This document shows positions 1-64,000 of a stretch of 64,000 nt of DNA, piece by piece; position 1 is the first letter of the stretch; the number at the start of each line of letters is the position of its first letter. The stretch lies in assembly GCA_027624855.1 (NCBI GenBank), contig JAQBTQ010000002.1:124001-188000 (forward strand), given 5' to 3'. The notes under the pieces were generated by a model, which worked only from the letters and a program-made list of their open reading frames with translations, was not told where the DNA came from and did not search any database. This DNA comes from Bacteroidota bacterium. Lineage in GTDB: Bacteria; Bacteroidota; Bacteroidia; Flavobacteriales_D; Sanyastnellaceae. The position numbers and the translations under genes are program-made.

Positions 1-879
1 CGTGTGGAATCAATTGAAGGGGTGAACACATCCGGTGATGAGGTCAGCGCTGTGCCGGTTGGTCAGCATGCGGATGCGGGGTACTATTTGTCCACCGCAC
101 GGATGCCAGGTGGTGGTCTGGACTTGTGGTGGTTTGGTCAAAAAGCCGATGGAGTATCAACAACAACCCTCGGGATGGAACTCAAACATCGGAGGCAAGC
201 ATTGCAGGGAGCAGTGGTTACCATTCGTGAACGCGGGGGTCGGGTGGTTGCTAGTTCCAAGACGGACGCTCAAGGACGCCTCACTTTTGAGGACATTCGA
301 TTGGACGCTGCGGTGGAGGTTACGGTAGCATATTCAAACGGACAGCAATTGCCTGACGGTGTGATTTGTCATGTTTATGAAGCATGTGATGACGGATTCT
401 GTTTGAATGAGTCTTGGTCTGGTTGGAAGCGCATTCGGAGTTATCGAATGGAAGGAGGGGGCATCTTTGTTTTTGACTTGCTTCCACTTGATGCATTGAC
501 GCGTTGGCCCCGACCACCTGATTATGACGGGGCTTCGTGGCTGGATAGCGAAGGGAGTTTGAAATTGCTTTTCTCCTCAAATTCTGCGGAATTGGGTTCA
601 AATGGTCGACGTGCTTTGACCCAATGGTTGAATCAATGCGGTTGGAAACTTGAATCTTCTGGGCAATTTCACATCAGCGGATTCACCGACATGACTGGCG
701 AGGTGGTTCAAAATCATGTGCTAAGCAACAAACGCGCAATGGCGGTGGTGGAAGCGCTGAAAAGCGCAGGGGTTCAAGCGGACCAAATGAACTGGAATGG
801 TTACGGAATGGATGAAGCCGCATCGAATGAAAACGAAGCCAGAAGGGTCGAAGTAGTTTGGATCCCAAGTTTGCATTAA
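1..879 (+). CDS. OmpA-family C-terminal domain protein (5' partial)
   Basis: The reading frame is open to the left edge, so the N-terminus lies outside the window; a GTG at position 4 is not likely to be the true start. The last ~105 residues form an OmpA-like peptidoglycan-binding domain: a beta strand with LLFSSNSAEL, a GFTDMTGE segment (the usual GHTD region), then NKRAMAVVEAL and a closing ARRVEVVW strand equivalent to the family's NRRVE. Upstream there is a short Ig/carboxypeptidase-regulatory-like segment (GAVVTIRERGG...TDAQGRLTFEDI). Such proteins usually tether the outer membrane to peptidoglycan. The stop is 30 bp before panD, which appears to have its own promoter. Confident in the OmpA domain, not in the specific role. 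Confidence 0.8.
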   Translation, partial: RVESIEGVNTSGDEVSAVPVGQHADAGYYLSTARMPGGGLDLWWFGQKADGVSTTTLGMELKHRRQALQGAVVTIRERGGRVVASSKTDAQGRLTFEDIRLDAAVEVTVAYSNGQQLPDGVICHVYEACDDGFCLNESWSGWKRIRSYRMEGGGIFVFDLLPLDALTRWPRPPDYDGASWLDSEGSLKLLFSSNSAELGSNGRRALTQWLNQCGWKLESSGQFHISGFTDMTGEVVQNHVLSNKRAMAVVEALKSAGVQADQMNWNGYGMDEAASNENEARRVEVVWIPSLH

Positions 880-904
880 AGCCATTCCTGAATTCTTATT
901 TTTG
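870..904 (+). promoter_or_regulatory. Bacteroidota-type promoter of panD
   Basis: A TTTG at 870-873 and an exact TAnnTTTG box (TATTTTTG, 897-904) are separated by 23 nt, slightly long for the class. The -7 box ends only 5 nt before the panD ATG, so the transcript would start at or within a base or two of the start codon. The -33 element overlaps the end of the upstream gene. Confidence 0.55.
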
Positions 905-909
905 CGGCC

Positions 910-1263
910 ATGTTGATTACGTTATTGCGTTCGAAACTCCATCGCCTCAGGGTAACAGAAGCCGATTTGAATTACATCGGCTCAATTTCATTGGATCCAG
1001 ATTTGTTGGAGGCGGCAGGGCTTTTTGAGGGAGAAAAAGTTCAAATCGTCAACATCAACAATGGGGAGCGGTTTGAGACGTACACCATTCGGGGAGAGCG
1101 AGGCACGGGGCAAGTGGGACTCAACGGCCCAGCGGCTCGTAAGGTTCAAGTTGGGGACATCATCATTGTCATTGCTTACGCGCTAATGACTCCTGAAGAA
1201 GCGAAATCTCATCAACCGGTATTGGTTTTCCCTGATTCCGAAACGAATCGATTGAAGGCCTAA
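910..1263 (+). CDS. panD: Aspartate 1-decarboxylase
   Basis: Decarboxylates L-aspartate to beta-alanine for pantothenate and CoA synthesis in the cytoplasm. The 117-residue length is normal. The self-cleavage site is visible as Y22-I-G24-S25, where Ser25 becomes the pyruvoyl cofactor, and the NGPAAR segment supplies the conserved active-site loop. The ATG start is fixed by the canonical [13 protein letters not shown]-terminus. It is followed after 9 nt by the flippase-like membrane protein and then the heptose adenylyltransferase, so the three probably form one operon. Another CoA-pathway gene, coaX, lies at 46.7 kb. Very confident. Confidence 0.97.
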
Positions 1264-1272
1264 CTTTCCGGA

Positions 1273-2244
1273 ATGAAGATGCGGAAAATCCTCACCTACG
1301 TTTTATCGATTGGTCTGAGTGTGGCCCTCTTTTATCTAGCGTATGCGCGAATTGACAATAAAGAGGATCTCTGGAGTTTGATGAGAACAGTGCGTTGGGA
1401 GGGAGTGGCTTTGTCTTTTCTAATGGGATACTTGGCCATCGTTAGCCGAGGATTGCGATGGGAACTGTTACTGAAGCCCTTGGGCAGAGTTGCGCCCCCG
1501 GGAAGAAGGGTGAATGCGGTCATGTTTGGATATTTTGCCAATACGTTCATTCCGAGGGGAGGTGAGCTGGCGCGGTGTGCCGCACTGAATCAGACCGATG
1601 ATATTCCTGTCGATGAACTATTCGGTACTGTCATCAGCGAGCGGGTGGTCGATTTTGTTTTCCTAGGTTTATTTACACTGATCGCCCTGCTGGGCAATTC
1701 AAATGCATTTATGGCTTTCATTTCGAATGCAACGATGCCAGACCAAAAGGTCATTGTGGCAGGGTTGATTGTATTTACGTTCATCATTGGCTTGCTTGTG
1801 GCCTTTCGCAAAGCGTTGATGCGACTTTCAATTTTTGAGAAAGTATCTGGGTTTCTCAAGGGGGTTTGGAGCGGATTGAATAGCATTCGGAAGATGGAGC
1901 GCAGGTGGCTGTTCTTGACCCATACGTTGTTTATATGGAGCATGTATTTCTTGATGGCATGGGTCATCATTCGGTCCTTTGAAGATGCAGGAGGAATGCA
2001 TATTGTGGAGGGCATGTTCATTGTTGTGGCAGGCGGATTTGGCATGATCATACCCGCTCAAGGAGGAGCGGGTTCGTATCAATTTGCGGTCATGTCTGGT
2101 TTTGTAGCCTTAGGTTATCAAGAAGAGATGGGAATGGCCATTGGAAACGTGATTTGGTTTACCCAGACGGCCATGATCATCATCATGGGAGGGTTGGCTT
2201 ATTTGATGTTATTCCGGTATCGAATGAAAAAAAATCGGACATGA
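1273..2244 (+). CDS. Lysylphosphatidylglycerol synthase TM-region family protein
   Basis: An integral membrane protein of 323 residues with about eight hydrophobic segments and no soluble domain. It matches the LPG_synthase_TM (UPF0104) family through the early SRGLRWELLL stretch, the FGYFANTFIPRGGELARC motif and a late PAQGGAGSYQFAV motif. Family members relate to the flippase half of MprF, but no lysyl-transferase domain is present here, so substrate and role are unknown; lipid or polyprenyl-sugar translocation is an inference. Its stop codon overlaps the next gene's ATG (ATGA), which suggests translational coupling to the heptose adenylyltransferase. Confidence 0.85.
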   Translation: MKMRKILTYVLSIGLSVALFYLAYARIDNKEDLWSLMRTVRWEGVALSFLMGYLAIVSRGLRWELLLKPLGRVAPPGRRVNAVMFGYFANTFIPRGGELARCAALNQTDDIPVDELFGTVISERVVDFVFLGLFTLIALLGNSNAFMAFISNATMPDQKVIVAGLIVFTFIIGLLVAFRKALMRLSIFEKVSGFLKGVWSGLNSIRKMERRWLFLTHTLFIWSMYFLMAWVIIRSFEDAGGMHIVEGMFIVVAGGFGMIIPAQGGAGSYQFAVMSGFVALGYQEEMGMAIGNVIWFTQTAMIIIMGGLAYLMLFRYRMKKNRT

Positions 2245-2735
2245 ACCAATCAATGCTCAGTCCAGATCAATCAGCCATTCTCAACGACTGGCGAAAAGCA
2301 GGAGAGGTGATAGCATTCACCAATGGCGTTTTTGATTTGTTGCATGCGGGCCACGTGACTTATTTGGCGAAAGCAAAGGCCATGTGTGATCGACTGGTAG
2401 TGGGTCTGAATTCGGACGCCAGTGTCAAGACGCTCGGCAAAGGCCCCAATCGTCCCATCAATCCAGAACAAGACCGCAAAGTCGTCCTAGAGGCGCTGAG
2501 ATGTGTTGATTTGGTGCTGATTTTCGAGGATTCAACACCGGCACAGTTGATTGAAGCCATTCAACCTCAGCTGTTGATCAAAGGAGGAGATTATGATCCT
2601 GATTGCACGATCGAGACGGATGCGCGTTACATCGTCGGTTCCAAAATGGTGCGTGAATCCGGAGGAACGGTGACGGTGATTCCATTGCTTCCGGGAAGAT
2701 CAACAACGGGAATGATAAAAAAAAGCCAGGGATGA
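2241..2735 (+). CDS. rfaE2: D-glycero-beta-D-manno-heptose 1-phosphate adenylyltransferase
   Basis: Transfers AMP to heptose-1-phosphate, giving ADP-heptose for the LPS inner core. It corresponds to the C-terminal half of HldE as a stand-alone protein of 164 residues. The nucleotidyltransferase signature is clear: FTNGVFDLLHAGHVTYL with HxGH at residues 35-38, and a KGGDYDPD segment downstream. I chose the ATG at 2241 because it overlaps the previous stop by 4 nt and gives a family-length protein; an upstream in-frame start would lie inside the preceding gene. The kinase half is not in the window. The stop codon sits in the loop of the downstream terminator. Confidence 0.92.
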   Translation: MNQSMLSPDQSAILNDWRKAGEVIAFTNGVFDLLHAGHVTYLAKAKAMCDRLVVGLNSDASVKTLGKGPNRPINPEQDRKVVLEALRCVDLVLIFEDSTPAQLIEAIQPQLLIKGGDYDPDCTIETDARYIVGSKMVRESGGTVTVIPLLPGRSTTGMIKKSQG

Positions 2736-2747
2736 CCTGGCTTTTTT
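2717..2747. terminator. Bidirectional intrinsic terminator (rfaE2 / accC)
   Basis: An AAGCCAGG / CCTGGCTT stem flanked by eight A on the left and six T on the right works on both strands, between convergent rfaE2 and accC. The TGA of rfaE2 (2733-2735) lies in the hairpin loop. Confidence 0.85.
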
Positions 2748-2766
2748 GAATCTTTCTGGATGGAGT

Positions 2767-4101
2767 CTAAACGGTTTCTTCTTCCATGAATTTGGTAGTA
2801 AAGTCACCGCTTCGAAAACGTTCATGTCGCATCAGGCGCTGATGAAACGGGATGGTCGTTTTAACTCCTTCAATGACATACTCATCGAGTGCTCGCTGCA
2901 TTTTCAAAATCGCTTCCTCCCTTGTTTGAGCAACGACGATGAGCTTAGAAATCATTGAGTCATAATAAGGGGGGATCTGATAGCCAGCGTACACATGGGT
3001 ATCAAGCCGAACACCATGACCACCTGGAGAATGATAATCGGTGATGCGGCCAGGGCATGGAGCGAAATTGCGATCCGGGTCTTCTGCGTTGATTCTGCAC
3101 TGAATCGCATGCATTTGCGGGTAGTAATTCTTCCCGCTGATGTTTTCTCCGGCGGCCAACTTGATTTGTTCCTTGATCAAATCGTAGTTGACGACTTCCT
3201 CCGTGATGGTATGCTCAACTTGGATCCTCGTATTCATTTCCATGAAATAAAAATCGCGGTTCGCATCCACTAAAAACTCAACTGTTCCTACCCCTTCGTA
3301 TTTAACGGCCTCGGCTGCTTTGATGGCTGCTTTACCCATTTTTTCACGAAGCTTATCCGTCATGTATGGCGAGGGTGTCTCCTCAACCAATTTTTGATGC
3401 CGTCGTTGGATGGAACAGTCCCGTTCTGACAAGTGACAGGCCTTTCCACGCTGGTCGGCAGCAATTTGGATTTCGATGTGACGTGGCTCTACAACGAATT
3501 TCTCCATGTACATTCCGTCGTTTCCGAACGCAGCACCAGCTTCTCTTCGAGTTGATTCCCAACCTTCAGCCAATTCTTCAGGATCATTGCAGACCTGCAT
3601 GCCCTTCCCGCCACCTCCAGCAGTGGCTTTTAACATGACAGGATAACCAATTTTCTTGGCAATTTTCTTGGCTTGGTCCAAGCTTTCCAAGATGCCCTCG
3701 TTTCCGGGGATGGTTGGAACACCGGCAGCTTTCATGGTGGCTTTGGCAGAGGCCTTATCACCCATTGCTTCGATCATGGCCGGGCTTGCACCGATGAATT
3801 TGATTTGATTCTCTGCACAGATGCGCGAGAATTCTGCATTTTCAGATAAGAACCCATAACCAGGGTGAATGGCATCTGCATTCGTGATTTCAGCCGCGGC
3901 AATGATTTTGGGGATGGCGAGATAGGAATCCACACTTCTTGGTGGGCCAATGCAAACCGCTTCGTCGGCAAATCGCACATGCAAGCTATCTGCATCCGCG
4001 GTTGAATAAACAGCGACAGTCTTGATGCCCATTTCCTTGCACGTGCGAATGACGCGTAACGCGATTTCGCCTCGGTTGGCAATCAGGATTTTCTTAAACA
4101 T
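2767..4101 (-). CDS. accC: Acetyl-CoA carboxylase, biotin carboxylase subunit
   Basis: ATP-dependent carboxylation of biotin on AccB, the first step of malonyl-CoA synthesis. At 444 residues it has normal length. An N-terminal pre-ATP-grasp region ([16 protein letters not shown]) is followed by the ATP-grasp glycine loop [12 protein letters not shown] and the catalytic segment [16 protein letters not shown]. It starts 11 nt after accB on the same strand and is probably cotranscribed with it. The carboxyltransferase genes accA/accD are not in the window. Confidence 0.97.
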
Positions 4102-4112
4102 GGTGAGGATGT

Positions 4113-4616
4113 TTATGATGGATCCACCAAAAACAGCGGCTGATCATATTCCACAGGGCTGTTATCATCAACCAAAATCTTTACGATTTTGCCGCTGAGT
4201 TCCGATTCAATTTCATTGAAAAGCTTCATGGCTTCAATGACGCAAAGGGTATCCCCCACTTTGACGGAGTTGCCTACTTCAACAAAAGGATCCTTGTCCG
4301 GCGACGATCGACGATAAAATGTACCAATCATTGGAGATTTGACCGTGATGTAATTGTCGGCGTTTTCTGCTGCTTTTGGAGCAGCATCGGCTGCGGGTTG
4401 CGGGGCAGGAGCTGGTACAGCTGCAACCATAGGAGCGCTAGGCACAGCAGCGACTGGCATAGGGACCTGGATGGTTGCTTCCGAGAGCACCTCACCTTTC
4501 TTTTTAGGCATTTCAGATTTGATGGTAATCTTGAAATCCTTTTTTTCAATTTCAACCTCGGTCACTCCCGCTTTTGCGATGAATTTGATGAGGTCTTGAA
4601 TTTCATTAATGGTCAT
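4113..4616 (-). CDS. accB: Acetyl-CoA carboxylase biotin carboxyl carrier protein
   Basis: A 167-residue carrier that shuttles carboxybiotin between AccC and the carboxyltransferase. It has an N-terminal helical part, an Ala/Pro-rich linker (about residues 50-85) and a C-terminal biotinyl domain with EAMKLFNEI, where Lys131 should be biotinylated. The order fabH-accB-accC keeps fatty-acid initiation enzymes together. A TAnnTTTG box 20 nt upstream gives accB-accC a likely promoter of their own. Confidence 0.96.
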
Positions 4617-4636
4617 GTTGATGACGATTTAGTGGG

Positions 4637-4644
4637 CAAATTTA
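4637..4644 (-). promoter_or_regulatory. -7 promoter box of accB-accC
   Basis: Exact TAnnTTTG (TAAATTTG on the minus strand) in the 62-bp fabH-accB gap, ending 20 nt before the accB ATG. No good -33 TTTG is visible. Confidence 0.45.
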
Positions 4645-4678
4645 ATGTGTTTTTGGCAGTTGGTCGCCTCGGGGCCTT

Positions 4679-5662
4679 TCAACTGTTGTATGCCCATTGC
4701 AGATATACTGCACCCCAGGTAAATCCTCCTCCAAAAGCTGCGAGGATGATGTTGTCCCCTGCATGGAGCTTTGATTCCCAATCCCTGAGGCATAAAGGAA
4801 TGGTTGCCGCAGTGGTGTTTCCATACTTCTGTATGTTAATCATTACCTTTTCTGCTGGCAGCCCCATTCGCCGTTGGGTTGCGTCAATGATTCGCAAATT
4901 GGCTTGGTGAGGCACGAGCCAGGCTACATCTTCTGGAGCCAAGTTGTTTTTCTGCATGATCTCATAGCTGACGTCTGCCATGCCTTTGACAGCAGCCTTA
5001 AAAACGGGTTGTCCATCTTGATAAATGAAATGCTCTCGGGCGTCAACGGTTTCATGAGTTGGCGGATAAAGTGAGCCTCCGGCCTTTTGTCGTAGATAAT
5101 TGGCTCCACTCCCATCAACATGCAACTGGTGATCGATTACGCCGTACTCTTCTGAGGGTTCTAACAGCACAGCGGCTGCTCCATCGCCGAAAAGGATGCA
5201 AGTGGTTCTATCCGTGTAATCAATGATCGAACTCATCTTGTCAGCACCAACAATGATGACTTTTTTGTACTGGCCACTTTCAACGAATTTGGCTCCTGTA
5301 GTGAGCGCAAAAATGAATCCTGAGCACGCCGCGCTCAAGTCATATCCCCAGGAGTTGGTGGCTCCTACTTTATCTGCAATCAAGTTAGCAGTAGCAGGAA
5401 AATGCATGTCCGCTGTAACCGTTGCGCAGATAATTAGATCAATTTCTGTTGCGGCAATTCCTCGTTTTTCTAACAGCTCTTTGACTGCTTCGGCTCCCAA
5501 ATCTGAGGTTGCCTTGGTCGGATCTTTTAAAATCCTACGTTCTTCAATTCCGGTTCGGGATCGTATCCACTCATCATTCGTGTCAACCATTTTTTCCAAA
5601 TCGGCATTGGTCAACACATCATCGGGTAAGTATCCCGCTACAGCAGTAATGGCAGCTCGCAT
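4679..5662 (-). CDS. fabH: 3-oxoacyl-ACP synthase III
   Basis: Condenses acetyl-CoA (or a branched starter) with malonyl-ACP to begin fatty-acid synthesis. From the ATG at 5662 the protein has 327 residues, normal for FabH, and begins MRAAITAVAGYLPD as expected; the frame runs further upstream, but that part would be an atypical extension. The Cys-His-Asn triad is visible: Cys113 in DLSAACSGF, His252 in VPHQANLR and Asn282 in KYGNTTAA. A GGAGA stretch directly precedes the start. It lies downstream of the rpmF terminator and upstream of accB. Confidence 0.95.
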   Translation of the reverse strand: MRAAITAVAGYLPDDVLTNADLEKMVDTNDEWIRSRTGIEERRILKDPTKATSDLGAEAVKELLEKRGIAATEIDLIICATVTADMHFPATANLIADKVGATNSWGYDLSAACSGFIFALTTGAKFVESGQYKKVIIVGADKMSSIIDYTDRTTCILFGDGAAAVLLEPSEEYGVIDHQLHVDGSGANYLRQKAGGSLYPPTHETVDAREHFIYQDGQPVFKAAVKGMADVSYEIMQKNNLAPEDVAWLVPHQANLRIIDATQRRMGLPAEKVMINIQKYGNTTAATIPLCLRDWESKLHAGDNIILAAFGGGFTWGAVYLQWAYNS

Positions 5663-5778
5663 TCTCCGTTTCGTTTTGGTTTCGAATAGCCGGTAAAGAT
5701 AGCCCCTGCATTCATGCCATTTCGGGTAAGTTTTCCTGTATTCATCAAAGAATTGTGGATGAATTGACCATTTCAACC

Positions 5779-5806
5779 AAAAAAAGGAAGCGCAATGCTT
5801 CCTTTT
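5779..5806 (-). terminator. Terminator of the DUF177-rpmF operon
   Basis: On the minus strand, GGAAGC-ATTGC-GCTTCC is followed by seven T. It lies about 50 nt after the rpmF stop and before fabH, separating the two transcription units. Confidence 0.75.
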
Positions 5807-5854
5807 CTTTCGCAGATTCCATTGAATGGAATCATCAGACATCAAGTTTGTTTT

Positions 5855-6043
5855 CTACGCCTCTTCCTTTTCCATCACCACTTTCCCTTTGTAGTAGAGT
5901 TTCCCCTCATGCCAATGGGCGCGGTGAAATAGATGAGGCTGTCCTGTTGTCGGACAAGCCGATACTTGAGGAGCAGTCAGTGCATCATGTGTCCGGCGCT
6001 TTCGCGTCCGGGCTTTGCTTTGGCGTCGTTTGGGATGTGCCAT
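5855..6043 (-). CDS. rpmF: 50S ribosomal protein bL32
   Basis: A 62-residue basic ribosomal protein starting [19 protein letters not shown], the typical bL32 opening. Cysteines of the zinc motif are largely absent: only one Cys (SACPTTG) is seen, so this is a C-minus-like form. It lies 7 nt after the DUF177 gene; the DUF177-rpmF pair is widely conserved in bacteria. Confidence 0.95.
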
Positions 6044-6050
6044 GGTGTTT

Positions 6051-6602
6051 TTATTTCAAGTCTTTCAATGCGTTCCAACGTGGGTCTATTCCATCATTCT
6101 CATCATTTCCTTCTTCATTCGACAAACCCTGACTGTCAGATGAATTTCCCGGGTTTCCAACCAAATACTTCGTTACGGTAGAATCGCACAAGGCGTCTTG
6201 CTCGTGCAAACGCCTCGAAGGCAGATGCAAATGAATCCATTCGAACAGTGGTTGACTGAGGTCCAATTCATGGCATTCAGGCCCCAATGTCCAAATATCG
6301 TCTTCGGTATTGGTGGCTTCTCCCAGTTGAACAATCAATCGTTCTTGGAAAGAAATTTGAATTGTGACATCTTCTAAACACCGATCACAAGGGAGAATGG
6401 CCTCACCCGTGAAGGTGATTTTACAATCCAACTTGGAACCAAGTTTATCCAGTATCACGCCAGCCGTACCTCGAATTTCGTCGGTCTCGGATGAAGGAAA
6501 AGAATCAAAGAACAAAGAATCCACCTCCATTTGGAAGTCGTGCTGACCGGGCTTTAGTCCCACGAATGGGATTCGAAAGGGTGCCAAGTGATCCACTACC
6601 AC
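6051..6602 (-). CDS. DUF177 (YceD-like) protein
   Basis: About 183 residues, with [19 protein letters not shown] at the N-terminus and the [10 protein letters not shown] cysteine pair typical of DUF177/YceD. This family is linked to rRNA maturation or ribosome assembly (known for relatives; not shown here). The first in-frame ATG (6665) lies upstream of a near-perfect promoter at 6619-6650, so translation must begin later. GTG at 6602, or GTG at 6596, are the plausible starts. Cotranscribed with rpmF. Confidence 0.85.
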
Positions 6603-6618
6603 CTCATTTTGGGGAGGG

Positions 6619-6650
6619 CAAAGGTAGTCAGAACAATCCGGTTGAGCAAA
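6619..6650 (-). promoter_or_regulatory. Bacteroidota promoter of DUF177-rpmF
   Basis: On the minus strand TTTG (6647-6650), a 20-nt spacer and TACCTTTG (6619-6626) match the Bacteroidota consensus at every fixed base. It sits between pdxA and the DUF177 gene and rules out the upstream ATG at 6665 as the start. Confidence 0.75.
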
Positions 6651-6701
6651 TCTGCATCGAATCAATCAAAACCATTGCCAATTCAAGGTTTGGGAGTGTT
6701 A

Positions 6702-7766
6702 TTACCGCTCTTTGCGACGCGGCATTTCAACTTTCAACGGATTTTCGGTGAGGTTACGGTGTTCTATTCGATTGAAACGAACGTCGCGTGCGAGATAAAT
6801 GGCCGATCGAAGTGAATCAGGATTGGAAAGTCCTTTCCCAGCAATATCGAATCCTGTCCCGTGATCAGGGCTGGTTCTTACAATGGGCAAACCCGCCGTG
6901 AAATTGACACCATTTCCAAAGCTCAAGGCTTTGAAAGGTCCCAAGCCTTGATCGTGATACATGGCTAGGACCCCATCGAATTGTTTGTGCGCTCCCGAAC
7001 CAAAAAAGCCATCCGCAGGATAAGGTCCCATAGCCAAGCAGTTTTCACCGTTGATTTCACGGATGGCAGGTGTGATGACGTTTTTTTCTTCGTCGCCCAT
7101 CAATCCGTTATCACTCGCATGTGGATTTAATCCCAGAATTGCAATCCGCGGCATCGCAATGCCAAAATCTCGAATTAACGAATCCCGCATCAGCCGGGCC
7201 TTTTTGAGTATGGTCTCTTTGGAAAGGAGTGAGGAGACGTCCTTTAATGCGACGTGCCCAGTGCACATTCCTACCCGCAAAGAACCCGATACCAATAGCA
7301 TCAAGACCTCATTCACATTGGCAAAATCAGCCAGGAATTCGGTGTGGCCGGGATGTTTGAACGACCCCATGCGCATCGCTTCTTTGTGGATTGGAAGGGT
7401 CACCAATACATCAACCTTGGTGCTTGCTAGGTCGTTTACAACCATTTCCAGTGACTGCATCGCAAACGCGCCAGCTTCAGATTGCACCTCTCCCCACTTG
7501 ATGGTCCAGGGCAATTCTTGAATTTCGACGACATTCAACTGGTCGGGCTTTGCGTCATCTGCAGATGCAATGACATTCCATTCCAGCTCAGTTTCTTTTG
7601 CGCATTCACATGCCGCCTCGACGAGGTTGGCCGTTGCATACAATACAGGTGTTGCTTCTCGAAACATCCTGTTATCAGAGAACACTTTGACAAGTGTCTC
7701 AACACCGATTCCGTTGGGATCTCCGCAACTGAATCCGATGGTTGTTGGTTTTTTTTTGGAAGCCAT
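6702..7766 (-). CDS. pdxA: 4-hydroxythreonine-4-phosphate dehydrogenase
   Basis: NAD-dependent oxidation of 4-phosphohydroxy-L-threonine in DXP-dependent pyridoxal phosphate synthesis. The 354-residue protein carries GDPNGIGVE near the N-terminus and the metal-binding histidines in LPIHKEAMR, GLNPHAS and YHDQGLGPFK. The ATG at 7766 gives MASKKKP; a TTG four codons upstream overlaps the -7 promoter box, so it is unlikely to be used. Codons 4-6 are AAA AAA AAA, part of a nine-A run that could slip. Confidence 0.95.
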   Translation of the reverse strand: MASKKKPTTIGFSCGDPNGIGVETLVKVFSDNRMFREATPVLYATANLVEAACECAKETELEWNVIASADDAKPDQLNVVEIQELPWTIKWGEVQSEAGAFAMQSLEMVVNDLASTKVDVLVTLPIHKEAMRMGSFKHPGHTEFLADFANVNEVLMLLVSGSLRVGMCTGHVALKDVSSLLSKETILKKARLMRDSLIRDFGIAMPRIAILGLNPHASDNGLMGDEEKNVITPAIREINGENCLAMGPYPADGFFGSGAHKQFDGVLAMYHDQGLGPFKALSFGNGVNFTAGLPIVRTSPDHGTGFDIAGKGLSNPDSLRSAIYLARDVRFNRIEHRNLTENPLKVEMPRRKER

Positions 7767-7775
7767 TTGAGCTTT

Positions 7776-7783
7776 CAAAGTTA
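7776..7783 (-). promoter_or_regulatory. -7 promoter box of pdxA
   Basis: Exact TAnnTTTG (TAACTTTG on the minus strand), ending 9 nt before the pdxA ATG. This predicts a leader of only a few nucleotides. The -33 region is weak. Confidence 0.5.
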
Positions 7784-7816
7784 ACAGATGGCTTCCTTGT
7801 CCTAACTTGCATCAAG

Positions 7817-10543
7817 ATGGTTTTTCAACGGATGATGGTTGCGTTTTTTGGTGCGCTTTTTCGGTCCTGTCCTGGTTGGATTTTGGGCGTTAAACTGTGC
7901 GCCCTACTCGTGGTCAATCAACTGTCTATCAATGAGGCCCAGGCGACCCACAACCGAGCAGGGGAAATTACCTATTCCCATGTTGAAGGGCTTACTTATG
8001 AGATTCTCATAACGACTTATACCAAAACAAGTGCTCCAGCAGATCGCCCTTGGCTTTATTTGTACTGGGGAGATGAGAATGACGAGCCCATTGACAGTTT
8101 GGAAAGAGAAAGCATTCAATTGCTTGAAGATGATATTCAAATCAACTTGTATCGCGGAAATCATACATATGGAGGTCCGGGTGTTTTTGAGATCAGGGTG
8201 GAAGATCCCAATCGCAATCAGGGAGTCCTGAATATTCCAGGTTCTGTAGACGTCCCTTTTGCAATCAGTAGTTTGTTGATCATTGACCCCATTGCAGGAC
8301 ACAATAACTCCGTTCAATTGTTGAATCCAGCCCAACAAAACGCTTGTTTGTTTCAAACATGGATCCATAATCCTGGAGCTCATGATCCAGATGGGGATTT
8401 GTTAACCTATGATTTGGTTCCATGCAGAGGATTCGACAGTGACATCATTCCTGATTATGTGCCACCCGATGAGGTCAGTCCGAACGAAGACACCTTCGAA
8501 ATCGATCCAACTTATGGCGATGTCACTTGGGAAGTTCCTCAAATCGCAGGAATCTACAATGTCGCTTTGCGAATTCAAGAATGGCGATCGGTAGAAGGCC
8601 AATTGATCAAAGTAGGTGAAGTCGTTCGAGATATGCAGATTACGGTGGAGTCTTGTACCAACCAACCTCCAGTTATTTCTGCCATTCCGGACACGTGTGT
8701 TGTGGCTGGTTCCTTTTTATCACTCATCGTGAATGCCCAAGACCCGGATGGCGACAACCTGGATTTAGATGCCATTGGGGGGCCCTTGTCGGAAGTTGAA
8801 AATCCTGCACAATTTACAGATTTGGGTGCTGGTATCGGACAATTCGTTTGGTCTCCAGAATGCCCAGAAGTGCGGGAAGCCCCCTACCAAGTCGTTGTAA
8901 GGGCTGAAGACAATAGCAATCAAGTGCAGCTCATGGATCTGGAATCCTTTCAGATTCGCGTGGTCGCTCCCGGGGTTGTGATGAACGATGTTACGCCCAT
9001 CGGTAACACCATGGTTGTTGATTGGAATCCGAATGAATGCATAGGCGAATTGCCTGCATGGAAAGTGGATGCTGGAGTGTATTCGGTGTATCGCAGAGTG
9101 GATTCATTGGATTGGGATCCTGATGCTTGCGAAACAGGCATTCCTGATGATTTGGGTTATGAGTTGATTGGGACGGTCGAAGGACTACTCAACACAGAAT
9201 TCATTGATACCGATTTACTCTCATTCGGGGCAACCTATTGCTATCGAATCGTCACTGAATGGCCGGGGAGTGGTGAATCGATGGCTGGAGATGAAATGTG
9301 TGCTACTGTTCGCAAAGACATTCCGGTCATCACTCGAGTATCGGTAGAATCCACTGATGAAGACAATGGCATCATAGAAGTCAGGTGGTCTCCTCCGACT
9401 GATGCCGACACGCTCATTTTCCCTGGACCATATTACTATAACGTTTGGGGGTCGACAGAGGGTTCTCCAGAAGAAATTCAATTTCATCAAACAGCCGAGT
9501 CACCCTTTCTCAATCAACCCGAGCAAGGCTGGTTCCATGAAAACATCGACACGCAAAATCAAAGCTGGACTTACCGATTGGAGTGTGTCAGCTCCAGCGG
9601 ATCCATGGGGTATTCTTCTCCTGCTGACAGCCCATGGTTATCGATTGAGCCCGATGACAATCAGTTAACCCTGACCATAACGGGATTCTTCCCTTGGTGG
9701 GTAGAAGGGTATCGAATTTTTCGCCTCGACGCGTCTGGTGAAGTGTTGATTGGCGAGTCTTCACAGGCCACTTACTTCGATACGGGATTGGTCAACAATC
9801 AAAGCTATTGCTACCGGGTGGAGACCCTGGGAAATTATGATGGCGATGCCATTGAAGGGCCATTATTGAATTGGAGTCAAGAAGCGTGTGCGAAACCCTT
9901 TGATTATACTCCTCCATGCCCGCCTGATTTTTTCTTAGAGTCCGATTGCGTGGAAGAGATCAACCATTTCGCTTGGGATAACATCGTAGGATGTGCGGAT
10001 GATGTCATGGGCTATCAGCTCTATTGGGCGCCCGTTCTTGGAGATTCTTTGTCGCCTATCGTCCAGTTTTCGAACCCAGAATCGTTGACTTATACTTGGA
10101 ATGAATGGGGAAATCGAGGCACTTTGGCTGGATGCTTTGCCATTACAGCCTTGGATAGTTTGCTCCCGGGTCCTGATGGTGAATTGCGTCGGAATGAAAG
10201 CCTGATGAGTGATACGATTTGTGTAGACAATTGTCCTTACTATTTCCTTCCGAATGTATTCACTCCAAATTTTGATGAGTACAATGACTCATTTGAGGCG
10301 TTTCCTTGGAAGTTCATTGATTCTGTCGATGTGCGAATTTTCAATCGGCTGGGAGAAGAAGTGTTTCAAACCACCGATCCATGGATTCGTTGGGATGGCA
10401 GGCATCGAGATGGGGGGATGTGCGCGGATGGGGTTTATTTCTATACGGCCAAGGTCTTTACCATTCGACTCATTGGAATAGTTGAAGAACAATTTAGTGG
10501 CGAGTTGCATTTAATCGATGGGGTCGGACCCATCAACGAGTAA
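7817..10543 (+). CDS. T9SS type B sorting-domain protein (gliding motility-associated C-terminal domain)
   Basis: A secreted protein of about 908 residues. A hydrophobic N-terminus ends near EAQA, followed by THNRAGEITYSHVEG, an opening seen in many Bacteroidota surface proteins. The middle holds Ig/cadherin-like and FN3-like beta repeats (e.g. VDWNPNECIGELP, EVRWSPPTDAD). The last ~90 residues are a CHU_C/type B T9SS sorting domain: LPNVFTPNFDEYNDSF, IFNRLGEEVFQ, WDGRHRDGG, ADGVYFYTAKV. It is therefore expected to leave through T9SS and be attached at or released from the surface. Start could be ATG 7817 or 7832. Its ligand is unknown. ribE follows after 2 nt. Confidence 0.88.
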   Translation: MVFQRMMVAFFGALFRSCPGWILGVKLCALLVVNQLSINEAQATHNRAGEITYSHVEGLTYEILITTYTKTSAPADRPWLYLYWGDENDEPIDSLERESIQLLEDDIQINLYRGNHTYGGPGVFEIRVEDPNRNQGVLNIPGSVDVPFAISSLLIIDPIAGHNNSVQLLNPAQQNACLFQTWIHNPGAHDPDGDLLTYDLVPCRGFDSDIIPDYVPPDEVSPNEDTFEIDPTYGDVTWEVPQIAGIYNVALRIQEWRSVEGQLIKVGEVVRDMQITVESCTNQPPVISAIPDTCVVAGSFLSLIVNAQDPDGDNLDLDAIGGPLSEVENPAQFTDLGAGIGQFVWSPECPEVREAPYQVVVRAEDNSNQVQLMDLESFQIRVVAPGVVMNDVTPIGNTMVVDWNPNECIGELPAWKVDAGVYSVYRRVDSLDWDPDACETGIPDDLGYELIGTVEGLLNTEFIDTDLLSFGATYCYRIVTEWPGSGESMAGDEMCATVRKDIPVITRVSVESTDEDNGIIEVRWSPPTDADTLIFPGPYYYNVWGSTEGSPEEIQFHQTAESPFLNQPEQGWFHENIDTQNQSWTYRLECVSSSGSMGYSSPADSPWLSIEPDDNQLTLTITGFFPWWVEGYRIFRLDASGEVLIGESSQATYFDTGLVNNQSYCYRVETLGNYDGDAIEGPLLNWSQEACAKPFDYTPPCPPDFFLESDCVEEINHFAWDNIVGCADDVMGYQLYWAPVLGDSLSPIVQFSNPESLTYTWNEWGNRGTLAGCFAITALDSLLPGPDGELRRNESLMSDTICVDNCPYYFLPNVFTPNFDEYNDSFEAFPWKFIDSVDVRIFNRLGEEVFQTTDPWIRWDGRHRDGGMCADGVYFYTAKVFTIRLIGIVEEQFSGELHLIDGVGPINE

Positions 10544-10545
10544 GC

Positions 10546-11136
10546 ATGTTTACTGGAATCATTGAAAGCATAGGTCAGGTGGTGAGCATCCATTCGGAAG
10601 GCTCCAATGTTCATTTTGGTGTGGCGTGTGATTTTTTATCAGAATTGAAAGTGGACCAAAGTGTAGCACACAATGGGGTGTGCTTGACCGTGGTCGAATT
10701 GCATCCAGAACATTTCGTTGTTACCGCGATTCAGGAGACCCTGGATCGAACGAATTTGGGCCACTGGAAAGAGGGAACGCTGGTCAACTTGGAACGATGC
10801 ACACCACTCGGAGGTCGATTGGATGGGCATATCGTGCAGGGCCATGTCGATGCCACAGGGGTATTGAAGGAGGCGACTTTTCACGACGGCAGCTGGATGC
10901 TGCACATTGAACATGTTAAAGATCCTTCATTCATTACCGTATCCAAAGGTTCGGTAACAGTAAACGGCATTAGCCTTACAGTGGTTGACTCGAATCCACA
11001 AGAATTTTCAGTAGCCATCATCCCCTATACTTGGGAGCACACCAACCTTCATATGTTGGAAGTAGGGAGCCTTGTCAACTTGGAATTTGACATCATCGGG
11101 AAGTACGTCGCCCGGATGCTGTCAAAGATGGATTAA
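10546..11136 (+). CDS. ribE: Riboflavin synthase, alpha chain
   Basis: Dismutates two 6,7-dimethyl-8-ribityllumazines to riboflavin. At 196 residues it shows the two homologous barrels, each starting with a recognisable repeat: MFTGIIESIGQV at residue 1 and DGHIVQGHVDATG near 95. The substrate motifs NGVCLTVV and NGISLTVVD recur in each half. It is separated by 2 nt from the upstream T9SS cargo gene and by 2 nt from the convergent lptB. No FMN riboswitch was seen upstream. Confidence 0.97.
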   Translation: MFTGIIESIGQVVSIHSEGSNVHFGVACDFLSELKVDQSVAHNGVCLTVVELHPEHFVVTAIQETLDRTNLGHWKEGTLVNLERCTPLGGRLDGHIVQGHVDATGVLKEATFHDGSWMLHIEHVKDPSFITVSKGSVTVNGISLTVVDSNPQEFSVAIIPYTWEHTNLHMLEVGSLVNLEFDIIGKYVARMLSKMD

Positions 11137-11138
11137 CC

Positions 11139-11903
11139 TCAGGAGGCCGAGGAATTAATTTTTGATCGAAGGATAAAATTTTGGCCTAGGTAAACCCGGC
11201 GCACTTGTTCATCCGAAGCCAATTCTTCAGCGCTGCCGTGTTTCAATATTTTTCCTTCAAAAAGCAAATAGGCCCGATCGGTGATGTGCAATGTCTCTTG
11301 AACGTTGTGATCTGTGATCAAAATCCCAATATTTTTCGATTTCAGTTGCTGAACAATGCGTTGAATGTCTTCAACAGCGATGGGATCAACACCGGCAAAA
11401 GGCTCGTCCAATAAGATGAATTGAGGATCGGTAGCAAGCGCGCGTGCTATTTCAGTTCGCCGCCGTTCGCCTCCGCTCAGAACGTCTCCGTTGGATTTCC
11501 GCACTTTTTCTAACCCAAATTCGGATATCAAAGATTCGAGCTTTTCGTGTTGCTCGGTTTTCGTGATTCCTTGCAATTCGAGGATAGCCAAAATGTTGTC
11601 CTCAACAGACAATTTCCGAAAGACCGATGCTTCCTGTGGCAGGTAACCAATACCCATTCTTCCTCTCTGGTACATCGGCAAGTGGGTGATTTCGGTCGAG
11701 TTCATAAAGACCTTTCCAGCATCCGCCTGGACCAATCCCACGACCGTATAAAAGCTGGTCGTTTTGCCTGCACCATTGGGCCCCAACAATCCGACTACTT
11801 CGCCTTGAGAAACATGCAAGGAAACGCCGTCAACGACTCGGCGTTGGCCGTATTTCTTCACCAGGCCTTCAGCTTTGAGTGTTTTTTTTGGGGTTGATTT
11901 CAT
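11139..11903 (-). CDS. lptB: LPS export ABC transporter ATP-binding protein
   Basis: The cytoplasmic ATPase that drives LPS extraction by LptFG and movement along the LptC bridge. The 254-residue protein has Walker [10 protein letters not shown] (41-49), signature LSGGE (142-146) and Walker B ILLDE (163-167). The partner lptC is in this window at 43.2 kb, in a different operon. It is the last gene of the kdsD-tatC-DUF5686-lptB run, 27 nt after DUF5686. Confidence 0.96.
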
Positions 11904-11930
11904 TGTCCAAAAGTTACGGGGAATATTGAA

Positions 11931-14426
11931 TCAGATATCGGCGCTGATCCCGATTCGAATTCCCCAGCTATCCGGATCAGACAGCGGTTTGTCAGCGCGC
12001 CAAACGCCGTCTATTCGAATCACTTTTAAAATGTTTTCCAGACCAGCACTGTACTCAATGTAAGAGCCATTCAATCCAGTGGTTCCGTCAGGCAAAGCCA
12101 ACAGTGATTCATGTTTTGAATCCCAGCTTCCTTGAATTCCTTTTGCACTCAGCACCTCTCGAAAGCCCAATCTTCGAATCAATGGAATATGATTCAACAA
12201 GATTCCTTCTCCATGCCATTCTACAGAACCCATGACCCATTGATCGGTGACGTTTTCAAACACCCGCAACATGTTGAACGATTCAGGTGTCATTATAATG
12301 GTGCCACTGGTCGGAACAGCCTCCAGCAAAGGGAATGGTGCGGATCCAAAATACCTGCCTGCTTGTGCAATCCAATTGATTTGTCCCCACCAACCGAGCC
12401 TGATTTCGTCCTCACCTTCGAGTGTGCAACGGAGGTATTGGTATTGTGACCCTAGGATATTTGGGATTCCCCAGGTCACATTTGCAGTCAAGATGGGCCA
12501 TTCCGTTCCCAGACTGAACCGATCGAATTCGCCACCAACAAATCGCTCTCCTCTAGCGTAGCGAACAATTCCGGTCACTTCGGAGGTCACCAATCTGTCA
12601 ATGGGGAGTGCCGTGGAGGGATCCAGAAACTCCCAAGTCCCGCTCGTCCGGACTTGTCGATGACGCCACTCGACAAATCCTGTAAAACCAGGGCCGAACT
12701 CATGAAAAATTGAAGCTTCGGCGCGATGAACTTCTGAGAGTAAGTTGGTCGTGTCCGTCCGAAATGCCGAAGTGAACGCTTCGCCTTGGTTAAGCAATCC
12801 GGCCATTCCAAATTGCTCGAGGTCGCGTTTGAATTCAATATAAGCTTCGGTTCGCGGACTTTTTCTCATGATTTGACGGGCACTGAAGCCTCCTTTCCAG
12901 CGATGGTCGTAGGTTCCATAGGCTCCAAAAACGCTGGGCATAAACCGTGTGCTGAAAGCATTAGAAGTTCTTACATCCAATCGAAATCGCTGACCTTCAG
13001 TGGGGTTTGTGGTATATGAGGACCACCATGCCCCGAGCTCAAGAGGTCCCGTTAAGATGTATCCAGTGCCGAGGAAATAGCCCGCTCCTTTGACGAGCCT
13101 CCATTGGGGTTTGGCGGTGACGGAGTCGGTCATCACCGAAATATTGGATTCCCTTGGAAGTAAGGGTTGAATCCTCAATGAATCCCATTCTTGATCCGTA
13201 CGTTGGGTCGCCAATGAGTCGAATTGTAAATCCCTTCCACCCCTCCATGAATCACTTGCTAACGCGGTGCCCCATTGGTGCTTGTCGAAAGAGTTCGTTC
13301 TCCGCATGTAAGCGCCAATGGAACGATCTGCGATGCTCAAGTCAAATAAAATGGACTCATAACTTAACATCCATCGCTCTTCTTTCTTCAGCCCTTCTTC
13401 AGAAGCAACGGGAATGTAGGATTGCTTCCATTGCATGTCGCGCACGTAGTTGATGTTCGCGCCAGGACTTAATCGAGCATCGACCTCGACCAGCGCCAAA
13501 CTCATGGTATCAACCAACAACTCACCTTCAAATGTCATTTCTCCTTTTCTCCTTGGAACAAAAGCCAATCGCATGGTCGCTCGTCCGTCTCGATCCAGCG
13601 TATCCAGGATGTAGAATCGATAATGAGCGCTGGCTCGATCGTGCAAGGGAGAGGTAAAAACCCGATCGAGCATCAACAGATGATTCTCGTACAAATTGAT
13701 TTCAGGAAACCGGCTGTTCATCTCGGAAGCGGCCATGTCACCTCCACTTCCAAGTTTGCCCGATACTTGGGTTGCGAGAATTTGGGTTTGCTTTTTTTTG
13801 GGCGAGGAGGTCCATTGTTCTTCAGCCACGAATTCCCCAAATAGCACGGGAAGCGCTACCCTGGGCTCTGAGTAATCGATGTAATCGAAAATGAAATCAA
13901 AAGATCCCCAGTACCAGGCGTTGATTTGGCGATCAGTCAAGTCATTGATGTCCACTTCCATGCGCGCGTGAACCTGATGGGAAGCTTCATTTAAGGATTG
14001 GGGATTGTTTCGTTCTTTGGCTTCAATCACCCTTTGCATGAAGGGCTTTGCAGGGTTTTTTTCTTTTTTGTTCGGACGAACTTCTGCTGCCCCAAGATCA
14101 AAGGCCTTGGGCTCTAGGCTGATGTCGATCCGTTGTTTTGCTCCTCGAGTCACCTCGAATGATTGGGATGAATAGCCCAAAAAAGTTGCGGTCAATCGAC
14201 CTGGTCGGTTTTCAGTTGACAAGGAATACCGGCCTTTTTCATTGGTCATAGTACCGGTCCCAGCGCCAACGAGCACCACGTTTACGTATGGCAGAGGATC
14301 TCCAGTGACTGCATCAAACACATGGCCCGAAACTTCCGTGATTTGAGCGCTCAATCCATAAGCATTGACCATCAAGCCAATCAGGCATATCCATCGTCCT
14401 ATCGGAAAGGGGTGATTATTGGGCAT
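11931..14426 (-). CDS. DUF5686 / carboxypeptidase-regulatory-like outer-membrane protein
   Basis: An 831-residue exported protein. A signal segment (WICLIGLMVNAYGLSAQ) is followed by a CarboxypepD_reg-like beta domain (SGHVFDAVTGDPLPYVNVVL...TNEKGRYSL, about residues 30-105). The rest is a long region rich in alternating beta strands, matching the DUF5686 family and probably forming an outer-membrane barrel. No TonB box or plug domain is obvious. Its first 11 nt overlap the tatC end, so it is cotranscribed with tatC. Function unknown; position between tatC and lptB fits an envelope role. Confidence 0.82.
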   Translation of the reverse strand: MPNNHPFPIGRWICLIGLMVNAYGLSAQITEVSGHVFDAVTGDPLPYVNVVLVGAGTGTMTNEKGRYSLSTENRPGRLTATFLGYSSQSFEVTRGAKQRIDISLEPKAFDLGAAEVRPNKKEKNPAKPFMQRVIEAKERNNPQSLNEASHQVHARMEVDINDLTDRQINAWYWGSFDFIFDYIDYSEPRVALPVLFGEFVAEEQWTSSPKKKQTQILATQVSGKLGSGGDMAASEMNSRFPEINLYENHLLMLDRVFTSPLHDRASAHYRFYILDTLDRDGRATMRLAFVPRRKGEMTFEGELLVDTMSLALVEVDARLSPGANINYVRDMQWKQSYIPVASEEGLKKEERWMLSYESILFDLSIADRSIGAYMRRTNSFDKHQWGTALASDSWRGGRDLQFDSLATQRTDQEWDSLRIQPLLPRESNISVMTDSVTAKPQWRLVKGAGYFLGTGYILTGPLELGAWWSSYTTNPTEGQRFRLDVRTSNAFSTRFMPSVFGAYGTYDHRWKGGFSARQIMRKSPRTEAYIEFKRDLEQFGMAGLLNQGEAFTSAFRTDTTNLLSEVHRAEASIFHEFGPGFTGFVEWRHRQVRTSGTWEFLDPSTALPIDRLVTSEVTGIVRYARGERFVGGEFDRFSLGTEWPILTANVTWGIPNILGSQYQYLRCTLEGEDEIRLGWWGQINWIAQAGRYFGSAPFPLLEAVPTSGTIIMTPESFNMLRVFENVTDQWVMGSVEWHGEGILLNHIPLIRRLGFREVLSAKGIQGSWDSKHESLLALPDGTTGLNGSYIEYSAGLENILKVIRIDGVWRADKPLSDPDSWGIRIGISADI

Positions 14427-15246
14427 CTTTCTTCTTGCGATGCACCCGTTTGGATATGATGATACTCACTTCATATAATGCCAATACCGGCAAGGAAACC
14501 AAAACTTGACTTGTTACGTCTGGAGGGGTAATCAATGCTGAGACGATAAGAATCGCCACCAATGAGTGCCGTCGGTATTTGCGTAAAAGTTCGGGCGTGA
14601 CCAATCCTGCTTTACTCAAAAAGTAAACGACCACGGGTAACTGAAAAATCAATCCAGAAGCGAGGGTGATGGAGGCAACCGTTTTCATGTAGGACATCAC
14701 AGAAATCCGGGATTGAACGTCACTCAATTCATAATTTCCCAGGAATTGCAGGGATAACGGGGCGATGACGTAATAACCGAATAGGACGCCCAGGAAAAAT
14801 AAAAAGGAAGAACTTGCGCCGATGCCGCGGGCGGATTTTCGTTCTTTCTCCTTTAACGCGGGTCGAACAAAGAGCCATGCTTGCCAGAAGACCGCTGGAA
14901 ATGCCACAATGAAGCCTGCAATGGCGGAGACCAAGATGTGTGTGGTAAAATTACCGAGCATGGTGGTGTTGATTAGCTCGTAATTGATGCTTGTGACGCA
15001 GAGGGAGTCACCTGCACCGACCCATTGAGACAATTGACAGAATGCCCGAAAAGTGACGAAATCAACTCTTCTAGGGCCAAAGAGAACAACATCAAATAAC
15101 CAATCTTTCGATAGAAAGAGTACGATTCCACCCATCAAGATGAACGCCGCTCCGAAAAAAATACGTTTTCTTAGTTCCTCGAGGTGGTCGAGAAATCCCA
15201 TTTCTTTATCATGGGTTTCATTCCCATCGGATTGGTCAAGCGCCAT
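14416..15246 (-). CDS. tatC: Twin-arginine translocase subunit TatC
   Basis: The core receptor of the Tat pathway, which exports folded proteins. The 276-residue protein has the diagnostic N-terminal GFLDHLEELRKRIFF and six hydrophobic helices, with the FVRPALKEKERK loop between helices 2 and 3 and a long first periplasmic loop (about residues 45-85). tatA is not in this window. It lies 17 nt after kdsD. Confidence 0.95.
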   Translation of the reverse strand: MALDQSDGNETHDKEMGFLDHLEELRKRIFFGAAFILMGGIVLFLSKDWLFDVVLFGPRRVDFVTFRAFCQLSQWVGAGDSLCVTSINYELINTTMLGNFTTHILVSAIAGFIVAFPAVFWQAWLFVRPALKEKERKSARGIGASSSFLFFLGVLFGYYVIAPLSLQFLGNYELSDVQSRISVMSYMKTVASITLASGLIFQLPVVVYFLSKAGLVTPELLRKYRRHSLVAILIVSALITPPDVTSQVLVSLPVLALYEVSIIISKRVHRKKKDAQ

Positions 15247-15263
15247 AAGACAAAATTAGGATT

Positions 15264-16217
15264 TCAAAAGATTCCTTCGCGCAGGATGTCATGCAAATGA
15301 ACAATCCCTAGGTACACATCACCATCATTGACGATGACTTGGGAAATTGAGTGTTGTTCCATCAGTTGAAATGCGCTTACTGCCAAAGACTTTCCTGCCA
15401 TTTGTTTTGGCTTGTCGTTCATGATATCCCGGGCTTTCACCTCCTCAGCTTTTTGATTGCGTTCCAGATGCCTTCTCAAATCTCCGTCCGTGATTACGCC
15501 CAGAATGTTCCCATTATCAATCACAGCAGTCGCTCCGCATCGACCCGCACTCATCTCAAGTACGATTTGGGCCATGGTGGCGTCTGGCGAAACCTGTGGC
15601 GCACGTCCCTCCTGAACCAGGTCCACTAGACGCGTGAACAATCGCTTTCCCAAGGCTCCACCAGGATGCATTTGAGCGAAATCTTTTGCTTCAAATCCCC
15701 TTGCTTCCATCAAGCACGTGGCCAAGGCGTCTCCCAGTGCCATTTGGGCTGCGGTGCTGGATGTCGGTGCCAAATCCAGTGGACAAGCTTCTTTCGAAAC
15801 GGTTGAATCCAACACCCAATTTGCCTGCTGGGCCAAATGAGAATTGCGGTTTCCAACAAGCGCGATAATCGGGATGCCCATGCTTTTGATTACGGGAGTC
15901 AAAGCCTTAATCTCAGGGGAATTTCCGCTTTTCGAAATGCAGATCACGACGTCGTTTTGCTGGATCAATCCCAAATCCCCATGAATGGCATCCGCAGCGT
16001 GCATGAAGACGGCAGGCGTTCCAGTTGAATTGAAAGTCGCCACAAGCTTTTGGGCGATGATGGCACTTTTCCCAATTCCACTGATGATGACACGGCCATG
16101 GAGATTGAGAATCAACTCACCCACTTGAACAAATGATTCGTCCAATCGATCAATGAGTCCCGCTATTGCCTCGCTCTCAAGTTTCAGGGTCTGACTAGCA
16201 CGATGAATCCAGTTCAT
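15264..16217 (-). CDS. kdsD: Arabinose-5-phosphate isomerase
   Basis: Interconverts ribulose-5-phosphate and arabinose-5-phosphate for Kdo synthesis. It has an N-terminal SIS domain (SGIGKSAIIAQKL, then CISKSGNSPEIKAL) followed by two CBS domains, the standard KdsD/KpsF layout at 317 residues. The ATG at 16217 is preferred over a TTG two codons earlier. First gene of the envelope operon with tatC, DUF5686 and lptB. A TAGCTTTG box at 16297-16304 on this strand may be its promoter. Confidence 0.94.
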   Translation of the reverse strand: MNWIHRASQTLKLESEAIAGLIDRLDESFVQVGELILNLHGRVIISGIGKSAIIAQKLVATFNSTGTPAVFMHAADAIHGDLGLIQQNDVVICISKSGNSPEIKALTPVIKSMGIPIIALVGNRNSHLAQQANWVLDSTVSKEACPLDLAPTSSTAAQMALGDALATCLMEARGFEAKDFAQMHPGGALGKRLFTRLVDLVQEGRAPQVSPDATMAQIVLEMSAGRCGATAVIDNGNILGVITDGDLRRHLERNQKAEEVKARDIMNDKPKQMAGKSLAVSAFQLMEQHSISQVIVNDGDVYLGIVHLHDILREGIF

Positions 16218-16243
16218 GATCAAGGATTTAGGGATAATCTTGG

Positions 16244-16274
16244 TTTGTTAAAACGAACGTCGAGCATACCTTTA
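16244..16274 (+). promoter_or_regulatory. Candidate promoter of recQ
   Basis: TTTG (16244-16247), 19-nt spacer and TACCTTTA (16267-16274), one mismatch from TAnnTTTG. It lies in the divergent kdsD-recQ gap. Confidence 0.4.
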
Positions 16275-16346
16275 AATTGCTTATCTTTAGTAAGCGCAAA
16301 GCTAAAGCTATTCGCCCGGTGTATGCCGGTACCAAATGTCTGATTG

Positions 16347-18545
16347 ATGAATACGACTGAATTGACGCCGTCCAAGGCGCTCAAGCACTTTTTTGGATTC
16401 GACGAGTTTAAAGGAGAGCAAGAGCAAGTGGTGGAGTGCGTTCTTGGGGGAAATGATGCCTTTGTCATCATGCCAACGGGAGGCGGAAAGTCGATGTGCT
16501 ATCAATTACCGGCGCTGATGATGGAAGGCACGGCCATTGTGGTTTCGCCTTTGATAGCGTTGATGAAGAACCAGGTTGATGCAATTCGTGGTCATCACGA
16601 AGCGGATTCGATTGCTCATTTTCTGAATTCCAGTTTGTCTAAGGCGGAGGCTACGCAGGTGAGAGAAGATGTGAGTACCGGTTTGACAAAGTTGCTGTAC
16701 GTTGCGCCTGAGAGCTTGACCAAAGAAGATAACATCAATTTTCTGCGGAGCGTTCGGATCAGCTTTGTCGCAGTAGATGAGGCGCATTGCATTTCCGAAT
16801 GGGGCCACGATTTTAGGCCTGAGTACCGTCGAATTAGGAAGATTGTCAATCAAATAGCTGAAGTCCCCATCATTGCATTGACTGCTACGGCTACGCCAAA
16901 AGTCCAAACGGACATTCAGAAGAATTTGGGGATGAAGGATGCACGATTGTTCAAAGCCTCCTTTAATCGTGAGAATTTGTTTTATGAAGTGCGCCCGAAA
17001 AAGGATGCATTGAAGCAAATTGTGCGTCACGCCAAACAGCAAGTGGGCAAGAGCGGGATCATTTATTGTCTGAGTCGAAAAAAGGTTGAGGAAATTTCCG
17101 AGGTATTGCGGGTGAATGGGGTGAAAGCACTCGGTTATCATGCAGGCATGGATGCTCAACAGAGGAGCAGGATACAAGATCAATTCCTCATGCAAGATGT
17201 GGATGTGATTGTTGCCACCATTGCTTTTGGAATGGGGATTGACAAGCCAGATGTTCGGTACGTCATTCACTATGACATGCCCAAGTCTCTGGAGAGCTAT
17301 TACCAGGAAACCGGTCGGGCCGGTCGGGATGGAGGTGAAGGCCACTGCATCGCTTTTTATAGTCACCGCGACATTGAAAAGCTCGAGAAGTTTCTTCAAG
17401 GAAAGCCGTTGGCAGAGCAAGAAATAGGAGCACAGTTACTTCAAGAAGTTATGGCATATGCTGAGACTTCAATGAGTCGGAGAAAATTCTTGCTCCATTA
17501 TTTTGGGGAGTCGTATGATGAAGTGAATGGGCCTGGGGCAATGAATTGCGATAACATGACCAACCCCCCGAAAATGCGGGATGGTCAAGAAGAGGTGCAT
17601 TTGATATTGAGTGCGGTTTTCGAACATCAGCAGCAGTTCCGTGCCCCGTTTATTACTGGGGTGCTTTGTGGTGTTGAAAACCGAGAGATTCAGGATTATA
17701 AGGGGACATCAAGCTCGTTTTGGCGTCGCGGCGCCGATAAGGACCAACGGCATTGGAATGGGATCATTCGTCAAATGTTGGTATTCGATCTATTAAAGAA
17801 GGAAGTGGAGAGCTTTGGCACCCTCAAAATCACCGAAGAGGGCATGGAATTTCTTTCCAATCCTCGCCCAGTTATGATAGCAGAGGAACGTGATTATTCT
17901 GATGTCGATGCGATTGACAGCATGAGTCAAACACGTTCGAATCAGGGGGGTGCGACTGATGAGAAGCTGCGGAACATGCTCAATAGCCTACGAAAAGAAG
18001 TGGCTGATGACGAGGAGCTTCCTCCTTATGTGATATTCCAAGATGTCAGCTTGGATGAGATGGCGATTCATTATCCCATCAATGAGGAGGAATTATTGAG
18101 GATTTCAGGAGTCGGTTCAGGCAAAGCAAAGAAGTATGGCGCGCCTTTCCTTGAATTGATTGCAGAATACATCGAGGAAGAAGGCATTGAGCGTGCATCA
18201 GATTTGCTCGTGCGCTCAACCAGCTCCCGCTCCTCATCAAAAGTTCACATCATTCAACGAATTGATCGGCAAATTGAGCTAGCGGATATAGCCCATGATT
18301 TGAACTTAAGCCGAGAAGAAGTGCTTGGTGAGATTGAAAATATCGTGGCGGCAGGCACCAAAGTCAACCTCGATTACATCATTTCAAAGAGTTTAGATGA
18401 GGAAAGCCTTGATGAGTTATTTGATTTCCTCAAAGAGTGCGAAGATGAAGGGATGGAAGAGTTGATTGCTGAATGGAACGATGTTTACAGTGAAGAGGAA
18501 CTGCGGATGGCGCGCATTAAGTTTTTGAGTGAATTCGCAAACTGA
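16347..18545 (+). CDS. recQ: ATP-dependent DNA helicase RecQ (atypical zinc motif)
   Basis: A 3'-5' DNA helicase for recombination and fork repair, 732 residues. Walker A PTGGGKS (43-49), DEAHCISEWGHDFRPEYR, the helicase C motif QETGRAGRDG, then RQC and a C-terminal HRDC-like helical domain (LLRISGVGSGKAKKYG). In the zinc module after the helicase core the sequence reads SMSRRKFLLHYFGE...GAMNCDNM: only one of the four usual cysteines remains. ATG 16347 is chosen over a TTG one codon earlier. The stop codon lies in the first of two 13-bp direct repeats. Confidence 0.93.
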   Translation: MNTTELTPSKALKHFFGFDEFKGEQEQVVECVLGGNDAFVIMPTGGGKSMCYQLPALMMEGTAIVVSPLIALMKNQVDAIRGHHEADSIAHFLNSSLSKAEATQVREDVSTGLTKLLYVAPESLTKEDNINFLRSVRISFVAVDEAHCISEWGHDFRPEYRRIRKIVNQIAEVPIIALTATATPKVQTDIQKNLGMKDARLFKASFNRENLFYEVRPKKDALKQIVRHAKQQVGKSGIIYCLSRKKVEEISEVLRVNGVKALGYHAGMDAQQRSRIQDQFLMQDVDVIVATIAFGMGIDKPDVRYVIHYDMPKSLESYYQETGRAGRDGGEGHCIAFYSHRDIEKLEKFLQGKPLAEQEIGAQLLQEVMAYAETSMSRRKFLLHYFGESYDEVNGPGAMNCDNMTNPPKMRDGQEEVHLILSAVFEHQQQFRAPFITGVLCGVENREIQDYKGTSSSFWRRGADKDQRHWNGIIRQMLVFDLLKKEVESFGTLKITEEGMEFLSNPRPVMIAEERDYSDVDAIDSMSQTRSNQGGATDEKLRNMLNSLRKEVADDEELPPYVIFQDVSLDEMAIHYPINEEELLRISGVGSGKAKKYGAPFLELIAEYIEEEGIERASDLLVRSTSSRSSSKVHIIQRIDRQIELADIAHDLNLSREEVLGEIENIVAAGTKVNLDYIISKSLDEESLDELFDFLKECEDEGMEELIAEWNDVYSEEELRMARIKFLSEFAN

Positions 18546-18563
18546 TCGAACGCAAACTGATCG
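18536..18563. repeat. Direct 13-bp duplication at the recQ stop codon
   Basis: CGCAAACTGATCG occurs at 18536-18548 and again at 18551-18563, a 15-bp period. The recQ TGA (18543-18545) is inside copy one. Confidence 0.9.
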
Positions 18564-18577
18564 GACTTAAATGGGAT

Positions 18578-18970
18578 TTAACTCCCTGGATTCAAGTCCT
18601 GCCATGACTTCATGATCAAGCGGGTGGCTGCAATAATCATGAACACGCCAAACACCAATCGGACGATTGATGGATTCAATTTCAATGCCCATTTGCTTCC
18701 AAGCCATGCGCCCAAGACAAATGCAACAGCCAGAACTGCGGCAAATCCGAAGTTGACCTCTCCCGCTTTGTAATAACTGTAAACCGCAAAAATTCCAATC
18801 GGAGGAATCATCATGGCCAGCGAAGTACCTTGTGCCATATGTTGACCCAGCCCCAATCCAAACACCAGGGCTGGAACAATGATCAAGCCACCCCCAATCC
18901 CAACGAATCCACTGGAAATCCCGGCTAACAAGCCAATCATGAGCAAAAGGATGAGCGTTGTAAAATCCAT
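18578..18970 (-). CDS. Half-length TSUP (TauE/SafE) family permease
   Basis: A 130-residue membrane protein with about four helices and the TSUP opening LLAGISSGFVGIGGGLIIVPAL, plus GTSLAMMIPPIG. Full TSUP proteins have two such halves in about 250 residues; this is a single half, so it would have to dimerise. Substrate unknown (the family moves sulfite, sulfonates or similar anions). It lies 11 nt after the large propeller/barrel gene and probably shares its transcript. Confidence 0.85.
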   Translation of the reverse strand: MDFTTLILLLMIGLLAGISSGFVGIGGGLIIVPALVFGLGLGQHMAQGTSLAMMIPPIGIFAVYSYYKAGEVNFGFAAVLAVAFVLGAWLGSKWALKLNPSIVRLVFGVFMIIAATRLIMKSWQDLNPGS

Positions 18971-18981
18971 GGATCAAAAAT

Positions 18982-21900
18982 TCAAAAGTCGAGATGAAGT
19001 GAAAGGTTGAAGAGTCGGTCTTGCCATCGCCCATCATCGACGCCCCAACTCCAGTCGGTACGAAGCCAGTAACCGAGCACCTTTGCCCTGAGGCCGAAGC
19101 CCGTTCCCCAAATCACTGGTTCACGGTTGTTATCAATGGTGACAGTTATGGGGTTTTGTGTGACTGTGACTTGATTGAACGTGTTGTCACTGTCGTAGGG
19201 ATGTTTGCCGTTCCAAGCTGAACCCACATCTGCAAACCCGACGAATTGCAGGGTTTCCATGAGATTCGATTCGACGGGTTTGTTACTCAAGGTGCTCCAA
19301 ATCGGAATTCGAATCTCGCTATTGATTAGTGCCATATGGGAGCCGTTGCGGGCATTGGCATTGAATCCGCGTAACGGCGCCAATCGGGTTTGGTAGGCGT
19401 AATTCACGTTTGGATCAATCGGCGTCTCGGCATTGGGCGTTAAGGACAAAACATTATCCACTCCGCCGAGTAAATGCAATAAGCGTTGCTCTCCGATGGA
19501 CCAATCAGCACTGAATCGATTGGCCCAAATGATGTTCCTCCAAAGTTGCCGATACGTTCTAAAATCGATGCCGATGGTTCCGAATGTCTGAGAGCGTTGT
19601 GCGGGATTGCTATAGTACTCAAACCAAGCGCGGTAACGCGTTCCTTCAGGAATGTTGATCATCCGCTGCCTCGTGTTATCGAGGACGTAAGCGACTTGGA
19701 TTCCGACTTGATTATCAAAGGTGATGGGTTTTGTCAGGTTGAACGCATCGGTTGACAGTGGAGTGTTGCGGTCCAGTCGAAACAAGCCCTGGATGCGCAA
19801 ACTTCTCACTTCATCAATCGCGTATTTCCATTGCCGTCTGAGCAGATGAATGTGCGTATTGACATAGGTTTGATTGTTAACCGGTTGAGTCACTCCCTGC
19901 CGTTCGAAAATCCAAGAACGATCCCATCGCAATGCTTGATCGGTAAACGACAACATGTACCGGCTGTTTTCAAGTGAACCGGAAAGCCTAAAACCCGCTG
20001 TGAAAATTTTATTCTCGAACAAGTCGGTCATTGAAATGCGAGATAGCCCTCCAAGCCCGGGTTGCACCGTGATATTGCCGTTGTAGGCTTGATAGAAATT
20101 CGCGCCATATGAGTTATCCAATTGACTGGAGATGGATTGTATGGTGTATTCCGTCAGGTAATAACTGGATCGAGGAATGACGAATGGTTGCCACTGTGCG
20201 TCTTCAGTTCCCTCTTCTTCCATTGCTTGGTCGGATTCATCATAAACCTCGGCCGTCCCAAATTCATAATTTCGAAAATCTGCCTGATGCGCCTGAGGAC
20301 GCCATTCCCAATCGAGGATGACATCGAGCTCATCAGCTGCGTCATTGATGTCCAATTCGATGCTGCCCGACTCAAAAGAACGCAACTTCGTGTTTTCGAG
20401 GAAAAGGTGGCCATTCAATTGGTGTTCCTTTACCAGCTGATTTTTCGCCCGAATCAAGTGGAATCTTGCAATGGGGTTTTGAAAAGTCTCTAACGTTTGA
20501 GATTGAATGACGTACCGGTAGTGAATGGTGGTATCGATAAAAGCCACGACGCTGTCTCGCCAAAACACATCGCGGCGTTGGTTCCCGCTGAGGTTTTCCG
20601 TCAAGGTCGTTACCTGTCCGTTTTCTAAAATGACAGGGAACCTTTCATCCGAATTGGGAGTGGACGACCATTGTTCGATCACAGCTTCTTTGCCATTCCA
20701 CTGCAATTGAAAAACATCATGATTCTTGGAAAGGGGCTTGCCAAAGACATGCGATTGCTCAGGGTCTGCGTTCGGTCGGTTTGAAGTAAACCAAATGGAT
20801 TGGCCGTCTGCAGCAAAAACAGGATCTAAGTCGTCGTAAATGTCCGCAGTTTTGGACGTTAAGTTGTTGCCCAATACGTTATAGCGAAAGATGTCGGACC
20901 TGCCTTTGCTTACTGCGCTCATGGCCATTGAGAGGCCATCAGGAGCATACTCCATAGCGATGACCTTGTTGATCTGCGAGAGGGGCTTGGTGCTGAAAAT
21001 GAAGTCGGTCAGGTCCACACTTACCAGCATCGGGGCCGACTTGATCAACACCGAATAAGTCAAAAGATTCCCGTTGGGGTGCCAAGCCATGGGTACAGGA
21101 TCGGCATCCTGAATTCGGTCAATTTTGTTCCCATAAGTATTGAGCTTTTTGACTTCTCCAGTTCGGTTATCCCCGAGCCAAATGGTCAACTGGCCCATTT
21201 CATTTTCGGACCAGGCGTACCGATGTCCATCGGGATGGAACGTGATGGAACGAATGGGAGAATCGGCATGAACCGGCATGTTCCAATCTCCTGTTTCGTT
21301 TCGTGATTTGCGTAACGCTTTTCTCGAATTGAGCGGCGGATACAAATCTGTGGTGGCCGATTGTTGTAACAGGTATTGACTGGCTTCAGATAAAACCAAA
21401 TCCATAGGCATTCCTGTAGCGTATTGCAGGCCATCGTTCAGGCTATTCGACACGCGAATCATATACAGAAGGTTGGCAATCACTCCCTTCCCGTAGACAT
21501 CCGTGATGTATTTCCAGATTCCGTGACCAACATATCGCGCATCGTCAAATGCAGTTCGCTGTGCATTTAGAATTTTATTGCAGCGCGCTGCGTCTTCAAT
21601 TTCCATTGCCAATTCTGCTGACCAAGGTTGCGAAATGAAAGAATGTAAGCCTTGATCAAACCACTCGGGAAATTCCAATCCTGACGTCGAATTTCGCAAA
21701 GCTTCTTGCCAGTTGCCTCCATAGAGGATTTGGTTGAAAATCAGCTCGGACAGGTTTTTTTTGACCAGTGCCTCGGTATGCTCCCACGTCCCATCTGCAA
21801 ATACAAACACCTTTGATCCTACCAGTGTCGCGGTGCCGCCGATGTTATCGGCGGTTTCCATACTGCTACCGATGTTCGACTGATAAAAATCACTGGCGCT

Positions 21901-22197
21901 ATTAAATACCAATACCTGCACACCACCCGTCAATTTTCGGTCGTACATGGACTCCACCTCCTTGATCCAACCATTCAACTGCGACCCCACTTGGTAGGCA
22001 AATTCTTTGCCATTGGTGTAATAAAAAACTTGGGAATTGTCTACCGAAAAGTACTGCCATCCAAAGGTTCGATACTGCACGCGGTTTTTTCCGAATTGCA
22101 TGTTCGACCCGTCGTAAAACTGACCGTGGAAAACGCTCGTAAAAAAAAGCGAAGTCAATACAAGTGTTACGCCAATGAAATAGCTTTGTTGCCGCAT
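18982..22197 (-). CDS. Large secreted protein: pseudo-peptidase, beta-propeller and outer-membrane barrel
   Basis: A 1071-residue protein from the ATG at 22197, which begins a clear signal peptide ending near VFHGQ. Residues ~30-240 resemble a peptidase-MA-like module (QVFYYTNGKEFAYQVG...FPEWFDQGLHSFI), but the spot where HExxH would be reads NLSELIFNQ, so it looks inactive. Residues ~290-560 carry WD40/PD40-type blades (PIRSITFHPDGHRYAWSE, DLDPVFAADGQSIWFTSN). The last ~350 residues look like a surface-antigen/BamA-like barrel (IGIDFRTYRQLWRNIIWANRFSADW). TolB-like naming is possible but unproven. An alternative ATG 12 codons upstream would lie inside the divergent MBL gene. Confidence 0.75.
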   Translation of the reverse strand: MRQQSYFIGVTLVLTSLFFTSVFHGQFYDGSNMQFGKNRVQYRTFGWQYFSVDNSQVFYYTNGKEFAYQVGSQLNGWIKEVESMYDRKLTGGVQVLVFNSASDFYQSNIGSSMETADNIGGTATLVGSKVFVFADGTWEHTEALVKKNLSELIFNQILYGGNWQEALRNSTSGLEFPEWFDQGLHSFISQPWSAELAMEIEDAARCNKILNAQRTAFDDARYVGHGIWKYITDVYGKGVIANLLYMIRVSNSLNDGLQYATGMPMDLVLSEASQYLLQQSATTDLYPPLNSRKALRKSRNETGDWNMPVHADSPIRSITFHPDGHRYAWSENEMGQLTIWLGDNRTGEVKKLNTYGNKIDRIQDADPVPMAWHPNGNLLTYSVLIKSAPMLVSVDLTDFIFSTKPLSQINKVIAMEYAPDGLSMAMSAVSKGRSDIFRYNVLGNNLTSKTADIYDDLDPVFAADGQSIWFTSNRPNADPEQSHVFGKPLSKNHDVFQLQWNGKEAVIEQWSSTPNSDERFPVILENGQVTTLTENLSGNQRRDVFWRDSVVAFIDTTIHYRYVIQSQTLETFQNPIARFHLIRAKNQLVKEHQLNGHLFLENTKLRSFESGSIELDINDAADELDVILDWEWRPQAHQADFRNYEFGTAEVYDESDQAMEEEGTEDAQWQPFVIPRSSYYLTEYTIQSISSQLDNSYGANFYQAYNGNITVQPGLGGLSRISMTDLFENKIFTAGFRLSGSLENSRYMLSFTDQALRWDRSWIFERQGVTQPVNNQTYVNTHIHLLRRQWKYAIDEVRSLRIQGLFRLDRNTPLSTDAFNLTKPITFDNQVGIQVAYVLDNTRQRMINIPEGTRYRAWFEYYSNPAQRSQTFGTIGIDFRTYRQLWRNIIWANRFSADWSIGEQRLLHLLGGVDNVLSLTPNAETPIDPNVNYAYQTRLAPLRGFNANARNGSHMALINSEIRIPIWSTLSNKPVESNLMETLQFVGFADVGSAWNGKHPYDSDNTFNQVTVTQNPITVTIDNNREPVIWGTGFGLRAKVLGYWLRTDWSWGVDDGRWQDRLFNLSLHLDF
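22181..22188 (+). promoter_or_regulatory. -7 box for the MBL-fold gene
   Basis: Exact TAGCTTTG, ending 30 nt before the ATG at 22219. It lies inside the first codons of the divergent gene, because the intergenic gap is only 21 bp. No -33 box was seen. Confidence 0.4.
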
Positions 22198-22218
22198 GCA
22201 TGACCAATTTACAGCGAG

Positions 22219-22908
22219 ATGATTGAACTCCACACTTTCACGTTTAATGCTTTTGGTGAGCAGTCGTATCTGTTAGATCACGGAAATGGAGACGCGACCG
22301 TGGTAGACCCAGGGATGAGCAATTCGGTCGAGCGCGAGGAGTTTGCATTTTTTTGTGAAAGCAAGGCTCTTCGCATTACACAAATGTTGCTGACCCACGC
22401 TCATTTGGACCATGTATTGGGTGCAGCGTGGATTACCGAAAAATGGGGGGTTCACCCATTGGTTCATCCATTGGATCGTTCCACCTATGAAGCCGCACCT
22501 CGCTCGGCGATGGTTTATGGAGTTCCCATGGATCCATTGCCTGCTGCGGATTTTTCGCTTGAACATGGTCAAACGATCCATTGCGGAAATAATCAGTTAA
22601 GCGTGCGGTTTTGTCCCGGGCATGCACCTGGACATGTGGTTTTTGTTTGTGAGGCGCATCAATTTGTGCTCGGTGGGGATGTGTTATTCAAAGGAAGTGT
22701 TGGTCGAACAGATTTACCCGGTTGTAATCCTGGAGATTTGGTAAAGAGCATTGAAACCCAGTTGTTTTCATTACCCGACGATTTTGTTGTTTGGCCGGGT
22801 CATGGTCCGTCAACGACGATAGCCGAGGAAAAGTCAGGGAATCCTTTTGTCAATCGATCAAAAACGGGGATGATGCAACAATCCGACTATTCGGATTTCG
22901 CAGATTGA
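22219..22908 (+). CDS. MBL-fold metallo-hydrolase (glyoxalase II-like)
   Basis: A 229-residue cytoplasmic hydrolase. Metal ligands are visible: HAHLDH (THAHLDHVLG), a histidine in FCPGHAPGHV, the aspartate in LGGDVLF and the last histidine in WPGHGPSTT. The order fits the short glyoxalase II-like/YcbL-type group, which hydrolyses S-lactoylglutathione or other thioesters; the substrate cannot be set from sequence. Its end overlaps the convergent kinase gene by 22 bp. Confidence 0.88.
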   Translation: MIELHTFTFNAFGEQSYLLDHGNGDATVVDPGMSNSVEREEFAFFCESKALRITQMLLTHAHLDHVLGAAWITEKWGVHPLVHPLDRSTYEAAPRSAMVYGVPMDPLPAADFSLEHGQTIHCGNNQLSVRFCPGHAPGHVVFVCEAHQFVLGGDVLFKGSVGRTDLPGCNPGDLVKSIETQLFSLPDDFVVWPGHGPSTTIAEEKSGNPFVNRSKTGMMQQSDYSDFAD

Positions 22909-23972
22909 AGAGCGTCGAGGTTGTTTCGCTTTTCAACTGCCGTGTCGAGGTTTACCAGCTGAAAGGAGAACGTCGTTCCCTTCCCAAGTTTGGATTTGAC
23001 TTGAATGGTTTGTCCATGGGCTTCAACAATGTGCTTCACGATGGACAAACCCAGCCCCGAACCTCCAGCATGGCGCGATCTGCTTTTGTCAACCCGATAG
23101 AATCGTTCGAATATTCGATTCAAATCTTCAGCGGCAATGCCGATTCCATCATCCTCGACAACAATGGTCACCAATTCACCATGATTTTGAACCATCAAGC
23201 GTGTTGTGCCACCCTTTTTTCCGTAGTGAATGGAATTTACCAAAAGGTTCGTAAGAACTTGAATGATTTGGCCAGGCCCACATAGAACATTCAAGGTATC
23301 GGGGTTTTCCTCGGGCAATATCAATTCTAGCTGAATGGCGTGGTTTTCCGCTTTGGATTCCGCACCCTCAAGCGCCTCCTTGCACACATCAATGATATTA
23401 CAGGGATGAAGTGTGAGGTTCAAACTATCCGATTCCAGCTTCGTTATAGCATCCAAGTCTTCTACTAGGGCTGTCATTCGATTGACATTTCGATTGGCTT
23501 TGCTCAAAAATCGCCTTACAATATCTTCATCAGAGAGGTCTGATTCCATCAATGTCAAAACATACCCTTGGATATTAAACAGTGGAGTTTTGAGCTCGTG
23601 TGCAAGGTTTCCAATGAATTCTTTTCGGAAAGAATCTTTTTCTTTCAGCGCTTTGATGTCTGCAATTTGTTGATTAGCCCAATCCAAAATATCATCGATG
23701 GGTTGCTCCGAAATTGGAACAGTTGTGGTTTGGTTGGATTTAGAAAGCGCTTCTGATAAATCTTTAACGCGTCTTTTGAGGGTCGCCTGGACAGACCATT
23801 CGATGATGACATAGCTCGCCGTTTCCGTCAGGAGACTGGCCAAAATTGCCAATGCCCATAGGTGCAAAGCGTCCAAAGCATGCAACAAAACGAGTGTGGC
23901 CCCGCCACTCAATACAGCGAGGATTGGCGAAGTTTTTTTTGCTAATTCTTGAGGCGTAGAATCTGGACTCAC
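22887..23972 (-). CDS. Sensor histidine kinase (PhoR-like)
   Basis: A 361-residue kinase with two N-terminal helices (about 16-34 and 38-57) and almost no periplasmic loop, so it probably senses membrane or cytoplasmic signals. The H-box is FIGNLAHELKTPLFN with His125; N-box LTNLLVNSIHYG; G-boxes VEDDGIGI and GGSGLGLSIVKHI. It starts with GTG in a GTGA overlap with the regulator's stop, showing translational coupling. It is PhoR-like in architecture, but its signal is unknown. Confidence 0.92.
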   Translation of the reverse strand: MSPDSTPQELAKKTSPILAVLSGGATLVLLHALDALHLWALAILASLLTETASYVIIEWSVQATLKRRVKDLSEALSKSNQTTTVPISEQPIDDILDWANQQIADIKALKEKDSFRKEFIGNLAHELKTPLFNIQGYVLTLMESDLSDEDIVRRFLSKANRNVNRMTALVEDLDAITKLESDSLNLTLHPCNIIDVCKEALEGAESKAENHAIQLELILPEENPDTLNVLCGPGQIIQVLTNLLVNSIHYGKKGGTTRLMVQNHGELVTIVVEDDGIGIAAEDLNRIFERFYRVDKSRSRHAGGSGLGLSIVKHIVEAHGQTIQVKSKLGKGTTFSFQLVNLDTAVEKRNNLDALQSAKSE

Positions 23973-24643
23973 GACCCAAATTTATAGCCGACTCCTTTGA
24001 CTGTAACAAAGAGGTCCTCTCCTAATTTACTTCGGAGCTTTCGAATGTGCACATCAATGGTTCGGTCTCCAACCACAACGTCGTTGCCCCAAACTTCACT
24101 CAAAATGTTTTCACGGGTAAAAACTCTGCCGGGCTCTGACCACAACAGGTTCAAGAGCTCAAACTCTTTTTTAGGAAGGGTGAGTTCCTGCCCATTGTAA
24201 ATGACTGAAAAACGCTTGCGGTCAATGGAAACACCGAACCGTTCGTTTTGGTGCGGTTTGCTTTCAGTTCGGTTCGAGCGACGCAAAAGCGCCTTGACTC
24301 GACTCATGAGCACTTTGGGTTTGACGGGTTTTGCGATGTAATCGTCTCCGCCAGCTTCCAATCCTGCAACTTGACTGTAGTCTTCGTTACGAGCCGTCAA
24401 AAATGCGATCGTTGTGTCTTTGAGATTGTCATCCGCACGAATGATTGAACATACTTCCATGCCATCCATTTCCGGCATCATTACATCCAAAATGATTAAG
24501 TCAGGATTCACCTCACGAGCTAAGTCGATTCCGGCTTGACCATTGAGTGCAGTGTGCACTTCATAACCTTCCATTTGAAGATTGTATCCGATCAACTCTA
24601 AAATATCAGGCTCGTCATCTACTAGAAGTACTTTCTTTTTCAT
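23969..24643 (-). CDS. OmpR/PhoB-family response regulator
   Basis: A 224-residue transcription factor: receiver domain with acidic pair D9-D10, phospho-acceptor Asp53 in DVMMPEMDG and Lys105, then a winged-helix DNA-binding domain (PKKEFELLNLLWSEPGRVFTRE...VDVHIRKLRSKLG). It is the partner of the adjacent kinase. A near-consensus -7 box lies 5 nt before its ATG, so the mRNA may be leaderless. Confidence 0.95.
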   Translation of the reverse strand: MKKKVLLVDDEPDILELIGYNLQMEGYEVHTALNGQAGIDLAREVNPDLIILDVMMPEMDGMEVCSIIRADDNLKDTTIAFLTARNEDYSQVAGLEAGGDDYIAKPVKPKVLMSRVKALLRRSNRTESKPHQNERFGVSIDRKRFSVIYNGQELTLPKKEFELLNLLWSEPGRVFTRENILSEVWGNDVVVGDRTIDVHIRKLRSKLGEDLFVTVKGVGYKFGS

Positions 24644-24648
24644 TGATT

Positions 24649-24683
24649 CAAAGGTGCTTCAAGCTGGATAGAATTTTTGCAAA
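24649..24683 (-). promoter_or_regulatory. Candidate promoter of the two-component operon
   Basis: On the minus strand TTTG (24680-24683), a 23-nt spacer and CACCTTTG (24649-24656), one mismatch from TAnnTTTG. The gap to the ATG is 5 nt. The spacing equals that of the panD promoter. Confidence 0.4.
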
Positions 24684-24719
24684 ATCTGGGTAAACACAAT
24701 ATGAAGAAATCGTGACCAA

Positions 24720-25805
24720 TTATTTATCCTTAATCCTACTGAAGCGCAGCGCCTTCAGCATCCATCTCGGGAGCGGTTCGTCAGCGCCACGTTTTTGCAC
24801 ATTTAGAAAGAGGCCCCATTTTTCGATGATTGGTACTTTATGCACCTCAATCATTTCAAGCCAGCATTCGTCCGGATCGTCGATGTAAGTGCAATGCACC
24901 TTTGTTTCGCCCATGCCAATTGCATCTGCGGTATCGCATCGAAACCCAAAATGTTTGGCGTCGAGGGCTTTTCCTAATTCATTCATCCCTCTCACATCAA
25001 AGCCCAAATGAGCAAATCCTATGTCACACCAAATGCGGTCTTCGAAAATAAATCGGCCTTTTCGATCAAGCGCTTGAACGAGCTCGATGTATGTCCGGCC
25101 TGTCAACGGGCCGAAGCCCCCAGCTCCGGGAGCAGATTGAGTTAGCCGTGCCCTGCGAAAAGACTCCTTTCCATTGGGTAAATCCTCCCAATCTGCGAAA
25201 GTCCCGGTCTCGTCAAAGAGTACTTCATCAAACCCCAAGATATTGGCATACAACTCTAGGGATTTTTCCATGTTGGTCACACCGATTGTGCACCCTAATA
25301 CCCCACCTGATGGATGACCATTGTTTTCAAACCAATCGCTGGCCTCCAAAACTTGAAATCGATTCTCGTCGGGATCTGAAACGTAGAACGTCTTCTGTCC
25401 CCATGGGGTGTTTCGAATGGAACGATCACAAGCATCTCCGGCGATTTTCATTGCGTGCGCATGCATTCGTTCGATGTCACGGGTTTTCATTTGTACCGTC
25501 GTAATGCCCAAATCGCCCTGACCAAGTGTCCAAGATGCTTTGACCGGTTCAAATGAGTCTGCACGCAACACCTCGAATGCACAGCCTCCTTGTAAATTCA
25601 TCACCATGCTGGCACGCTTGGTGATGGTTTCGCCTCTGGTATGGCTGTCCATTAGTGGCGCGGCTTGAACGGAATCGAAAAATGGGATGTCCATTCCAAA
25701 CAATTGACGAAAGAACCGAAGCGAATGATCCATGTTTGAAGTTGCGACACCAATGTGTTGCATCCCTTGGATTCGATACGGGGCATTTGTTGCAGTTTGA
25801 GCCAT
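24720..25805 (-). CDS. Two-domain VOC family protein (glyoxalase/dioxygenase fold)
   Basis: A 361-residue protein with two VOC modules: IQGMQHIGVATSNMDHSLRFF at the N-terminus and VLGCTIGVTNMEKSLELYANIL near residue 165. Metal-ligand candidates include the first-module His (QHIGV) and Glu (FQVLE), and in the second half GFAHLGFDV and WLEMIEV. The family includes glyoxalase I and extradiol or 4-hydroxyphenylpyruvate dioxygenases; I cannot choose a reaction. ATG 25805 gives a 13-nt gap from the acyltransferase; a longer start would overlap that gene. Confidence 0.85.
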   Translation of the reverse strand: MAQTATNAPYRIQGMQHIGVATSNMDHSLRFFRQLFGMDIPFFDSVQAAPLMDSHTRGETITKRASMVMNLQGGCAFEVLRADSFEPVKASWTLGQGDLGITTVQMKTRDIERMHAHAMKIAGDACDRSIRNTPWGQKTFYVSDPDENRFQVLEASDWFENNGHPSGGVLGCTIGVTNMEKSLELYANILGFDEVLFDETGTFADWEDLPNGKESFRRARLTQSAPGAGGFGPLTGRTYIELVQALDRKGRFIFEDRIWCDIGFAHLGFDVRGMNELGKALDAKHFGFRCDTADAIGMGETKVHCTYIDDPDECWLEMIEVHKVPIIEKWGLFLNVQKRGADEPLPRWMLKALRFSRIKDK

Positions 25806-25818
25806 GGACTGTTCGTTG

Positions 25819-27153
25819 TTACGGGTTTTCTGAGAGTTTTTTTTCAATCACATCGAGGTATTGACTCCACGCTTCGGATTGGGCGCGATTGGAATAGGCT
25901 TTTTTCGCCTTTCTAGCGCCATTCCAGTCGAGGAAAGTCCCATACCACCATCCGGCAACCCGGCTTCCGACGGCGTTGAAAAGGTAGGCGGGGATGATGC
26001 CCCATCCCATCCAAGCTCCCGTCACCATCCAGGATATCGGAAAGGCCAAAATCAACCAACACAGCGGGAACAAGGCCATTCCGGCGGACACTTTGAAGGT
26101 GCTAACAAAACAAGGGTCTTTGATGGTCTTTTTAGCTCGAGATTCGAGCATTTTTGACAAGGGCCAAGAACAAAGGCCACCGATTACTGCAATGGGAGTA
26201 ACCAGCACAAACCACCAAGGAACAGATCGGATTTGTTCGGGGCCAAATCCCAAATCTTCTGCTCGTACCTGTGCCATCAAATCGGATTTCGTCAGCGACT
26301 CGAATGCCTTTTCAATTTCCTCTAGTGCCGATTCGGAAAGTTTGCCCAATGATTGGATTTTTTCCCGAGTTTGATTCCAATTGGGTTGCTCGGCGGTCCG
26401 CATGGCCCGGACAAAAGGGAGCAACTGAGCATAATGAGACTCCGGCTGAATGTTGACCATGAGTTCATTCAATGAATCGTGTATGCGACTCAACAAATCC
26501 CCTGGTGCAATTTGGCCATTGTCTTCATCAATCAAGTCATCAAATCGGATGGGTTGCCCAAATCGATAAGTCAGGCGCCTTCGAAAACTTGCCATTTCCT
26601 CATAATCGATGCCCACGGGAATCAATTGGAGAGATTTAAGCTCTGGGTTCAATTGGAGGGATTCGTTTACCATATCAACAACACCACGGCGAAGGGGCCT
26701 CAATGACTTAACGGCCCGGTGATTGCCTTCAGGGAACAAACCAATGGAGGCTCCAATGTTCAGTCGCTCAGCGCAGATTTCAAAGATTCGCTTATTGCGT
26801 TCACGGGCATCTGTCAATCGGTCCCTTTTCCGGTAAATGGGCATCTGGTTGAACGAAAACAAAAAACTACGGGCAATGGGATGATTGAAGATGTCGGCCC
26901 GAGTGAGCCAATGAATTTGTTGTGGACTTTTTAGCGAGCAAAGCACCAAGGGATCCATTAGACCATTCTGATGATTGGCGATAAAAATGGTGGGAGCCAA
27001 TGACTCGCCTGAATGTTCAATTCCCTCTATTCGCTCTATTCTATGAAAACGAGTAACGCCTGCGCGCACCCAATGAACGGCTGTGCCATATCCGACGTGT
27101 CGTCGCTGTATGGGAGGTTCGTGAAACTTTTTATGGGATGAAGATGCAGCCAC
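25819..27153 (-). CDS. PlsC/GPAT-like acyltransferase
   Basis: A 444-residue membrane-associated acyltransferase. Motif I is ANHQNGLMDPLV, with five rather than four residues between His and Asp, as in GPT/SCT1-type glycerol-3-phosphate acyltransferases. Motif III is LFPEGNHRAVKSLRPLRRG. Two or three hydrophobic helices lie near the C-terminus (WWFVLVTPIAVIGGL, LFPLCWLILAFPISWMV). It probably acylates glycerol-phosphate or lysophosphatidate in phospholipid synthesis. It sits 11 nt after pheT and 13 nt before the VOC gene. Confidence 0.88.
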   Translation of the reverse strand: MAASSSHKKFHEPPIQRRHVGYGTAVHWVRAGVTRFHRIERIEGIEHSGESLAPTIFIANHQNGLMDPLVLCSLKSPQQIHWLTRADIFNHPIARSFLFSFNQMPIYRKRDRLTDARERNKRIFEICAERLNIGASIGLFPEGNHRAVKSLRPLRRGVVDMVNESLQLNPELKSLQLIPVGIDYEEMASFRRRLTYRFGQPIRFDDLIDEDNGQIAPGDLLSRIHDSLNELMVNIQPESHYAQLLPFVRAMRTAEQPNWNQTREKIQSLGKLSESALEEIEKAFESLTKSDLMAQVRAEDLGFGPEQIRSVPWWFVLVTPIAVIGGLCSWPLSKMLESRAKKTIKDPCFVSTFKVSAGMALFPLCWLILAFPISWMVTGAWMGWGIIPAYLFNAVGSRVAGWWYGTFLDWNGARKAKKAYSNRAQSEAWSQYLDVIEKKLSENP

Positions 27154-27164
27154 TCGATTCAGTT

Positions 27165-29657
27165 TTATTCGCGCAATTTTGCTCCTGTGTCTTCGATGAT
27201 TGCGTTTAAAATTCTCTGAACAGACTCATCAATTCTTCGGTCGTCCAATGTTTTTTCTTCGTCTTGCAAAACCAATGAGACCGCACATGAGACTTGATTG
27301 GGTGCTAGATTTTCACCTGAGTAAACATCAAATAGCCCGACGCTTTTGAGTAGTTTTTTCTCTGCTTTCTTCGCTGCATCTCGAATGGAACCGAATGGGA
27401 TGCCCTTATCAATTATCAATGACAGATCTCTGCGAACTGCTGGAAACTTCGCTATTTCCTTGACTTTTTTGTTTGTCCGTGTTGCGGCTTGTGTCAACAT
27501 GGCGATTGAAAGGTCCGCCCAATAAACGTTGCGTTTGACACCTTGCGCATTGGCAACCACTTTCCGAATCTTTCCGAATCGACCAATGCTTTTTCCTTGA
27601 CAAACCAATTCCAATCCTTCTTGAATCAATGGCGATTCCATTGGTCTTTCTTGAATGGCTTGGTCAGAAATCCCCAACGAAATCAGCAAATTTCGAACGA
27701 CTCGTTTCATTGAAAAGGCATCGGCCTCAGAAGCCACTTCGTTCCAATTTTCGGGATGCATCTTGCCCGTAATAATCAAGGAAAGACGTTCTTCTTCTTC
27801 AAATCGGTGAGCAGCATTTTCTGAGGCATCGTCACTTGCTTTTTGGTGCTGATATACGCGGCCTATTTCAAAAAGATTGAGATCGGGTTGTTGATGATTG
27901 GTGTTATGTAAGATGGCTTCCAACCCCTGAAACAAAAGCGATTGCCGCATAACACCGAGGTCCGAGCTCAGTGGATTTAACAACTCAATTCGTCTTTCCA
28001 ACTCCCAACCATCTTGTCCAGTTGCACCCAAGCCATCTGTATAATTCGATCGGGTCATCGAGTTGTTCATCATCTCTTGAAATCCTCTCGATACCAAGAA
28101 GTTGGCAATTTGGGTTCGAATTGTCTCCTCCGGAACATTTGATTGATGTGACGCTGTCGAAATCATTCGCTTCGGAAGCGGAACCTTGTCAAATCCGTAG
28201 ATCCTTAATACCTCTTCGATGAGGTCTGCTGGACGGGTTACATCGGCACGATAGGCCGGAACGGAAACGGTCATACTCTGGTCATTGATTTGTTCGGGTT
28301 CAATGTCCAAATCCTTTACAATGGCAAGGACTGTTTCCTGAGGAATTTCCATCCCAATCAGTTGATGCAAGGAACGCCATTCGAGATCAATTGATGCACC
28401 TTCGGGCAATGGGCTGGAGGTGACGGAATTCCATTCAACGGCTTGTCCACCACTCCATTCGCCAATCAATTGAACAGCTCGTTGAAGCGCAGGGATGAGC
28501 ATCGCAGGATCTGCGCCTCGTTCAAAACGAAAAGATGCATCGGTCGAAATCCCATGGCGCTTGGCCATTTTACGTGTGACAACGGAATCGAAATAAGCAG
28601 ACTCAAGAAAAACTCGGTTGGTTTTGTTGTTGACCCCGCTTGTTTCTCCGCCCAACACCCCTGCAAGGCACATCGCTCGCTCTGCATCGCAAATTAATTG
28701 GTCTTCAGGATGAAGCTTTCGCTCAACACCATCCAAGGTGGTCAGCGATTCACCTGGTTTTGCGTGACGGATATGAACTTGTTGTGCCCCGATGGTGTCG
28801 GCATCAAACGCGTGCAATGGCTGTCCCAATTCATGCAACACAAAATTCGTCGCATCCACAACATTGTTTTGGGGCTTGATTCCGATTGCTTTAAGTCGTC
28901 GTTGTGCCCATTCAGGAGATGGGCCAATTTTCACCCCCTCAATCAACACGCCATGATAAGCTGGGCATCCATCGCTGCTTTCGATGACTATGCCCATTTG
29001 TTTTCCTGGATTGGGGAGGTTGGCCACTTTCGGAAACGTCAGCGGGTCGACGTTTTCTTGCACACCTTCAATGGTTTCATGAATCAGTCCAGCACGGAGG
29101 TCGCGAGCGACCCCCCAGTGACTCATCCCATCGGTGCGATTTGGGGTCAATCCAATTTCCAAGACTTGATCTGACTCCAAATTGAAAACGCGTGCGGCTT
29201 CGGTTCCAGGTTGCCAAGTGTCCTCTAACTCGATGATTCCCTCATGGGAAGTACCAACCCCTATTTCATCTTCTGCACAAATCATCCCCATGGAAACTTC
29301 GCCGCGGATTTTCCCTTTTTTGATGATAAAAGGCTCTCCTTCGATGGGATATAACTTGGCCCCAACTGTGGCGGTGATTACATGGAGACCTGGTCGCGCA
29401 TTTTTGGCGCCGCAAACAATCTGGAGGGGTTCATCTCCACCCACATCAACAGAGCAGAGCTGCAATCGATCCGCATTTGGGTGCGGCCCACAGGTTAGAA
29501 TTTTTCCGACGACTAGACCTTTGAGTCCTCCGGGCACACTCTCAACGGTTTCAACCCCTTCAACTTCCAATCCAGTTGCCGTCAATACGGCCGCTGCGTT
29601 TTCAACGGTTGTTTCGATGGGCATAAGGCTTTGCAGCCATTGAAACGAGATTTTCAT
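27165..29657 (-). CDS. pheT: Phenylalanyl-tRNA synthetase beta subunit
   Basis: The editing and tRNA-binding subunit of the alpha2-beta2 PheRS. From ATG 29657 (MKISFQWLQSLMP) it has 830 residues. Domains in order: EMAP-like tRNA-binding region (residues ~40-150, GPHPNADRLQLCSVDVGG), B3/B4 editing region (HRYHGV-like AYHGVLIEGV, then FVLHELGQPLHAFDAD), B5, the catalytic-like core (FEIGRVY) and a C-terminal ferredoxin-fold anticodon-binding domain (KFPAVRRDLSLIID). It is divergent from and separate from pheS (31.6 kb), with tRNA-Pro between them. Confidence 0.97.
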   Translation of the reverse strand: MKISFQWLQSLMPIETTVENAAAVLTATGLEVEGVETVESVPGGLKGLVVGKILTCGPHPNADRLQLCSVDVGGDEPLQIVCGAKNARPGLHVITATVGAKLYPIEGEPFIIKKGKIRGEVSMGMICAEDEIGVGTSHEGIIELEDTWQPGTEAARVFNLESDQVLEIGLTPNRTDGMSHWGVARDLRAGLIHETIEGVQENVDPLTFPKVANLPNPGKQMGIVIESSDGCPAYHGVLIEGVKIGPSPEWAQRRLKAIGIKPQNNVVDATNFVLHELGQPLHAFDADTIGAQQVHIRHAKPGESLTTLDGVERKLHPEDQLICDAERAMCLAGVLGGETSGVNNKTNRVFLESAYFDSVVTRKMAKRHGISTDASFRFERGADPAMLIPALQRAVQLIGEWSGGQAVEWNSVTSSPLPEGASIDLEWRSLHQLIGMEIPQETVLAIVKDLDIEPEQINDQSMTVSVPAYRADVTRPADLIEEVLRIYGFDKVPLPKRMISTASHQSNVPEETIRTQIANFLVSRGFQEMMNNSMTRSNYTDGLGATGQDGWELERRIELLNPLSSDLGVMRQSLLFQGLEAILHNTNHQQPDLNLFEIGRVYQHQKASDDASENAAHRFEEEERLSLIITGKMHPENWNEVASEADAFSMKRVVRNLLISLGISDQAIQERPMESPLIQEGLELVCQGKSIGRFGKIRKVVANAQGVKRNVYWADLSIAMLTQAATRTNKKVKEIAKFPAVRRDLSLIIDKGIPFGSIRDAAKKAEKKLLKSVGLFDVYSGENLAPNQVSCAVSLVLQDEEKTLDDRRIDESVQRILNAIIEDTGAKLRE

Positions 29658-29677
29658 GGAGTGCGTTTTGGTACATG

Positions 29678-29709
29678 CAAAGTTAGCGGTGAAGCTCGGC
29701 TGAACCATA
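29678..29709 (-). promoter_or_regulatory. Promoter of pheT
   Basis: On the minus strand TATG (29706-29709, one mismatch from TTTG), a 20-nt spacer and exact TAACTTTG (29678-29685), 20 nt before the pheT ATG. Confidence 0.6.
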
Positions 29710-29771
29710 AGAAATCCATGACTTTTGAGAATCAAATTGCGTTTTATGCCAAGTCAAAAAAGAAAGTTGAG

Positions 29772-29779
29772 TACCTTCG
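29772..29779 (+). promoter_or_regulatory. Possible -7 box of tRNA-Pro
   Basis: TACCTTCG, one mismatch from TAnnTTTG, 26 nt before the mature tRNA 5' end. The same TTCG variant occurs upstream of the threonine dehydrogenase and ppiD genes. No -33 element was seen. Confidence 0.3.
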
Positions 29780-29805
29780 CCGTCCCAATCGCAAGAGTGG
29801 GGCAT

Positions 29806-29878
29806 CGGGATGTAGCTCAGTTGGTAGAGTACGCGTCTGGGGGACGTGTGGTCGCTGGTTCAAGTCCAGTCATCCCGA
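29806..29878 (+). tRNA. tRNA-Pro(GGG)
   Basis: A 73-nt cloverleaf: acceptor CGGGATG/CATCCCG with the C1-G72 pair typical of bacterial proline tRNA; D-arm GCTC-AGTTGGTA-GAGT; anticodon stem CGCGT/ACGTG with loop CTGGGGG, anticodon GGG at 34-36; T-arm GCTGG-TTCAAGT-CCAGT; discriminator A. CCA is not encoded. A terminator follows. Confidence 0.95.
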
Positions 29879-29882
29879 CTAG

Positions 29883-29911
29883 AAACCCAGGGTCAAAGCT
29901 CTGGGTTTTTT
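29883..29911 (+). terminator. Terminator of tRNA-Pro
   Basis: AAACCCAG pairs with CTGGGTTT across a 10-nt loop, ending in six T, right after the tRNA. Confidence 0.8.
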
Positions 29912-29914
29912 GCA

Positions 29915-29978
29915 TTTTGGATTGCACTTTTGGATTGCACTTTTGGATTGCACTTTTGGATTGCACTTTTGGATTGCA
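29915..29978 (+). repeat. 13-bp tandem repeat, about five copies
   Basis: TTTTGGATTGCAC is repeated four times exactly (from 29915, 29928, 29941 and 29954), followed by a fifth copy lacking the last C. It lies between the tRNA terminator and the next gene. Identical copies suggest a young or slippage-prone array. Confidence 0.95.
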
Positions 29979-30036
29979 AATCCGTGAATGCAATGATGAA
30001 GGACAATTTCCGATTAACACAGAACAAGGCAATTTC

Positions 30037-30381
30037 ATGGATTATACGTTTGAGAAGGATTGGATGCGCTTGGAGCAATTGATGGAAAGCCGTTTTGGCG
30101 AACCGCCGGATTTGACCACCATGATTTTTACCGTGGGATTGCAGGAATGCGGACAAGCTTATCGCAATTTCAAAAAGGACGAGAAGGTCGCCATCATGCA
30201 TGTAGGCGTTTGCACCTTGTTGGAACCGCTTGGTTTTTACAAAGCGCTTGGCACCGATGAAGAAGGGTGGCCCCACTTTGAGCGCACTTCAGAAATACCT
30301 GCTGTTTCAAAGCAGGAACAAGAATTGCTCATGAAAAGGGCGTTGGTCGATTATTTTGCTGCTTGGATTGCAGGGGGCTGA
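30037..30381 (+). CDS. Conserved hypothetical protein, 114 residues
   Basis: A soluble, acidic small protein beginning MDYTFEKDWMRLEQLMESRFG, with predicted helices and no signal peptide. I recognise it only as resembling small Bacteroidota proteins without known function. The frame is open far upstream, but that part reads through the tRNA, terminator and tandem repeat, so the ATG at 30037 (after AAGG at 30026-30029) is the sensible start. No promoter was identified. Confidence 0.7.
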   Translation: MDYTFEKDWMRLEQLMESRFGEPPDLTTMIFTVGLQECGQAYRNFKKDEKVAIMHVGVCTLLEPLGFYKALGTDEEGWPHFERTSEIPAVSKQEQELLMKRALVDYFAAWIAGG

Positions 30382-30426
30382 CGCGATTTTCAGTTTCGGC
30401 GTTCGCCTCAGGCTAATCGTGATCAA

Positions 30427-30801
30427 TCACTCAATGAAGACGGTTGCTTCATTGGTCATTTGCTCTTCAATCTTAATCAAACCTGTTCCGAATAACGCGG
30501 CTTTTGAGGCTTCGATATCGAGGACGGCGAAGCCTGCCTGGCCCTCAACATAAAACTCGGAGAAATTGAAGGTGACCATTCCTGCTGCATTCGAAACAGC
30601 CGTTGTATCGAATCTAGGTTCGCCTCCATTGCCGCTACCTGAACCAAAGGCAAAAAGTCGAACAGTAGCTCCTTGAACGGGGGCTCCGAGGTCATTCAGG
30701 ACCACGACATTCGCAATGGTCTCTTCCACTTCATAACAACTTGGGAGACTGAAAAACACGGTAAGTGCTATAACAGCTAAGGAAAAAGAGACTTTTCGCA
30801 T
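30427..30801 (-). CDS. Putative lipoprotein with an Ig-like domain
   Basis: A 124-residue protein with a signal peptide and lipobox SLPSC (Cys at ~22). The mature part (NVVVLNDLGAPVQGATVRLFAF...TTAVSNAAGMVTFNFSEF) looks like a carboxypeptidase-regulatory/Ig-like beta sandwich, which in this phylum is often surface-exposed. Function unknown. It is convergent with the 114-residue gene and divergent from the cyclophilin gene, 27 bp away. Confidence 0.72.
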   Translation of the reverse strand: MRKVSFSLAVIALTVFFSLPSCYEVEETIANVVVLNDLGAPVQGATVRLFAFGSGSGNGGEPRFDTTAVSNAAGMVTFNFSEFYVEGQAGFAVLDIEASKAALFGTGLIKIEEQMTNEATVFIE

Positions 30802-30810
30802 CGGGTCGTC

Positions 30811-30818
30811 TAAATTTG
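30811..30818 (+). promoter_or_regulatory. -7 box of the cyclophilin gene
   Basis: Exact TAAATTTG, 10 nt before the ATG at 30829. No -33 TTTG is seen. Confidence 0.45.
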
Positions 30819-30828
30819 CAGGTAACGA

Positions 30829-31611
30829 ATGAACCCCAAATATCTTGAAAAAGTCATGAAATTCAATAAATCAACCCATTATCTCCTTTCAATGGTGGTT
30901 CTAGTTGGATCTCTCGTCTTGTATGGATGTGATTCCGAGGAAGCAGGAGAAGGTTCAGAAGTAGTTGCAGAATCTCAAGATGAGTCTCCCCTGCAGCGTG
31001 TCCGCATCATCACGAAATACGGTGATATGGTTGCTGAACTTTCCAATGAGACGCCTCTGCATCGGGATAATTTCATGTCACTTGTGGATTCGGGGTTTTA
31101 CGATGGGCTGCAGTTTCATCGGGTTATGAAAGATTTTATGGTGCAGGGTGGTGATCCGAATAGCCGTAACGCTGAATTGTCTAAGACTCTGGGAAACGGT
31201 GGGCCGGGCTATACGCTCCCTGCAGAAATCCGGGATGGGATGCATCATTTTCGTGGTGCCTTGGCTGCCGCCCGACAACCGGATCGAGTCAATCCCAACA
31301 AGGAAAGTTCCGGAAGCCAATTTTACATTGTTCAAGGACGATCTTTCAGTCCTGCCGAACTGATGAACATTGCAGCGAGCAAAGCAAGAGCAGTTGGAGA
31401 TACGGCATTTACAGTGTCGAGTCTGTATTCGGATGAGGATATAGCACGATACGAAAAAGAGGGGGGCACGCCATTTTTAGATCGTGATTACACGGTCTTT
31501 GGCCAAATCATTGAAGGAATGGAGGTGGTGGATTCCATCGCGGCCGTGCAAGTGACAGAGACGGCCCGTCCAATGGAACCGGTCCGAATGAAGATTGAGC
31601 GAATCGATTGA
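30829..31611 (+). CDS. Cyclophilin-type peptidylprolyl isomerase, lipoprotein
   Basis: Isomerises X-Pro bonds, probably in the periplasm. A lipobox (LVLYGC) follows a hydrophobic segment; the protein may start at 30829 or at ATG 30856, which gives a shorter, more classical signal. The cyclophilin core contains FHRVMKDFMVQGGDPN, FRGALAAAR and GSQFYIVQG, with an insertion (about residues 180-215) before the closing DYTVFGQIIEGMEVVDSIAAV. The total is 260 residues from the longer start. The next gene, pheS, starts 2 nt after its stop. Confidence 0.92.
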   Translation: MNPKYLEKVMKFNKSTHYLLSMVVLVGSLVLYGCDSEEAGEGSEVVAESQDESPLQRVRIITKYGDMVAELSNETPLHRDNFMSLVDSGFYDGLQFHRVMKDFMVQGGDPNSRNAELSKTLGNGGPGYTLPAEIRDGMHHFRGALAAARQPDRVNPNKESSGSQFYIVQGRSFSPAELMNIAASKARAVGDTAFTVSSLYSDEDIARYEKEGGTPFLDRDYTVFGQIIEGMEVVDSIAAVQVTETARPMEPVRMKIERID

Positions 31612-31612
31612 G

Positions 31613-32644
31613 ATGGAATTGAAACAGCAAATTGAGCAATGGGCTGAAGAAGTCCGTCAATCGGAGTTTCATTCACCTGAAGAGGTGGAGCAATTTCGAA
31701 TTGTGTGGATGGGCAGAAAAGGACGCATTAAAGACTTGATGGCAGCTTTTAAAGAAGCTCCAAATGAAGAGAAAAGGGATCTGGGTAAACTCATTAACGA
31801 GTTCAAGCAATTGGTTGAAGGTCGAGTCGCGCAGGGTGTTCAACTGGCTGAGTCTGCTGCAGACGAGCAGAAGGATGCAGAATTTGACTGGACCCGGCCT
31901 GAAGGAGGTATGCCTGTTGGTGCGCACCATCCATTGAGTGTTGTCCGTCGCGAGATCATTGGCATCCTCGAGCGGATGGGTTTTGTTGTCTCGGAAGGTC
32001 CAGAAATTGAGGATGATTGGCATGTTTTCAGTGGATTGAATTTTCCGCCTGAGCATCCCGCTCGGGATATGCAGGATACGTTTTTTGTCAACCGTTCCCC
32101 AGATATGCTGTTGCGCACACATACGTCTTCGGTTCAAGTTCGTGAAATGGAACGCCGCGATCCGCCGATGCGCATCATTATGCCGGGTCGGGTCTTTCGA
32201 AATGAGGCCATCAGTGCCCGAGCGCATTGCATGTTTCACCAGATTGAGGGATTGTACATTGACCGTGGAGTTTCTTTCGCCGATTTGAAACAAACGTTGT
32301 TGCGATTTGCACAAGAATTTTTTGGCGCAGAAACCAAGATTCGATTGCGGCCATCGTATTTCCCATTTACAGAGCCTTCTGCCGAGGTCGACGTTTATTG
32401 GGGACTCAAGACCGAAGTCGACAAGCGAATCACCAAAGGAACCGGTTGGCTTGAAATTTTGGGTTGTGGAATGGTTGATCCTGCGGTGCTAGAAGCTTCA
32501 GGCATTGACTCCCGAGAATACTCTGGCTTTGCTTTTGGAATGGGTTTGGAACGCATCACCATGTTGAAGTATCAGATAGGTGATTTGCGCGCGTTTTTTG
32601 AAAGCGACATGCGCTTTTTAGGGCAATTTCAAGGTCAGTATTGA
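31613..32644 (+). CDS. pheS: Phenylalanyl-tRNA synthetase alpha subunit
   Basis: The catalytic subunit of PheRS, 343 residues from ATG 31613. An N-terminal coiled-coil (residues 1-90) precedes the class II core: RTHTSSVQVREM, GRVFRNEAISARAH, FPFTEPSAEVDV and the motif 3 FGMGLERITMLKY. A TTG upstream would overlap the previous gene, so the ATG is preferred. It is cotranscribed with the cyclophilin gene and lies ~2 kb from the divergent pheT. Confidence 0.96.
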   Translation: MELKQQIEQWAEEVRQSEFHSPEEVEQFRIVWMGRKGRIKDLMAAFKEAPNEEKRDLGKLINEFKQLVEGRVAQGVQLAESAADEQKDAEFDWTRPEGGMPVGAHHPLSVVRREIIGILERMGFVVSEGPEIEDDWHVFSGLNFPPEHPARDMQDTFFVNRSPDMLLRTHTSSVQVREMERRDPPMRIIMPGRVFRNEAISARAHCMFHQIEGLYIDRGVSFADLKQTLLRFAQEFFGAETKIRLRPSYFPFTEPSAEVDVYWGLKTEVDKRITKGTGWLEILGCGMVDPAVLEASGIDSREYSGFAFGMGLERITMLKYQIGDLRAFFESDMRFLGQFQGQY

Positions 32645-32656
32645 TCGCAGGATCAA
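32641..32656. repeat. Inverted repeat spanning two convergent stop codons
   Basis: TTGATC and GATCAA with a 4-nt loop enclose the pheS stop and touch the stop of the facing gene. No T-run follows, so it is at best a weak terminator. Confidence 0.5.
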
Positions 32657-34467
32657 GCCTTAGGCAACGTAACAGTCAGCCTTTCTTCAATCGGCGATAA
32701 TCGCTCTACATTGATTTTTCCAGCCAACTTTCGCAATTGCGAATGCAACTCATTCCATCGGGATGAAGCCAAGGCGTCCTTCCCGTAAAAAAGCCCTTCC
32801 AATGCCCTTGATGCGACTTGATTTTGGCTGTGAAGGCTGAGTTTCCATTGACCATCTGCTGAGGCATTTTCGAAGTCTATTCGAATGCGTGAATCCGATG
32901 AGGTCATTTCTGTAACGCCTCGGAGCAGATTTCTTATGACCACACGGACTTCTGGGCCGATTGAAATCGGAGTTTTTCCGTTGAGGTCATACTCGATTCG
33001 AGAACGCAAGTCCTCGTCCAGAGCTTCTAAGAATAGTGCAATAGACTGGGACTCTTGTATGGTGTCTTGCGTGAATAAGATTTCACCGTTGGGCATCAGG
33101 CTGGTATCCCCCCATTCTTGTTGCTCGTCGGATTCAATTTTTCTCGCTGGTGCGTTGTTAGGGAGTCGGTCGGAGGGAACGAGTGATCTCAATCGAATGA
33201 TGCGTCGACGTTCACGATGCAGAATTTTTTTGAGCTGTTTTTGTTTTCTGGCATACGCCAAGAGCCCAATCGCAAGGATGCCGGCAATCCATGGCCATTC
33301 GCTGGAGTGCTGACTGGAATGATGCGCGCGACTTGCAGCTAGGACTGCCTGATCAAAAGGATCTAACTCAGGCATGACTTCTTCACTGAATTGCTTGGGG
33401 TCGTTTCTAGAAGTTTTATTGAGCTGAGCAAGAAGGCGCGAATTGATTTGGTCGAGTTCGAAAAAAGCCTCCAAAGCATCTTCTTGATTGCCACGTTCTT
33501 TTTCAAAAAGTCCTTTTTGACGGAGAACTTCTGCGAGGAGTTGTGCATCATCAGATTCACGAGCGGCTTTGATGGCCTCGTGAAAGCCAATCATCGCGTC
33601 CAATGGTCGGTGAGCAAATTGTGCGCTATTGGCAATCCGCAAATGCGCTACGGCGAGCATCGCTTGGTCACTGGAATCGGTGTGAGCCAATATGGATTTC
33701 GCCCACTTCAACCCTTGAACATGCGAATTTTGCATGGTCAATACCAAATGAATTTGTTCACGGTGACTTTGGGCTTCCTCAATTGAAAGATTCGAGGTCA
33801 ACGATTCAAAATGATGAATCAAGGAATCTGATGTTGGTTGATTTTGGGCGGCGTTGATCTGGATCAAAGCGCTGGTCCATTTTGAACGAAGGTTGAAATC
33901 TCCTTCATTTACCCGGTTCAAACATACTTGGTATTGATGACGCGCTTGATCCCAGTGTCCTCCCGTGAACCAGAGATCAGCAAGTCTCGCTGATAATTCG
34001 AGGTCATCATCCCGCAAGTTCAATTCTTGTTGGACCAACTCGATTGCCTTGGACTCTTGATTTAACTCCACCCAGATTTCGGACGCAGTCAGGGTCATAA
34101 TCCTCCTGATGGAAGCGTCACATGCCAAAAACCCTGACTGGGCAGCTTCCAGTGCTTCCAGTGCTAATTCGGGATTTTGGCTATCTGTGTAGATCCGTGC
34201 AATGCCAATTCTCGCCCGTGCAATGTGGCAAGGGTCAAAGGACCGCTCTTCCGCTCCCCTGTACATAGCCAATGCTGCAACGGGTTTGTCGATTCTGAGC
34301 AATGAATCACCTCGATCCAACATCAATGTGGTTTCCGCATACAGTTCGTTATCTGATGAGGTCGATTGGGCGACACACCATGAGGGGCAGATTATTCCGA
34401 TGCAACCAAACAGCCATGCGACCAGAATTGCTTGGAAAATGCTCGGAATCAAGGGCCTCAAATTCAT
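32653..34467 (-). CDS. TPR protein with one membrane helix and degenerate kinase-like C-terminus
   Basis: A 604-residue protein. Signal peptide (residues 1-33), about eight TPR-like helix pairs (40-360), a transmembrane helix (391-406), a basic juxtamembrane stretch (KQKQLKKILHRERRRIIRL), then a cytoplasmic domain. The C-terminal ~130 residues align by eye with a HATPase_c fold: VVIRNLLRGVTEMTSSDSRIRIDF in place of the N-box and LHSQLRKLAGKINVE...ERLTVTLP as the closing strands. No phospho-acceptor His, DxGxG or GLGL motif is seen. Layout matches Bacteroidota TPR histidine kinases, so it may be a pseudokinase. No adjacent regulator. Confidence 0.72.
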   Translation of the reverse strand: MNLRPLIPSIFQAILVAWLFGCIGIICPSWCVAQSTSSDNELYAETTLMLDRGDSLLRIDKPVAALAMYRGAEERSFDPCHIARARIGIARIYTDSQNPELALEALEAAQSGFLACDASIRRIMTLTASEIWVELNQESKAIELVQQELNLRDDDLELSARLADLWFTGGHWDQARHQYQVCLNRVNEGDFNLRSKWTSALIQINAAQNQPTSDSLIHHFESLTSNLSIEEAQSHREQIHLVLTMQNSHVQGLKWAKSILAHTDSSDQAMLAVAHLRIANSAQFAHRPLDAMIGFHEAIKAARESDDAQLLAEVLRQKGLFEKERGNQEDALEAFFELDQINSRLLAQLNKTSRNDPKQFSEEVMPELDPFDQAVLAASRAHHSSQHSSEWPWIAGILAIGLLAYARKQKQLKKILHRERRRIIRLRSLVPSDRLPNNAPARKIESDEQQEWGDTSLMPNGEILFTQDTIQESQSIALFLEALDEDLRSRIEYDLNGKTPISIGPEVRVVIRNLLRGVTEMTSSDSRIRIDFENASADGQWKLSLHSQNQVASRALEGLFYGKDALASSRWNELHSQLRKLAGKINVERLSPIEERLTVTLPKA

Positions 34468-34498
34468 TCTACCAATCTAGATCTTGGCATTGAAGCTC

Positions 34499-34517
34499 TT
34501 TCGCGATTCCTGCGAAA
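34499..34517. repeat. Inverted repeat in the gap between the M28 and TPR genes
   Basis: TTTCGC and GCGAAA arms with a 7-nt loop, 32 bp upstream of the TPR gene start. It could be an operator or a remnant hairpin; no T-run is present. Confidence 0.4.
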
Positions 34518-34570
34518 TTGTTCACACGATTCCGAGAATAAAGCAAGGTTCAAGAAGGCGCTCAAGCGAC

Positions 34571-35599
34571 TCAATCGTTCCATACGACATGCAGCACAGT
34601 ATTGCCGACAGCCTCGAGTGTTGTTTTGCTGATGATTTCAAGATTATCAGCATGGGTATGATGGAATGGACCATATCCCATGGGGATCACTTCCACCTGA
34701 TAGTGCACAATATTCGCTGAGGGGATGCCGGCAAATTCAGAAATGAACAAGTTGTCATCTATCGTTTCCGGCGTAACGTTTGTTTGAAAGAAATTCTGGT
34801 AACCTAAATACGCCGCTGAAGACCAGATTTTTCGAACGAGTGATGGCGCGTATGCCATGGACGTTCCTTCTTTATTGAAAACGGCATTTTCAGCGCCGAC
34901 CATATCGAGCAGGATTCCGTATTTCGCCCGGTACCCAATGCGGTGGGGTTGGTTTGCCCAAAATTGGCTTCCCAAGCACCAAGTCAGAGCAGAATTTACA
35001 TTGGGCTTAGCCCATTCAGGTGCTCCATAATCCTCAGCATCAAAAAACATGATGTCGATGCCCACATCCAGGGTCGTGTCTTGCCCCAATATGCGGGCAA
35101 TTTCGAGCAGCACTCCTACACCAGAAGCCCCGTCATTGGCTCCGTCAATGGGCTCACGGATGCGAATGGTGTCCTTGTCTGCAAATGGCCGGGTATCCCA
35201 ATGTGCGAACAACATGATTCGTTCCGGATTTTCTGGGCGGTATTGCCCGATGATGTTGCGGATTTCGAGCACCGTGCCATCGAAGGCCCGAACCCTTCCA
35301 GGCTGCTCAATCACCTCAGCACCGTGACGTGTGAGTTCAGCGGCCAACCAATCTCCGCAAGCTACGTGCGAGTCAGAATTTGGAACCCGAGGACCAAATT
35401 CGACTTGGTTCGCTACATAAGCATAGGCCGAATCTCCGTTAAATGCAGGTGCTGAAATGGGAGTTGATTCAGTATTTTCGGCACCTTCGGAAGAAGCGCT
35501 CTTTGGTATGACTGGCGCGTCGTCCGTGCAACGAATCATCAGCATACAGCCCAATGTGATGAAAACAACCCAATGCAGATTTTTCAATCCCTTTCCCAT
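34571..35599 (-). CDS. M28-family peptidase / glutaminyl cyclase-like lipoprotein
   Basis: A zinc-dependent exo-enzyme of 342 residues. After a hydrophobic N-terminus and Cys near residue 24 (MLMIRC; Arg at -1 is unusual for a lipobox), the M28 fold shows FAHWDTRPFAD, DGANDGASGV, FFDAEDYG, the LLDMVGAEN segment and a final FHHTHADN histidine. The order and spacing fit glutaminyl-peptide cyclotransferase-like members, which form N-terminal pyroglutamate on exported proteins; an aminopeptidase role is also possible. It starts inside the end of cysS (16-nt overlap), so the two are coupled. Confidence 0.85.
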   Translation of the reverse strand: MGKGLKNLHWVVFITLGCMLMIRCTDDAPVIPKSASSEGAENTESTPISAPAFNGDSAYAYVANQVEFGPRVPNSDSHVACGDWLAAELTRHGAEVIEQPGRVRAFDGTVLEIRNIIGQYRPENPERIMLFAHWDTRPFADKDTIRIREPIDGANDGASGVGVLLEIARILGQDTTLDVGIDIMFFDAEDYGAPEWAKPNVNSALTWCLGSQFWANQPHRIGYRAKYGILLDMVGAENAVFNKEGTSMAYAPSLVRKIWSSAAYLGYQNFFQTNVTPETIDDNLFISEFAGIPSANIVHYQVEVIPMGYGPFHHTHADNLEIISKTTLEAVGNTVLHVVWND

Positions 35600-37068
35600 G
35601 TGCTTCCTTCTTTGCTGTCTTTGATTTGGATTCCCATTGCTTTGAGCATATCCCGAATGCCATCGGCCGTCGCCCAATCTTGATTTGCTTTTGCTTTTCC
35701 GCGCAATTCAACAAGAAAATCCAGCAACCCTTCCGTTTCCCCTTCGCCTGAATTCTCCTGCTCTTCGGGAGTCAATCCTAGCACATCATAAACATATCCG
35801 TGCAAAAGATTGGTGAGTGAATTGTACTCCACCTCACTCAGCGATTCGCTGCCATCCGCGACTTTATTAATCAATTTAACAGCATCGAAAAGCACGCTGA
35901 TCAGGATGGGTGTATTGAAGTCATCACCCATGGCCTTTTGGCAGCGTTCTTTCAATTTTTCAATCGTTGTGTCATTGTCGCCTGAATTTGAAATAGGCAA
36001 TTCCGACAACAATTTCATGGCTTTCATCAATCGTTCCAACCCCTTTTCAGCCGCTTGAAGCGCTTCGTTTGAAAAGTCCAAGGTGCTGGCGTAATGTCCT
36101 TGTAACATGAAAAATCGAACGGTCATTGGAGAATATCCTCGCTCGAGCAAAGGATGGTTCCCCGAAATCAATTCTTCGGGTGTAAATCCATTGCCCTCGG
36201 ATTTTGCCATTTTCTTTCCATTCACAGTCAACATGTTACCGTGCATCCAATAGCGAACAGAATTTGACTCTCCAGTGGCCCCAGTATTTTGGGCGATTTC
36301 GCATTCGTGGTGAGGAAATTTCAAGTCCATCCCACCACCATGGATGTCAAACTGATTCCCCAAATATTTCGTGCTCATCACAGAACATTCGAGATGCCAG
36401 CCGGGAAAGCCCTCGCTCCATGGAGAGGGCCAGCGCATCAAGTGCGAGGCATCGGCTTTTTTCCAAAGAGCAAAATCCAAGGGGTCATGTTTTTCGTCTT
36501 GCCCGTCGAGTGTTCGTGTGTTATTCAACAAGTCATCGATTTTTCTCCCCGAAAGCTCACCATAGGGATATGCTTCGCTGTATTTGCGAACATTGAAATA
36601 AACACTCCCGTTGGCTTCATAGGCAAACCCTCGATCCAGGATGGCTTTGATCATTTCAATCTGCTCGACAATGTGGCCGGTTGCACTGGGCTCAATGGAC
36701 GGCGATTGCATGTTGAAGACCCGCATCACATCATGAAAATCATTGGTGTAGCGTTGCACGATTTCCATCGGCTCGAGGTTTTCGAGACGGGCTTTCTTTC
36801 CAATCTTGTCTTCTCCATCATCTGAGTCCCCAGTCAAATGGCCCACATCCGTAATATTTCGAACATAACGGACTTGGTACCCCAGGAAGGTCAAGTAGCG
36901 ATAGACGATATCAAAAGTCAAAAATGTGCGCACGTTACCCAAGTGCACATTGCTGTATACCGTTGGCCCGCAAACATACAAGCCCACGTAAGGGGCATTG
37001 AGGGGTTGAAACAACTCTTTGGTGCGAGTTAAACTGTTCTGGATGTACAACTCGGGAAAGTCCGCCAT
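35584..37068 (-). CDS. cysS: Cysteinyl-tRNA synthetase
   Basis: Class I aminoacyl-tRNA synthetase, 494 residues. Zinc ligands sit in VCGPTVYSNVHLGN (also the HIGH-like motif), GWHLECS and FPHHECE; the KMSKS-like loop is KKMAKSEGN. ATG 37068 is used rather than a TTG two codons earlier. The promoter has a 16-bp palindrome across its -7 box. A partially overlapping M28 peptidase follows. Confidence 0.96.
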   Translation of the reverse strand: MADFPELYIQNSLTRTKELFQPLNAPYVGLYVCGPTVYSNVHLGNVRTFLTFDIVYRYLTFLGYQVRYVRNITDVGHLTGDSDDGEDKIGKKARLENLEPMEIVQRYTNDFHDVMRVFNMQSPSIEPSATGHIVEQIEMIKAILDRGFAYEANGSVYFNVRKYSEAYPYGELSGRKIDDLLNNTRTLDGQDEKHDPLDFALWKKADASHLMRWPSPWSEGFPGWHLECSVMSTKYLGNQFDIHGGGMDLKFPHHECEIAQNTGATGESNSVRYWMHGNMLTVNGKKMAKSEGNGFTPEELISGNHPLLERGYSPMTVRFFMLQGHYASTLDFSNEALQAAEKGLERLMKAMKLLSELPISNSGDNDTTIEKLKERCQKAMGDDFNTPILISVLFDAVKLINKVADGSESLSEVEYNSLTNLLHGYVYDVLGLTPEEQENSGEGETEGLLDFLVELRGKAKANQDWATADGIRDMLKAMGIQIKDSKEGSTWERD

Positions 37069-37076
37069 TACCAATT

Positions 37077-37123
37077 CTGTTCTGAACTGTTCAAATGAAC
37101 AGCTTGTCTATCTTGATTGCAAA
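37077..37123 (-). promoter_or_regulatory. cysS promoter with palindromic operator-like site
   Basis: On the minus strand TTTG (37120-37123), 20-nt spacer and TTCATTTG (37092-37099, one mismatch). The perfect palindrome CTGTTCAAATGAACAG (37087-37102) covers the -7 box, and a further GTTC-T-GAAC overlaps it at 37079-37087. A repressor bound there would block the polymerase. Confidence 0.6.
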
Positions 37124-37153
37124 GAAAAGGCATCGCTGTCAAAGGCCCTCGAT

Positions 37154-38113
37154 TCAGCCGGTGACTTCGTGTGCTTTTGCTGAAATCCCATCCAACATGA
37201 TTTGTGTCAGTTCGGTTAAACCGATTTCAGGATTCCATCCCCAGTCGTCACGCGCTTGTTGATCATTGATGCTCTCAGGCCAACTTGATGCAATGGCTTG
37301 TCGATGATCGGGGGCGTATTCTATTTGAAAGTTTGGCACGACTGCGCGAATGCTTTCTGCTACCGCCTGAGGCGTGAACGACATCGCTGCTAGGTTGTAC
37401 GAAGTGCGAACCCGAATGGCACTTTTTGGCGCAGCCATCAATTCCAATGTTCCACGAACGGCGTCATCCATGTACATCATTGGCAGCGTCGTTCCGGCTT
37501 CGAGGAAGCAATGGAACACTTCATTTTTGACGGCAGCATGGTAGATGTCCACCGCATAGTCTGTCGTTCCACCTCCGGGCAAAGAACGGTGGCCAATCAA
37601 GCCAGGATACCGGATGCTTCGCACATCAACACCATATTTATCGTGATAATATCGGCACCAATATTCGCCTGCAAGTTTACTCACGCCATAGACCGTTGTA
37701 GGATCCAAAGCGGCGTCTTGAGCCACATTTTTTCGAGGGGTTTTCGGACCAAAAACGGCGATGGAACTGGGCCAAAAAACACGCTTGACATAACCTTCTT
37801 TGGCTGCTTCAAGCACATTTAAAAGGGATTGCATATTTAGCTCCCATGCCGATAACGGACGTTTTTCGCCCGTTGCACTGAGCATGGCCGCAAGGTGATA
37901 AACTTCGTCATAGTTGCCCTCTTCGAGCAGTTTGAATACGGAGCTTTCATCGGTCGCGTCAAGATGAAAAAAACGGCTTTGGAGAACAGTTTCATTTTCC
38001 GGAACTCGGATGTCTGAAATATGAACTTCATTGGTGCCCAGCTTAGCTTGGAGGGCAAGAACCAATTCAATTCCCAATTGTCCGGCAGATCCGATTACGA
38101 GCGCTTGAGCCAT
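37154..38113 (-). CDS. L-threonine 3-dehydrogenase, SDR (GalE-like) type
   Basis: NAD-dependent oxidation of threonine to 2-amino-3-ketobutyrate. The 319-residue protein has the Rossmann GSAGQLG motif at residues 8-14, SSIAVFGPKTP and the YxxxK pair (VYGVSKLAGE). RYPGLIGHRSLPGGGTTDYAVDIY and MMYMDDAVRG are characteristic of the SDR-type threonine dehydrogenases rather than general sugar epimerases. A TACCTTCG box lies 7 nt before its ATG. Divergent from queA. Confidence 0.88.
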   Translation of the reverse strand: MAQALVIGSAGQLGIELVLALQAKLGTNEVHISDIRVPENETVLQSRFFHLDATDESSVFKLLEEGNYDEVYHLAAMLSATGEKRPLSAWELNMQSLLNVLEAAKEGYVKRVFWPSSIAVFGPKTPRKNVAQDAALDPTTVYGVSKLAGEYWCRYYHDKYGVDVRSIRYPGLIGHRSLPGGGTTDYAVDIYHAAVKNEVFHCFLEAGTTLPMMYMDDAVRGTLELMAAPKSAIRVRTSYNLAAMSFTPQAVAESIRAVVPNFQIEYAPDHRQAIASSWPESINDQQARDDWGWNPEIGLTELTQIMLDGISAKAHEVTG

Positions 38114-38120
38114 ATCGAAA

Positions 38121-38128
38121 CGAAGGTA
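38121..38128 (-). promoter_or_regulatory. Possible -7 box of the threonine dehydrogenase gene
   Basis: TACCTTCG on the minus strand, 7 nt before the ATG; one mismatch from consensus, no -33 element. Confidence 0.3.
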
Positions 38129-38173
38129 AGGAATGGAGGTTCAATTTTGTCCGGTTGTCCTCAAATCAGAATG

Positions 38174-38181
38174 TATTTTTG
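38174..38181 (+). promoter_or_regulatory. -7 box of queA
   Basis: Exact TATTTTTG, 22 nt before the ATG at 38204. It excludes the upstream in-frame starts, which would precede the transcript. Confidence 0.5.
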
Positions 38182-38203
38182 CTCCATGTTCAGCGAGGGA
38201 GCG

Positions 38204-39436
38204 ATGCAATCAAGTTCATTCGATTACGAATTGCCAGAAGAGGCCATCGCAATTCATCCAGTTGAACCGAGATCAATTGCCCGAATGTTGGTATGGAGAG
38301 GAGGTGTTGTGGAGATGGATTATACCTTCAAGGACCTCCCCAATTTGTTGCCTTCAGATTCGCAATTATGGGTGAATAACACGAAGGTCATTCGTGCCCG
38401 TTTGATTCTTCAAAAGCCAACAGGGGGTCGATTGGAAGTCTTTTTGCTGGAGCCAATGAACCTCACGATGGAGCAGGCCTTGTCCTCCACTCAACCCGTG
38501 GATTGGAAATGTCTAGTGAAAGGGGGTAAACGATGGAATGATGGAACGGCTTTTATTGAAGTCGAAGGATCCGGAGGGATTTGGAGCGTTCAAGCCAAAC
38601 GTATTGGTGCGGATGAAGGCGTGCGATTCGTTCAACTTTCGTGGACATTCCGTGACAATAAATCTGAGAAAAGGTCGGTGTTGTGTTTTTCAGAGCTCCT
38701 CGATGTGCTCGGTAAAATGCCTTTGCCTCCCTACATGCGTCGGCAAGAGGAAGCACAGGATGCCGTTGACTATCAAACCATCTATGCGGAGGTTCCTGGG
38801 TCAGTTGCGGCCCCAACGGCAGGACTTCATTTTGATTCTGAACTTTTTGCGGAGTTGAGTGTGGGTTGCACCATTCACAATGTCACCTTACACGTTGGGG
38901 CTGGCACGTTTAAACCGTTGGTAGATGGATCCATCACCGATCATTCGATGCATGGAGAATCTTGTCTTGTTTCGAATGATGCCATCCAGTCGTTGTGCAA
39001 AATGGGAGTGCATCGCGTTGCGACAGGGACTACGAGTCTACGCACCTTGGAAAGCTTGTATTGGTTGGCCATCAAATGGAAAACATCGGGAACTCAGCCG
39101 CATGAATTGAATCAATGGGAGTGGCGGGACGAATTGAACGAAGGTGCACGTTCACTGAATTGGAACATGGAAACTGCCATGCAGTGGTGTGCTGTCCAAT
39201 TGGATGGTCGTGATTGGCATTTTCACACCTCGATTATGATCATTCCTGGTTATGAAATTCGATCGGTTCAAGCACTGATCACGAATTTTCACTTACCCAA
39301 TAGCACCTTGCTCTGTTTGGTCGCTGCGGCCATCGGCGATTCCTGGAAGTCGATGTACGAGGAAGCATTGGACTCGGGATTTCGATTCCTGAGTTTTGGG
39401 GATGGGAGTTATTTGGAATGGAATTCGAAAGGATAA
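38204..39436 (+). CDS. queA: S-adenosylmethionine:tRNA ribosyltransferase-isomerase
   Basis: Transfers the ribosyl part of SAM to preQ1 in tRNA, the penultimate step of queuosine synthesis. Using ATG 38204, which follows an AGGGAG Shine-Dalgarno-like sequence rare in this window, the protein has 410 residues and opens FDYELPEEAIAIHPVEPR. Further landmarks are LWVNNTKVIRARL, MPLPPYMRR, DYQTIYAEVPGSVAAPTAGLHF and NVTLHVGAGTFKPL. It is longer than the ~350-residue E. coli form because of an insertion after the THTVGTGTTSLRTLES-like region. Confidence 0.93.
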   Translation: MQSSSFDYELPEEAIAIHPVEPRSIARMLVWRGGVVEMDYTFKDLPNLLPSDSQLWVNNTKVIRARLILQKPTGGRLEVFLLEPMNLTMEQALSSTQPVDWKCLVKGGKRWNDGTAFIEVEGSGGIWSVQAKRIGADEGVRFVQLSWTFRDNKSEKRSVLCFSELLDVLGKMPLPPYMRRQEEAQDAVDYQTIYAEVPGSVAAPTAGLHFDSELFAELSVGCTIHNVTLHVGAGTFKPLVDGSITDHSMHGESCLVSNDAIQSLCKMGVHRVATGTTSLRTLESLYWLAIKWKTSGTQPHELNQWEWRDELNEGARSLNWNMETAMQWCAVQLDGRDWHFHTSIMIIPGYEIRSVQALITNFHLPNSTLLCLVAAAIGDSWKSMYEEALDSGFRFLSFGDGSYLEWNSKG

Positions 39437-39463
39437 AAAAAGCCCGCTGTTAAGCAGGCTTTT
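39435..39463. terminator. Bidirectional terminator (queA / ppiD)
   Basis: AAAAGCCCGCT and AGCAGGCTTTT form a stem with one mismatch and a 4-nt loop. Seven A on the left and four T on the right serve both convergent genes. Confidence 0.78.
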
Positions 39464-39483
39464 CAGTGAATTTCTGTTCAGGA

Positions 39484-41535
39484 TTAATTGCGATTGTCTT
39501 CCAGCCCTGCAGCCTCGAGCATGGCATTGTTCAATCGAATGGTTGCGGCTCCTCGAGCTCGATTCAACAGGTTTGTTTGTTCTGTCAAGAAATCTGTCTT
39601 TTCCACGGCTTCGGAAACCTGAGTGGGTGCGATGACCCAAACACCATTGTTTCCAATGATGGGCGCAGAAATGTTCCCGACTGGAATTGCAAAAGCTTTG
39701 CCCACGACTTCAGGCTCACCCAACGATCCCGCTTCCGAAATTCGAGGGTTTTTGAGGCTGATGCCAGAAGCAGATTCTACCGTGCTTGCGACAGCTTCCG
39801 CGATTTGTTCCAATGTTCCTTCAGCCATTTTTGCAGCATACAACTCGCCCTTAGCTTGTTTCACAGCACCTGTTCGCATCTCATTTTCCACATATTCAAA
39901 TGGTGGAACACCTTTTTCCGTGATTCGGTCTAAATAGCCGACCACGTAGTTTTTGTCGATGAGTACTGGATTTGATACTTCATCAACTTCGGCGTTGTAT
40001 GCCCAACTGACCAACTCGCCAGCATTTCTCAGACCTGAGATATTGGTGGCATTGCGTTCAATATCCAATGCTTCACTTGTAGCATAGCCTGCGTCTCCTG
40101 CGGCTTGCATAAATTCTTCTTTGGAATTTGCCGCAATGGCAAAATTCCTTGCGATGTTAAAGGAAGCTCGAGCTGTGCTTAAAGAGGGCTCAATCGTTCG
40201 TTCGATCACTGCGACGCGAGCTCGCTCAATGCTTTGTGTATGCTCCATCACCTCAATCACGTGGACGCCAAATGAAGTCTCAACTGCACCAAGGGTACCC
40301 GGAGCATTTTCGAAACAAAAGTTTTCGAACGGTGCGACCATTCTCCCTCGAGGGAAGAGATCATAAAAGCCTCCAGTTGATTTGGAGCCGGGATCTTCAC
40401 TGTACTCGGAAGCCAATTCTTCAAACGATCCTCCGCGCTTTAATACACGCTGTAAACTGTCAGCACGTTGCATTAATTCGGCCATTTCTGCTGAGTCAGC
40501 AGGATTGGTCGCTTTCAACAAAATGTGTCGGCAAGAAGCGCTATCTGGCTCGCTATATCGCTCTGTCACACGCGACAAACGATAGGTTTGATTCTTTTTG
40601 TAAGGGCCAATGATGGAATCTTTCGGTGCGGTAAAAAACTGCGCCTCGTTCACATCTATTTCTACGTCAGCGAGTTTGAAAGAAGCAGCTGTGAAAGCTT
40701 GATCGTTTGCCGTTGCGACAAACAAACTGTCGCTGTCATTTGAGCTTAGCCAAGCTGCGCGCAATGCTGACAAATCATCCTGTATTGCCTGGGCATCCTC
40801 TGGTGATGCTTGAAGTGGGATCCGAACAAAGGTGATGTTTCGGCCCGCCTTTTGCGCATATTCCGCGTCCTCTTTGTGCGCGTTGTAGTATGCTTTCACA
40901 TCAGAATCTGTTACTTCGACTTCGGTGTCTTCAATTTTGTTGAATGCCTTGAGAACGTAATTGAATGTGGCTTTTTCACTGCCTCCGATGTAGTCGTATT
41001 TTCCTTCGAGGGAGTTGGAATAAATACCTGGAGTGACCAACTTTTCATACTTCTCTTTTACGCGCTTTTTGACAATCAATCGCTTGTAAGCCAAAAAATC
41101 GCGGACTCCTTTATCACTCAAAAGCATGGCCCGGAAATTTTCTTGCCAGAAAGCTTTGGTATCTTTATTCGAGTAGAATGCCTGATTGAGGTAGGCTGAG
41201 AAGGCAGTTCCGAAAAGCATTTCATCATATTCTTCGTCACTAACCATCAATCCTAGTGATTCGATGTCTTCCCGAAGAACAATACCCGTGGTCATATCTG
41301 ACCAAACTTCATTCGCCAACTGGTCACCATTGAAACCGATACGGCGTCGCTCTTGGACTTCCATCTGAAACTCCCTAGCGGAAATGGATTCGCCGTTGAC
41401 TTCGCCAATACTATCAGATGAGCCTTGATTGTTTCCACTAGAGAAAAGGTCACCCAAGATAAAGAGCCCCATTCCCAATCCAATGACGGCTACCAATAAT
41501 CCTTGTCTGTCTCTAATTTGTTTGATGATTGACAT
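39484..41535 (-). CDS. ppiD: PpiD-like periplasmic folding chaperone/isomerase
   Basis: A 683-residue inner-membrane anchored chaperone for envelope proteins. N-terminal transmembrane helix (GLLVAVIGLGMGLFILGDLF), a SurA_N-type chaperone region, and a parvulin domain in the middle (SCRHILLKATNPAD...GGSFEELASEYSEDPGSKSTGGFYDLF...SFGVHVIEV). The C-terminal part may hold a second, degenerate rotamase-like domain. Last gene of the long mutY-to-ppiD run, but a 108-bp gap with a TATCTTCG box (41565-41572) suggests its own promoter. Confidence 0.9.
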   Translation of the reverse strand: MSIIKQIRDRQGLLVAVIGLGMGLFILGDLFSSGNNQGSSDSIGEVNGESISAREFQMEVQERRRIGFNGDQLANEVWSDMTTGIVLREDIESLGLMVSDEEYDEMLFGTAFSAYLNQAFYSNKDTKAFWQENFRAMLLSDKGVRDFLAYKRLIVKKRVKEKYEKLVTPGIYSNSLEGKYDYIGGSEKATFNYVLKAFNKIEDTEVEVTDSDVKAYYNAHKEDAEYAQKAGRNITFVRIPLQASPEDAQAIQDDLSALRAAWLSSNDSDSLFVATANDQAFTAASFKLADVEIDVNEAQFFTAPKDSIIGPYKKNQTYRLSRVTERYSEPDSASCRHILLKATNPADSAEMAELMQRADSLQRVLKRGGSFEELASEYSEDPGSKSTGGFYDLFPRGRMVAPFENFCFENAPGTLGAVETSFGVHVIEVMEHTQSIERARVAVIERTIEPSLSTARASFNIARNFAIAANSKEEFMQAAGDAGYATSEALDIERNATNISGLRNAGELVSWAYNAEVDEVSNPVLIDKNYVVGYLDRITEKGVPPFEYVENEMRTGAVKQAKGELYAAKMAEGTLEQIAEAVASTVESASGISLKNPRISEAGSLGEPEVVGKAFAIPVGNISAPIIGNNGVWVIAPTQVSEAVEKTDFLTEQTNLLNRARGAATIRLNNAMLEAAGLEDNRN

Positions 41536-41643
41536 GGTTTGCGTGTCTAGTTTTTAAAGGTTTGCGAAGATAAGGTTTTTCCCGAAAATGCGGGTGATTC
41601 CTAACGCACCCTTGCAAATTACGGATATCGTGGGAGGATTGTT

Positions 41644-42936
41644 TCAGAAATCGCCCTCTGGATACGATTGAAGGATGACGGTTTGAATCTTGCTGCTGCT
41701 CACTTCCTCCACTGTAAAATGCACGTTTCCAATGGTCACGGTAAACCCACTCTCAGGAATTTCTTCAGCATGGTGCAGAAGCAAACCTCCGAGGGTTTCA
41801 TAGGCGTCATTGAGTGGTAAGTTGAGGTCAAATCGTTCGTTCAGGTCCTCCACATCCATTCGGGCTGAAAATCGCCATGTTCGATCATCTAATTCCTCTT
41901 CTATCAACACTTCACTGTCATGCTCATCTTCAATGTCGCCGATCAATTGTTCCATGATGTCTTCCATGGTCAGGATGCCTGAAGTACCGCCAAATTCATC
42001 GACCACTACAGCTAAGTGCCTTTTTCGCTGAATGAATCGCTTCAAAACATCGTCAGCAGGCATGGGCTCAGGAACAACGAACGTGGGATGCAGAATGGTT
42101 TTGATGGATTCTGGATTTTTGAATAAATCCTTCGAATGGACATAACCAATGGTCTGGTCAATGTCATCACGATAAACGACCACCTTACTCAATCCGGTGG
42201 AAATGAATAAATCCTTTACCTCTTCCAACGGAGTTTCGAGATCAACCGCTACGACTTCATTCCTCGGAATGAGGCAATCTCGGGCCAGCACTTTGTTGAA
42301 CTCCAGGGCATTTTGCATGATTTGCAATTCATGCTCCAGTTCTTGTTCCGGTTCCATTCGACCACTCATTTCGCGAATGAAATGATCCAAGTCCGTGGCT
42401 CCCATTTGTTCACCTTCATCTTCACTGACTTTTCGTCCCACCAAGGCGATGGATAGCTGACTGAGACCAACCACCACCAACCCAGGAATCATCAAGATGT
42501 AATGAATGATCAATAGCGGAAAGGCGAAGAATTTGAGCCAGAAGTTCGGATGACTATGAAAAAGCGCTTTTGGGATAAATTCGGCTAGGATGAGGATGAC
42601 CAAGGTTGTCATTATGGTCTGTGTCGCTAAGACCAGGAGAGGTGACGTGGATTCTGTCCAATCGCTTACCTGAAAAATCGCCTCACTGATGATGGCACCG
42701 GATTCCAATCCGCAAAAAACCAAGGCCAAATTGTTACCGACCAACATGGTCGCTATAAATAGCTTGGTACGCGAAGAGAGGTGTGTCAGGATTTTGCCGC
42801 GCCAGTTGGTTTTGGCGTCCAGTTCCAGCTGTAAACGATTTGCCGAAACAAATGCCATCTCCATTCCAGAGAAAAAGGCAGATGCCAGCAGCGATACACC
42901 GATGATGATAATTGAACTCGAGGGGTCAGGATCCAT
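41644..42936 (-). CDS. CNNM/CorC (hemolysin-related) membrane protein
   Basis: A 430-residue protein: DUF21/CNNM transmembrane domain (residues 1-180, LLASAFFSGMEMAFVSANR), two CBS domains (LIPRNEVVAVDLE... and LHPTFVVPEPMPADDVL) ending in the VVDEFGGTSGILTMEDIMEQLIGDIEDEHD block, then a CorC_HlyC domain. Proteins of this type are linked to Mg2+ or Co2+ efflux; this one's role is not known. It is a paralog of GldE, ~5 kb away on the same strand. Confidence 0.9.
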   Translation of the reverse strand: MDPDPSSSIIIIGVSLLASAFFSGMEMAFVSANRLQLELDAKTNWRGKILTHLSSRTKLFIATMLVGNNLALVFCGLESGAIISEAIFQVSDWTESTSPLLVLATQTIMTTLVILILAEFIPKALFHSHPNFWLKFFAFPLLIIHYILMIPGLVVVGLSQLSIALVGRKVSEDEGEQMGATDLDHFIREMSGRMEPEQELEHELQIMQNALEFNKVLARDCLIPRNEVVAVDLETPLEEVKDLFISTGLSKVVVYRDDIDQTIGYVHSKDLFKNPESIKTILHPTFVVPEPMPADDVLKRFIQRKRHLAVVVDEFGGTSGILTMEDIMEQLIGDIEDEHDSEVLIEEELDDRTWRFSARMDVEDLNERFDLNLPLNDAYETLGGLLLHHAEEIPESGFTVTIGNVHFTVEEVSSSKIQTVILQSYPEGDF

Positions 42937-42956
42937 GGTCAGGGTCTATTACAAAC

Positions 42957-43178
42957 CTAATCATTTTGTCCAGCACTTCCTCGTTCCAGTTTTTTTCTAA
43001 AAAACCGCCGGAATCCATACCATGCTGCAGCAAGTAATGGGAGGACGACCGTTTGCTTTTGTTGTTCCCACCCGTCGCGCCAGATGAAATACGATGTAGC
43101 AATCACGCAACAAAGGATGATTAAGAGCCAGAAAAACTCAGCGATTTTGTTGACTCTCAGTATTTGTTCTTGGTTCAT
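42957..43178 (-). CDS. Small two-helix membrane protein, 73 residues
   Basis: Starting at ATG 43178 (MNQEQILRVNKIAEFF), it has two hydrophobic helices (FFWLLIILCCVIATSYFIW and VVLPLLAAAWYGF) with a basic C-terminus (RRFFRKKLERG). Sits between lptC and the CNNM gene; a small gene here is often seen in Bacteroidota. Function unknown. A longer in-frame start would overlap lptC. Confidence 0.7.
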   Translation of the reverse strand: MNQEQILRVNKIAEFFWLLIILCCVIATSYFIWRDGWEQQKQTVVLPLLAAAWYGFRRFFRKKLERGSAGQND

Positions 43179-43212
43179 TGCGGCTGGAAATGGAATGCAA
43201 ACGGTTGCGAAA

Positions 43213-43815
43213 TTACAGGTTTTCAGCTCCTTCAAGTATCATTTCTCCCCTGGGTTTGAGAATTTGATAGTTCTCAAAACGGGCATCTGATTCCAATCCA
43301 TCTCCATAAATCAACCCTTCATTGGTTTGAATGGTTACCGGACGATTGGTCCAAACCCGATTCGAATCTTCGGACCAAACCAAATATTCCGTTTTCAGGA
43401 CATCACCGGCGGTATTTCTCAACACAACGCCGTGCTTCGCGACCAGTCGAAGTGTTTTTTCATCAAGCGATGCCCATGCAGCAGAGAGGTGCGCTTCATG
43501 CGTTTGAGCATTTCCACCAATAAACAATTCAAATCCCGAACGCACTTCGACAACATCTTCCGGATTTTGTGCATTTCCACCTTCTTTTCTTCGAAGCTCA
43601 CCAGCTTTTAATTCGTGGACGATTTGGCCACGCTCAGAATACGTGAAAGTACCATTCGTAATCACCTGGTTTGGAATACGCTCATCGGATTGAACAGCTG
43701 AGATTTGAGCGTCATCGTTGGAGCAAGAGGGGAACAAAAAAACCACCCACCCCAAAAGCAATAATGCCCTTGATGGTGAGTGGTTGGCAGTTGTTAGAGC
43801 TGAGCCCAATCTCAA
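43213..43815 (-). CDS. lptC: LPS export ABC transporter periplasmic protein LptC
   Basis: The bitopic or lipid-anchored bridge between LptBFG and LptA. 200 residues with an N-terminal hydrophobic segment and lipobox-like FLFPSC, then the OstA-like jelly-roll (NGTFTYSERGQIVHELKAGELR...LVWSEDSNRVWTNRPVTIQT). No ATG exists between the previous stop and the signal segment, so it must start at TTG (43815, or TTG 43809). Its ATPase partner lptB is at 11.1 kb. Confidence 0.88.
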   Translation of the reverse strand: MRLGSALTTANHSPSRALLLLGWVVFLFPSCSNDDAQISAVQSDERIPNQVITNGTFTYSERGQIVHELKAGELRRKEGGNAQNPEDVVEVRSGFELFIGGNAQTHEAHLSAAWASLDEKTLRLVAKHGVVLRNTAGDVLKTEYLVWSEDSNRVWTNRPVTIQTNEGLIYGDGLESDARFENYQILKPRGEMILEGAENL

Positions 43816-43824
43816 AATCGACTG

Positions 43825-45210
43825 TTAACGCACGCGAATGGTGGTAGTCTCGCCTGAGCACGGACATCCCGAAATTGACGGAATGGTGACTGAATCTCCG
43901 TTACCCTTTCCGACAGCAAAAATCTCATCCATGCTCGGAAATTGTTTTGAGTTGGCGCTTAATTTTTTCCGAGCTGTCGCTTGGGTTTCCGCATCGCCAC
44001 GGCTGATGGCCATGTTGTAGTAATCGCAAGCTCTTAAGAAGGCAAGGCGTGCCCCCAATGCTCCATCATCGCAATCTTTTGCGGATCCTGCAATGGCGTC
44101 TCCTATTAACATGTATGCCTCGGCACTTTCACCATTGATTGCAAGTACTTTTTGCGCGTATGAACGGGCTGTGCTGGAGCGACCGAGGTATGAAGCGATC
44201 TTTCCAGCGATGAGCAAGTAAGACTCTTTTTCATCACAATCACCACACAATTCAACCGCTTCCTCCATGTAAGTGAATGCCTCGGAAAAATTCTTTTCTT
44301 TCGCTTGTCGGTTTCCGATGGCATAAGCTGAAGGATGGCTAGGCGTTTCGCGGTGCACATCCATTGCGACTGGGAGATACAATTCGTTATCGACGCAGTC
44401 TTTTTGATTGAGCAAGCGCAGAACTTTTTTCTTCAGTTCAAAATTCTCGGGGTCAGATTCAACTTTTCCGGTCAATACAGGAACCATGTCGTCACACTGT
44501 GCAATGGCCACGAAAACTTCATCCAGGTTACCTCGTGCTTTATCAAAGTCTTCAACACCATCAGTATCTCCAGCCGCTGCTGCAGCCGCAGATCCCTCAT
44601 CGATGTAATCCATAAAGGTGAGGTATTCGGTAAGCATTTCTCCGAGTTTGGCCTTTGCTAGCTCCTCATTTTCCATGGACTTCATGGTGTAAAATGATGT
44701 AACGTAGTATGTGCTCAACGTGGCTGGTGAAGATTCGGCTTGTAGGCAATCAATGCTTTCTTTGAACATGGCGTTGGCCTCTGGCGCTCCCTCTTTGCCG
44801 TAGATGCGATAGTAATCTGTGGCTTTGTATGCTAGGATGATGCACTGGTTGTTAGGTCGCTTGCTCGTTGCAGGGAAAATCTCCATGCGCTGATCATACA
44901 ACCAAAAGATGCTGTCTTGGAGAATTTGCGTGCGGGCAGCATCATCGGTTTTATCCAATTCATTTTTAATGAAACGAACCCCATCTGAATACATGCCTTC
45001 TCGGGCATCTGGAGGGCACACATCGCATGCTTTTTTCCACTGGATGTAGGCTTCTTCGTAATTCTTTTGCTTCTTGTAGCTCGAGTATACACTGATGGCT
45101 TCTTTGCACAAGATTTGTTGCTCTTCGGTTTCTCCGTAGCGGTCTTGTGCCATTGAATTCAATGGGATTGCCACAAGCATCGCCAATAATGTGCGGGTGA
45201 TCAATTTCAT
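43825..45210 (-). CDS. Exported TPR protein
   Basis: A 461-residue protein with signal peptide (MKLITRTLLAMLVAIPLNSMAQ) and TPR-like helix pairs through most of its length (YKKQKNYEEAYIQWKKACDVCP, EKNFSEAFTYMEEAVELCG, YAQKVLAINGESAEAYMLIGDAIAG). An Ala-rich stretch lies near residue 215 and several Cys pairs occur (CGDCD, GCPCSG). Conserved neighbourhood between an outer-membrane barrel gene and lptC suggests an envelope scaffold. ATG 45210 gives the signal peptide directly. Confidence 0.8.
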   Translation of the reverse strand: MKLITRTLLAMLVAIPLNSMAQDRYGETEEQQILCKEAISVYSSYKKQKNYEEAYIQWKKACDVCPPDAREGMYSDGVRFIKNELDKTDDAARTQILQDSIFWLYDQRMEIFPATSKRPNNQCIILAYKATDYYRIYGKEGAPEANAMFKESIDCLQAESSPATLSTYYVTSFYTMKSMENEELAKAKLGEMLTEYLTFMDYIDEGSAAAAAAGDTDGVEDFDKARGNLDEVFVAIAQCDDMVPVLTGKVESDPENFELKKKVLRLLNQKDCVDNELYLPVAMDVHRETPSHPSAYAIGNRQAKEKNFSEAFTYMEEAVELCGDCDEKESYLLIAGKIASYLGRSSTARSYAQKVLAINGESAEAYMLIGDAIAGSAKDCDDGALGARLAFLRACDYYNMAISRGDAETQATARKKLSANSKQFPSMDEIFAVGKGNGDSVTIPSISGCPCSGETTTIRVR

Positions 45211-45229
45211 TGTTCGTGGTTTTCTGTCA

Positions 45230-46693
45230 TTAATCATATAATCTCGGTATCAGCCAATTGTTCTTGAAAAAGGGCATTAATGAAACACCAAAGTGAATTC
45301 TCATGAATGATTCTTTTAATGCACCTGCTTCGGTAGTTCTTTCTCCAAGTTCCGTGCCGAAATGAATTCTGCTCATTGATCGGCTGCCCACCATTGGTAT
45401 GGTTACCCCTCCAGTAAAGGATTGTGCAAGAATCGGTGACCCATTGATTTGGTAGGGCTGATATTGTTGGTTCATTCCCAATCGGTAGGTTGCTTTTCCC
45501 CACGTGGGGTGGCGTTGTTCCGGATTCCCTAGATTGAATGAGAGACCCATGTGAAAGGATTCTGAATCAACCCATTCCATTCCTTCTGCCAACATGCCGG
45601 CTGGCAAATCAGCAGAGACTTGACTCCACCGCGTGGATTTGAACTCCACACCTGCAGCCCAACGCATCCCGTCAGCGCGATCGAAATGGACGCTGCTCCC
45701 GATGCTCAATGACTGTGGCATTCGGCCGCGAAATCCAATTTGTTCGCTGAAGAAAGCGGTATCCAAACTCACCGGAATCCCACCCAGTGTTTGGGTTGTC
45801 TCATCGATGGTTCTGACAGTGCTGTGCAAATTGGTCTCTGGAGAAAACACTGCCCCCATTCGGATGGAACAGCTTTTTTCAAAATCTTTCAATGCGTTGT
45901 AACGTGCAAAGAGCAATTGGTTGTAGATGACTCCAATATTGGCAGTAATGCTTCGATGCTGAGCGGCAAATTGGCTTCGGTGATCTAGGAAAGTTGGGTC
46001 GATGATATCCACCGTGGAAGTCCGGCTAATTTGCCCAAAAAGGTATTGGGTTTGTATTCCCAGGTGAAGGGCATTGCCTTGAATACGGAGGCTGTCATTG
46101 GGTCCAGCTTCTACAAAACGTGTTCCTTGAATTACATGAGCCCACCCCAAATTAAAATTATTGAGCCCACCTTCGCCTTCATAGCGTTCCTGCGTCGTTC
46201 CGATACCTTCGATATCGGTATTGCGGGTTATTACAAAACCTGAATTGCTATATGGACTTGCTCCCAGTATGAAAGCGTTTTTCCCCGATTGTTTTTTGAC
46301 CACAAGTCCGAATGGGCCAGGAGAACCAAAGGCAGCTGTTGCATTGGGCGCATCACCTTGCTCCAATCGCATCCGTGATCCGATTGCGGAAGATTGAAAA
46401 GTAGTCTGATTCAGGAATGTAGCCGAGGCAGGATTGTTTGGGTTGAATTGATATCCATTGACGAGCGTCGTTTCCATTCCGCCCAACCCCGCATATACCG
46501 GGGTGTGCAATTGACCAATCAAGCCGAATCCATACCGCGAATAGGGCGAAAGTTCGGATTGCTGACCCCAAGCATTGGGCATGAAAAACAAGAAAGCGAT
46601 CAAACTCAGTGTCAACACTTTTGGCGACCACAATTCCCCTTTGGCTTGTGTTTCAAAGGCAGCGATTTTTGGCGTTGTTTTCGTTGACAGCAT
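45230..46693 (-). CDS. Outer-membrane beta-barrel protein
   Basis: 487 residues, signal peptide (VLTLSLIAFLFFMPNAWG) then SELSPYSRYGFGLIG, and alternating amphipathic strands to the C-terminus, which ends in an aromatic-rich strand (FFKNNWLIPRLYD). It resembles FadL/PorV-like 14-stranded barrels in length and in the N-terminal NPASATFLN segment. The transported substrate, if any, is unknown. It starts 4 nt after coaX and is followed by the TPR gene. Confidence 0.78.
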   Translation of the reverse strand: MLSTKTTPKIAAFETQAKGELWSPKVLTLSLIAFLFFMPNAWGQQSELSPYSRYGFGLIGQLHTPVYAGLGGMETTLVNGYQFNPNNPASATFLNQTTFQSSAIGSRMRLEQGDAPNATAAFGSPGPFGLVVKKQSGKNAFILGASPYSNSGFVITRNTDIEGIGTTQERYEGEGGLNNFNLGWAHVIQGTRFVEAGPNDSLRIQGNALHLGIQTQYLFGQISRTSTVDIIDPTFLDHRSQFAAQHRSITANIGVIYNQLLFARYNALKDFEKSCSIRMGAVFSPETNLHSTVRTIDETTQTLGGIPVSLDTAFFSEQIGFRGRMPQSLSIGSSVHFDRADGMRWAAGVEFKSTRWSQVSADLPAGMLAEGMEWVDSESFHMGLSFNLGNPEQRHPTWGKATYRLGMNQQYQPYQINGSPILAQSFTGGVTIPMVGSRSMSRIHFGTELGERTTEAGALKESFMRIHFGVSLMPFFKNNWLIPRLYD

Positions 46694-46697
46694 GGGC

Positions 46698-47471
46698 TCA
46701 ATTCTGCTTGATCAGGCGTTTATACAATTCAAAATACCCTTTCAAGGTCAGGTTTGGGTCGGCAAAAATCGTGAAGTCCTCGTGGAGTTGCAAGTATTTT
46801 GCGTCTCCACCCGTCAATGCAACTTTCATGCCCGGATATTCTTTTGAGAATGCGTGGATGCGTTGGATGAGTTCAGATTGAACACCCCCGATGGCTCCTG
46901 CGATTAGCGCGCTTGTCGTGTTGTGGCCGAGGTGGATTGCAACTCCTTCCAAAGCGATGTCCCTCCAATTTTCGATATAGGGCAATTGAGCTGTCCCTGC
47001 ATACATGGAGCGAAGTCTCAAGTCAATTCCAGGGGATATGGAGCCGCCGATAAATGCCTTGTTAGAGACCAAATCTGCGGTGATGCATGTGCCCATGTCG
47101 ATGATGAGCCAGTCGGATTCATCATCAACTGCTGCTGCCCCTGCGGCATTGGCTAGCCGATCCAACCCCAATGTGGCGCGGGATTCGTATTCCACTTGAA
47201 ACGGGAGTTCATGTGCATTGCTCACTTGAAAGACCCGACAATTTTTGGATTCATCCTGTTTCAAGAAACCCAGCATTTGCTCCCATTCTTCGCTCATGGT
47301 CCCGGTACATGCGACGAAAATGTCTCCCGGCAGTTGCTGGTTTTGTTGGGCCAATTGAGCCCGTTCAAGTGCATCGTCATTCACCCAAGCCTGAACAAAA
47401 TCGCCGTCGACAAATTCAGCCAACTTTTGGCGGGTGTTGCCAAAATCGATGATCCAAACGGATTCATTCAT
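46698..47471 (-). CDS. coaX: Type III pantothenate kinase
   Basis: Phosphorylates pantothenate in CoA synthesis; feedback-insensitive type III fold (ASKHA). The 257-residue protein has the phosphate-binding IIDFGNTRQKLAEF, the GLDRLANAAGA motif and IDMGTCITADLV. Its ATG overlaps the gldD stop by 4 nt. panD at 0.9 kb is in the same pathway. Confidence 0.95.
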   Translation of the reverse strand: MNESVWIIDFGNTRQKLAEFVDGDFVQAWVNDDALERAQLAQQNQQLPGDIFVACTGTMSEEWEQMLGFLKQDESKNCRVFQVSNAHELPFQVEYESRATLGLDRLANAAGAAAVDDESDWLIIDMGTCITADLVSNKAFIGGSISPGIDLRLRSMYAGTAQLPYIENWRDIALEGVAIHLGHNTTSALIAGAIGGVQSELIQRIHAFSKEYPGMKVALTGGDAKYLQLHEDFTIFADPNLTLKGYFELYKRLIKQN

Positions 47472-48088
47472 GATGTAATCCAGTTCAAGGATTCGATGAG
47501 GTGAATGATGTCCTGAGTGACATGATTCAAGGAAGGCTCTAAGCTATCAGGATTTGGCAAGTGGTCGAAATACAAGGATCCGCGCATAAAATTCTGGACC
47601 GAGTCCGTTGCAAAGAAATGAACCGGACTTGCCACAGGCCCTCCAAGTTCATACATCAATCCACTCACTCGGCGGTCTGGAAATTCGAAGGATTTCGTTG
47701 CGATGGATGTAGCCTTGATGTCATGAGAAAACACTGCGCTGTGCGATTCTTCAAAGAACGTGTTGAGTTGGTCTGTATTGTCCAGAGCGAAGTATGTGCA
47801 ATGCACGGTGGCTTGGAAGCGACCCAGTTCCAGGTTTAACCAGCACGAAGAATTCGAGTCGTTTGTTTGCCAAGGATTGGTCACGTGTTTGATGCTGCCA
47901 TAACTGGGGATTTCCATGGCAAATCCGCAAGAATCCGTATGAACGCGGTATTCGTGTTCTGGCAAATCAACTCTGGGGTATCCATGAGGCTTCGGGATGG
48001 TTGGTTCGCTGCAGCCTTGAGCAAAGAATAATCCAATTGCTGCGACAGCATACACCCAGTTCAATCCCTTTCGACTTGGTCTAGGCAT
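47468..48088 (-). CDS. gldD: Gliding motility lipoprotein GldD
   Basis: A lipoprotein needed for gliding and T9SS function in Flavobacterium johnsoniae. 206 residues from ATG 48088; lipobox FFAQGC, followed by the diagnostic IPKPHGYPRVDLPEHEY. The remainder is a compact periplasmic domain. It overlaps gldE by 8 nt and coaX by 4 nt, and gldE-gldD adjacency is conserved in the phylum. Confidence 0.93.
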   Translation of the reverse strand: MPRPSRKGLNWVYAVAAIGLFFAQGCSEPTIPKPHGYPRVDLPEHEYRVHTDSCGFAMEIPSYGSIKHVTNPWQTNDSNSSCWLNLELGRFQATVHCTYFALDNTDQLNTFFEESHSAVFSHDIKATSIATKSFEFPDRRVSGLMYELGGPVASPVHFFATDSVQNFMRGSLYFDHLPNPDSLEPSLNHVTQDIIHLIESLNWITS

Positions 48089-49433
48089 CCTTTTCGCTTT
48101 CGGGAAGGGTGATTTTGACACGGAGCAGTTTTCTCGGTGTCGCCGCATCAATTTTCAATTCAACCCCCTCAAAAAGGATGGATTCGCCGTTCCTGAGTAT
48201 CCGACCGGCTTGCTCGGTGATGAAACCACCCAACGTGTCGCTTTCTCCTTTCGCGGCTTCCCACATTTCGTCTTCAAGGTTGACAATTCGATACACATCG
48301 ATCAGAGCAGTTTTTGCTTCAATTACAAACGTTCGATCATCCAGTCGAGAGTAGGCGATCTCTTCTGCATCAAACTCATCGGAGATCTCACCAACAATTT
48401 CCTCCATGATGTCTTCCAAGGTAATGATTCCACTGGTTCCGCCATATTCATCAACCACAATGGCAATGTGGGTTTTACGCTCTTGAAACTCTCGCATCAA
48501 GTCGTCGATTTTTTTGTTTTCAGGAATGAAATAAACCGGGCGCATCAACTCCATCCAGTTGACCTCTTCATCACCCAAGTGTGGCAATAGATCCTTCGTA
48601 TGCAGTACTCCTAAGATCTCATCCTGTGATCCGTCGTGGACGGGTATCCTCGAATAGCCTGATTCAATGATTTGGGCGCGCAACTGGTCCCACGATTCCG
48701 AAGAACTGATGGATTCCATGTCTGTTCGCGCAGTCATGATTTGCTTGGCGTCTTTGGTGCCAAGGGTTACAATGCCTTCAAGAATTTTCTGTTCTTCGTC
48801 CGTCCTTTCCTCATCTGCTGTAAGATGAAGGGCTTGCTCGAGGTCAGCGGCTGACAAATCAGCAGTAGGGACTTCGACCTTTTTCTCCACCCAGTTCCCC
48901 AATTTTACTAGGGGCTTCCAAACTGGAACGAGCATTTTCCGGCTAATCATCAAGGGCCCGGACATGAATCGTGCGAATTGAACGCGATGCGAGGTTGCGT
49001 ATACTTTCGGAACGACTTCGCCGAACAAGACAATCAAAAATGTCACCGCTCCAACATGCAATGTCCAATACACCCAAGGCTCTAATGAAGTGACTGGGAA
49101 CAGTTGCTCCATGACCACGGTAGACACAAGAATGATGATGATGTTGGTCAAGTTGTTCAAGACCAAAATGGTTGCCAATAAGTGCCTTGGTGCGCGTTCT
49201 GGGTCCGGCCTTTTGAGTAATTCAATGACACGTTCTGCAGAGGGCGATTGGTCGGATTCTTTTTGTCCTTCGAGGGCAGATAAATCAGCAGGAGTAAGAC
49301 CAAAAAAAGCCACTTCTGATCCGGAGACGAGGGCACTAATGATGAGCAATATCCCGATAAGCACAAAAGGAGCTACCGAAATCAATGCTTCAGGAAAAGA
49401 TGAAAGCAACAATGCCAGGGCGAGGAATTTCAC
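48081..49433 (-). CDS. gldE: Gliding motility-associated protein GldE
   Basis: A CNNM/CorC-type membrane protein: DUF21 helices (residues 15-190, [19 protein letters not shown]), CBS pair ([11 protein letters not shown]..., [29 protein letters not shown]) and CorC_HlyC domain. 450 residues. In F. johnsoniae GldE supports GldD function. The adjacency of ssb, mutY and gldD makes the GldE assignment firm, while the similar gene at 41.6 kb is the non-Gld paralog. Confidence 0.93.
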
Positions 49434-49448
49434 GAATGCATCCTGCGA

Positions 49449-49919
49449 TTAGAACGGCAGATCGTCCCCTGGATTCGAATGCTCGGCAGGGGTGACGGGA
49501 CTCGAGACAGCTTCAGATTGGATGCTTTCTGAAGGCACGTTCGTCGTCATCCGTGCATCTGGACCGTTGCTCGTGGTGGGTTGATTTGGACGATCGAGCA
49601 ACTGCATAACATCCGCGACGATTTCTGTGGTGTAACGCTTCTGACCTTGTTGATCTTCCCAGGAACGCGTCTTGATTTTTCCTTCAATGAAAACTTGTGA
49701 TCCTTTCTTGAGGTACTTCTCTGCAGTTTCAGCCATTCCCCTCCAAATCACAATGTTGTGCCATTCTGTTTGGGTGATGCGCTCGCCGGTGTTTCGGTCC
49801 TTGTAAGTTTCAGAGGTCGCCATTGGAAATGAGCATACAGGAACCCCGTTTGGAGTGTATCGCATTTCGGGATCTTTACCCAGGTTGCCTACCAAAATTG
49901 CTTTATTAATGCCAGCCAT
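49449..49919 (-). CDS. ssb: Single-stranded DNA-binding protein
   Basis: 156 residues; OB fold ([51 protein letters not shown]), a disordered linker and the acidic tail DDLPF that recruits partners. A TAnnTTTG box lies 4 nt before its ATG. It precedes gldE-gldD by 15 nt. Confidence 0.97.
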
Positions 49920-49923
49920 AATT

Positions 49924-49931
49924 CAAATGTA
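49924..49931 (-). promoter_or_regulatory. -7 promoter box of ssb
   Basis: Exact TACATTTG on the minus strand, only 4 nt before the ssb ATG, so the transcript would be leaderless or almost so. Confidence 0.5.
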
Positions 49932-49943
49932 AATCAACAGTCT

Positions 49944-51044
49944 TTAGCTCCTCTCGTTTTGCCGATGAGAATTTTCAATCTCATGCCAAAATCTGTCAAT
50001 GGCCTGAGGAATGGGCAACGCTCTGGCTTCATCCCATGATAGCCACAAACCTTCTTTTGGATTAAATCCGGCATTGGTTTTCCAAACCCAGAACTCACAC
50101 GTTAGTCGCCGGTGGCTGAGAATGTGTTGAAAGGGAGTGTTCCATTTTCCAATGCCCACAATAGATGATTTTCCTGGCTTAAATGGAAAATCTGGAAAAT
50201 CGGTTGCTTGTGCTGATTCGGTTGAAGGGAATTCCCAAAGCTGCGCCCAGAAACTTCCATTTCCCCTTTGGCGCATCCAAACCCTTTCACCGTCAGTCAC
50301 AACGTGAAAAGCAATGTGCAACGGTTTCACGGGCGTTTTCCCAGCTTTTATCGGTGGCATGGGTGTTGTTCCCGGGGTGGTTTGAAAGTTTTTACATCCT
50401 TCTTGAAGAGGGCAGTCAAGGCACTTGGGATTGCGTGGGGTACAAATCAAAGCCCCTAGCTCCATGAGGGATTCGTTGTGTTTGCCTGGTTGATTTCGGT
50501 CAATCCATTCATTGGAAAAGTCCTCAATGGGTTTTTTACCGGCCGGTCGATCAATAGGCTCAACAACATCGAGATACCTGCTTAGGACTCGGTAGACGTT
50601 CCCATCGATTGCTGGAGTGGCCTCTCCAAAGCAAATCGAGCTGATTGCTGCAGCTGTGTACGGACCAACGCCGGGGATTTTTTGCCATGCTTTTGCGTTG
50701 TTGGGAAATTCACCGTTGAATTCGGTAGAAATCATTTTGGCGCCTCGGTGCAGGTTTCTTGCGCGGCTGTAGTAACCGAGCCCTTGCCACATTTTTAAAA
50801 CGTCATTCTCATCGGCATTGGCCAAGTCATGAACAGTGGGCCATTGTTCGACGAATCGATTCCAATATTCCATGCCTTGATCGATGCGTGTTTGTTGCAT
50901 GATGATTTCGCAAAGCCAAATGGTATAAATGGATGGAGTTTCCCTCCATGGCAGGGAGCGCTGATTCGTTTCGAACCAATTCAATAATCTATGGCGGTCA
51001 TTTATCCATTCGCTTTTGGGATTTTTCGATAAAATCTCTCGCAT
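49944..51044 (-). CDS. mutY: A/G-specific adenine glycosylase
   Basis: Removes adenine mispaired with 8-oxoguanine. 366 residues. Glu in CEIIMQQTRID, helix-hairpin-helix VGPYTAAAIS, Asp in AIDGNVYRVLSR, the Fe-S cysteines in CTPRNPKCLDCPLQEGC (C-x6-C-x2-C-x5-C), and a C-terminal NUDIX-like domain that reads 8-oxoG. ATG 51044 is preferred to the GTG codon before it. HU lies divergent. Confidence 0.96.
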   Translation of the reverse strand: MREILSKNPKSEWINDRHRLLNWFETNQRSLPWRETPSIYTIWLCEIIMQQTRIDQGMEYWNRFVEQWPTVHDLANADENDVLKMWQGLGYYSRARNLHRGAKMISTEFNGEFPNNAKAWQKIPGVGPYTAAAISSICFGEATPAIDGNVYRVLSRYLDVVEPIDRPAGKKPIEDFSNEWIDRNQPGKHNESLMELGALICTPRNPKCLDCPLQEGCKNFQTTPGTTPMPPIKAGKTPVKPLHIAFHVVTDGERVWMRQRGNGSFWAQLWEFPSTESAQATDFPDFPFKPGKSSIVGIGKWNTPFQHILSHRRLTCEFWVWKTNAGFNPKEGLWLSWDEARALPIPQAIDRFWHEIENSHRQNERS

Positions 51045-51073
51045 CACCTTTTTCGTTTTCAGCGGAATAGCCC

Positions 51074-51081
51074 TATTTTTG
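51074..51081 (+). promoter_or_regulatory. -7 box of the HU gene
   Basis: Exact TATTTTTG 55 nt before the HU ATG. The leader contains AGGAGGGAG about 30 nt from the start, too far to act as a Shine-Dalgarno site. Confidence 0.5.
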
Positions 51082-51136
51082 CACCCCTTTTCAGAGGAGG
51101 GAGAATTATTTTAACGAGATAAACCTACGAACCAAG

Positions 51137-51427
51137 ATGACGAAAGCGGATATCGTTCACAGAATCGCCGAGGAAACCGGTATGGAAAAACACGATGTAC
51201 AATCAACAGTAGAGGCGTTCATGCGCTCTGTTCGAGATAGCCTTGAAGGCGGAGAAAATGTGTACCTGAGAGGGTTCGGTAGTTTTGTGATTAAAACTCG
51301 GGCTGCAAAGACAGGGCGAAATATCCTGGCGAAAAAATCAATCCAAATTCCAGCGCACAACATACCGTCGTTCAAACCAGCGAAGGATTTTGTAGACAAT
51401 GTGAAATCGCAGGTCAAAGTCGATTGA
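51137..51427 (+). CDS. HU/IHF-family DNA-binding protein
   Basis: A 96-residue nucleoid protein: helical dimerisation part (ADIVHRIAEETGMEKHDVQSTV), LRGFGSFVIKTRAAKTGRN and the arm with IQIPAHNIPSFKPAKDF. The arm's Pro in IPAH is the DNA-intercalating position. It is followed 4 nt later by the TPR gene. Confidence 0.94.
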   Translation: MTKADIVHRIAEETGMEKHDVQSTVEAFMRSVRDSLEGGENVYLRGFGSFVIKTRAAKTGRNILAKKSIQIPAHNIPSFKPAKDFVDNVKSQVKVD

Positions 51428-51431
51428 TGAT

Positions 51432-52100
51432 ATGAGCCGTCAGACGGAAATCATTCTTACCGTTGGTGTTGGTGCCATCCTGATCCTTGGAGTAATGTTA
51501 ATGCCGAGGAAACCGGCAGTGGCAGAAACAATGGAGTCTGTGGCGCCATCAATGGAAATGATTTCGGAAGCGTCGGCGTCAGCAGGAGAAGTTGATCCAA
51601 TTGAAGCTGCAGTTGCAGGAGAGGCTGATCCAGTCGAAGCTGCAGTTGCAAAAGTTTCAGGAGAAAATCCCATGGAAGGGATTCTAGCGCTAAGAGAATT
51701 GGCTGAAGGGGATCCCCCGAATGTTGATGCTGTGGTTTGGCTTGGAATTTTTGGGATTCAAAGCGGACAGTTGGATAAAGCGCGGGAGCGATTTTCAGAG
51801 GCTCTGACAATAGATCCTAGCCACCTTGAAGCGACCTGGCAGCTTGCACTGTTGGATATGGAGGAGCTTGCTTACGACCGCGCGGTGGTGGGTTTTGAGT
51901 CTGTGATGAAAGCAGATTCTTCGTATGCAAACGGTCTGTTTTTTACAGCGCGCTGTTATGAAGCAATGGGAAAGGCGGAGGCAGCAATCATCCGATACAA
52001 AGAATACCTACCTTACGCACCTGATGCGGTTGTTTCGGCAAGGGTAGAAGAATTCATTTCAAGATTAGAATCTGGCAATACAGCCGGAACAAACGAATAA
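51432..52100 (+). CDS. TPR protein with a single N-terminal helix
   Basis: 222 residues: an N-terminal membrane helix (IILTVGVGAILILGVMLM), an acidic linker with a repeated (EVDPIEAAVAG)(EADPVEAAVAK) unit at residues 53-74, then three TPR motifs (NVDAVVWLGIFGIQSGQLDKARERF, ATWQLALLDMEELAYDRAV, GLFFTARCYEAMGKAEAAI). Function not known; co-located with HU and RNase G. Confidence 0.82.
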   Translation: MSRQTEIILTVGVGAILILGVMLMPRKPAVAETMESVAPSMEMISEASASAGEVDPIEAAVAGEADPVEAAVAKVSGENPMEGILALRELAEGDPPNVDAVVWLGIFGIQSGQLDKARERFSEALTIDPSHLEATWQLALLDMEELAYDRAVVGFESVMKADSSYANGLFFTARCYEAMGKAEAAIIRYKEYLPYAPDAVVSARVEEFISRLESGNTAGTNE

Positions 52101-52111
52101 AAAATTAGATC

Positions 52112-52201
52112 ATGCCAAGCGGTAAAAAACGTAAGCGTCATAAGATGGCGACTCACAAGCGGAAGAAGAGATTGCGCAAAAATCGTCACAAGAAGAAGTA
52201 A
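52112..52201 (+). CDS. bS22-like small basic ribosomal protein (AURKAIP1/COX24 domain)
   Basis: A 29-residue protein starting MPSGKKRKRHKMATHKRKKR, almost entirely Lys/Arg/His. It is the compact AURKAIP1/COX24 domain related to mycobacterial bS22 and mitochondrial mS38, which sit on the small ribosomal subunit. It follows the TPR gene by 11 nt and precedes RNase G; the neighbourhood HU-TPR-this-RNase G is typical. Too short for usual gene callers. Confidence 0.88.
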   Translation: MPSGKKRKRHKMATHKRKKRLRKNRHKKK

Positions 52202-52205
52202 TGTT

Positions 52206-52226
52206 CTGTCGGGTTTTTCCCGACAG
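52206..52226 (+). promoter_or_regulatory. Perfect hairpin in the RNase G leader
   Basis: CTGTCGGG and CCCGACAG pair perfectly around a five-T loop, 4 nt after the small-protein stop and 33 nt before the RNase G start. No T-run follows the stem, so it is not a standard terminator. It could be a processing or regulatory site. Confidence 0.7.
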
Positions 52227-52259
52227 TTCATCACTTTGATGTGATTATCCGATTCCTGC

Positions 52260-53828
52260 GTGAGCAAAGAATTGGTCATTAATTCCACTTCAGGGAAAGT
52301 GGAAATTGCCTTGTTGGAAAATGGTCAACTGGTGGAGCTCCACCGTGACCAAGGCAGCAATGGCTACGCGGTTGGAGATATATTCTTGGGCCGAGTCAGG
52401 AAGGTATTGCCCAGTCTTAACGCGGCATTCGTTGATGTGGGCCACGAACGGGATGCCTTCTTGCACTACCTCGATTTAGGACCGCATTATCGAACGCAAC
52501 AGCGTTATGCCAAGCGGGTTATGCAAGGCAAACAACCTGTTCCGGATTTGGGGAATTTCACAAAAGATCCCGAAATCGATAAGAAAGGTAAAATCAAAGA
52601 TGAAGTTTCAGCTTCTCAGTTGGTTTTGGTGCAAGTCGCGAAGGAACCCATCAGTTCGAAGGGACCAAGGTTAACGGCGGAAGTGACTTTGCCCGGTCGC
52701 TACATCGTTTTGGTTCCTTTCAGTGACAAAGTTTCGCTGTCTGGAAGAATTAAATCGGAGACCGAGCGCAAGCGGTTGAAGCGTTTAATGATGAGCATTC
52801 GTCCTCCAGGCTTTGGAATTATCATTCGCACAGTTGCTGAAGATAAAGGCGCAGCCGATCTCCATACCGATTTGGAAGATCTCGTGAAGCGGTGGGGAGA
52901 AATGCACAAGAAATTGCGGAACGCCAAACCTGGAAAACGTGTTCTTGGGGAGTTGAACAAAACCAATGCAGTTCTTCGTGATGTCCTCACTTCTGATTGC
53001 ACGAGTATTCGTGTGAATGATGAACGAATTGGTGATGAGATCAAGACTTACTTGCAGGGCATACGTTCTGACAAAGGAGACATTGTAAAGGTTTCTCGTG
53101 ACCGGGATTTGTTTAATACCCTTTCCATTCACCGTCAGATTAAAGCGGCATTTGGAAAGCAGGTGAATCTCAAGAGCGGAGCGTACTTGATCATTGAACA
53201 AACCGAAGCTATGCACGTCATCGACGTCAACAGCGGTGGAAGAAAGGCTGGAGCCAAAGATCAAGAAGAGAATGCCCTCCAAACGAATTTGGAATGTTGC
53301 AAAGAAATCGCCCGGGTCCTCAGATTACGTGACATGGGTGGTATCATATGCATCGATTTCATCGATATGGCCAAGCGTGAGCATAATAAGGAGCTGCTGA
53401 CTGCTTTGAAAGAGGCGATGAAATCGGACAAAGCCAAACACAACATTCTAGCTCCGAGTCGTTTTGGAGTGGTGGAAATGACGCGACAGCGGGTGCGTCC
53501 CGTCGCCGAAGTCAAGACTTCAGAAAAATGTCCGACCTGTGATGGAACCGGTAATGTGCAGGCTTCTATCCTGATTACGGATTCAATCGAATCGGCCATT
53601 CACCAAATAACATCAAAAGGATCGCATCAGCGGCTCACGGTCATGCTCCATCCCATCATTGAAGCGTATGTGAAACAAGGATGGTGGAATAATTTGCACA
53701 GGCAATGGCAGCGTAATTATGGAATCAAGCTGCACATCGAATCCAACTCGTCGATGGAGCTCCTGGAGTCTCACTTCTACAACAATGATGGGGAGGAAAT
53801 CGAAGTCAATCCAAGGTCAACTCCTTAG
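52260..53828 (+). CDS. rng: Ribonuclease E/G (RNase G-like)
   Basis: Single-strand endoribonuclease for rRNA maturation and mRNA decay. 522 residues, starting GTG. S1 RNA-binding domain (residues ~35-130, VGDIFLGRVRKVLPSLNAAFVDVG), a catalytic DNase I-like region with VIDVNSGG and ICIDFIDM (metal-binding Asp), and zinc-link KCPTCDGTG. There is no C-terminal degradosome scaffold, so it is closer to RNase G than to full RNase E. Its end overlaps the convergent HD gene by 23 bp. Confidence 0.94.
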   Translation: MSKELVINSTSGKVEIALLENGQLVELHRDQGSNGYAVGDIFLGRVRKVLPSLNAAFVDVGHERDAFLHYLDLGPHYRTQQRYAKRVMQGKQPVPDLGNFTKDPEIDKKGKIKDEVSASQLVLVQVAKEPISSKGPRLTAEVTLPGRYIVLVPFSDKVSLSGRIKSETERKRLKRLMMSIRPPGFGIIIRTVAEDKGAADLHTDLEDLVKRWGEMHKKLRNAKPGKRVLGELNKTNAVLRDVLTSDCTSIRVNDERIGDEIKTYLQGIRSDKGDIVKVSRDRDLFNTLSIHRQIKAAFGKQVNLKSGAYLIIEQTEAMHVIDVNSGGRKAGAKDQEENALQTNLECCKEIARVLRLRDMGGIICIDFIDMAKREHNKELLTALKEAMKSDKAKHNILAPSRFGVVEMTRQRVRPVAEVKTSEKCPTCDGTGNVQASILITDSIESAIHQITSKGSHQRLTVMLHPIIEAYVKQGWWNNLHRQWQRNYGIKLHIESNSSMELLESHFYNNDGEEIEVNPRSTP

Positions 53829-55041
53829 GATAACACACAAACGATTTCGCTACGCTCCGCATCAAAATTTCGCGGCTCAATTGGTCTGATGCATCGGCAA
53901 AGTCGGCGAGGCCTCCTTTTTTCAATTGGATGGAGATTCCACCGTATTCGTACAATTGATTGCTGATGCGGTCATTGATGATGAAATAGGCGGCCTGATC
54001 AACTGGCAGATCCAATTGATTGGAGGCTTGACGAGTCCAATTTTCAATTTCAGCATCTCCAAAAGATTCTCGTTGAAGCTCGATTCGGAATAAATCTCGA
54101 TGAACAATCCGCCTGCTTAAGTCGCTGAGAACGAAGTCTTCGTGGTTCTGCCAAACCTTCAGGCAAGTCAAAACATCGCTATCATCCAGGTCACAGAAAT
54201 GCTGCAAGATTTGTTCATCTGCGAGGAATTTTGCTCGATCCAGGGATTCATGAATGAAAACCCCCAAAGCTGGAGTAGTGAAAATTTCATCCCCTGCTTG
54301 GGCCAATTCTTTTGCTCGTCTTAAGGCGTTCATAAGCATGAATTCGGCGCACAAAACGGTTCGGTGTAAGTACACTTGCCAATACATCAACCGCCTCGCC
54401 ATCAAGAATTTTTCGATTGAATAAATTCCCTTTTCCTCAACGACAATTTCGTTATTCTCCACCGCGAGCATCTTGATGATGCGGTCGCTTCCAATTTTTC
54501 CTTCCGCGACACCTGAATAAAAGCTGTCTCTTGCCAAATAATCCATTCGGTCCATGTCCAACTGAGAGGAAACCAATTGATGAAGAAACGCCTTGGGATG
54601 ATGATCATTGAAGATAGCGATGGCCGTATCAAGTGCGCCATTGAATTCATCATTGAGCTTGGCCATGATCAGCGCACTGATGTCTTCGTGGTGGACACCT
54701 TTCACAATGCTGTGTTCGAGGGCATGACTGAATGGACCATGTCCAACGTCGTGAAGTAGGATAGCCGCACAAGCGCCTTCCGCTTCGTCTTTGCTGATCT
54801 CAACCCCTTTGGCTCTTAAGACCGCTATCGCTTCTTGCATCAAATGAAGTGCACCAATGGCATGATGAAATCGGTTGTGGACAGCTCCAGGATACACCAA
54901 ATGGGATAAGCCGAGTTGGGAAATTCTTCGCAGCCTTTGAACATAGGGGTGATTCATTAAATCGAAGCTCAATTCATGTTGAATCGTGACGAACCCGTAC
55001 ACCGGATCATTGAGGATTTTGTGTTTGTTGTGATTTGTCAT
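53806..55041 (-). CDS. HD-domain phosphohydrolase (dNTPase-like)
   Basis: 411 residues. Begins NHNKHKILNDPVYGFVTI, then the HD ligands: His in NRFHHAIGALHL, HD in LLHDVGHGPFSHALEH, and Asp in SSQLDMDRMDYLARD. Similar to SAMHD1-type deoxynucleotide triphosphohydrolases, so dNTP pool control is likely but not proven. It diverges from porX; the 102-bp gap holds a perfect 12-bp palindrome. Confidence 0.87.
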   Translation of the reverse strand: MTNHNKHKILNDPVYGFVTIQHELSFDLMNHPYVQRLRRISQLGLSHLVYPGAVHNRFHHAIGALHLMQEAIAVLRAKGVEISKDEAEGACAAILLHDVGHGPFSHALEHSIVKGVHHEDISALIMAKLNDEFNGALDTAIAIFNDHHPKAFLHQLVSSQLDMDRMDYLARDSFYSGVAEGKIGSDRIIKMLAVENNEIVVEEKGIYSIEKFLMARRLMYWQVYLHRTVLCAEFMLMNALRRAKELAQAGDEIFTTPALGVFIHESLDRAKFLADEQILQHFCDLDDSDVLTCLKVWQNHEDFVLSDLSRRIVHRDLFRIELQRESFGDAEIENWTRQASNQLDLPVDQAAYFIINDRISNQLYEYGGISIQLKKGGLADFADASDQLSREILMRSVAKSFVCYPKELTLD

Positions 55042-55088
55042 GGGATCACGGCATATGGTGCTTGAAACTTTGGCGTTAATACCGCGTG

Positions 55089-55100
55089 CAAGTTAACTTG
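55089..55100. repeat. Perfect palindrome in the HD-porX gap
   Basis: CAAGTTAACTTG, a 12-bp perfect palindrome whose last four bases (CTTG) also form the -33 element of the porX promoter. Operator-like. Confidence 0.8.
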
Positions 55101-55126
55101 ACATAGCGGGTACCGCCGTATTTTTG
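55097..55126 (+). promoter_or_regulatory. Promoter of porX-tsaE-ald
   Basis: CTTG (55097-55100), 18-nt spacer and exact TATTTTTG (55119-55126), 17 nt before the porX ATG. Confidence 0.65.
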
Positions 55127-55143
55127 AACTCACCTTATTCCAA

Positions 55144-56709
55144 ATGCAACGAACACCAAGAATCCTATGGGCGGATGATGAAATAGATTTGCTCAAACCG
55201 CACATTTTGTTTTTGGAAGGAAAAGGGTTTCACATCACACCTGTGAATAGTGGAGTTGAGGCACTTGAAAGGTTGCGAGAAGAGGTGTTTGACTTGGTTT
55301 TTTTAGACGAACAAATGCCAGGACTGAATGGGATTGAAACCCTTCAGCGATTGAAAGAGCACCGGCCGCACCTGCCAGTAATCATGATCACCAAGAGTGA
55401 GGAAGAACACATCATGGAAGAGGCAATTGGGTCGAAAATCAGTGATTACCTCATCAAACCGGTGAATCCGAATCAAATTTTGTTGGCGATTAAGAAAAAT
55501 CTGGATGAAGGGAGATTGATTTCAGAGAAGGCCATGTCCGATTACCAAAGAGAATTCAGAGACCTGTCGATGCAATTGATGGGCCCCTTGAGTGCGAGTG
55601 AATGGGCGTCAATTTTTCGGCGTTTGGTGCATTGGAAATTGGAATTGGAAAAGTCGGAAGATGATGGAATGAAGGATATCCTGGAGATGCAATACAAGGA
55701 TGCGAATCGCCAATTTGGAAAGTTTTACGAGCAGAATTATGCCGAATGGATGGCGGGTCCAGGAGAAGGGGTTCCATTGTTATCGCACCGATTGTTGCCA
55801 GAGCGATTGCCAAGGGTATGGTCGGAATTGAAGGATGGGCAGAAGGTATACCTCGTGGTCATTGACAACCTTCGTTTTGATCAATGGAAGATGATTGAAC
55901 CGCTTTTGCTAAGTCGTTTTGATGTGGTTCATGATGAAACGTATTATTCGATGCTCCCAACGGCTACGCAGTACGCTCGTAACGCGCTATTTGCAGGTCT
56001 GTCTCCAGCAGAAATTGCTCGGGTGTACCCTCAATTTTGGATTGGAGAAGATGAAGAGGGAAGTAAAAACAAGTTCGAAGGAGAGTTGCTTTCTGCATTG
56101 TTGAACCGGATGGATTTTAAGGGCAAGAGCACCTACCACAAGGTGGCTAATTTAGCTGCTGGTAAGCGCTTCATGGACCAGTTTCATCAGACCAAAGACA
56201 ATGATTTCACCGCTGTGGTCTACAACTTTGTGGACATGCTTTCCCACGCTCGAACCGAAATGGAAGTGCTCAAAGAGCTCGCCGAGGACGAAGCGGCTTA
56301 TCGTTCATTGACTTTATCGTGGTTTGAGCACAGTGCTCTCAAGGAGTTGCTAGGCCGAATGGCAGATCAAGGTGCCCGAGTCATCATCACGACCGACCAT
56401 GGAACCGTCCGGGTGAACAATCCCATCAAAGTCAAAGGTGAGCGCTCGACGAATACCAATCTTCGCTACAAGGTGGGCCGTAATCTGGGGTATGATGGAG
56501 ATGATGTTTTTGAATTGAGGGATCCAGAAGCGGCAGGGTTGCCGAGACCTCAAGTGAGCAGCGCGTACATTTTTGCTCGTGAAGACGACTTTTTGGTTTA
56601 TCCGAACAATTACAATCATTTTGCCCAGTATTTCCGGGATACCTTCCAACATGGAGGGATTTCACTCGAAGAAGTGATCATTCCATGGATTGAACTGGAT
56701 CCGAACTAA
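55144..56709 (+). CDS. porX: T9SS response regulator PorX
   Basis: A 521-residue regulator with an N-terminal receiver (acidic D11-D12, phospho-acceptor Asp55 in LVFLDEQMPG, Thr83, Lys105) and a C-terminal alkaline-phosphatase-superfamily PglZ domain (residues ~200-515; YLVVIDNLRFDQW, VVYNFVDMLSH, ITTDHGTVRV). In Porphyromonas gingivalis PorX controls T9SS genes; related PorX proteins have phosphodiesterase activity. No cognate PorY kinase is adjacent. First gene of an operon with tsaE and ald. Confidence 0.95.
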   Translation: MQRTPRILWADDEIDLLKPHILFLEGKGFHITPVNSGVEALERLREEVFDLVFLDEQMPGLNGIETLQRLKEHRPHLPVIMITKSEEEHIMEEAIGSKISDYLIKPVNPNQILLAIKKNLDEGRLISEKAMSDYQREFRDLSMQLMGPLSASEWASIFRRLVHWKLELEKSEDDGMKDILEMQYKDANRQFGKFYEQNYAEWMAGPGEGVPLLSHRLLPERLPRVWSELKDGQKVYLVVIDNLRFDQWKMIEPLLLSRFDVVHDETYYSMLPTATQYARNALFAGLSPAEIARVYPQFWIGEDEEGSKNKFEGELLSALLNRMDFKGKSTYHKVANLAAGKRFMDQFHQTKDNDFTAVVYNFVDMLSHARTEMEVLKELAEDEAAYRSLTLSWFEHSALKELLGRMADQGARVIITTDHGTVRVNNPIKVKGERSTNTNLRYKVGRNLGYDGDDVFELRDPEAAGLPRPQVSSAYIFAREDDFLVYPNNYNHFAQYFRDTFQHGGISLEEVIIPWIELDPN

Positions 56710-56718
56710 CTGCGGGTC

Positions 56719-57225
56719 ATGGAAACTCAGATACTACTCAAAAAACTCTGGGAGTCGGCTTCATTTGGGATTCGAGAATTGCCCTCGGTGGCGACTGAAT
56801 TGAAGTCAATTCTCACTGGCGCCTTGGGATTTGAAAAGGATGGCTTCCCTTATGGTGTGGTGGCCTTACAAGGAGAAATGGGTGCGGGAAAGACCACGCT
56901 GGTCAAAGCGATAGTCGATGCATGGGGATTTGATGATGAAGCGGTAAGCCCCACCTTTGGTTTGGTACAATGCTATGTTCAAGGTGCGAATAAGATTTAT
57001 CACTTGGATCTATACAGACTCGTTGATGAAGAAGAAGCATGGGATTTGGGACTAACGGAATATTTCGATGATGTTGCTTTGAATTTTGTGGAATGGCCGG
57101 AACAAGCGCCAGGCTTGCTTCCAGAACAAACGATACTGCTCCAAATAGTGGTAGAAGGCGAACAGCATGATGGGAAAAGAAAACTAATTCTTTCAATTCG
57201 AGATACGGAGCAATCTCCTGTGTAG
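56719..57225 (+). CDS. tsaE: tRNA threonylcarbamoyladenosine ATPase TsaE
   Basis: The ATPase of the TsaBDE complex that makes t6A37 on ANN-decoding tRNAs. 168 residues; Walker A GEMGAGKTT (52-60), SPTFGLVQCY, HLDLYRL and FVEWPEQAP. Starts 9 nt after porX and ends 13 nt before ald, so it is in the same operon. Confidence 0.95.
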   Translation: METQILLKKLWESASFGIRELPSVATELKSILTGALGFEKDGFPYGVVALQGEMGAGKTTLVKAIVDAWGFDDEAVSPTFGLVQCYVQGANKIYHLDLYRLVDEEEAWDLGLTEYFDDVALNFVEWPEQAPGLLPEQTILLQIVVEGEQHDGKRKLILSIRDTEQSPV

Positions 57226-57238
57226 TATTTTGCCCTCG

Positions 57239-58456
57239 ATGAGTAATCAAAGCAAACGAATTCAATCCCTTGCCCGTGAGGCTGCTTTGCTTCCACAAGA
57301 AGAGGTGTTGCAGATTTCTGAGCGCAACAGCGAATTGGTTATCGGCATTCCAAAGGAGGAGAGTTTTCAGGAGAAAAGGGTTGCACTGGTTCCAGAGGCT
57401 GTAGCACTTTTGGTCGCTCGAGGTCATCAAGTGTTGGTCGAGACAGGTGCTGGAAATCAGGCTCATTACACCGATACCGATTACAGTGAATCGGGCGCAC
57501 GTATCGTTTATGATCGCAGACAAGTCTTTCAAACGGGCATGGTCATCAAGGTTGAGCCACCGACTTTGGAAGAGGTTGAATTGATGGGCATGCGCCAAAC
57601 CATCATCAGTGCCTTGCAGTGGACCGTTCAATCGGAGGGACTGCTGGAAGCCTTGATAAAGAAAAAATCTACAGCGATTGCATGGGATTTCTTGCAAAAC
57701 GATAATGGCATTTATCCTTTGGTTCGGGCTATGGGTGAAATAGCGGGAAATTCGGCTGTATTGATTGCCGGAGAACTCTTGGCGGGGCCAGAGGGTCGAG
57801 GAACTTTGTTTGGAGGTGTCTCTGGCGTGCGACCGACGGAAGTGGTGATTATCGGTGCGGGAACGGTTGGGGAATTTGCAGCTCGCGCAGCAATCGGTTT
57901 AGGTGCAGCGGTCAAGGTATTTGACAACAGTCCGCATCGCCTGATTCGATTACAAAATGCCTTGGGCCAACGGTTGTGGACTTCGACGGTTCAACCTTCC
58001 GTTTTGCAAGAGGCGCTGAAAACGGCGGATGTGGCCATCGGTGCCATTCGTGGGTCTGGTCAACGCGCCCCGCTCGTCGTTTCTGAGCCGATGGTGGCAG
58101 GGATGCGTCGGGGTACAGTGGTGGTGGATGTGACCATCGATCGTGGTGGATGTTTCGAAACGAGCCGTGTCACTTCGCATGAACGACCGACCTACACGGA
58201 ATTGGATGTGATCCACTATTGTGTTCCAAATATGCCGTCGAGGGTGAGCCGCACGGCGTCAAAAGCGCTAAGCAACATCATGGCTCCGCTGCTCTTGGAT
58301 TTTGCTGCGGACGGGGGTGTAGAATCATCGATTCGGAAGAATCAATTGGCCCGCTCCGGGGTCTACATGTTCAATGGTTGTTTGACCCATCGAGGTTTGG
58401 CAGAAGAGTCAGGATTGCCACACAAAGAGCTGGATTTGTTGCTCGCAACACTCTGA
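57239..58456 (+). CDS. ald: Alanine dehydrogenase
   Basis: NAD-dependent interconversion of alanine and pyruvate plus ammonia. 405 residues from ATG 57239. N-terminal AlaDH/PNT catalytic half (IGIPKEESFQEKRVALVPEAVALL), the Rossmann loop GAGTVGEFAARAA near residue 205 and VVDVTIDRGGCFETS. A TTG three codons upstream is less likely. Length and the absence of membrane segments argue against transhydrogenase. Convergent with mutS. Confidence 0.92.
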   Translation: MSNQSKRIQSLAREAALLPQEEVLQISERNSELVIGIPKEESFQEKRVALVPEAVALLVARGHQVLVETGAGNQAHYTDTDYSESGARIVYDRRQVFQTGMVIKVEPPTLEEVELMGMRQTIISALQWTVQSEGLLEALIKKKSTAIAWDFLQNDNGIYPLVRAMGEIAGNSAVLIAGELLAGPEGRGTLFGGVSGVRPTEVVIIGAGTVGEFAARAAIGLGAAVKVFDNSPHRLIRLQNALGQRLWTSTVQPSVLQEALKTADVAIGAIRGSGQRAPLVVSEPMVAGMRRGTVVVDVTIDRGGCFETSRVTSHERPTYTELDVIHYCVPNMPSRVSRTASKALSNIMAPLLLDFAADGGVESSIRKNQLARSGVYMFNGCLTHRGLAEESGLPHKELDLLLATL

Positions 58457-58467
58457 CATTCCAAAAT

Positions 58468-61095
58468 TCAGACGCGTTTGGTGGAATTCTTTGCTCCAGC
58501 TACTACACGCTTTATTTCATTCAATTTCATCAAGGCCTCAACGGGGGTAAGGTTATCGATATCAAGATCCAATAATTGGTCGCGCACTTGCTCTAAAACC
58601 GGATCATCTAACTGGAAAAAACTCAATTGAACCTCCGTGTCTTCCACAGATTTTTCAATCGCGACTTGTGGCGTTTTCTGGGATTCTAAATCCTTTCGGC
58701 TTGATTCCAATTGTTTCAGAACTTCCTTTGAGCGTGTCAAGATTTGCTTGGGCATGCCAGCTAGCTGCGCAACATGAATTCCAAAGGAGTGATTGCTCCC
58801 TCCTGGCTCTAGCTTTCGAAGGAAAACAATGCGACCATTGACTTCACGAACCGTTACGTTTAGATTGACAATTCGGTCAAACTGATCTTGCATGGCATTT
58901 AACTCATGGTAATGCGTAGCGAAGAGTGTCAGCGCTTTGGAAGGATGTTCGTGAAGGTATTCGGCGATGGACCAAGCGATGCTCACTCCATCATAGGTGC
59001 TCGTTCCGCGTCCGATTTCGTCCAGAAGTACCAGGCTGCGATCGGTGAGGTTATTCAAAATCGCAGCCGTTTCATTCATTTCTACCATGAAGGTTGATTC
59101 ACCTGATGAGATATTGTCGGAGGCCCCGACTCGAGTGAAAATGCGATTGAGCACCATCAGATCTGCGGCACTTGCTGGCACAAACCCACCCATCTGCGCC
59201 ATTAGACAGATTAACGCAGTTTGCCTCAACAGAGCTGATTTTCCCGCCATGTTGGGACCGGTGATCATCAGGATTTGGGCACCGTCTTTTCCAAGCGTTA
59301 CATCATTGGCGACATAGGTCTCGCCGGGCTTGAGCGTTCTTTCAATGACGGGATGGCGACCATTTTTGATGTTGATGCTTGTCTGGTCGTGAAACCTCGG
59401 TCGCACATAATCGAAGTCGACGGCTACCTGCGCCAGGCTGGAAAGTGCATCTAAATCTCCAATGACCTGTGCATTTTCCTGTAAATGTTGAATTTCGGCC
59501 GCTGCCGCAGCAACCAAAGCATGGTAACACTCCAATTCCAATTGTGCCACCCGCTCTTCGGCGTCGAGGATTTTGATTTCAAGCGCTTTGAGTTCTTCTG
59601 TGATGTACCGCTCTGCTTGAGTCAAAGTCTGCTTTCGAATCCATTCCTCAGGAACTTTGTCCTTGTGCGTATTGCGGACTTCTAGATAATATCCGAAAAC
59701 TTGGTTGTAGGCGATTTTCAGGGAAGTGATTCCTGTGGCTTCCATCTCTCTCCTGCAAATCTCATCCAATGTAGCTTTGGCGTTGGACTTAAGAGAGCGC
59801 AACTCATCAAGTTCTGGATGAACTCCTTCCCTGATGATCATTCCCTTTGAAGGATTCATCGGGGGTTCTTCTACCAGTTCGCGATCCAATCGTTCATGCA
59901 ATGCATTGCAGGGAACCAAGCGTTCTAGGTAGGGCAATAATTCTGTTTCTCCCTCTCCGATAACAGCAATTTGTTGAACAGAATGCAATCCATTTCGGAG
60001 TTGACCAAGTTCTCGTGGATTGATTCTGCCTGTAATTGCTTTGGAGGCGAGGCGCTCCAAGTCTCCCGTTGACCGGAAAACTTTTTGAAGCGATTCGCGG
60101 ATCAATTCATTTTGATTGATGCGTTCAACTGCATCGAGACGTTCATTGATGGAGTTCATGTCGGTTAGCGGCATGATAATCCAACGACGCAATTTTCTTG
60201 CGCCCATGGGTGAACCGGTGCGATCGATGGTTTTGACCAAGGACGTCCCATCCGGATGATTCGATGCAACAAGTTCCAAGTTGCGAATGGTAAATCGATC
60301 CATCCATAAGATGCCGTCCTCACGCAGAATGCGAATGGTCCGAACGTTTTGTGGCCTCTCGTGTTTGGCATGATTCAAGTAGTACAATACTGCTCCTGCT
60401 GCAAGCAAAGCGAGGGGCCGTTCGTCCAGTTGAAATCCTTTCAATGATTCATTTTCAAATTGCTTTTGAATGCGCTCTTCGGCGTAATCAGGTTTGAAAA
60501 TCCAATCATCCAAACGGCTCATGTGCCAATCGGCACCGAACGAATCTCGAAATTCGGTCACCTGGTTCTTGAGGCAGAGGACTTCGGTAGGTTGATGGGC
60601 TCGTAACAATCGGTCGATGAGCGACTTGGATCCTTCAGATACCGCGAAGTCCCCAGTAGATATATCCAAAAGAGCCAGACCATATTGGTCTTTGTTCCAG
60701 TGCACGGCCGCGAGGTAATTATCCGATCGAGCATTCAGCACTTGGTCGTGAAAAGCAACACCTGGAGTGACCAATTCGGTCACGCCCCTTTTCACAATTC
60801 CTACGGCTTTTTTGGGGTCTTCCAATTGATCACAAACGGCCACTCGATGACCTGATCGCACCAATTTCGGCAGGTAATTGTCCAACGCGTGATGCGGAAA
60901 TCCAGCAAGTTCGACTTCACTGGCGCTGCCGTTTCCTCTTTTCGTTAGAACGATGTCCAGTACTTCGGCGGCCACTATAGCATCTTCTCCAAAGGTCTCG
61001 TAAAAGTCCCCCACCCGAAATAACAACAGCGCTTCCGGGTATTTTGATTTCACCCGATTGTACTGCTGCATCAATGGCGTTTCCTTCTTGGCCAT
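58468..61095 (-). CDS. mutS: DNA mismatch repair protein MutS
   Basis: 875 residues. Mismatch-reading Phe-X-Glu (RVGDFYETFGED, near residue 35), connector and lever domains, then the ATPase: GPNMAGKSALLRQTA, the Walker B VLLDEIGRGTSTYDG and THYHEL. It lies 6 nt after clpX and is probably cotranscribed with it. ATG 61095 is used rather than the GTG before it. Confidence 0.97.
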   Translation of the reverse strand: MAKKETPLMQQYNRVKSKYPEALLLFRVGDFYETFGEDAIVAAEVLDIVLTKRGNGSASEVELAGFPHHALDNYLPKLVRSGHRVAVCDQLEDPKKAVGIVKRGVTELVTPGVAFHDQVLNARSDNYLAAVHWNKDQYGLALLDISTGDFAVSEGSKSLIDRLLRAHQPTEVLCLKNQVTEFRDSFGADWHMSRLDDWIFKPDYAEERIQKQFENESLKGFQLDERPLALLAAGAVLYYLNHAKHERPQNVRTIRILREDGILWMDRFTIRNLELVASNHPDGTSLVKTIDRTGSPMGARKLRRWIIMPLTDMNSINERLDAVERINQNELIRESLQKVFRSTGDLERLASKAITGRINPRELGQLRNGLHSVQQIAVIGEGETELLPYLERLVPCNALHERLDRELVEEPPMNPSKGMIIREGVHPELDELRSLKSNAKATLDEICRREMEATGITSLKIAYNQVFGYYLEVRNTHKDKVPEEWIRKQTLTQAERYITEELKALEIKILDAEERVAQLELECYHALVAAAAAEIQHLQENAQVIGDLDALSSLAQVAVDFDYVRPRFHDQTSINIKNGRHPVIERTLKPGETYVANDVTLGKDGAQILMITGPNMAGKSALLRQTALICLMAQMGGFVPASAADLMVLNRIFTRVGASDNISSGESTFMVEMNETAAILNNLTDRSLVLLDEIGRGTSTYDGVSIAWSIAEYLHEHPSKALTLFATHYHELNAMQDQFDRIVNLNVTVREVNGRIVFLRKLEPGGSNHSFGIHVAQLAGMPKQILTRSKEVLKQLESSRKDLESQKTPQVAIEKSVEDTEVQLSFFQLDDPVLEQVRDQLLDLDIDNLTPVEALMKLNEIKRVVAGAKNSTKRV

Positions 61096-61101
61096 CACTT
61101 C

Positions 61102-62316
61102 TTAGGCCACGCGCAACCCTGTTTGCTGAGCATCATCAAATTGACGCTGTGCGAAATTTCGAGTGACTTTTAGTTCTTTTTGGTCGCTGCCAGGCAATTC
61201 GAACATGGCATCATTCAATACAGCTTCCATGATGCTCCGAAGTCCTCGCGCTCCCAGTTTAAATTCAACGGCTTTTTCTACCATGTAATCCAATCCGGAA
61301 GCATCAAAATGAAGCGCGATGCCATCCATGCGAAACAATTCGATGTACTGTTTGCAAAGGGCATTTTTGGGCTCGGTCAAGATTTGGCGCAAGGCACCTG
61401 CATCCAATGGGTTCAGATAGGTTAATACTGGGAAGCGACCAATCAATTCGGGAATCAAGCCGAAACTTCGAAGATCCGCTGGAGCGGCAAATTGGAGCAA
61501 AGCCTCCTCGGCAATTTGTTCTCCTTTTTGCTGATATCCAATTGGGGTGCGATTGATGCGGCGCTCGATGATCTTCTCAATGCCTGCAAATGCCCCGCCA
61601 CATATGAATAATATGTTTTTGGTGTTGATGGTGATTAGCTTTTGCTCAGGATGTTTTCTTCCTCCCTGAGGGGGGACATTGATTTCAGCACCTTCGAGTA
61701 GCTTGAGTAATGCTTGCTGTACGCCTTCGCCGCTCACATCCCGTGTGATGGACGGGTTGTCACTTTTGCGCGCAATTTTATCAATCTCATCGATGAAGAC
61801 GATGCCACGCTCCGCTTGCTCTACATTGTAATCTGCAGCTTGCAATAACCGGGTCAATACACTCTCAACATCCTCTCCAACGTAACCTGCTTCGGTGAGT
61901 ACTGTGGCGTCTGCAATGCAAAATGGCACATCCAACATTTTTGCAATGGTGCGTGCCAAAAGCGTTTTTCCCGTGCCTGTTTCACCCAGAAGTATGACGT
62001 TCGATTTATCGATTTCGATGTCATTTACTGTTCCAGGATTGAGGATGCGCTTGTAATGATTGTAGACCGCTACAGAAATCGTTTTTTTCGCCTCATCCTG
62101 ACCAATGACGTAGTCGTCGAGGTGCGATTTGATGTCCTTGGGAAGTTTGAGCTGAAAATCACTTGATCCAGACTCGGGCTTGCGCTCTTCTTTTAAAATT
62201 CCATCAGCTTGCTCAATGCACAAGTCACAGATATGTCCCGTGACTCCTGCAATGAGTACGTCAACATCTTCCTTGCTTCGACCGCAAAAAGAACAATGAA
62301 TGGATGGATCGCTCAT
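61102..62316 (-). CDS. clpX: ATP-dependent Clp protease ATP-binding subunit ClpX
   Basis: AAA+ unfoldase for ClpP. 404 residues; N-terminal zinc finger ([14 protein letters not shown]...HICDLCIEQ), Walker [13 protein letters not shown], pore loop [10 protein letters not shown] and Walker B FIDEIDKI, arginine finger region in LIGRFPVL. It starts 8 nt after clpP. Confidence 0.97.
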
Positions 62317-62324
62317 GATCTAGT

Positions 62325-63002
62325 TTATTTGCGCTCGAGTACTTCGTCGATCATGCCATACTCCTTCGCCTCAGAAGCAATCATCCAGTAGTCACGATCC
62401 GAGTCATTCCAAACCTTTTTCTCAGTTTGTCCGCTGTGATGTGAGATGATGGCATAAAGTTCTTTCTTCAATTTTTGGATCTCGCGAGCCGTGATTTCAA
62501 TATCTGATGCTTGTCCGCTAGCTCCGCCCAAAGGCTGGTGGATCATGACACGGCTGTGTTTGAGTCCGGTTCGCTTCCCAGCCGCTCCGGCACAAAGGAG
62601 CACCGCCCCCATGGATGCCGCCATACCCGTGCAGATGGTAGCGACGTCGGGCCGGATGTATTGCATGGTATCATAAATACCTAAGCCGGCGTAGACCGAA
62701 CCTCCTGGTGAGTTGATGTAGATCTGGATGTCCTTGCTCGCATCTGTTGATTCTAAGAACAGTAATTGAGCTTGAACCACATTGGCGATGTAATCATCAA
62801 TGCCCGTTCCCAAAAAAATGATGCGATCGGCCATCAATCGTGAGAAAACATCCACCTCACGAAATGGCATTTGTCGCTCTTCAATTACAGTTCGGGTTAA
62901 ATTTTCTGGACCATAAGCGTGCGAGATATAATCTCGAACGGTTTGGCTGCTCATGCCACGGTCCTTTACCGCGTACTTGAGGAATTCGTTGCGATCAGTC
63001 AT
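62325..63002 (-). CDS. clpP: ATP-dependent Clp protease proteolytic subunit
   Basis: Serine protease ring, 225 residues. Catalytic Ser130 (MAASMGAVL), His155 (VMIHQPLGG) and Asp204 (SDRDYW). A ~15-residue N-terminal segment (EFLKYAVKDRG) before the core is typical of this phylum. First gene of clpP-clpX-mutS, with a promoter placed 5 nt before the ATG. Confidence 0.97.
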   Translation of the reverse strand: MTDRNEFLKYAVKDRGMSSQTVRDYISHAYGPENLTRTVIEERQMPFREVDVFSRLMADRIIFLGTGIDDYIANVVQAQLLFLESTDASKDIQIYINSPGGSVYAGLGIYDTMQYIRPDVATICTGMAASMGAVLLCAGAAGKRTGLKHSRVMIHQPLGGASGQASDIEITAREIQKLKKELYAIISHHSGQTEKKVWNDSDRDYWMIASEAKEYGMIDEVLERK

Positions 63003-63007
63003 GAGTC

Positions 63008-63038
63008 CAAAAATACACCTGATTGGTTTCTCATCAAG
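63008..63038 (-). promoter_or_regulatory. Promoter of clpP-clpX-mutS
   Basis: On the minus strand CTTG (63035-63038), 19-nt spacer and exact TATTTTTG (63008-63015). The start codon begins after only 5 nt, predicting a leaderless transcript. Confidence 0.65.
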
Positions 63039-63104
63039 TGCCTTTTGCCCACGGAGGGGATGGTTTTGTGAACGATTCGAAGAAAAACGAGGATTGCGGG
63101 CGAC

Positions 63105-64000
63105 CTATCGCACCGAAGCGGCCACTTTTGCGAACTCCTCAAAACTCACGGACTTTTCTTTGATGGTCACGCGAGGCAAGAGATTATCCACGACTTTCCG
63201 CTCGATGACGATGTCGGCGATTCGACGACGCTCCTCTTCATTGGAAAGTGCATTCTTCGCGAAATTGTCGAGCATCTCACCTTCGAGCGGCATGCCATAT
63301 TGGGCATACTGCGCTCCAATAACTCGTTTGGCTTCTTCCTCAACTTCCTCCATCGTTACGCGCATGTCGGCGTCCTTCATTACCGCTTGTTGCAGCAACT
63401 GCCAGCGCATGCTGTCGGCATAACTAGGGTACTCCTTTTCCAACTGCTCATCTGTCAATGGATTTTCATTGTTCATCTGGATCCAGCGCTTGAGAAATGC
63501 ATCAGGCATTTGGATCTTCATGTGTTCAATCAAATCAACGACAAAGCGACGTCGGAAAATCTGTTCGGCATCGCGATCAAATTGTTGATGAAGCTCTTCG
63601 GAAACCTTTTCTCGAAAGTCCTTCTCGGAATTGACGACATCCTTTCCGAGTACTTTGTCCCAAAGGGCTTGGTTGTTTTCGTGAGGAGTCAATCGCTTAA
63701 TTTCTTTGACTTCGAATCGAAAATTTGTTTTGATGTCGTGTACTTCGGAATGGGTCACTCCTAGCATTTTTGCTAGGTCGTCATGTCCATGAGAGACTTT
63801 ATGTGGATTGACATCAAAGGTATCTCCTACCTTTGCTCCGGTCAATTGCTTCTTGGATTTTTTGTCATCCAAATGCTCTAAAGCGATGTTTGAGTCGCTT
63901 TCAATTCCTCCTTCCAATGGTTCGTTGTTTCCATCCAATTCGGTGAAATGTCCGAGCAATAAATCTGTGTCGGAAGCGACTTCATGCTCTGAAATGGTTC
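63105..64000 (-). CDS. tig: Trigger factor (5' partial at the right edge)
   Basis: The C-terminal ~298 residues of the ribosome-bound chaperone; the frame stays open to position 64000, so the ribosome-binding N-domain is outside the window. Visible are the PPIase/FKBP-like segment (VGDTFDVNPHKVSHG...FRFEVKEIKRL) and the long helical C-terminal chaperone arms (DFREKVSEELHQQFDRDAEQIF, LIEHMKIQMPDAFLKRWI). It precedes clpP, the common tig-clpP-clpX order. Confidence 0.92.
   Translation of the reverse strand, partial: TISEHEVASDTDLLLGHFTELDGNNEPLEGGIESDSNIALEHLDDKKSKKQLTGAKVGDTFDVNPHKVSHGHDDLAKMLGVTHSEVHDIKTNFRFEVKEIKRLTPHENNQALWDKVLGKDVVNSEKDFREKVSEELHQQFDRDAEQIFRRRFVVDLIEHMKIQMPDAFLKRWIQMNNENPLTDEQLEKEYPSYADSMRWQLLQQAVMKDADMRVTMEEVEEEAKRVIGAQYAQYGMPLEGEMLDNFAKNALSNEEERRRIADIVIERKVVDNLLPRVTIKEKSVSFEEFAKVAASVR

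Follow-up and report, generated by a model that had tools for sequence, protein, structure and literature searches.

The question raised by this locus is what a single protein that combines a peptidase-like head, a propeller and an outer-membrane barrel may do for the cell, and what became of its peptidase. In the window, by which we mean the whole stretch of 64,000 nucleotides analysed, positions 18982-22197 of the minus strand form one open reading frame (ORF) of 1071 residues, with the ATG at 22197 and the stop at 18982. An alternative GTG lies 12 codons upstream and would give 1083 residues, but M1, Q4, S5 and Y6 are invariant across 14 aligned members, which favours the ATG. From the sequence, three modules can be placed in the one polypeptide, a gluzincin-fold head, a TolB/PD40 propeller and an Omp85-type barrel, and the protein is apparently exported. 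Its features are as follows.

18982 to 22197, minus strand: gene of the gluzincin-like, propeller and Omp85 protein, 1071 residues (ORF and alignment of the start)
22123 to 22197, minus strand: hydrophobic N-terminal segment resembling a signal peptide, residues 1-25, without a lipobox cysteine (read directly from the sequence)
21358 to 22062, minus strand: predicted gluzincin-fold (peptidase MA-like) domain, residues ~46-280, without catalytic residues (AF2 model, structure match, PF13485 in relatives)
21745 to 21759, minus strand: former HExxH site, residues 147-151, now KNLSE (alignment of 110 family members, column counts)
21652 to 21654, minus strand: former third zinc ligand, residue 182, Q replacing E (alignment and column counts)
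20518 to 21282, minus strand: TolB/PD40-type beta-propeller, residues ~306-560 (PD40, TolB and family profiles)
20185 to 20517, minus strand: variable linker, residues ~561-671, the lowest conservation of the protein (computed for 561-670)
18985 to 20184, minus strand: Omp85-type outer-membrane barrel, residues ~672-1071, last residue F (PF01103 in orthologues, presumed-BamA profile, terminal F)
19363 to 19371, minus strand: RGF motif at residues 943-945; the presumed BamA has LRGF at the aligned position (alignment and profile comparison)

The full-length AF2 model, built from 14 sequences (the window protein and relatives), was confident mainly at residues ~46-280, and in the structure comparison this part resembled the catalytic domains of collagenase and M1 aminopeptidases. 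The best match was the collagenase 7wss_A (Z 13.8 over 230 residues, 3.8 A, 10% identity), and the M1 aminopeptidases reached Z ~12. At E up to 1, PF13485 was found in all 19 members examined from the half of the family that carries HExxH (best 3.8e-16) and in 7 of the 32 A2 members; a Pfam scan of the window protein itself gave no PF13485 match. The head is therefore predicted to have a peptidase MA, or gluzincin, fold.

The propeller was recognised by sequence profiles. PD40 scored 24 bits in the window protein against a cut-off of 20.9, and the TolB profile matched it at E 3e-14. Resemblance to TolB lies in the propeller only, which is here fused and not a separate periplasmic protein, and the TolB score of 52.8 bits compares with an equivalog cut-off of 343. 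Searched against solved structures, the family profile matched a TolB structure at E 1.6e-20, and its matches were TolB-type propellers, two S9-type peptidases, two oligogalacturonate lyases, one uncharacterised protein and one match at E 0.95. No Omp85 barrel was among the solved structures matched, which we do not count against the barrel, since other profiles support it.

On the barrel side, 7 of the 14 members from the genus matched PF01103 (Omp85) with E values up to 1, the best at 8.7e-9, and five same-genus orthologues (G002, G008, G012, G015 and G020) scored above its cut-off; the window protein alone reached 15.4 bits, under the 24-bit cut-off. Compared by profile, the family matched the presumed BamA of this genome and of relatives at E 3e-6, with the RGF motif and the last strands aligned. 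We take RGF at 943-945 to be the loop-6 motif of Omp85. RG followed by an aromatic residue occurs in 57/57 motif-less rows and 41/53 HExxH rows, and a C-terminal F closes 56/56 rows of the window's clade. By its barrel profile and RGF/RGY motif, the family as a whole is assignable to the Omp85 superfamily. It shares with BamA the Omp85 barrel with RGF, but the presumed BamA of this genome is a separate 870-aa ORF, the best PF01103 match, and the POTRA domains of BamA were not found in the window protein: Pfam gave none among the matches of the window protein or the 14 A1 members, and none among the 25 families listed, out of 28, that matched the 32 A2 members. The first-pass annotation had proposed three modules in one protein, to be confirmed by structure prediction. 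The modules stand, the head by its fold match and the propeller and Omp85-type barrel by sequence profiles; prediction itself supported the head, but modelled the barrel alone at a pLDDT of only 34, with an input of 15 sequences (the window protein and relatives). A scan of viral contigs for more diverse sequences returned no relative.

A TolB-like propeller predicted ahead of an Omp85 barrel, with no POTRA, is the layout of the WD40-Omp85 subfamily of the Omp85/TpsB superfamily, described in 2014 (Heinz and Lithgow, PMC4104836). The annotation's premise that TolB-like propellers and BamA-like barrels are normally separate proteins overlooks the subfamily in that description, and the fusion of propeller and barrel was already known. 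The window family and the WD40-Omp85 subfamily are very likely the same proteins, matched by description and not by member lists. The 2014 section on the subfamily covers the propeller only; the present analysis adds the gluzincin head, in its intact and dead forms, and the linkage to TamB. The words 'peptidase' and 'gluzincin' have no match in the main text of that paper (supplements lay outside the search), and what it calls the 'metalloprotease' group, with PF00149, is another Omp85 subfamily. We found no report of a peptidase-like head on WD40-Omp85 proteins in the literature searched, which was mostly without subscription papers. What is new here is accordingly the history of this head, apparently intact in many relatives and dead in the window's class.

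Judged by sequence, the family is widespread across the phylum Bacteroidota, with members in 264 of 392 genomes, deep subfamilies included. The listed matches are mostly single ORFs of ~1000-1200 aa. The fusion is real: separate-gene orthologues, which would have spoken against it, were sought, and the split matches came from four genomes (G033, G040, G041 and G051). There the halves lie on different contigs, and because the matches extend to the contig ends, we read them as assembly breaks and not as separate genes; two genes (G046 and G460) carry an internal break. No family match at E 1e-40 was obtained in 62 of 296 class genomes, and the protein would therefore be dispensable in some lineages.

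At the site aligned with HExxH, the window protein reads K147 N148 L S E151, with Q182 at the third-ligand position, and therefore we do not class it as an active peptidase. The motif is kept in 45 of 46 main-family rows outside the window's class (the exception is L144) and in 8/8 deep-subfamily rows, and all 45 of those main-family rows also have both E182 and E186 downstream of it. Within the class it is missing in 56 of 58 tree rows, the other two (L147 and L151) being deep subfamily on the tree, and it is lacking at the site in 73 of 74 further class rows that cover it. These 74 include one gene twice, as L223 and L241, and two rows, L164 and L169, whose genes are on the tree as well; six ORF pieces without the active-site region were left out of this count, and L033-L047 (duplicates of same-genus genomes) and L024 and L071 (fragments) were dropped before the counts. 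Together with L147 and L151, L239 is the class member that retains HExxH; it is absent from the tree and was assigned to the deep subfamily by its site sequence alone. By eye, the printed alignment contained no HExxH in 52 same-order rows. An HE..H elsewhere in the N-terminal part of the class member L205 was judged to be chance, because its aligned site reads A-G-K.

Survey and tree were confined to the phylum Bacteroidota, and the tree of 110 rows was built without the catalytic columns. All 56 motif-less class rows fall on one side of a branch with an SH-aLRT of 100, and two changes suffice for the 110 rows, the second loss lying elsewhere. The sequences thus place the absence of HExxH in the window's clade on one side of one well-supported branch. 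The missing HExxH that had been read from the window protein is borne out, and checking its conservation, as had been suggested, reveals the loss as a trait of the whole clade and not of a single protein. On the evidence of alignment and tree, ancestors of this marine bacterium lost the active site long ago, and since then the head has been retained as a non-cutting part.

What the retained head may do is addressed by the reading that we prefer, to which we give an even chance: the protein is a POTRA-free Omp85 factor whose head began as a quality-control peptidase and now serves to bind clients. The TolB-like propeller and gluzincin-fold domain in front of the barrel would replace the POTRA domains and, by analogy with other Omp85 proteins, would be placed in the periplasm. 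There they would bind outer-membrane clients, unfolded or only partly assembled, and hand them to the barrel, which would insert or translocate them. In HExxH-bearing relatives the head may also cut stalled clients, in the way that BepA acts at BAM, whereas in the window's clade it would only bind, so that a built-in quality-control peptidase would have become a client-binding scaffold. BepA, an M48 peptidase, has a TPR partner domain. It promotes LptD assembly or degrades LptD, probably on BAM, and its likeness, a zinc-peptidase fold tied to outer-membrane protein assembly, is a functional analogy only (PMC8423444), BepA being a separate protein of another peptidase family. The earlier idea of a self-contained device with a substrate-recognition head is plausible. 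A broader version is tentative and on the unlikely side, namely a phylum-wide assembly machine with a built-in zinc peptidase, which outside the window's class would be an active insertase-protease with a TamB-like bridge, and inside it would have a protease dead from the class origin and reused as a client-binding or gating head.

Several other readings were weighed. The head could be a functionless relic in a loose scaffold, kept only for the folding of the remainder. Head columns with one residue in at least 90% of rows fall from 52/233 in the 45 HExxH rows to 12/233 in the 56 motif-less rows, as this reading would have it, in a comparison that is uncalibrated because the two row sets differ in depth. 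However, the dead head has a dN/dS of 0.027-0.114 in 10 same-genus pairs, from which it appears to be under purifying selection within the genus, and in the motif-less clade its mean conservation equals that of the barrel (0.486 vs 0.496), so that we consider a relic improbable. We find it unlikely, if somewhat less so, that head and propeller reach the surface through their own barrel, in the manner of PlpD (type Vd), the ancestor being a surface peptidase and the dead form an adhesin or receptor. In BamA and TamA the part ahead of the barrel stays periplasmic, and the propeller of our protein matches the periplasmic TolB. PlpD, a patatin-Omp85 protein, does share the layout, with an enzyme at the N-terminus joined to an Omp85-type barrel, and its enzyme is delivered to the surface (PMC4104836), but the enzyme is another one, and the Pfam scan found no patatin domain in the window protein. 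A role as accessory of the type IX secretion system (T9SS) seems very improbable. This system is a main export route of these bacteria, and the window's genome has 58 sorting-domain matches; however, of the 62 class genomes that lack a family match at E 1e-40, 19 were examined and 17 of these retain sorting domains, and therefore the protein would not be a required T9SS part. Propeller, PD40, TolB and peptidase are also absent from the main text of the F. johnsoniae BAM paper (PMC12611786).

The gene neighbourhood bears on a further reading, in which the protein is TAM-like, an outer-membrane partner of a TamB-like bridge in inter-membrane lipid or protein transport, with the peptidase head as a side function; we hold this to be doubtful. 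In 10 of 17 loci of the HExxH half, a TamB-like gene lies 2.0-2.5 kb upstream on the same strand, followed by RNase R and then the family gene. Seven of the 10 genomes have PF04357 at this upstream position, and four of them (G300, G177, G181 and G075) have no other match to it at E 1e-10. Like TamA and TamL, the family has an Omp85 barrel, and the NCBIfam TamL profile matches 11 of 19 members of the HExxH half, with E values up to 1 and the best at 1.7e-9. On the other hand, the remaining 7 of the 17 loci have no TamB gene at that place, none of 18 inspected loci of the window's clade has the arrangement, and two of three upstream neighbours scanned with hmmscan gave AsmA/DUF748 rather than TamB. 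Several further Omp85 matches in the genomes with a TamB-like neighbour are possible partners for TamB; TamB and the family gene lie on different contigs (C9 and C37) of the window's genome, and TamB adjoins another Omp85 in at least four genomes of the class (G121, G306, G424 and G549). In F. johnsoniae, TamL carries a predicted lipid anchor and three POTRAs (PMC12045153), whereas the window protein has neither POTRA nor an N-terminal lipobox cysteine. The TamB-like and RNase R linkage hints at outer-membrane assembly, although this synteny may be housekeeping, because RNase R sits between the two genes. In the window's clade the recurrent neighbours at order and class level, a metallo-beta-lactamase-fold hydrolase, TauE and RecQ, suggest no shared pathway, and those within the genus are uninformative, since the whole block is conserved.

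Omp85 proteins build outer membranes. As reported in 2025 work on the BAM of F. johnsoniae, Bacteroidota build theirs with unexpected parts (PMC12611786). The present family would be an additional conserved Omp85 with a fused peptidase-like head, whose site is complete in some classes and dead in another, and this amounts to a natural experiment. It raises the question of whether the proteolysis of outer-membrane quality control can go while its binding step stays, and the family offers clear test residues and, in TamB, a gene-neighbour lead.

We have characterized a protein that joins three modules in a single unbroken ORF, and its ATG start at 22197 is backed by a 14-member alignment. The N-terminus is a hydrophobic, export-like segment and the last residue is F; the source assembly comprises 2.29 Mb in 40 contigs. 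The features of the protein and its surroundings are as follows:

18982-22197, minus strand: gene of the fusion protein, 1071 codons plus a stop
Residues 46-280: head, the main confident portion of the AF2 model
Residues 306-560: propeller of the TolB/PD40 type
Residues 672-1071: Omp85-type barrel
18578-18970, minus strand: TauE/SafE protein of 130 aa, aligning with profile positions 1-112 of 237
11931-14426, minus strand: protein with CarboxypepD_reg and DUF5686, near TatC and an ABC ATPase; perhaps, as a guess, another outer-membrane barrel

The AF2 model of the head matched the catalytic domain of bacterial collagenase (7wss_A; Z 13.8, 230 residues, 3.8 Å) and M1 aminopeptidases (Z about 12). 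The Pfam search of the protein itself did not detect the head. At E up to 1, Peptidase_MA_2 (PF13485) was found in 7 of the 32 sequences that make up alignment A2 (best 7e-4) and in all 19 members tested from the HExxH half, the side of the family tree that keeps the zinc-peptidase motif (best 3.8e-16), and the alignments of these two sets matched across 989 columns. For the barrel, PF01103 gave 15.4 bits on the protein alone (cut-off, 24 bits); among 14 members from the same genus it was found in seven (E up to 1), and five same-genus orthologues exceeded the cut-off in a search of 40 genomes. The barrel was also compared with a presumed BamA set of 16 ORFs (838-870 aa) from the source genome and its relatives, assigned by PF01103 match and length. 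The barrel profile of the protein's own clade matched the presumed BamA profile at E 3e-6 over 99 columns and that of the HExxH half at E 8.9e-11 over 184 columns; RGF paired with LRGF, and the last strands aligned too. AF2 resolved the barrel neither in the full protein nor in the barrel alone.

The ruined HExxH reported in the first-pass annotation is shared by 56 of 58 Bacteroidia rows, but not by most main-family rows elsewhere. By eye, the motif was absent from all 52 same-order rows. Across 110 phylum rows it was present in 53 and missing in 57; outside the class, it was kept in 45 of 46 main-family rows and in all six rows of the deep subfamilies. Glu182 and Glu186 occur in each of those 45 main-family rows. 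Among the 56 motif-less class rows, His147 remains in one, Glu148 in another and His151 in none, while Glu182 is still present in 20.

In an unrooted tree of 791 columns from which the catalytic columns were excluded (IQ-TREE quick search, SH-aLRT only), all 56 motif-less class rows fell on the same side of a 100% branch. The exception outside the class, L144 (genome G332, family f59), lies on a long branch within the HExxH half, with HExxH gone and the NEGLAEY part intact. It looks like an independent second loss, and because it is nested there, the motif changes twice on the tree. Gluzincins generally have a complete site. Considering this, we infer that the change in the large clade was a loss rather than a gain. 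A further sample from the class gave 74 rows that span the site, and 73 of them have no motif there; one of the 73, L222, retains WFNEGLAEY though HExxH is missing, as if HExxH had been lost first. The two class rows on the tree that have the motif, L147 and L151 (family f14), belong to a deep subfamily, and the sole exception in the further sample, L239, has a site of the deep-subfamily type. Therefore, the loss is a property of the gene lineage and not of the class as such.

The head domain has been retained, and the constraint on its active site is gone. Same-genus dN/dS ranged from 0.027 to 0.114 in the head, from 0.029 to 0.145 in the propeller and from 0.016 to 0.085 in the barrel (Nei-Gojobori counting by script), based on 10 overlapping pairs hand-chosen among 13 relatives, with the protein itself excluded and dS saturated in several pairs. 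In the 56 motif-less rows, the head is on average as conserved as the barrel (0.486 and 0.496). Of its 233 columns, however, 12 are near-invariant in these rows and 52 in the 45 rows with HExxH, the two sets differing in depth.

The first-pass annotation had also read the modules as one fused protein, and this reading held: when orthologues with the modules as separate genes were looked for, no clean split was seen among the matches listed, which are mostly one ORF of about 1000-1200 aa. In G033, G040, G041 and G051 the halves lie on separate contigs, both reaching contig ends, and in G046 and G460 the gene is interrupted internally. The family matched in 58 of 60 near genomes, in 234 of 296 class genomes (E 1e-40) and in 264 of 392 phylum genomes (E below 1e-40, deep subfamilies included). 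At E 1e-10 the last count was 315, of which 51 were weak matches, worse than 1e-17 (by table reading, 46 in f29 and 5 in f17/f22), and those of them that were re-searched showed similarity in the propeller region only. Of 19 class genomes tested that lack the family, 17 still carry T9SS sorting domains. Two class genomes of family f22, G287 and G295, had neither a T9SS sorting-domain match (E 1e-5) nor a family match (E 1e-40).

In the genus of the protein, all 10 loci examined have RecQ, TauE and an MBL-fold hydrolase around the gene, with the TauE/SafE relative adjoining it in every one; the 130-aa protein may be half a transporter that works as a dimer. Among 18 loci of the wider clade (15 from other genera plus those of the protein, L038 and L040), the MBL-fold gene occurred in 13, and, by a crude ORF call with RecQ identified by eye, the TauE cluster in nine and the RecQ cluster in eight. 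Neither a TamB-like gene nor RNase R stood beside the gene in any of the 18. In the HExxH half, 10 of 17 loci (L287-L292, L294, L297-L299; several families outside the class) have, directly upstream on the same strand, a large TamB-like gene followed by RNase R; one further locus has RNase R without the TamB-like gene, and one of the 17, L300, is a locus whose anchor gene went unrecognised. TamB (PF04357) was found at the upstream position in 7 of the 10 genomes, in four as the genome's sole match at E 1e-10, and hmmscan of three upstream neighbours gave TamB for one and AsmA/DUF748 for two. The linkage stays a lead rather than proof, because RNase R intervenes and these genomes hold several other Omp85 matches. 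The source genome has one TamB, on a different contig from the gene, and over the PF01103 cut-off it has the presumed BamA and one further Omp85 ORF of 797 aa.

A WD40-Omp85 subfamily with a propeller, an Omp85 barrel and no POTRA was described in 2014 as "reminiscent" of a BamA-BamB fusion (PMC4104836). A word search of its main text returned zero occurrences of 'peptidase' and 'gluzincin', and no other paper in the collection searched uses the term WD40-Omp85. What is new is the head, in intact and dead forms, with a single main loss and retention under selection, and, as a lead, the link to TamB among HExxH-bearing relatives.

If the protein is arranged like BamA and TamA, the region ahead of the barrel would be periplasmic. 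The head and propeller may catch unfolded outer-membrane clients, which the barrel would then insert or pass on. In E. coli, the zinc peptidase BepA, probably acting at BAM, either promotes client assembly or destroys the client, and both activities need the edge strand adjoining the active site (PMC8423444). A head that has lost cutting and may have retained binding would be consistent with this picture.
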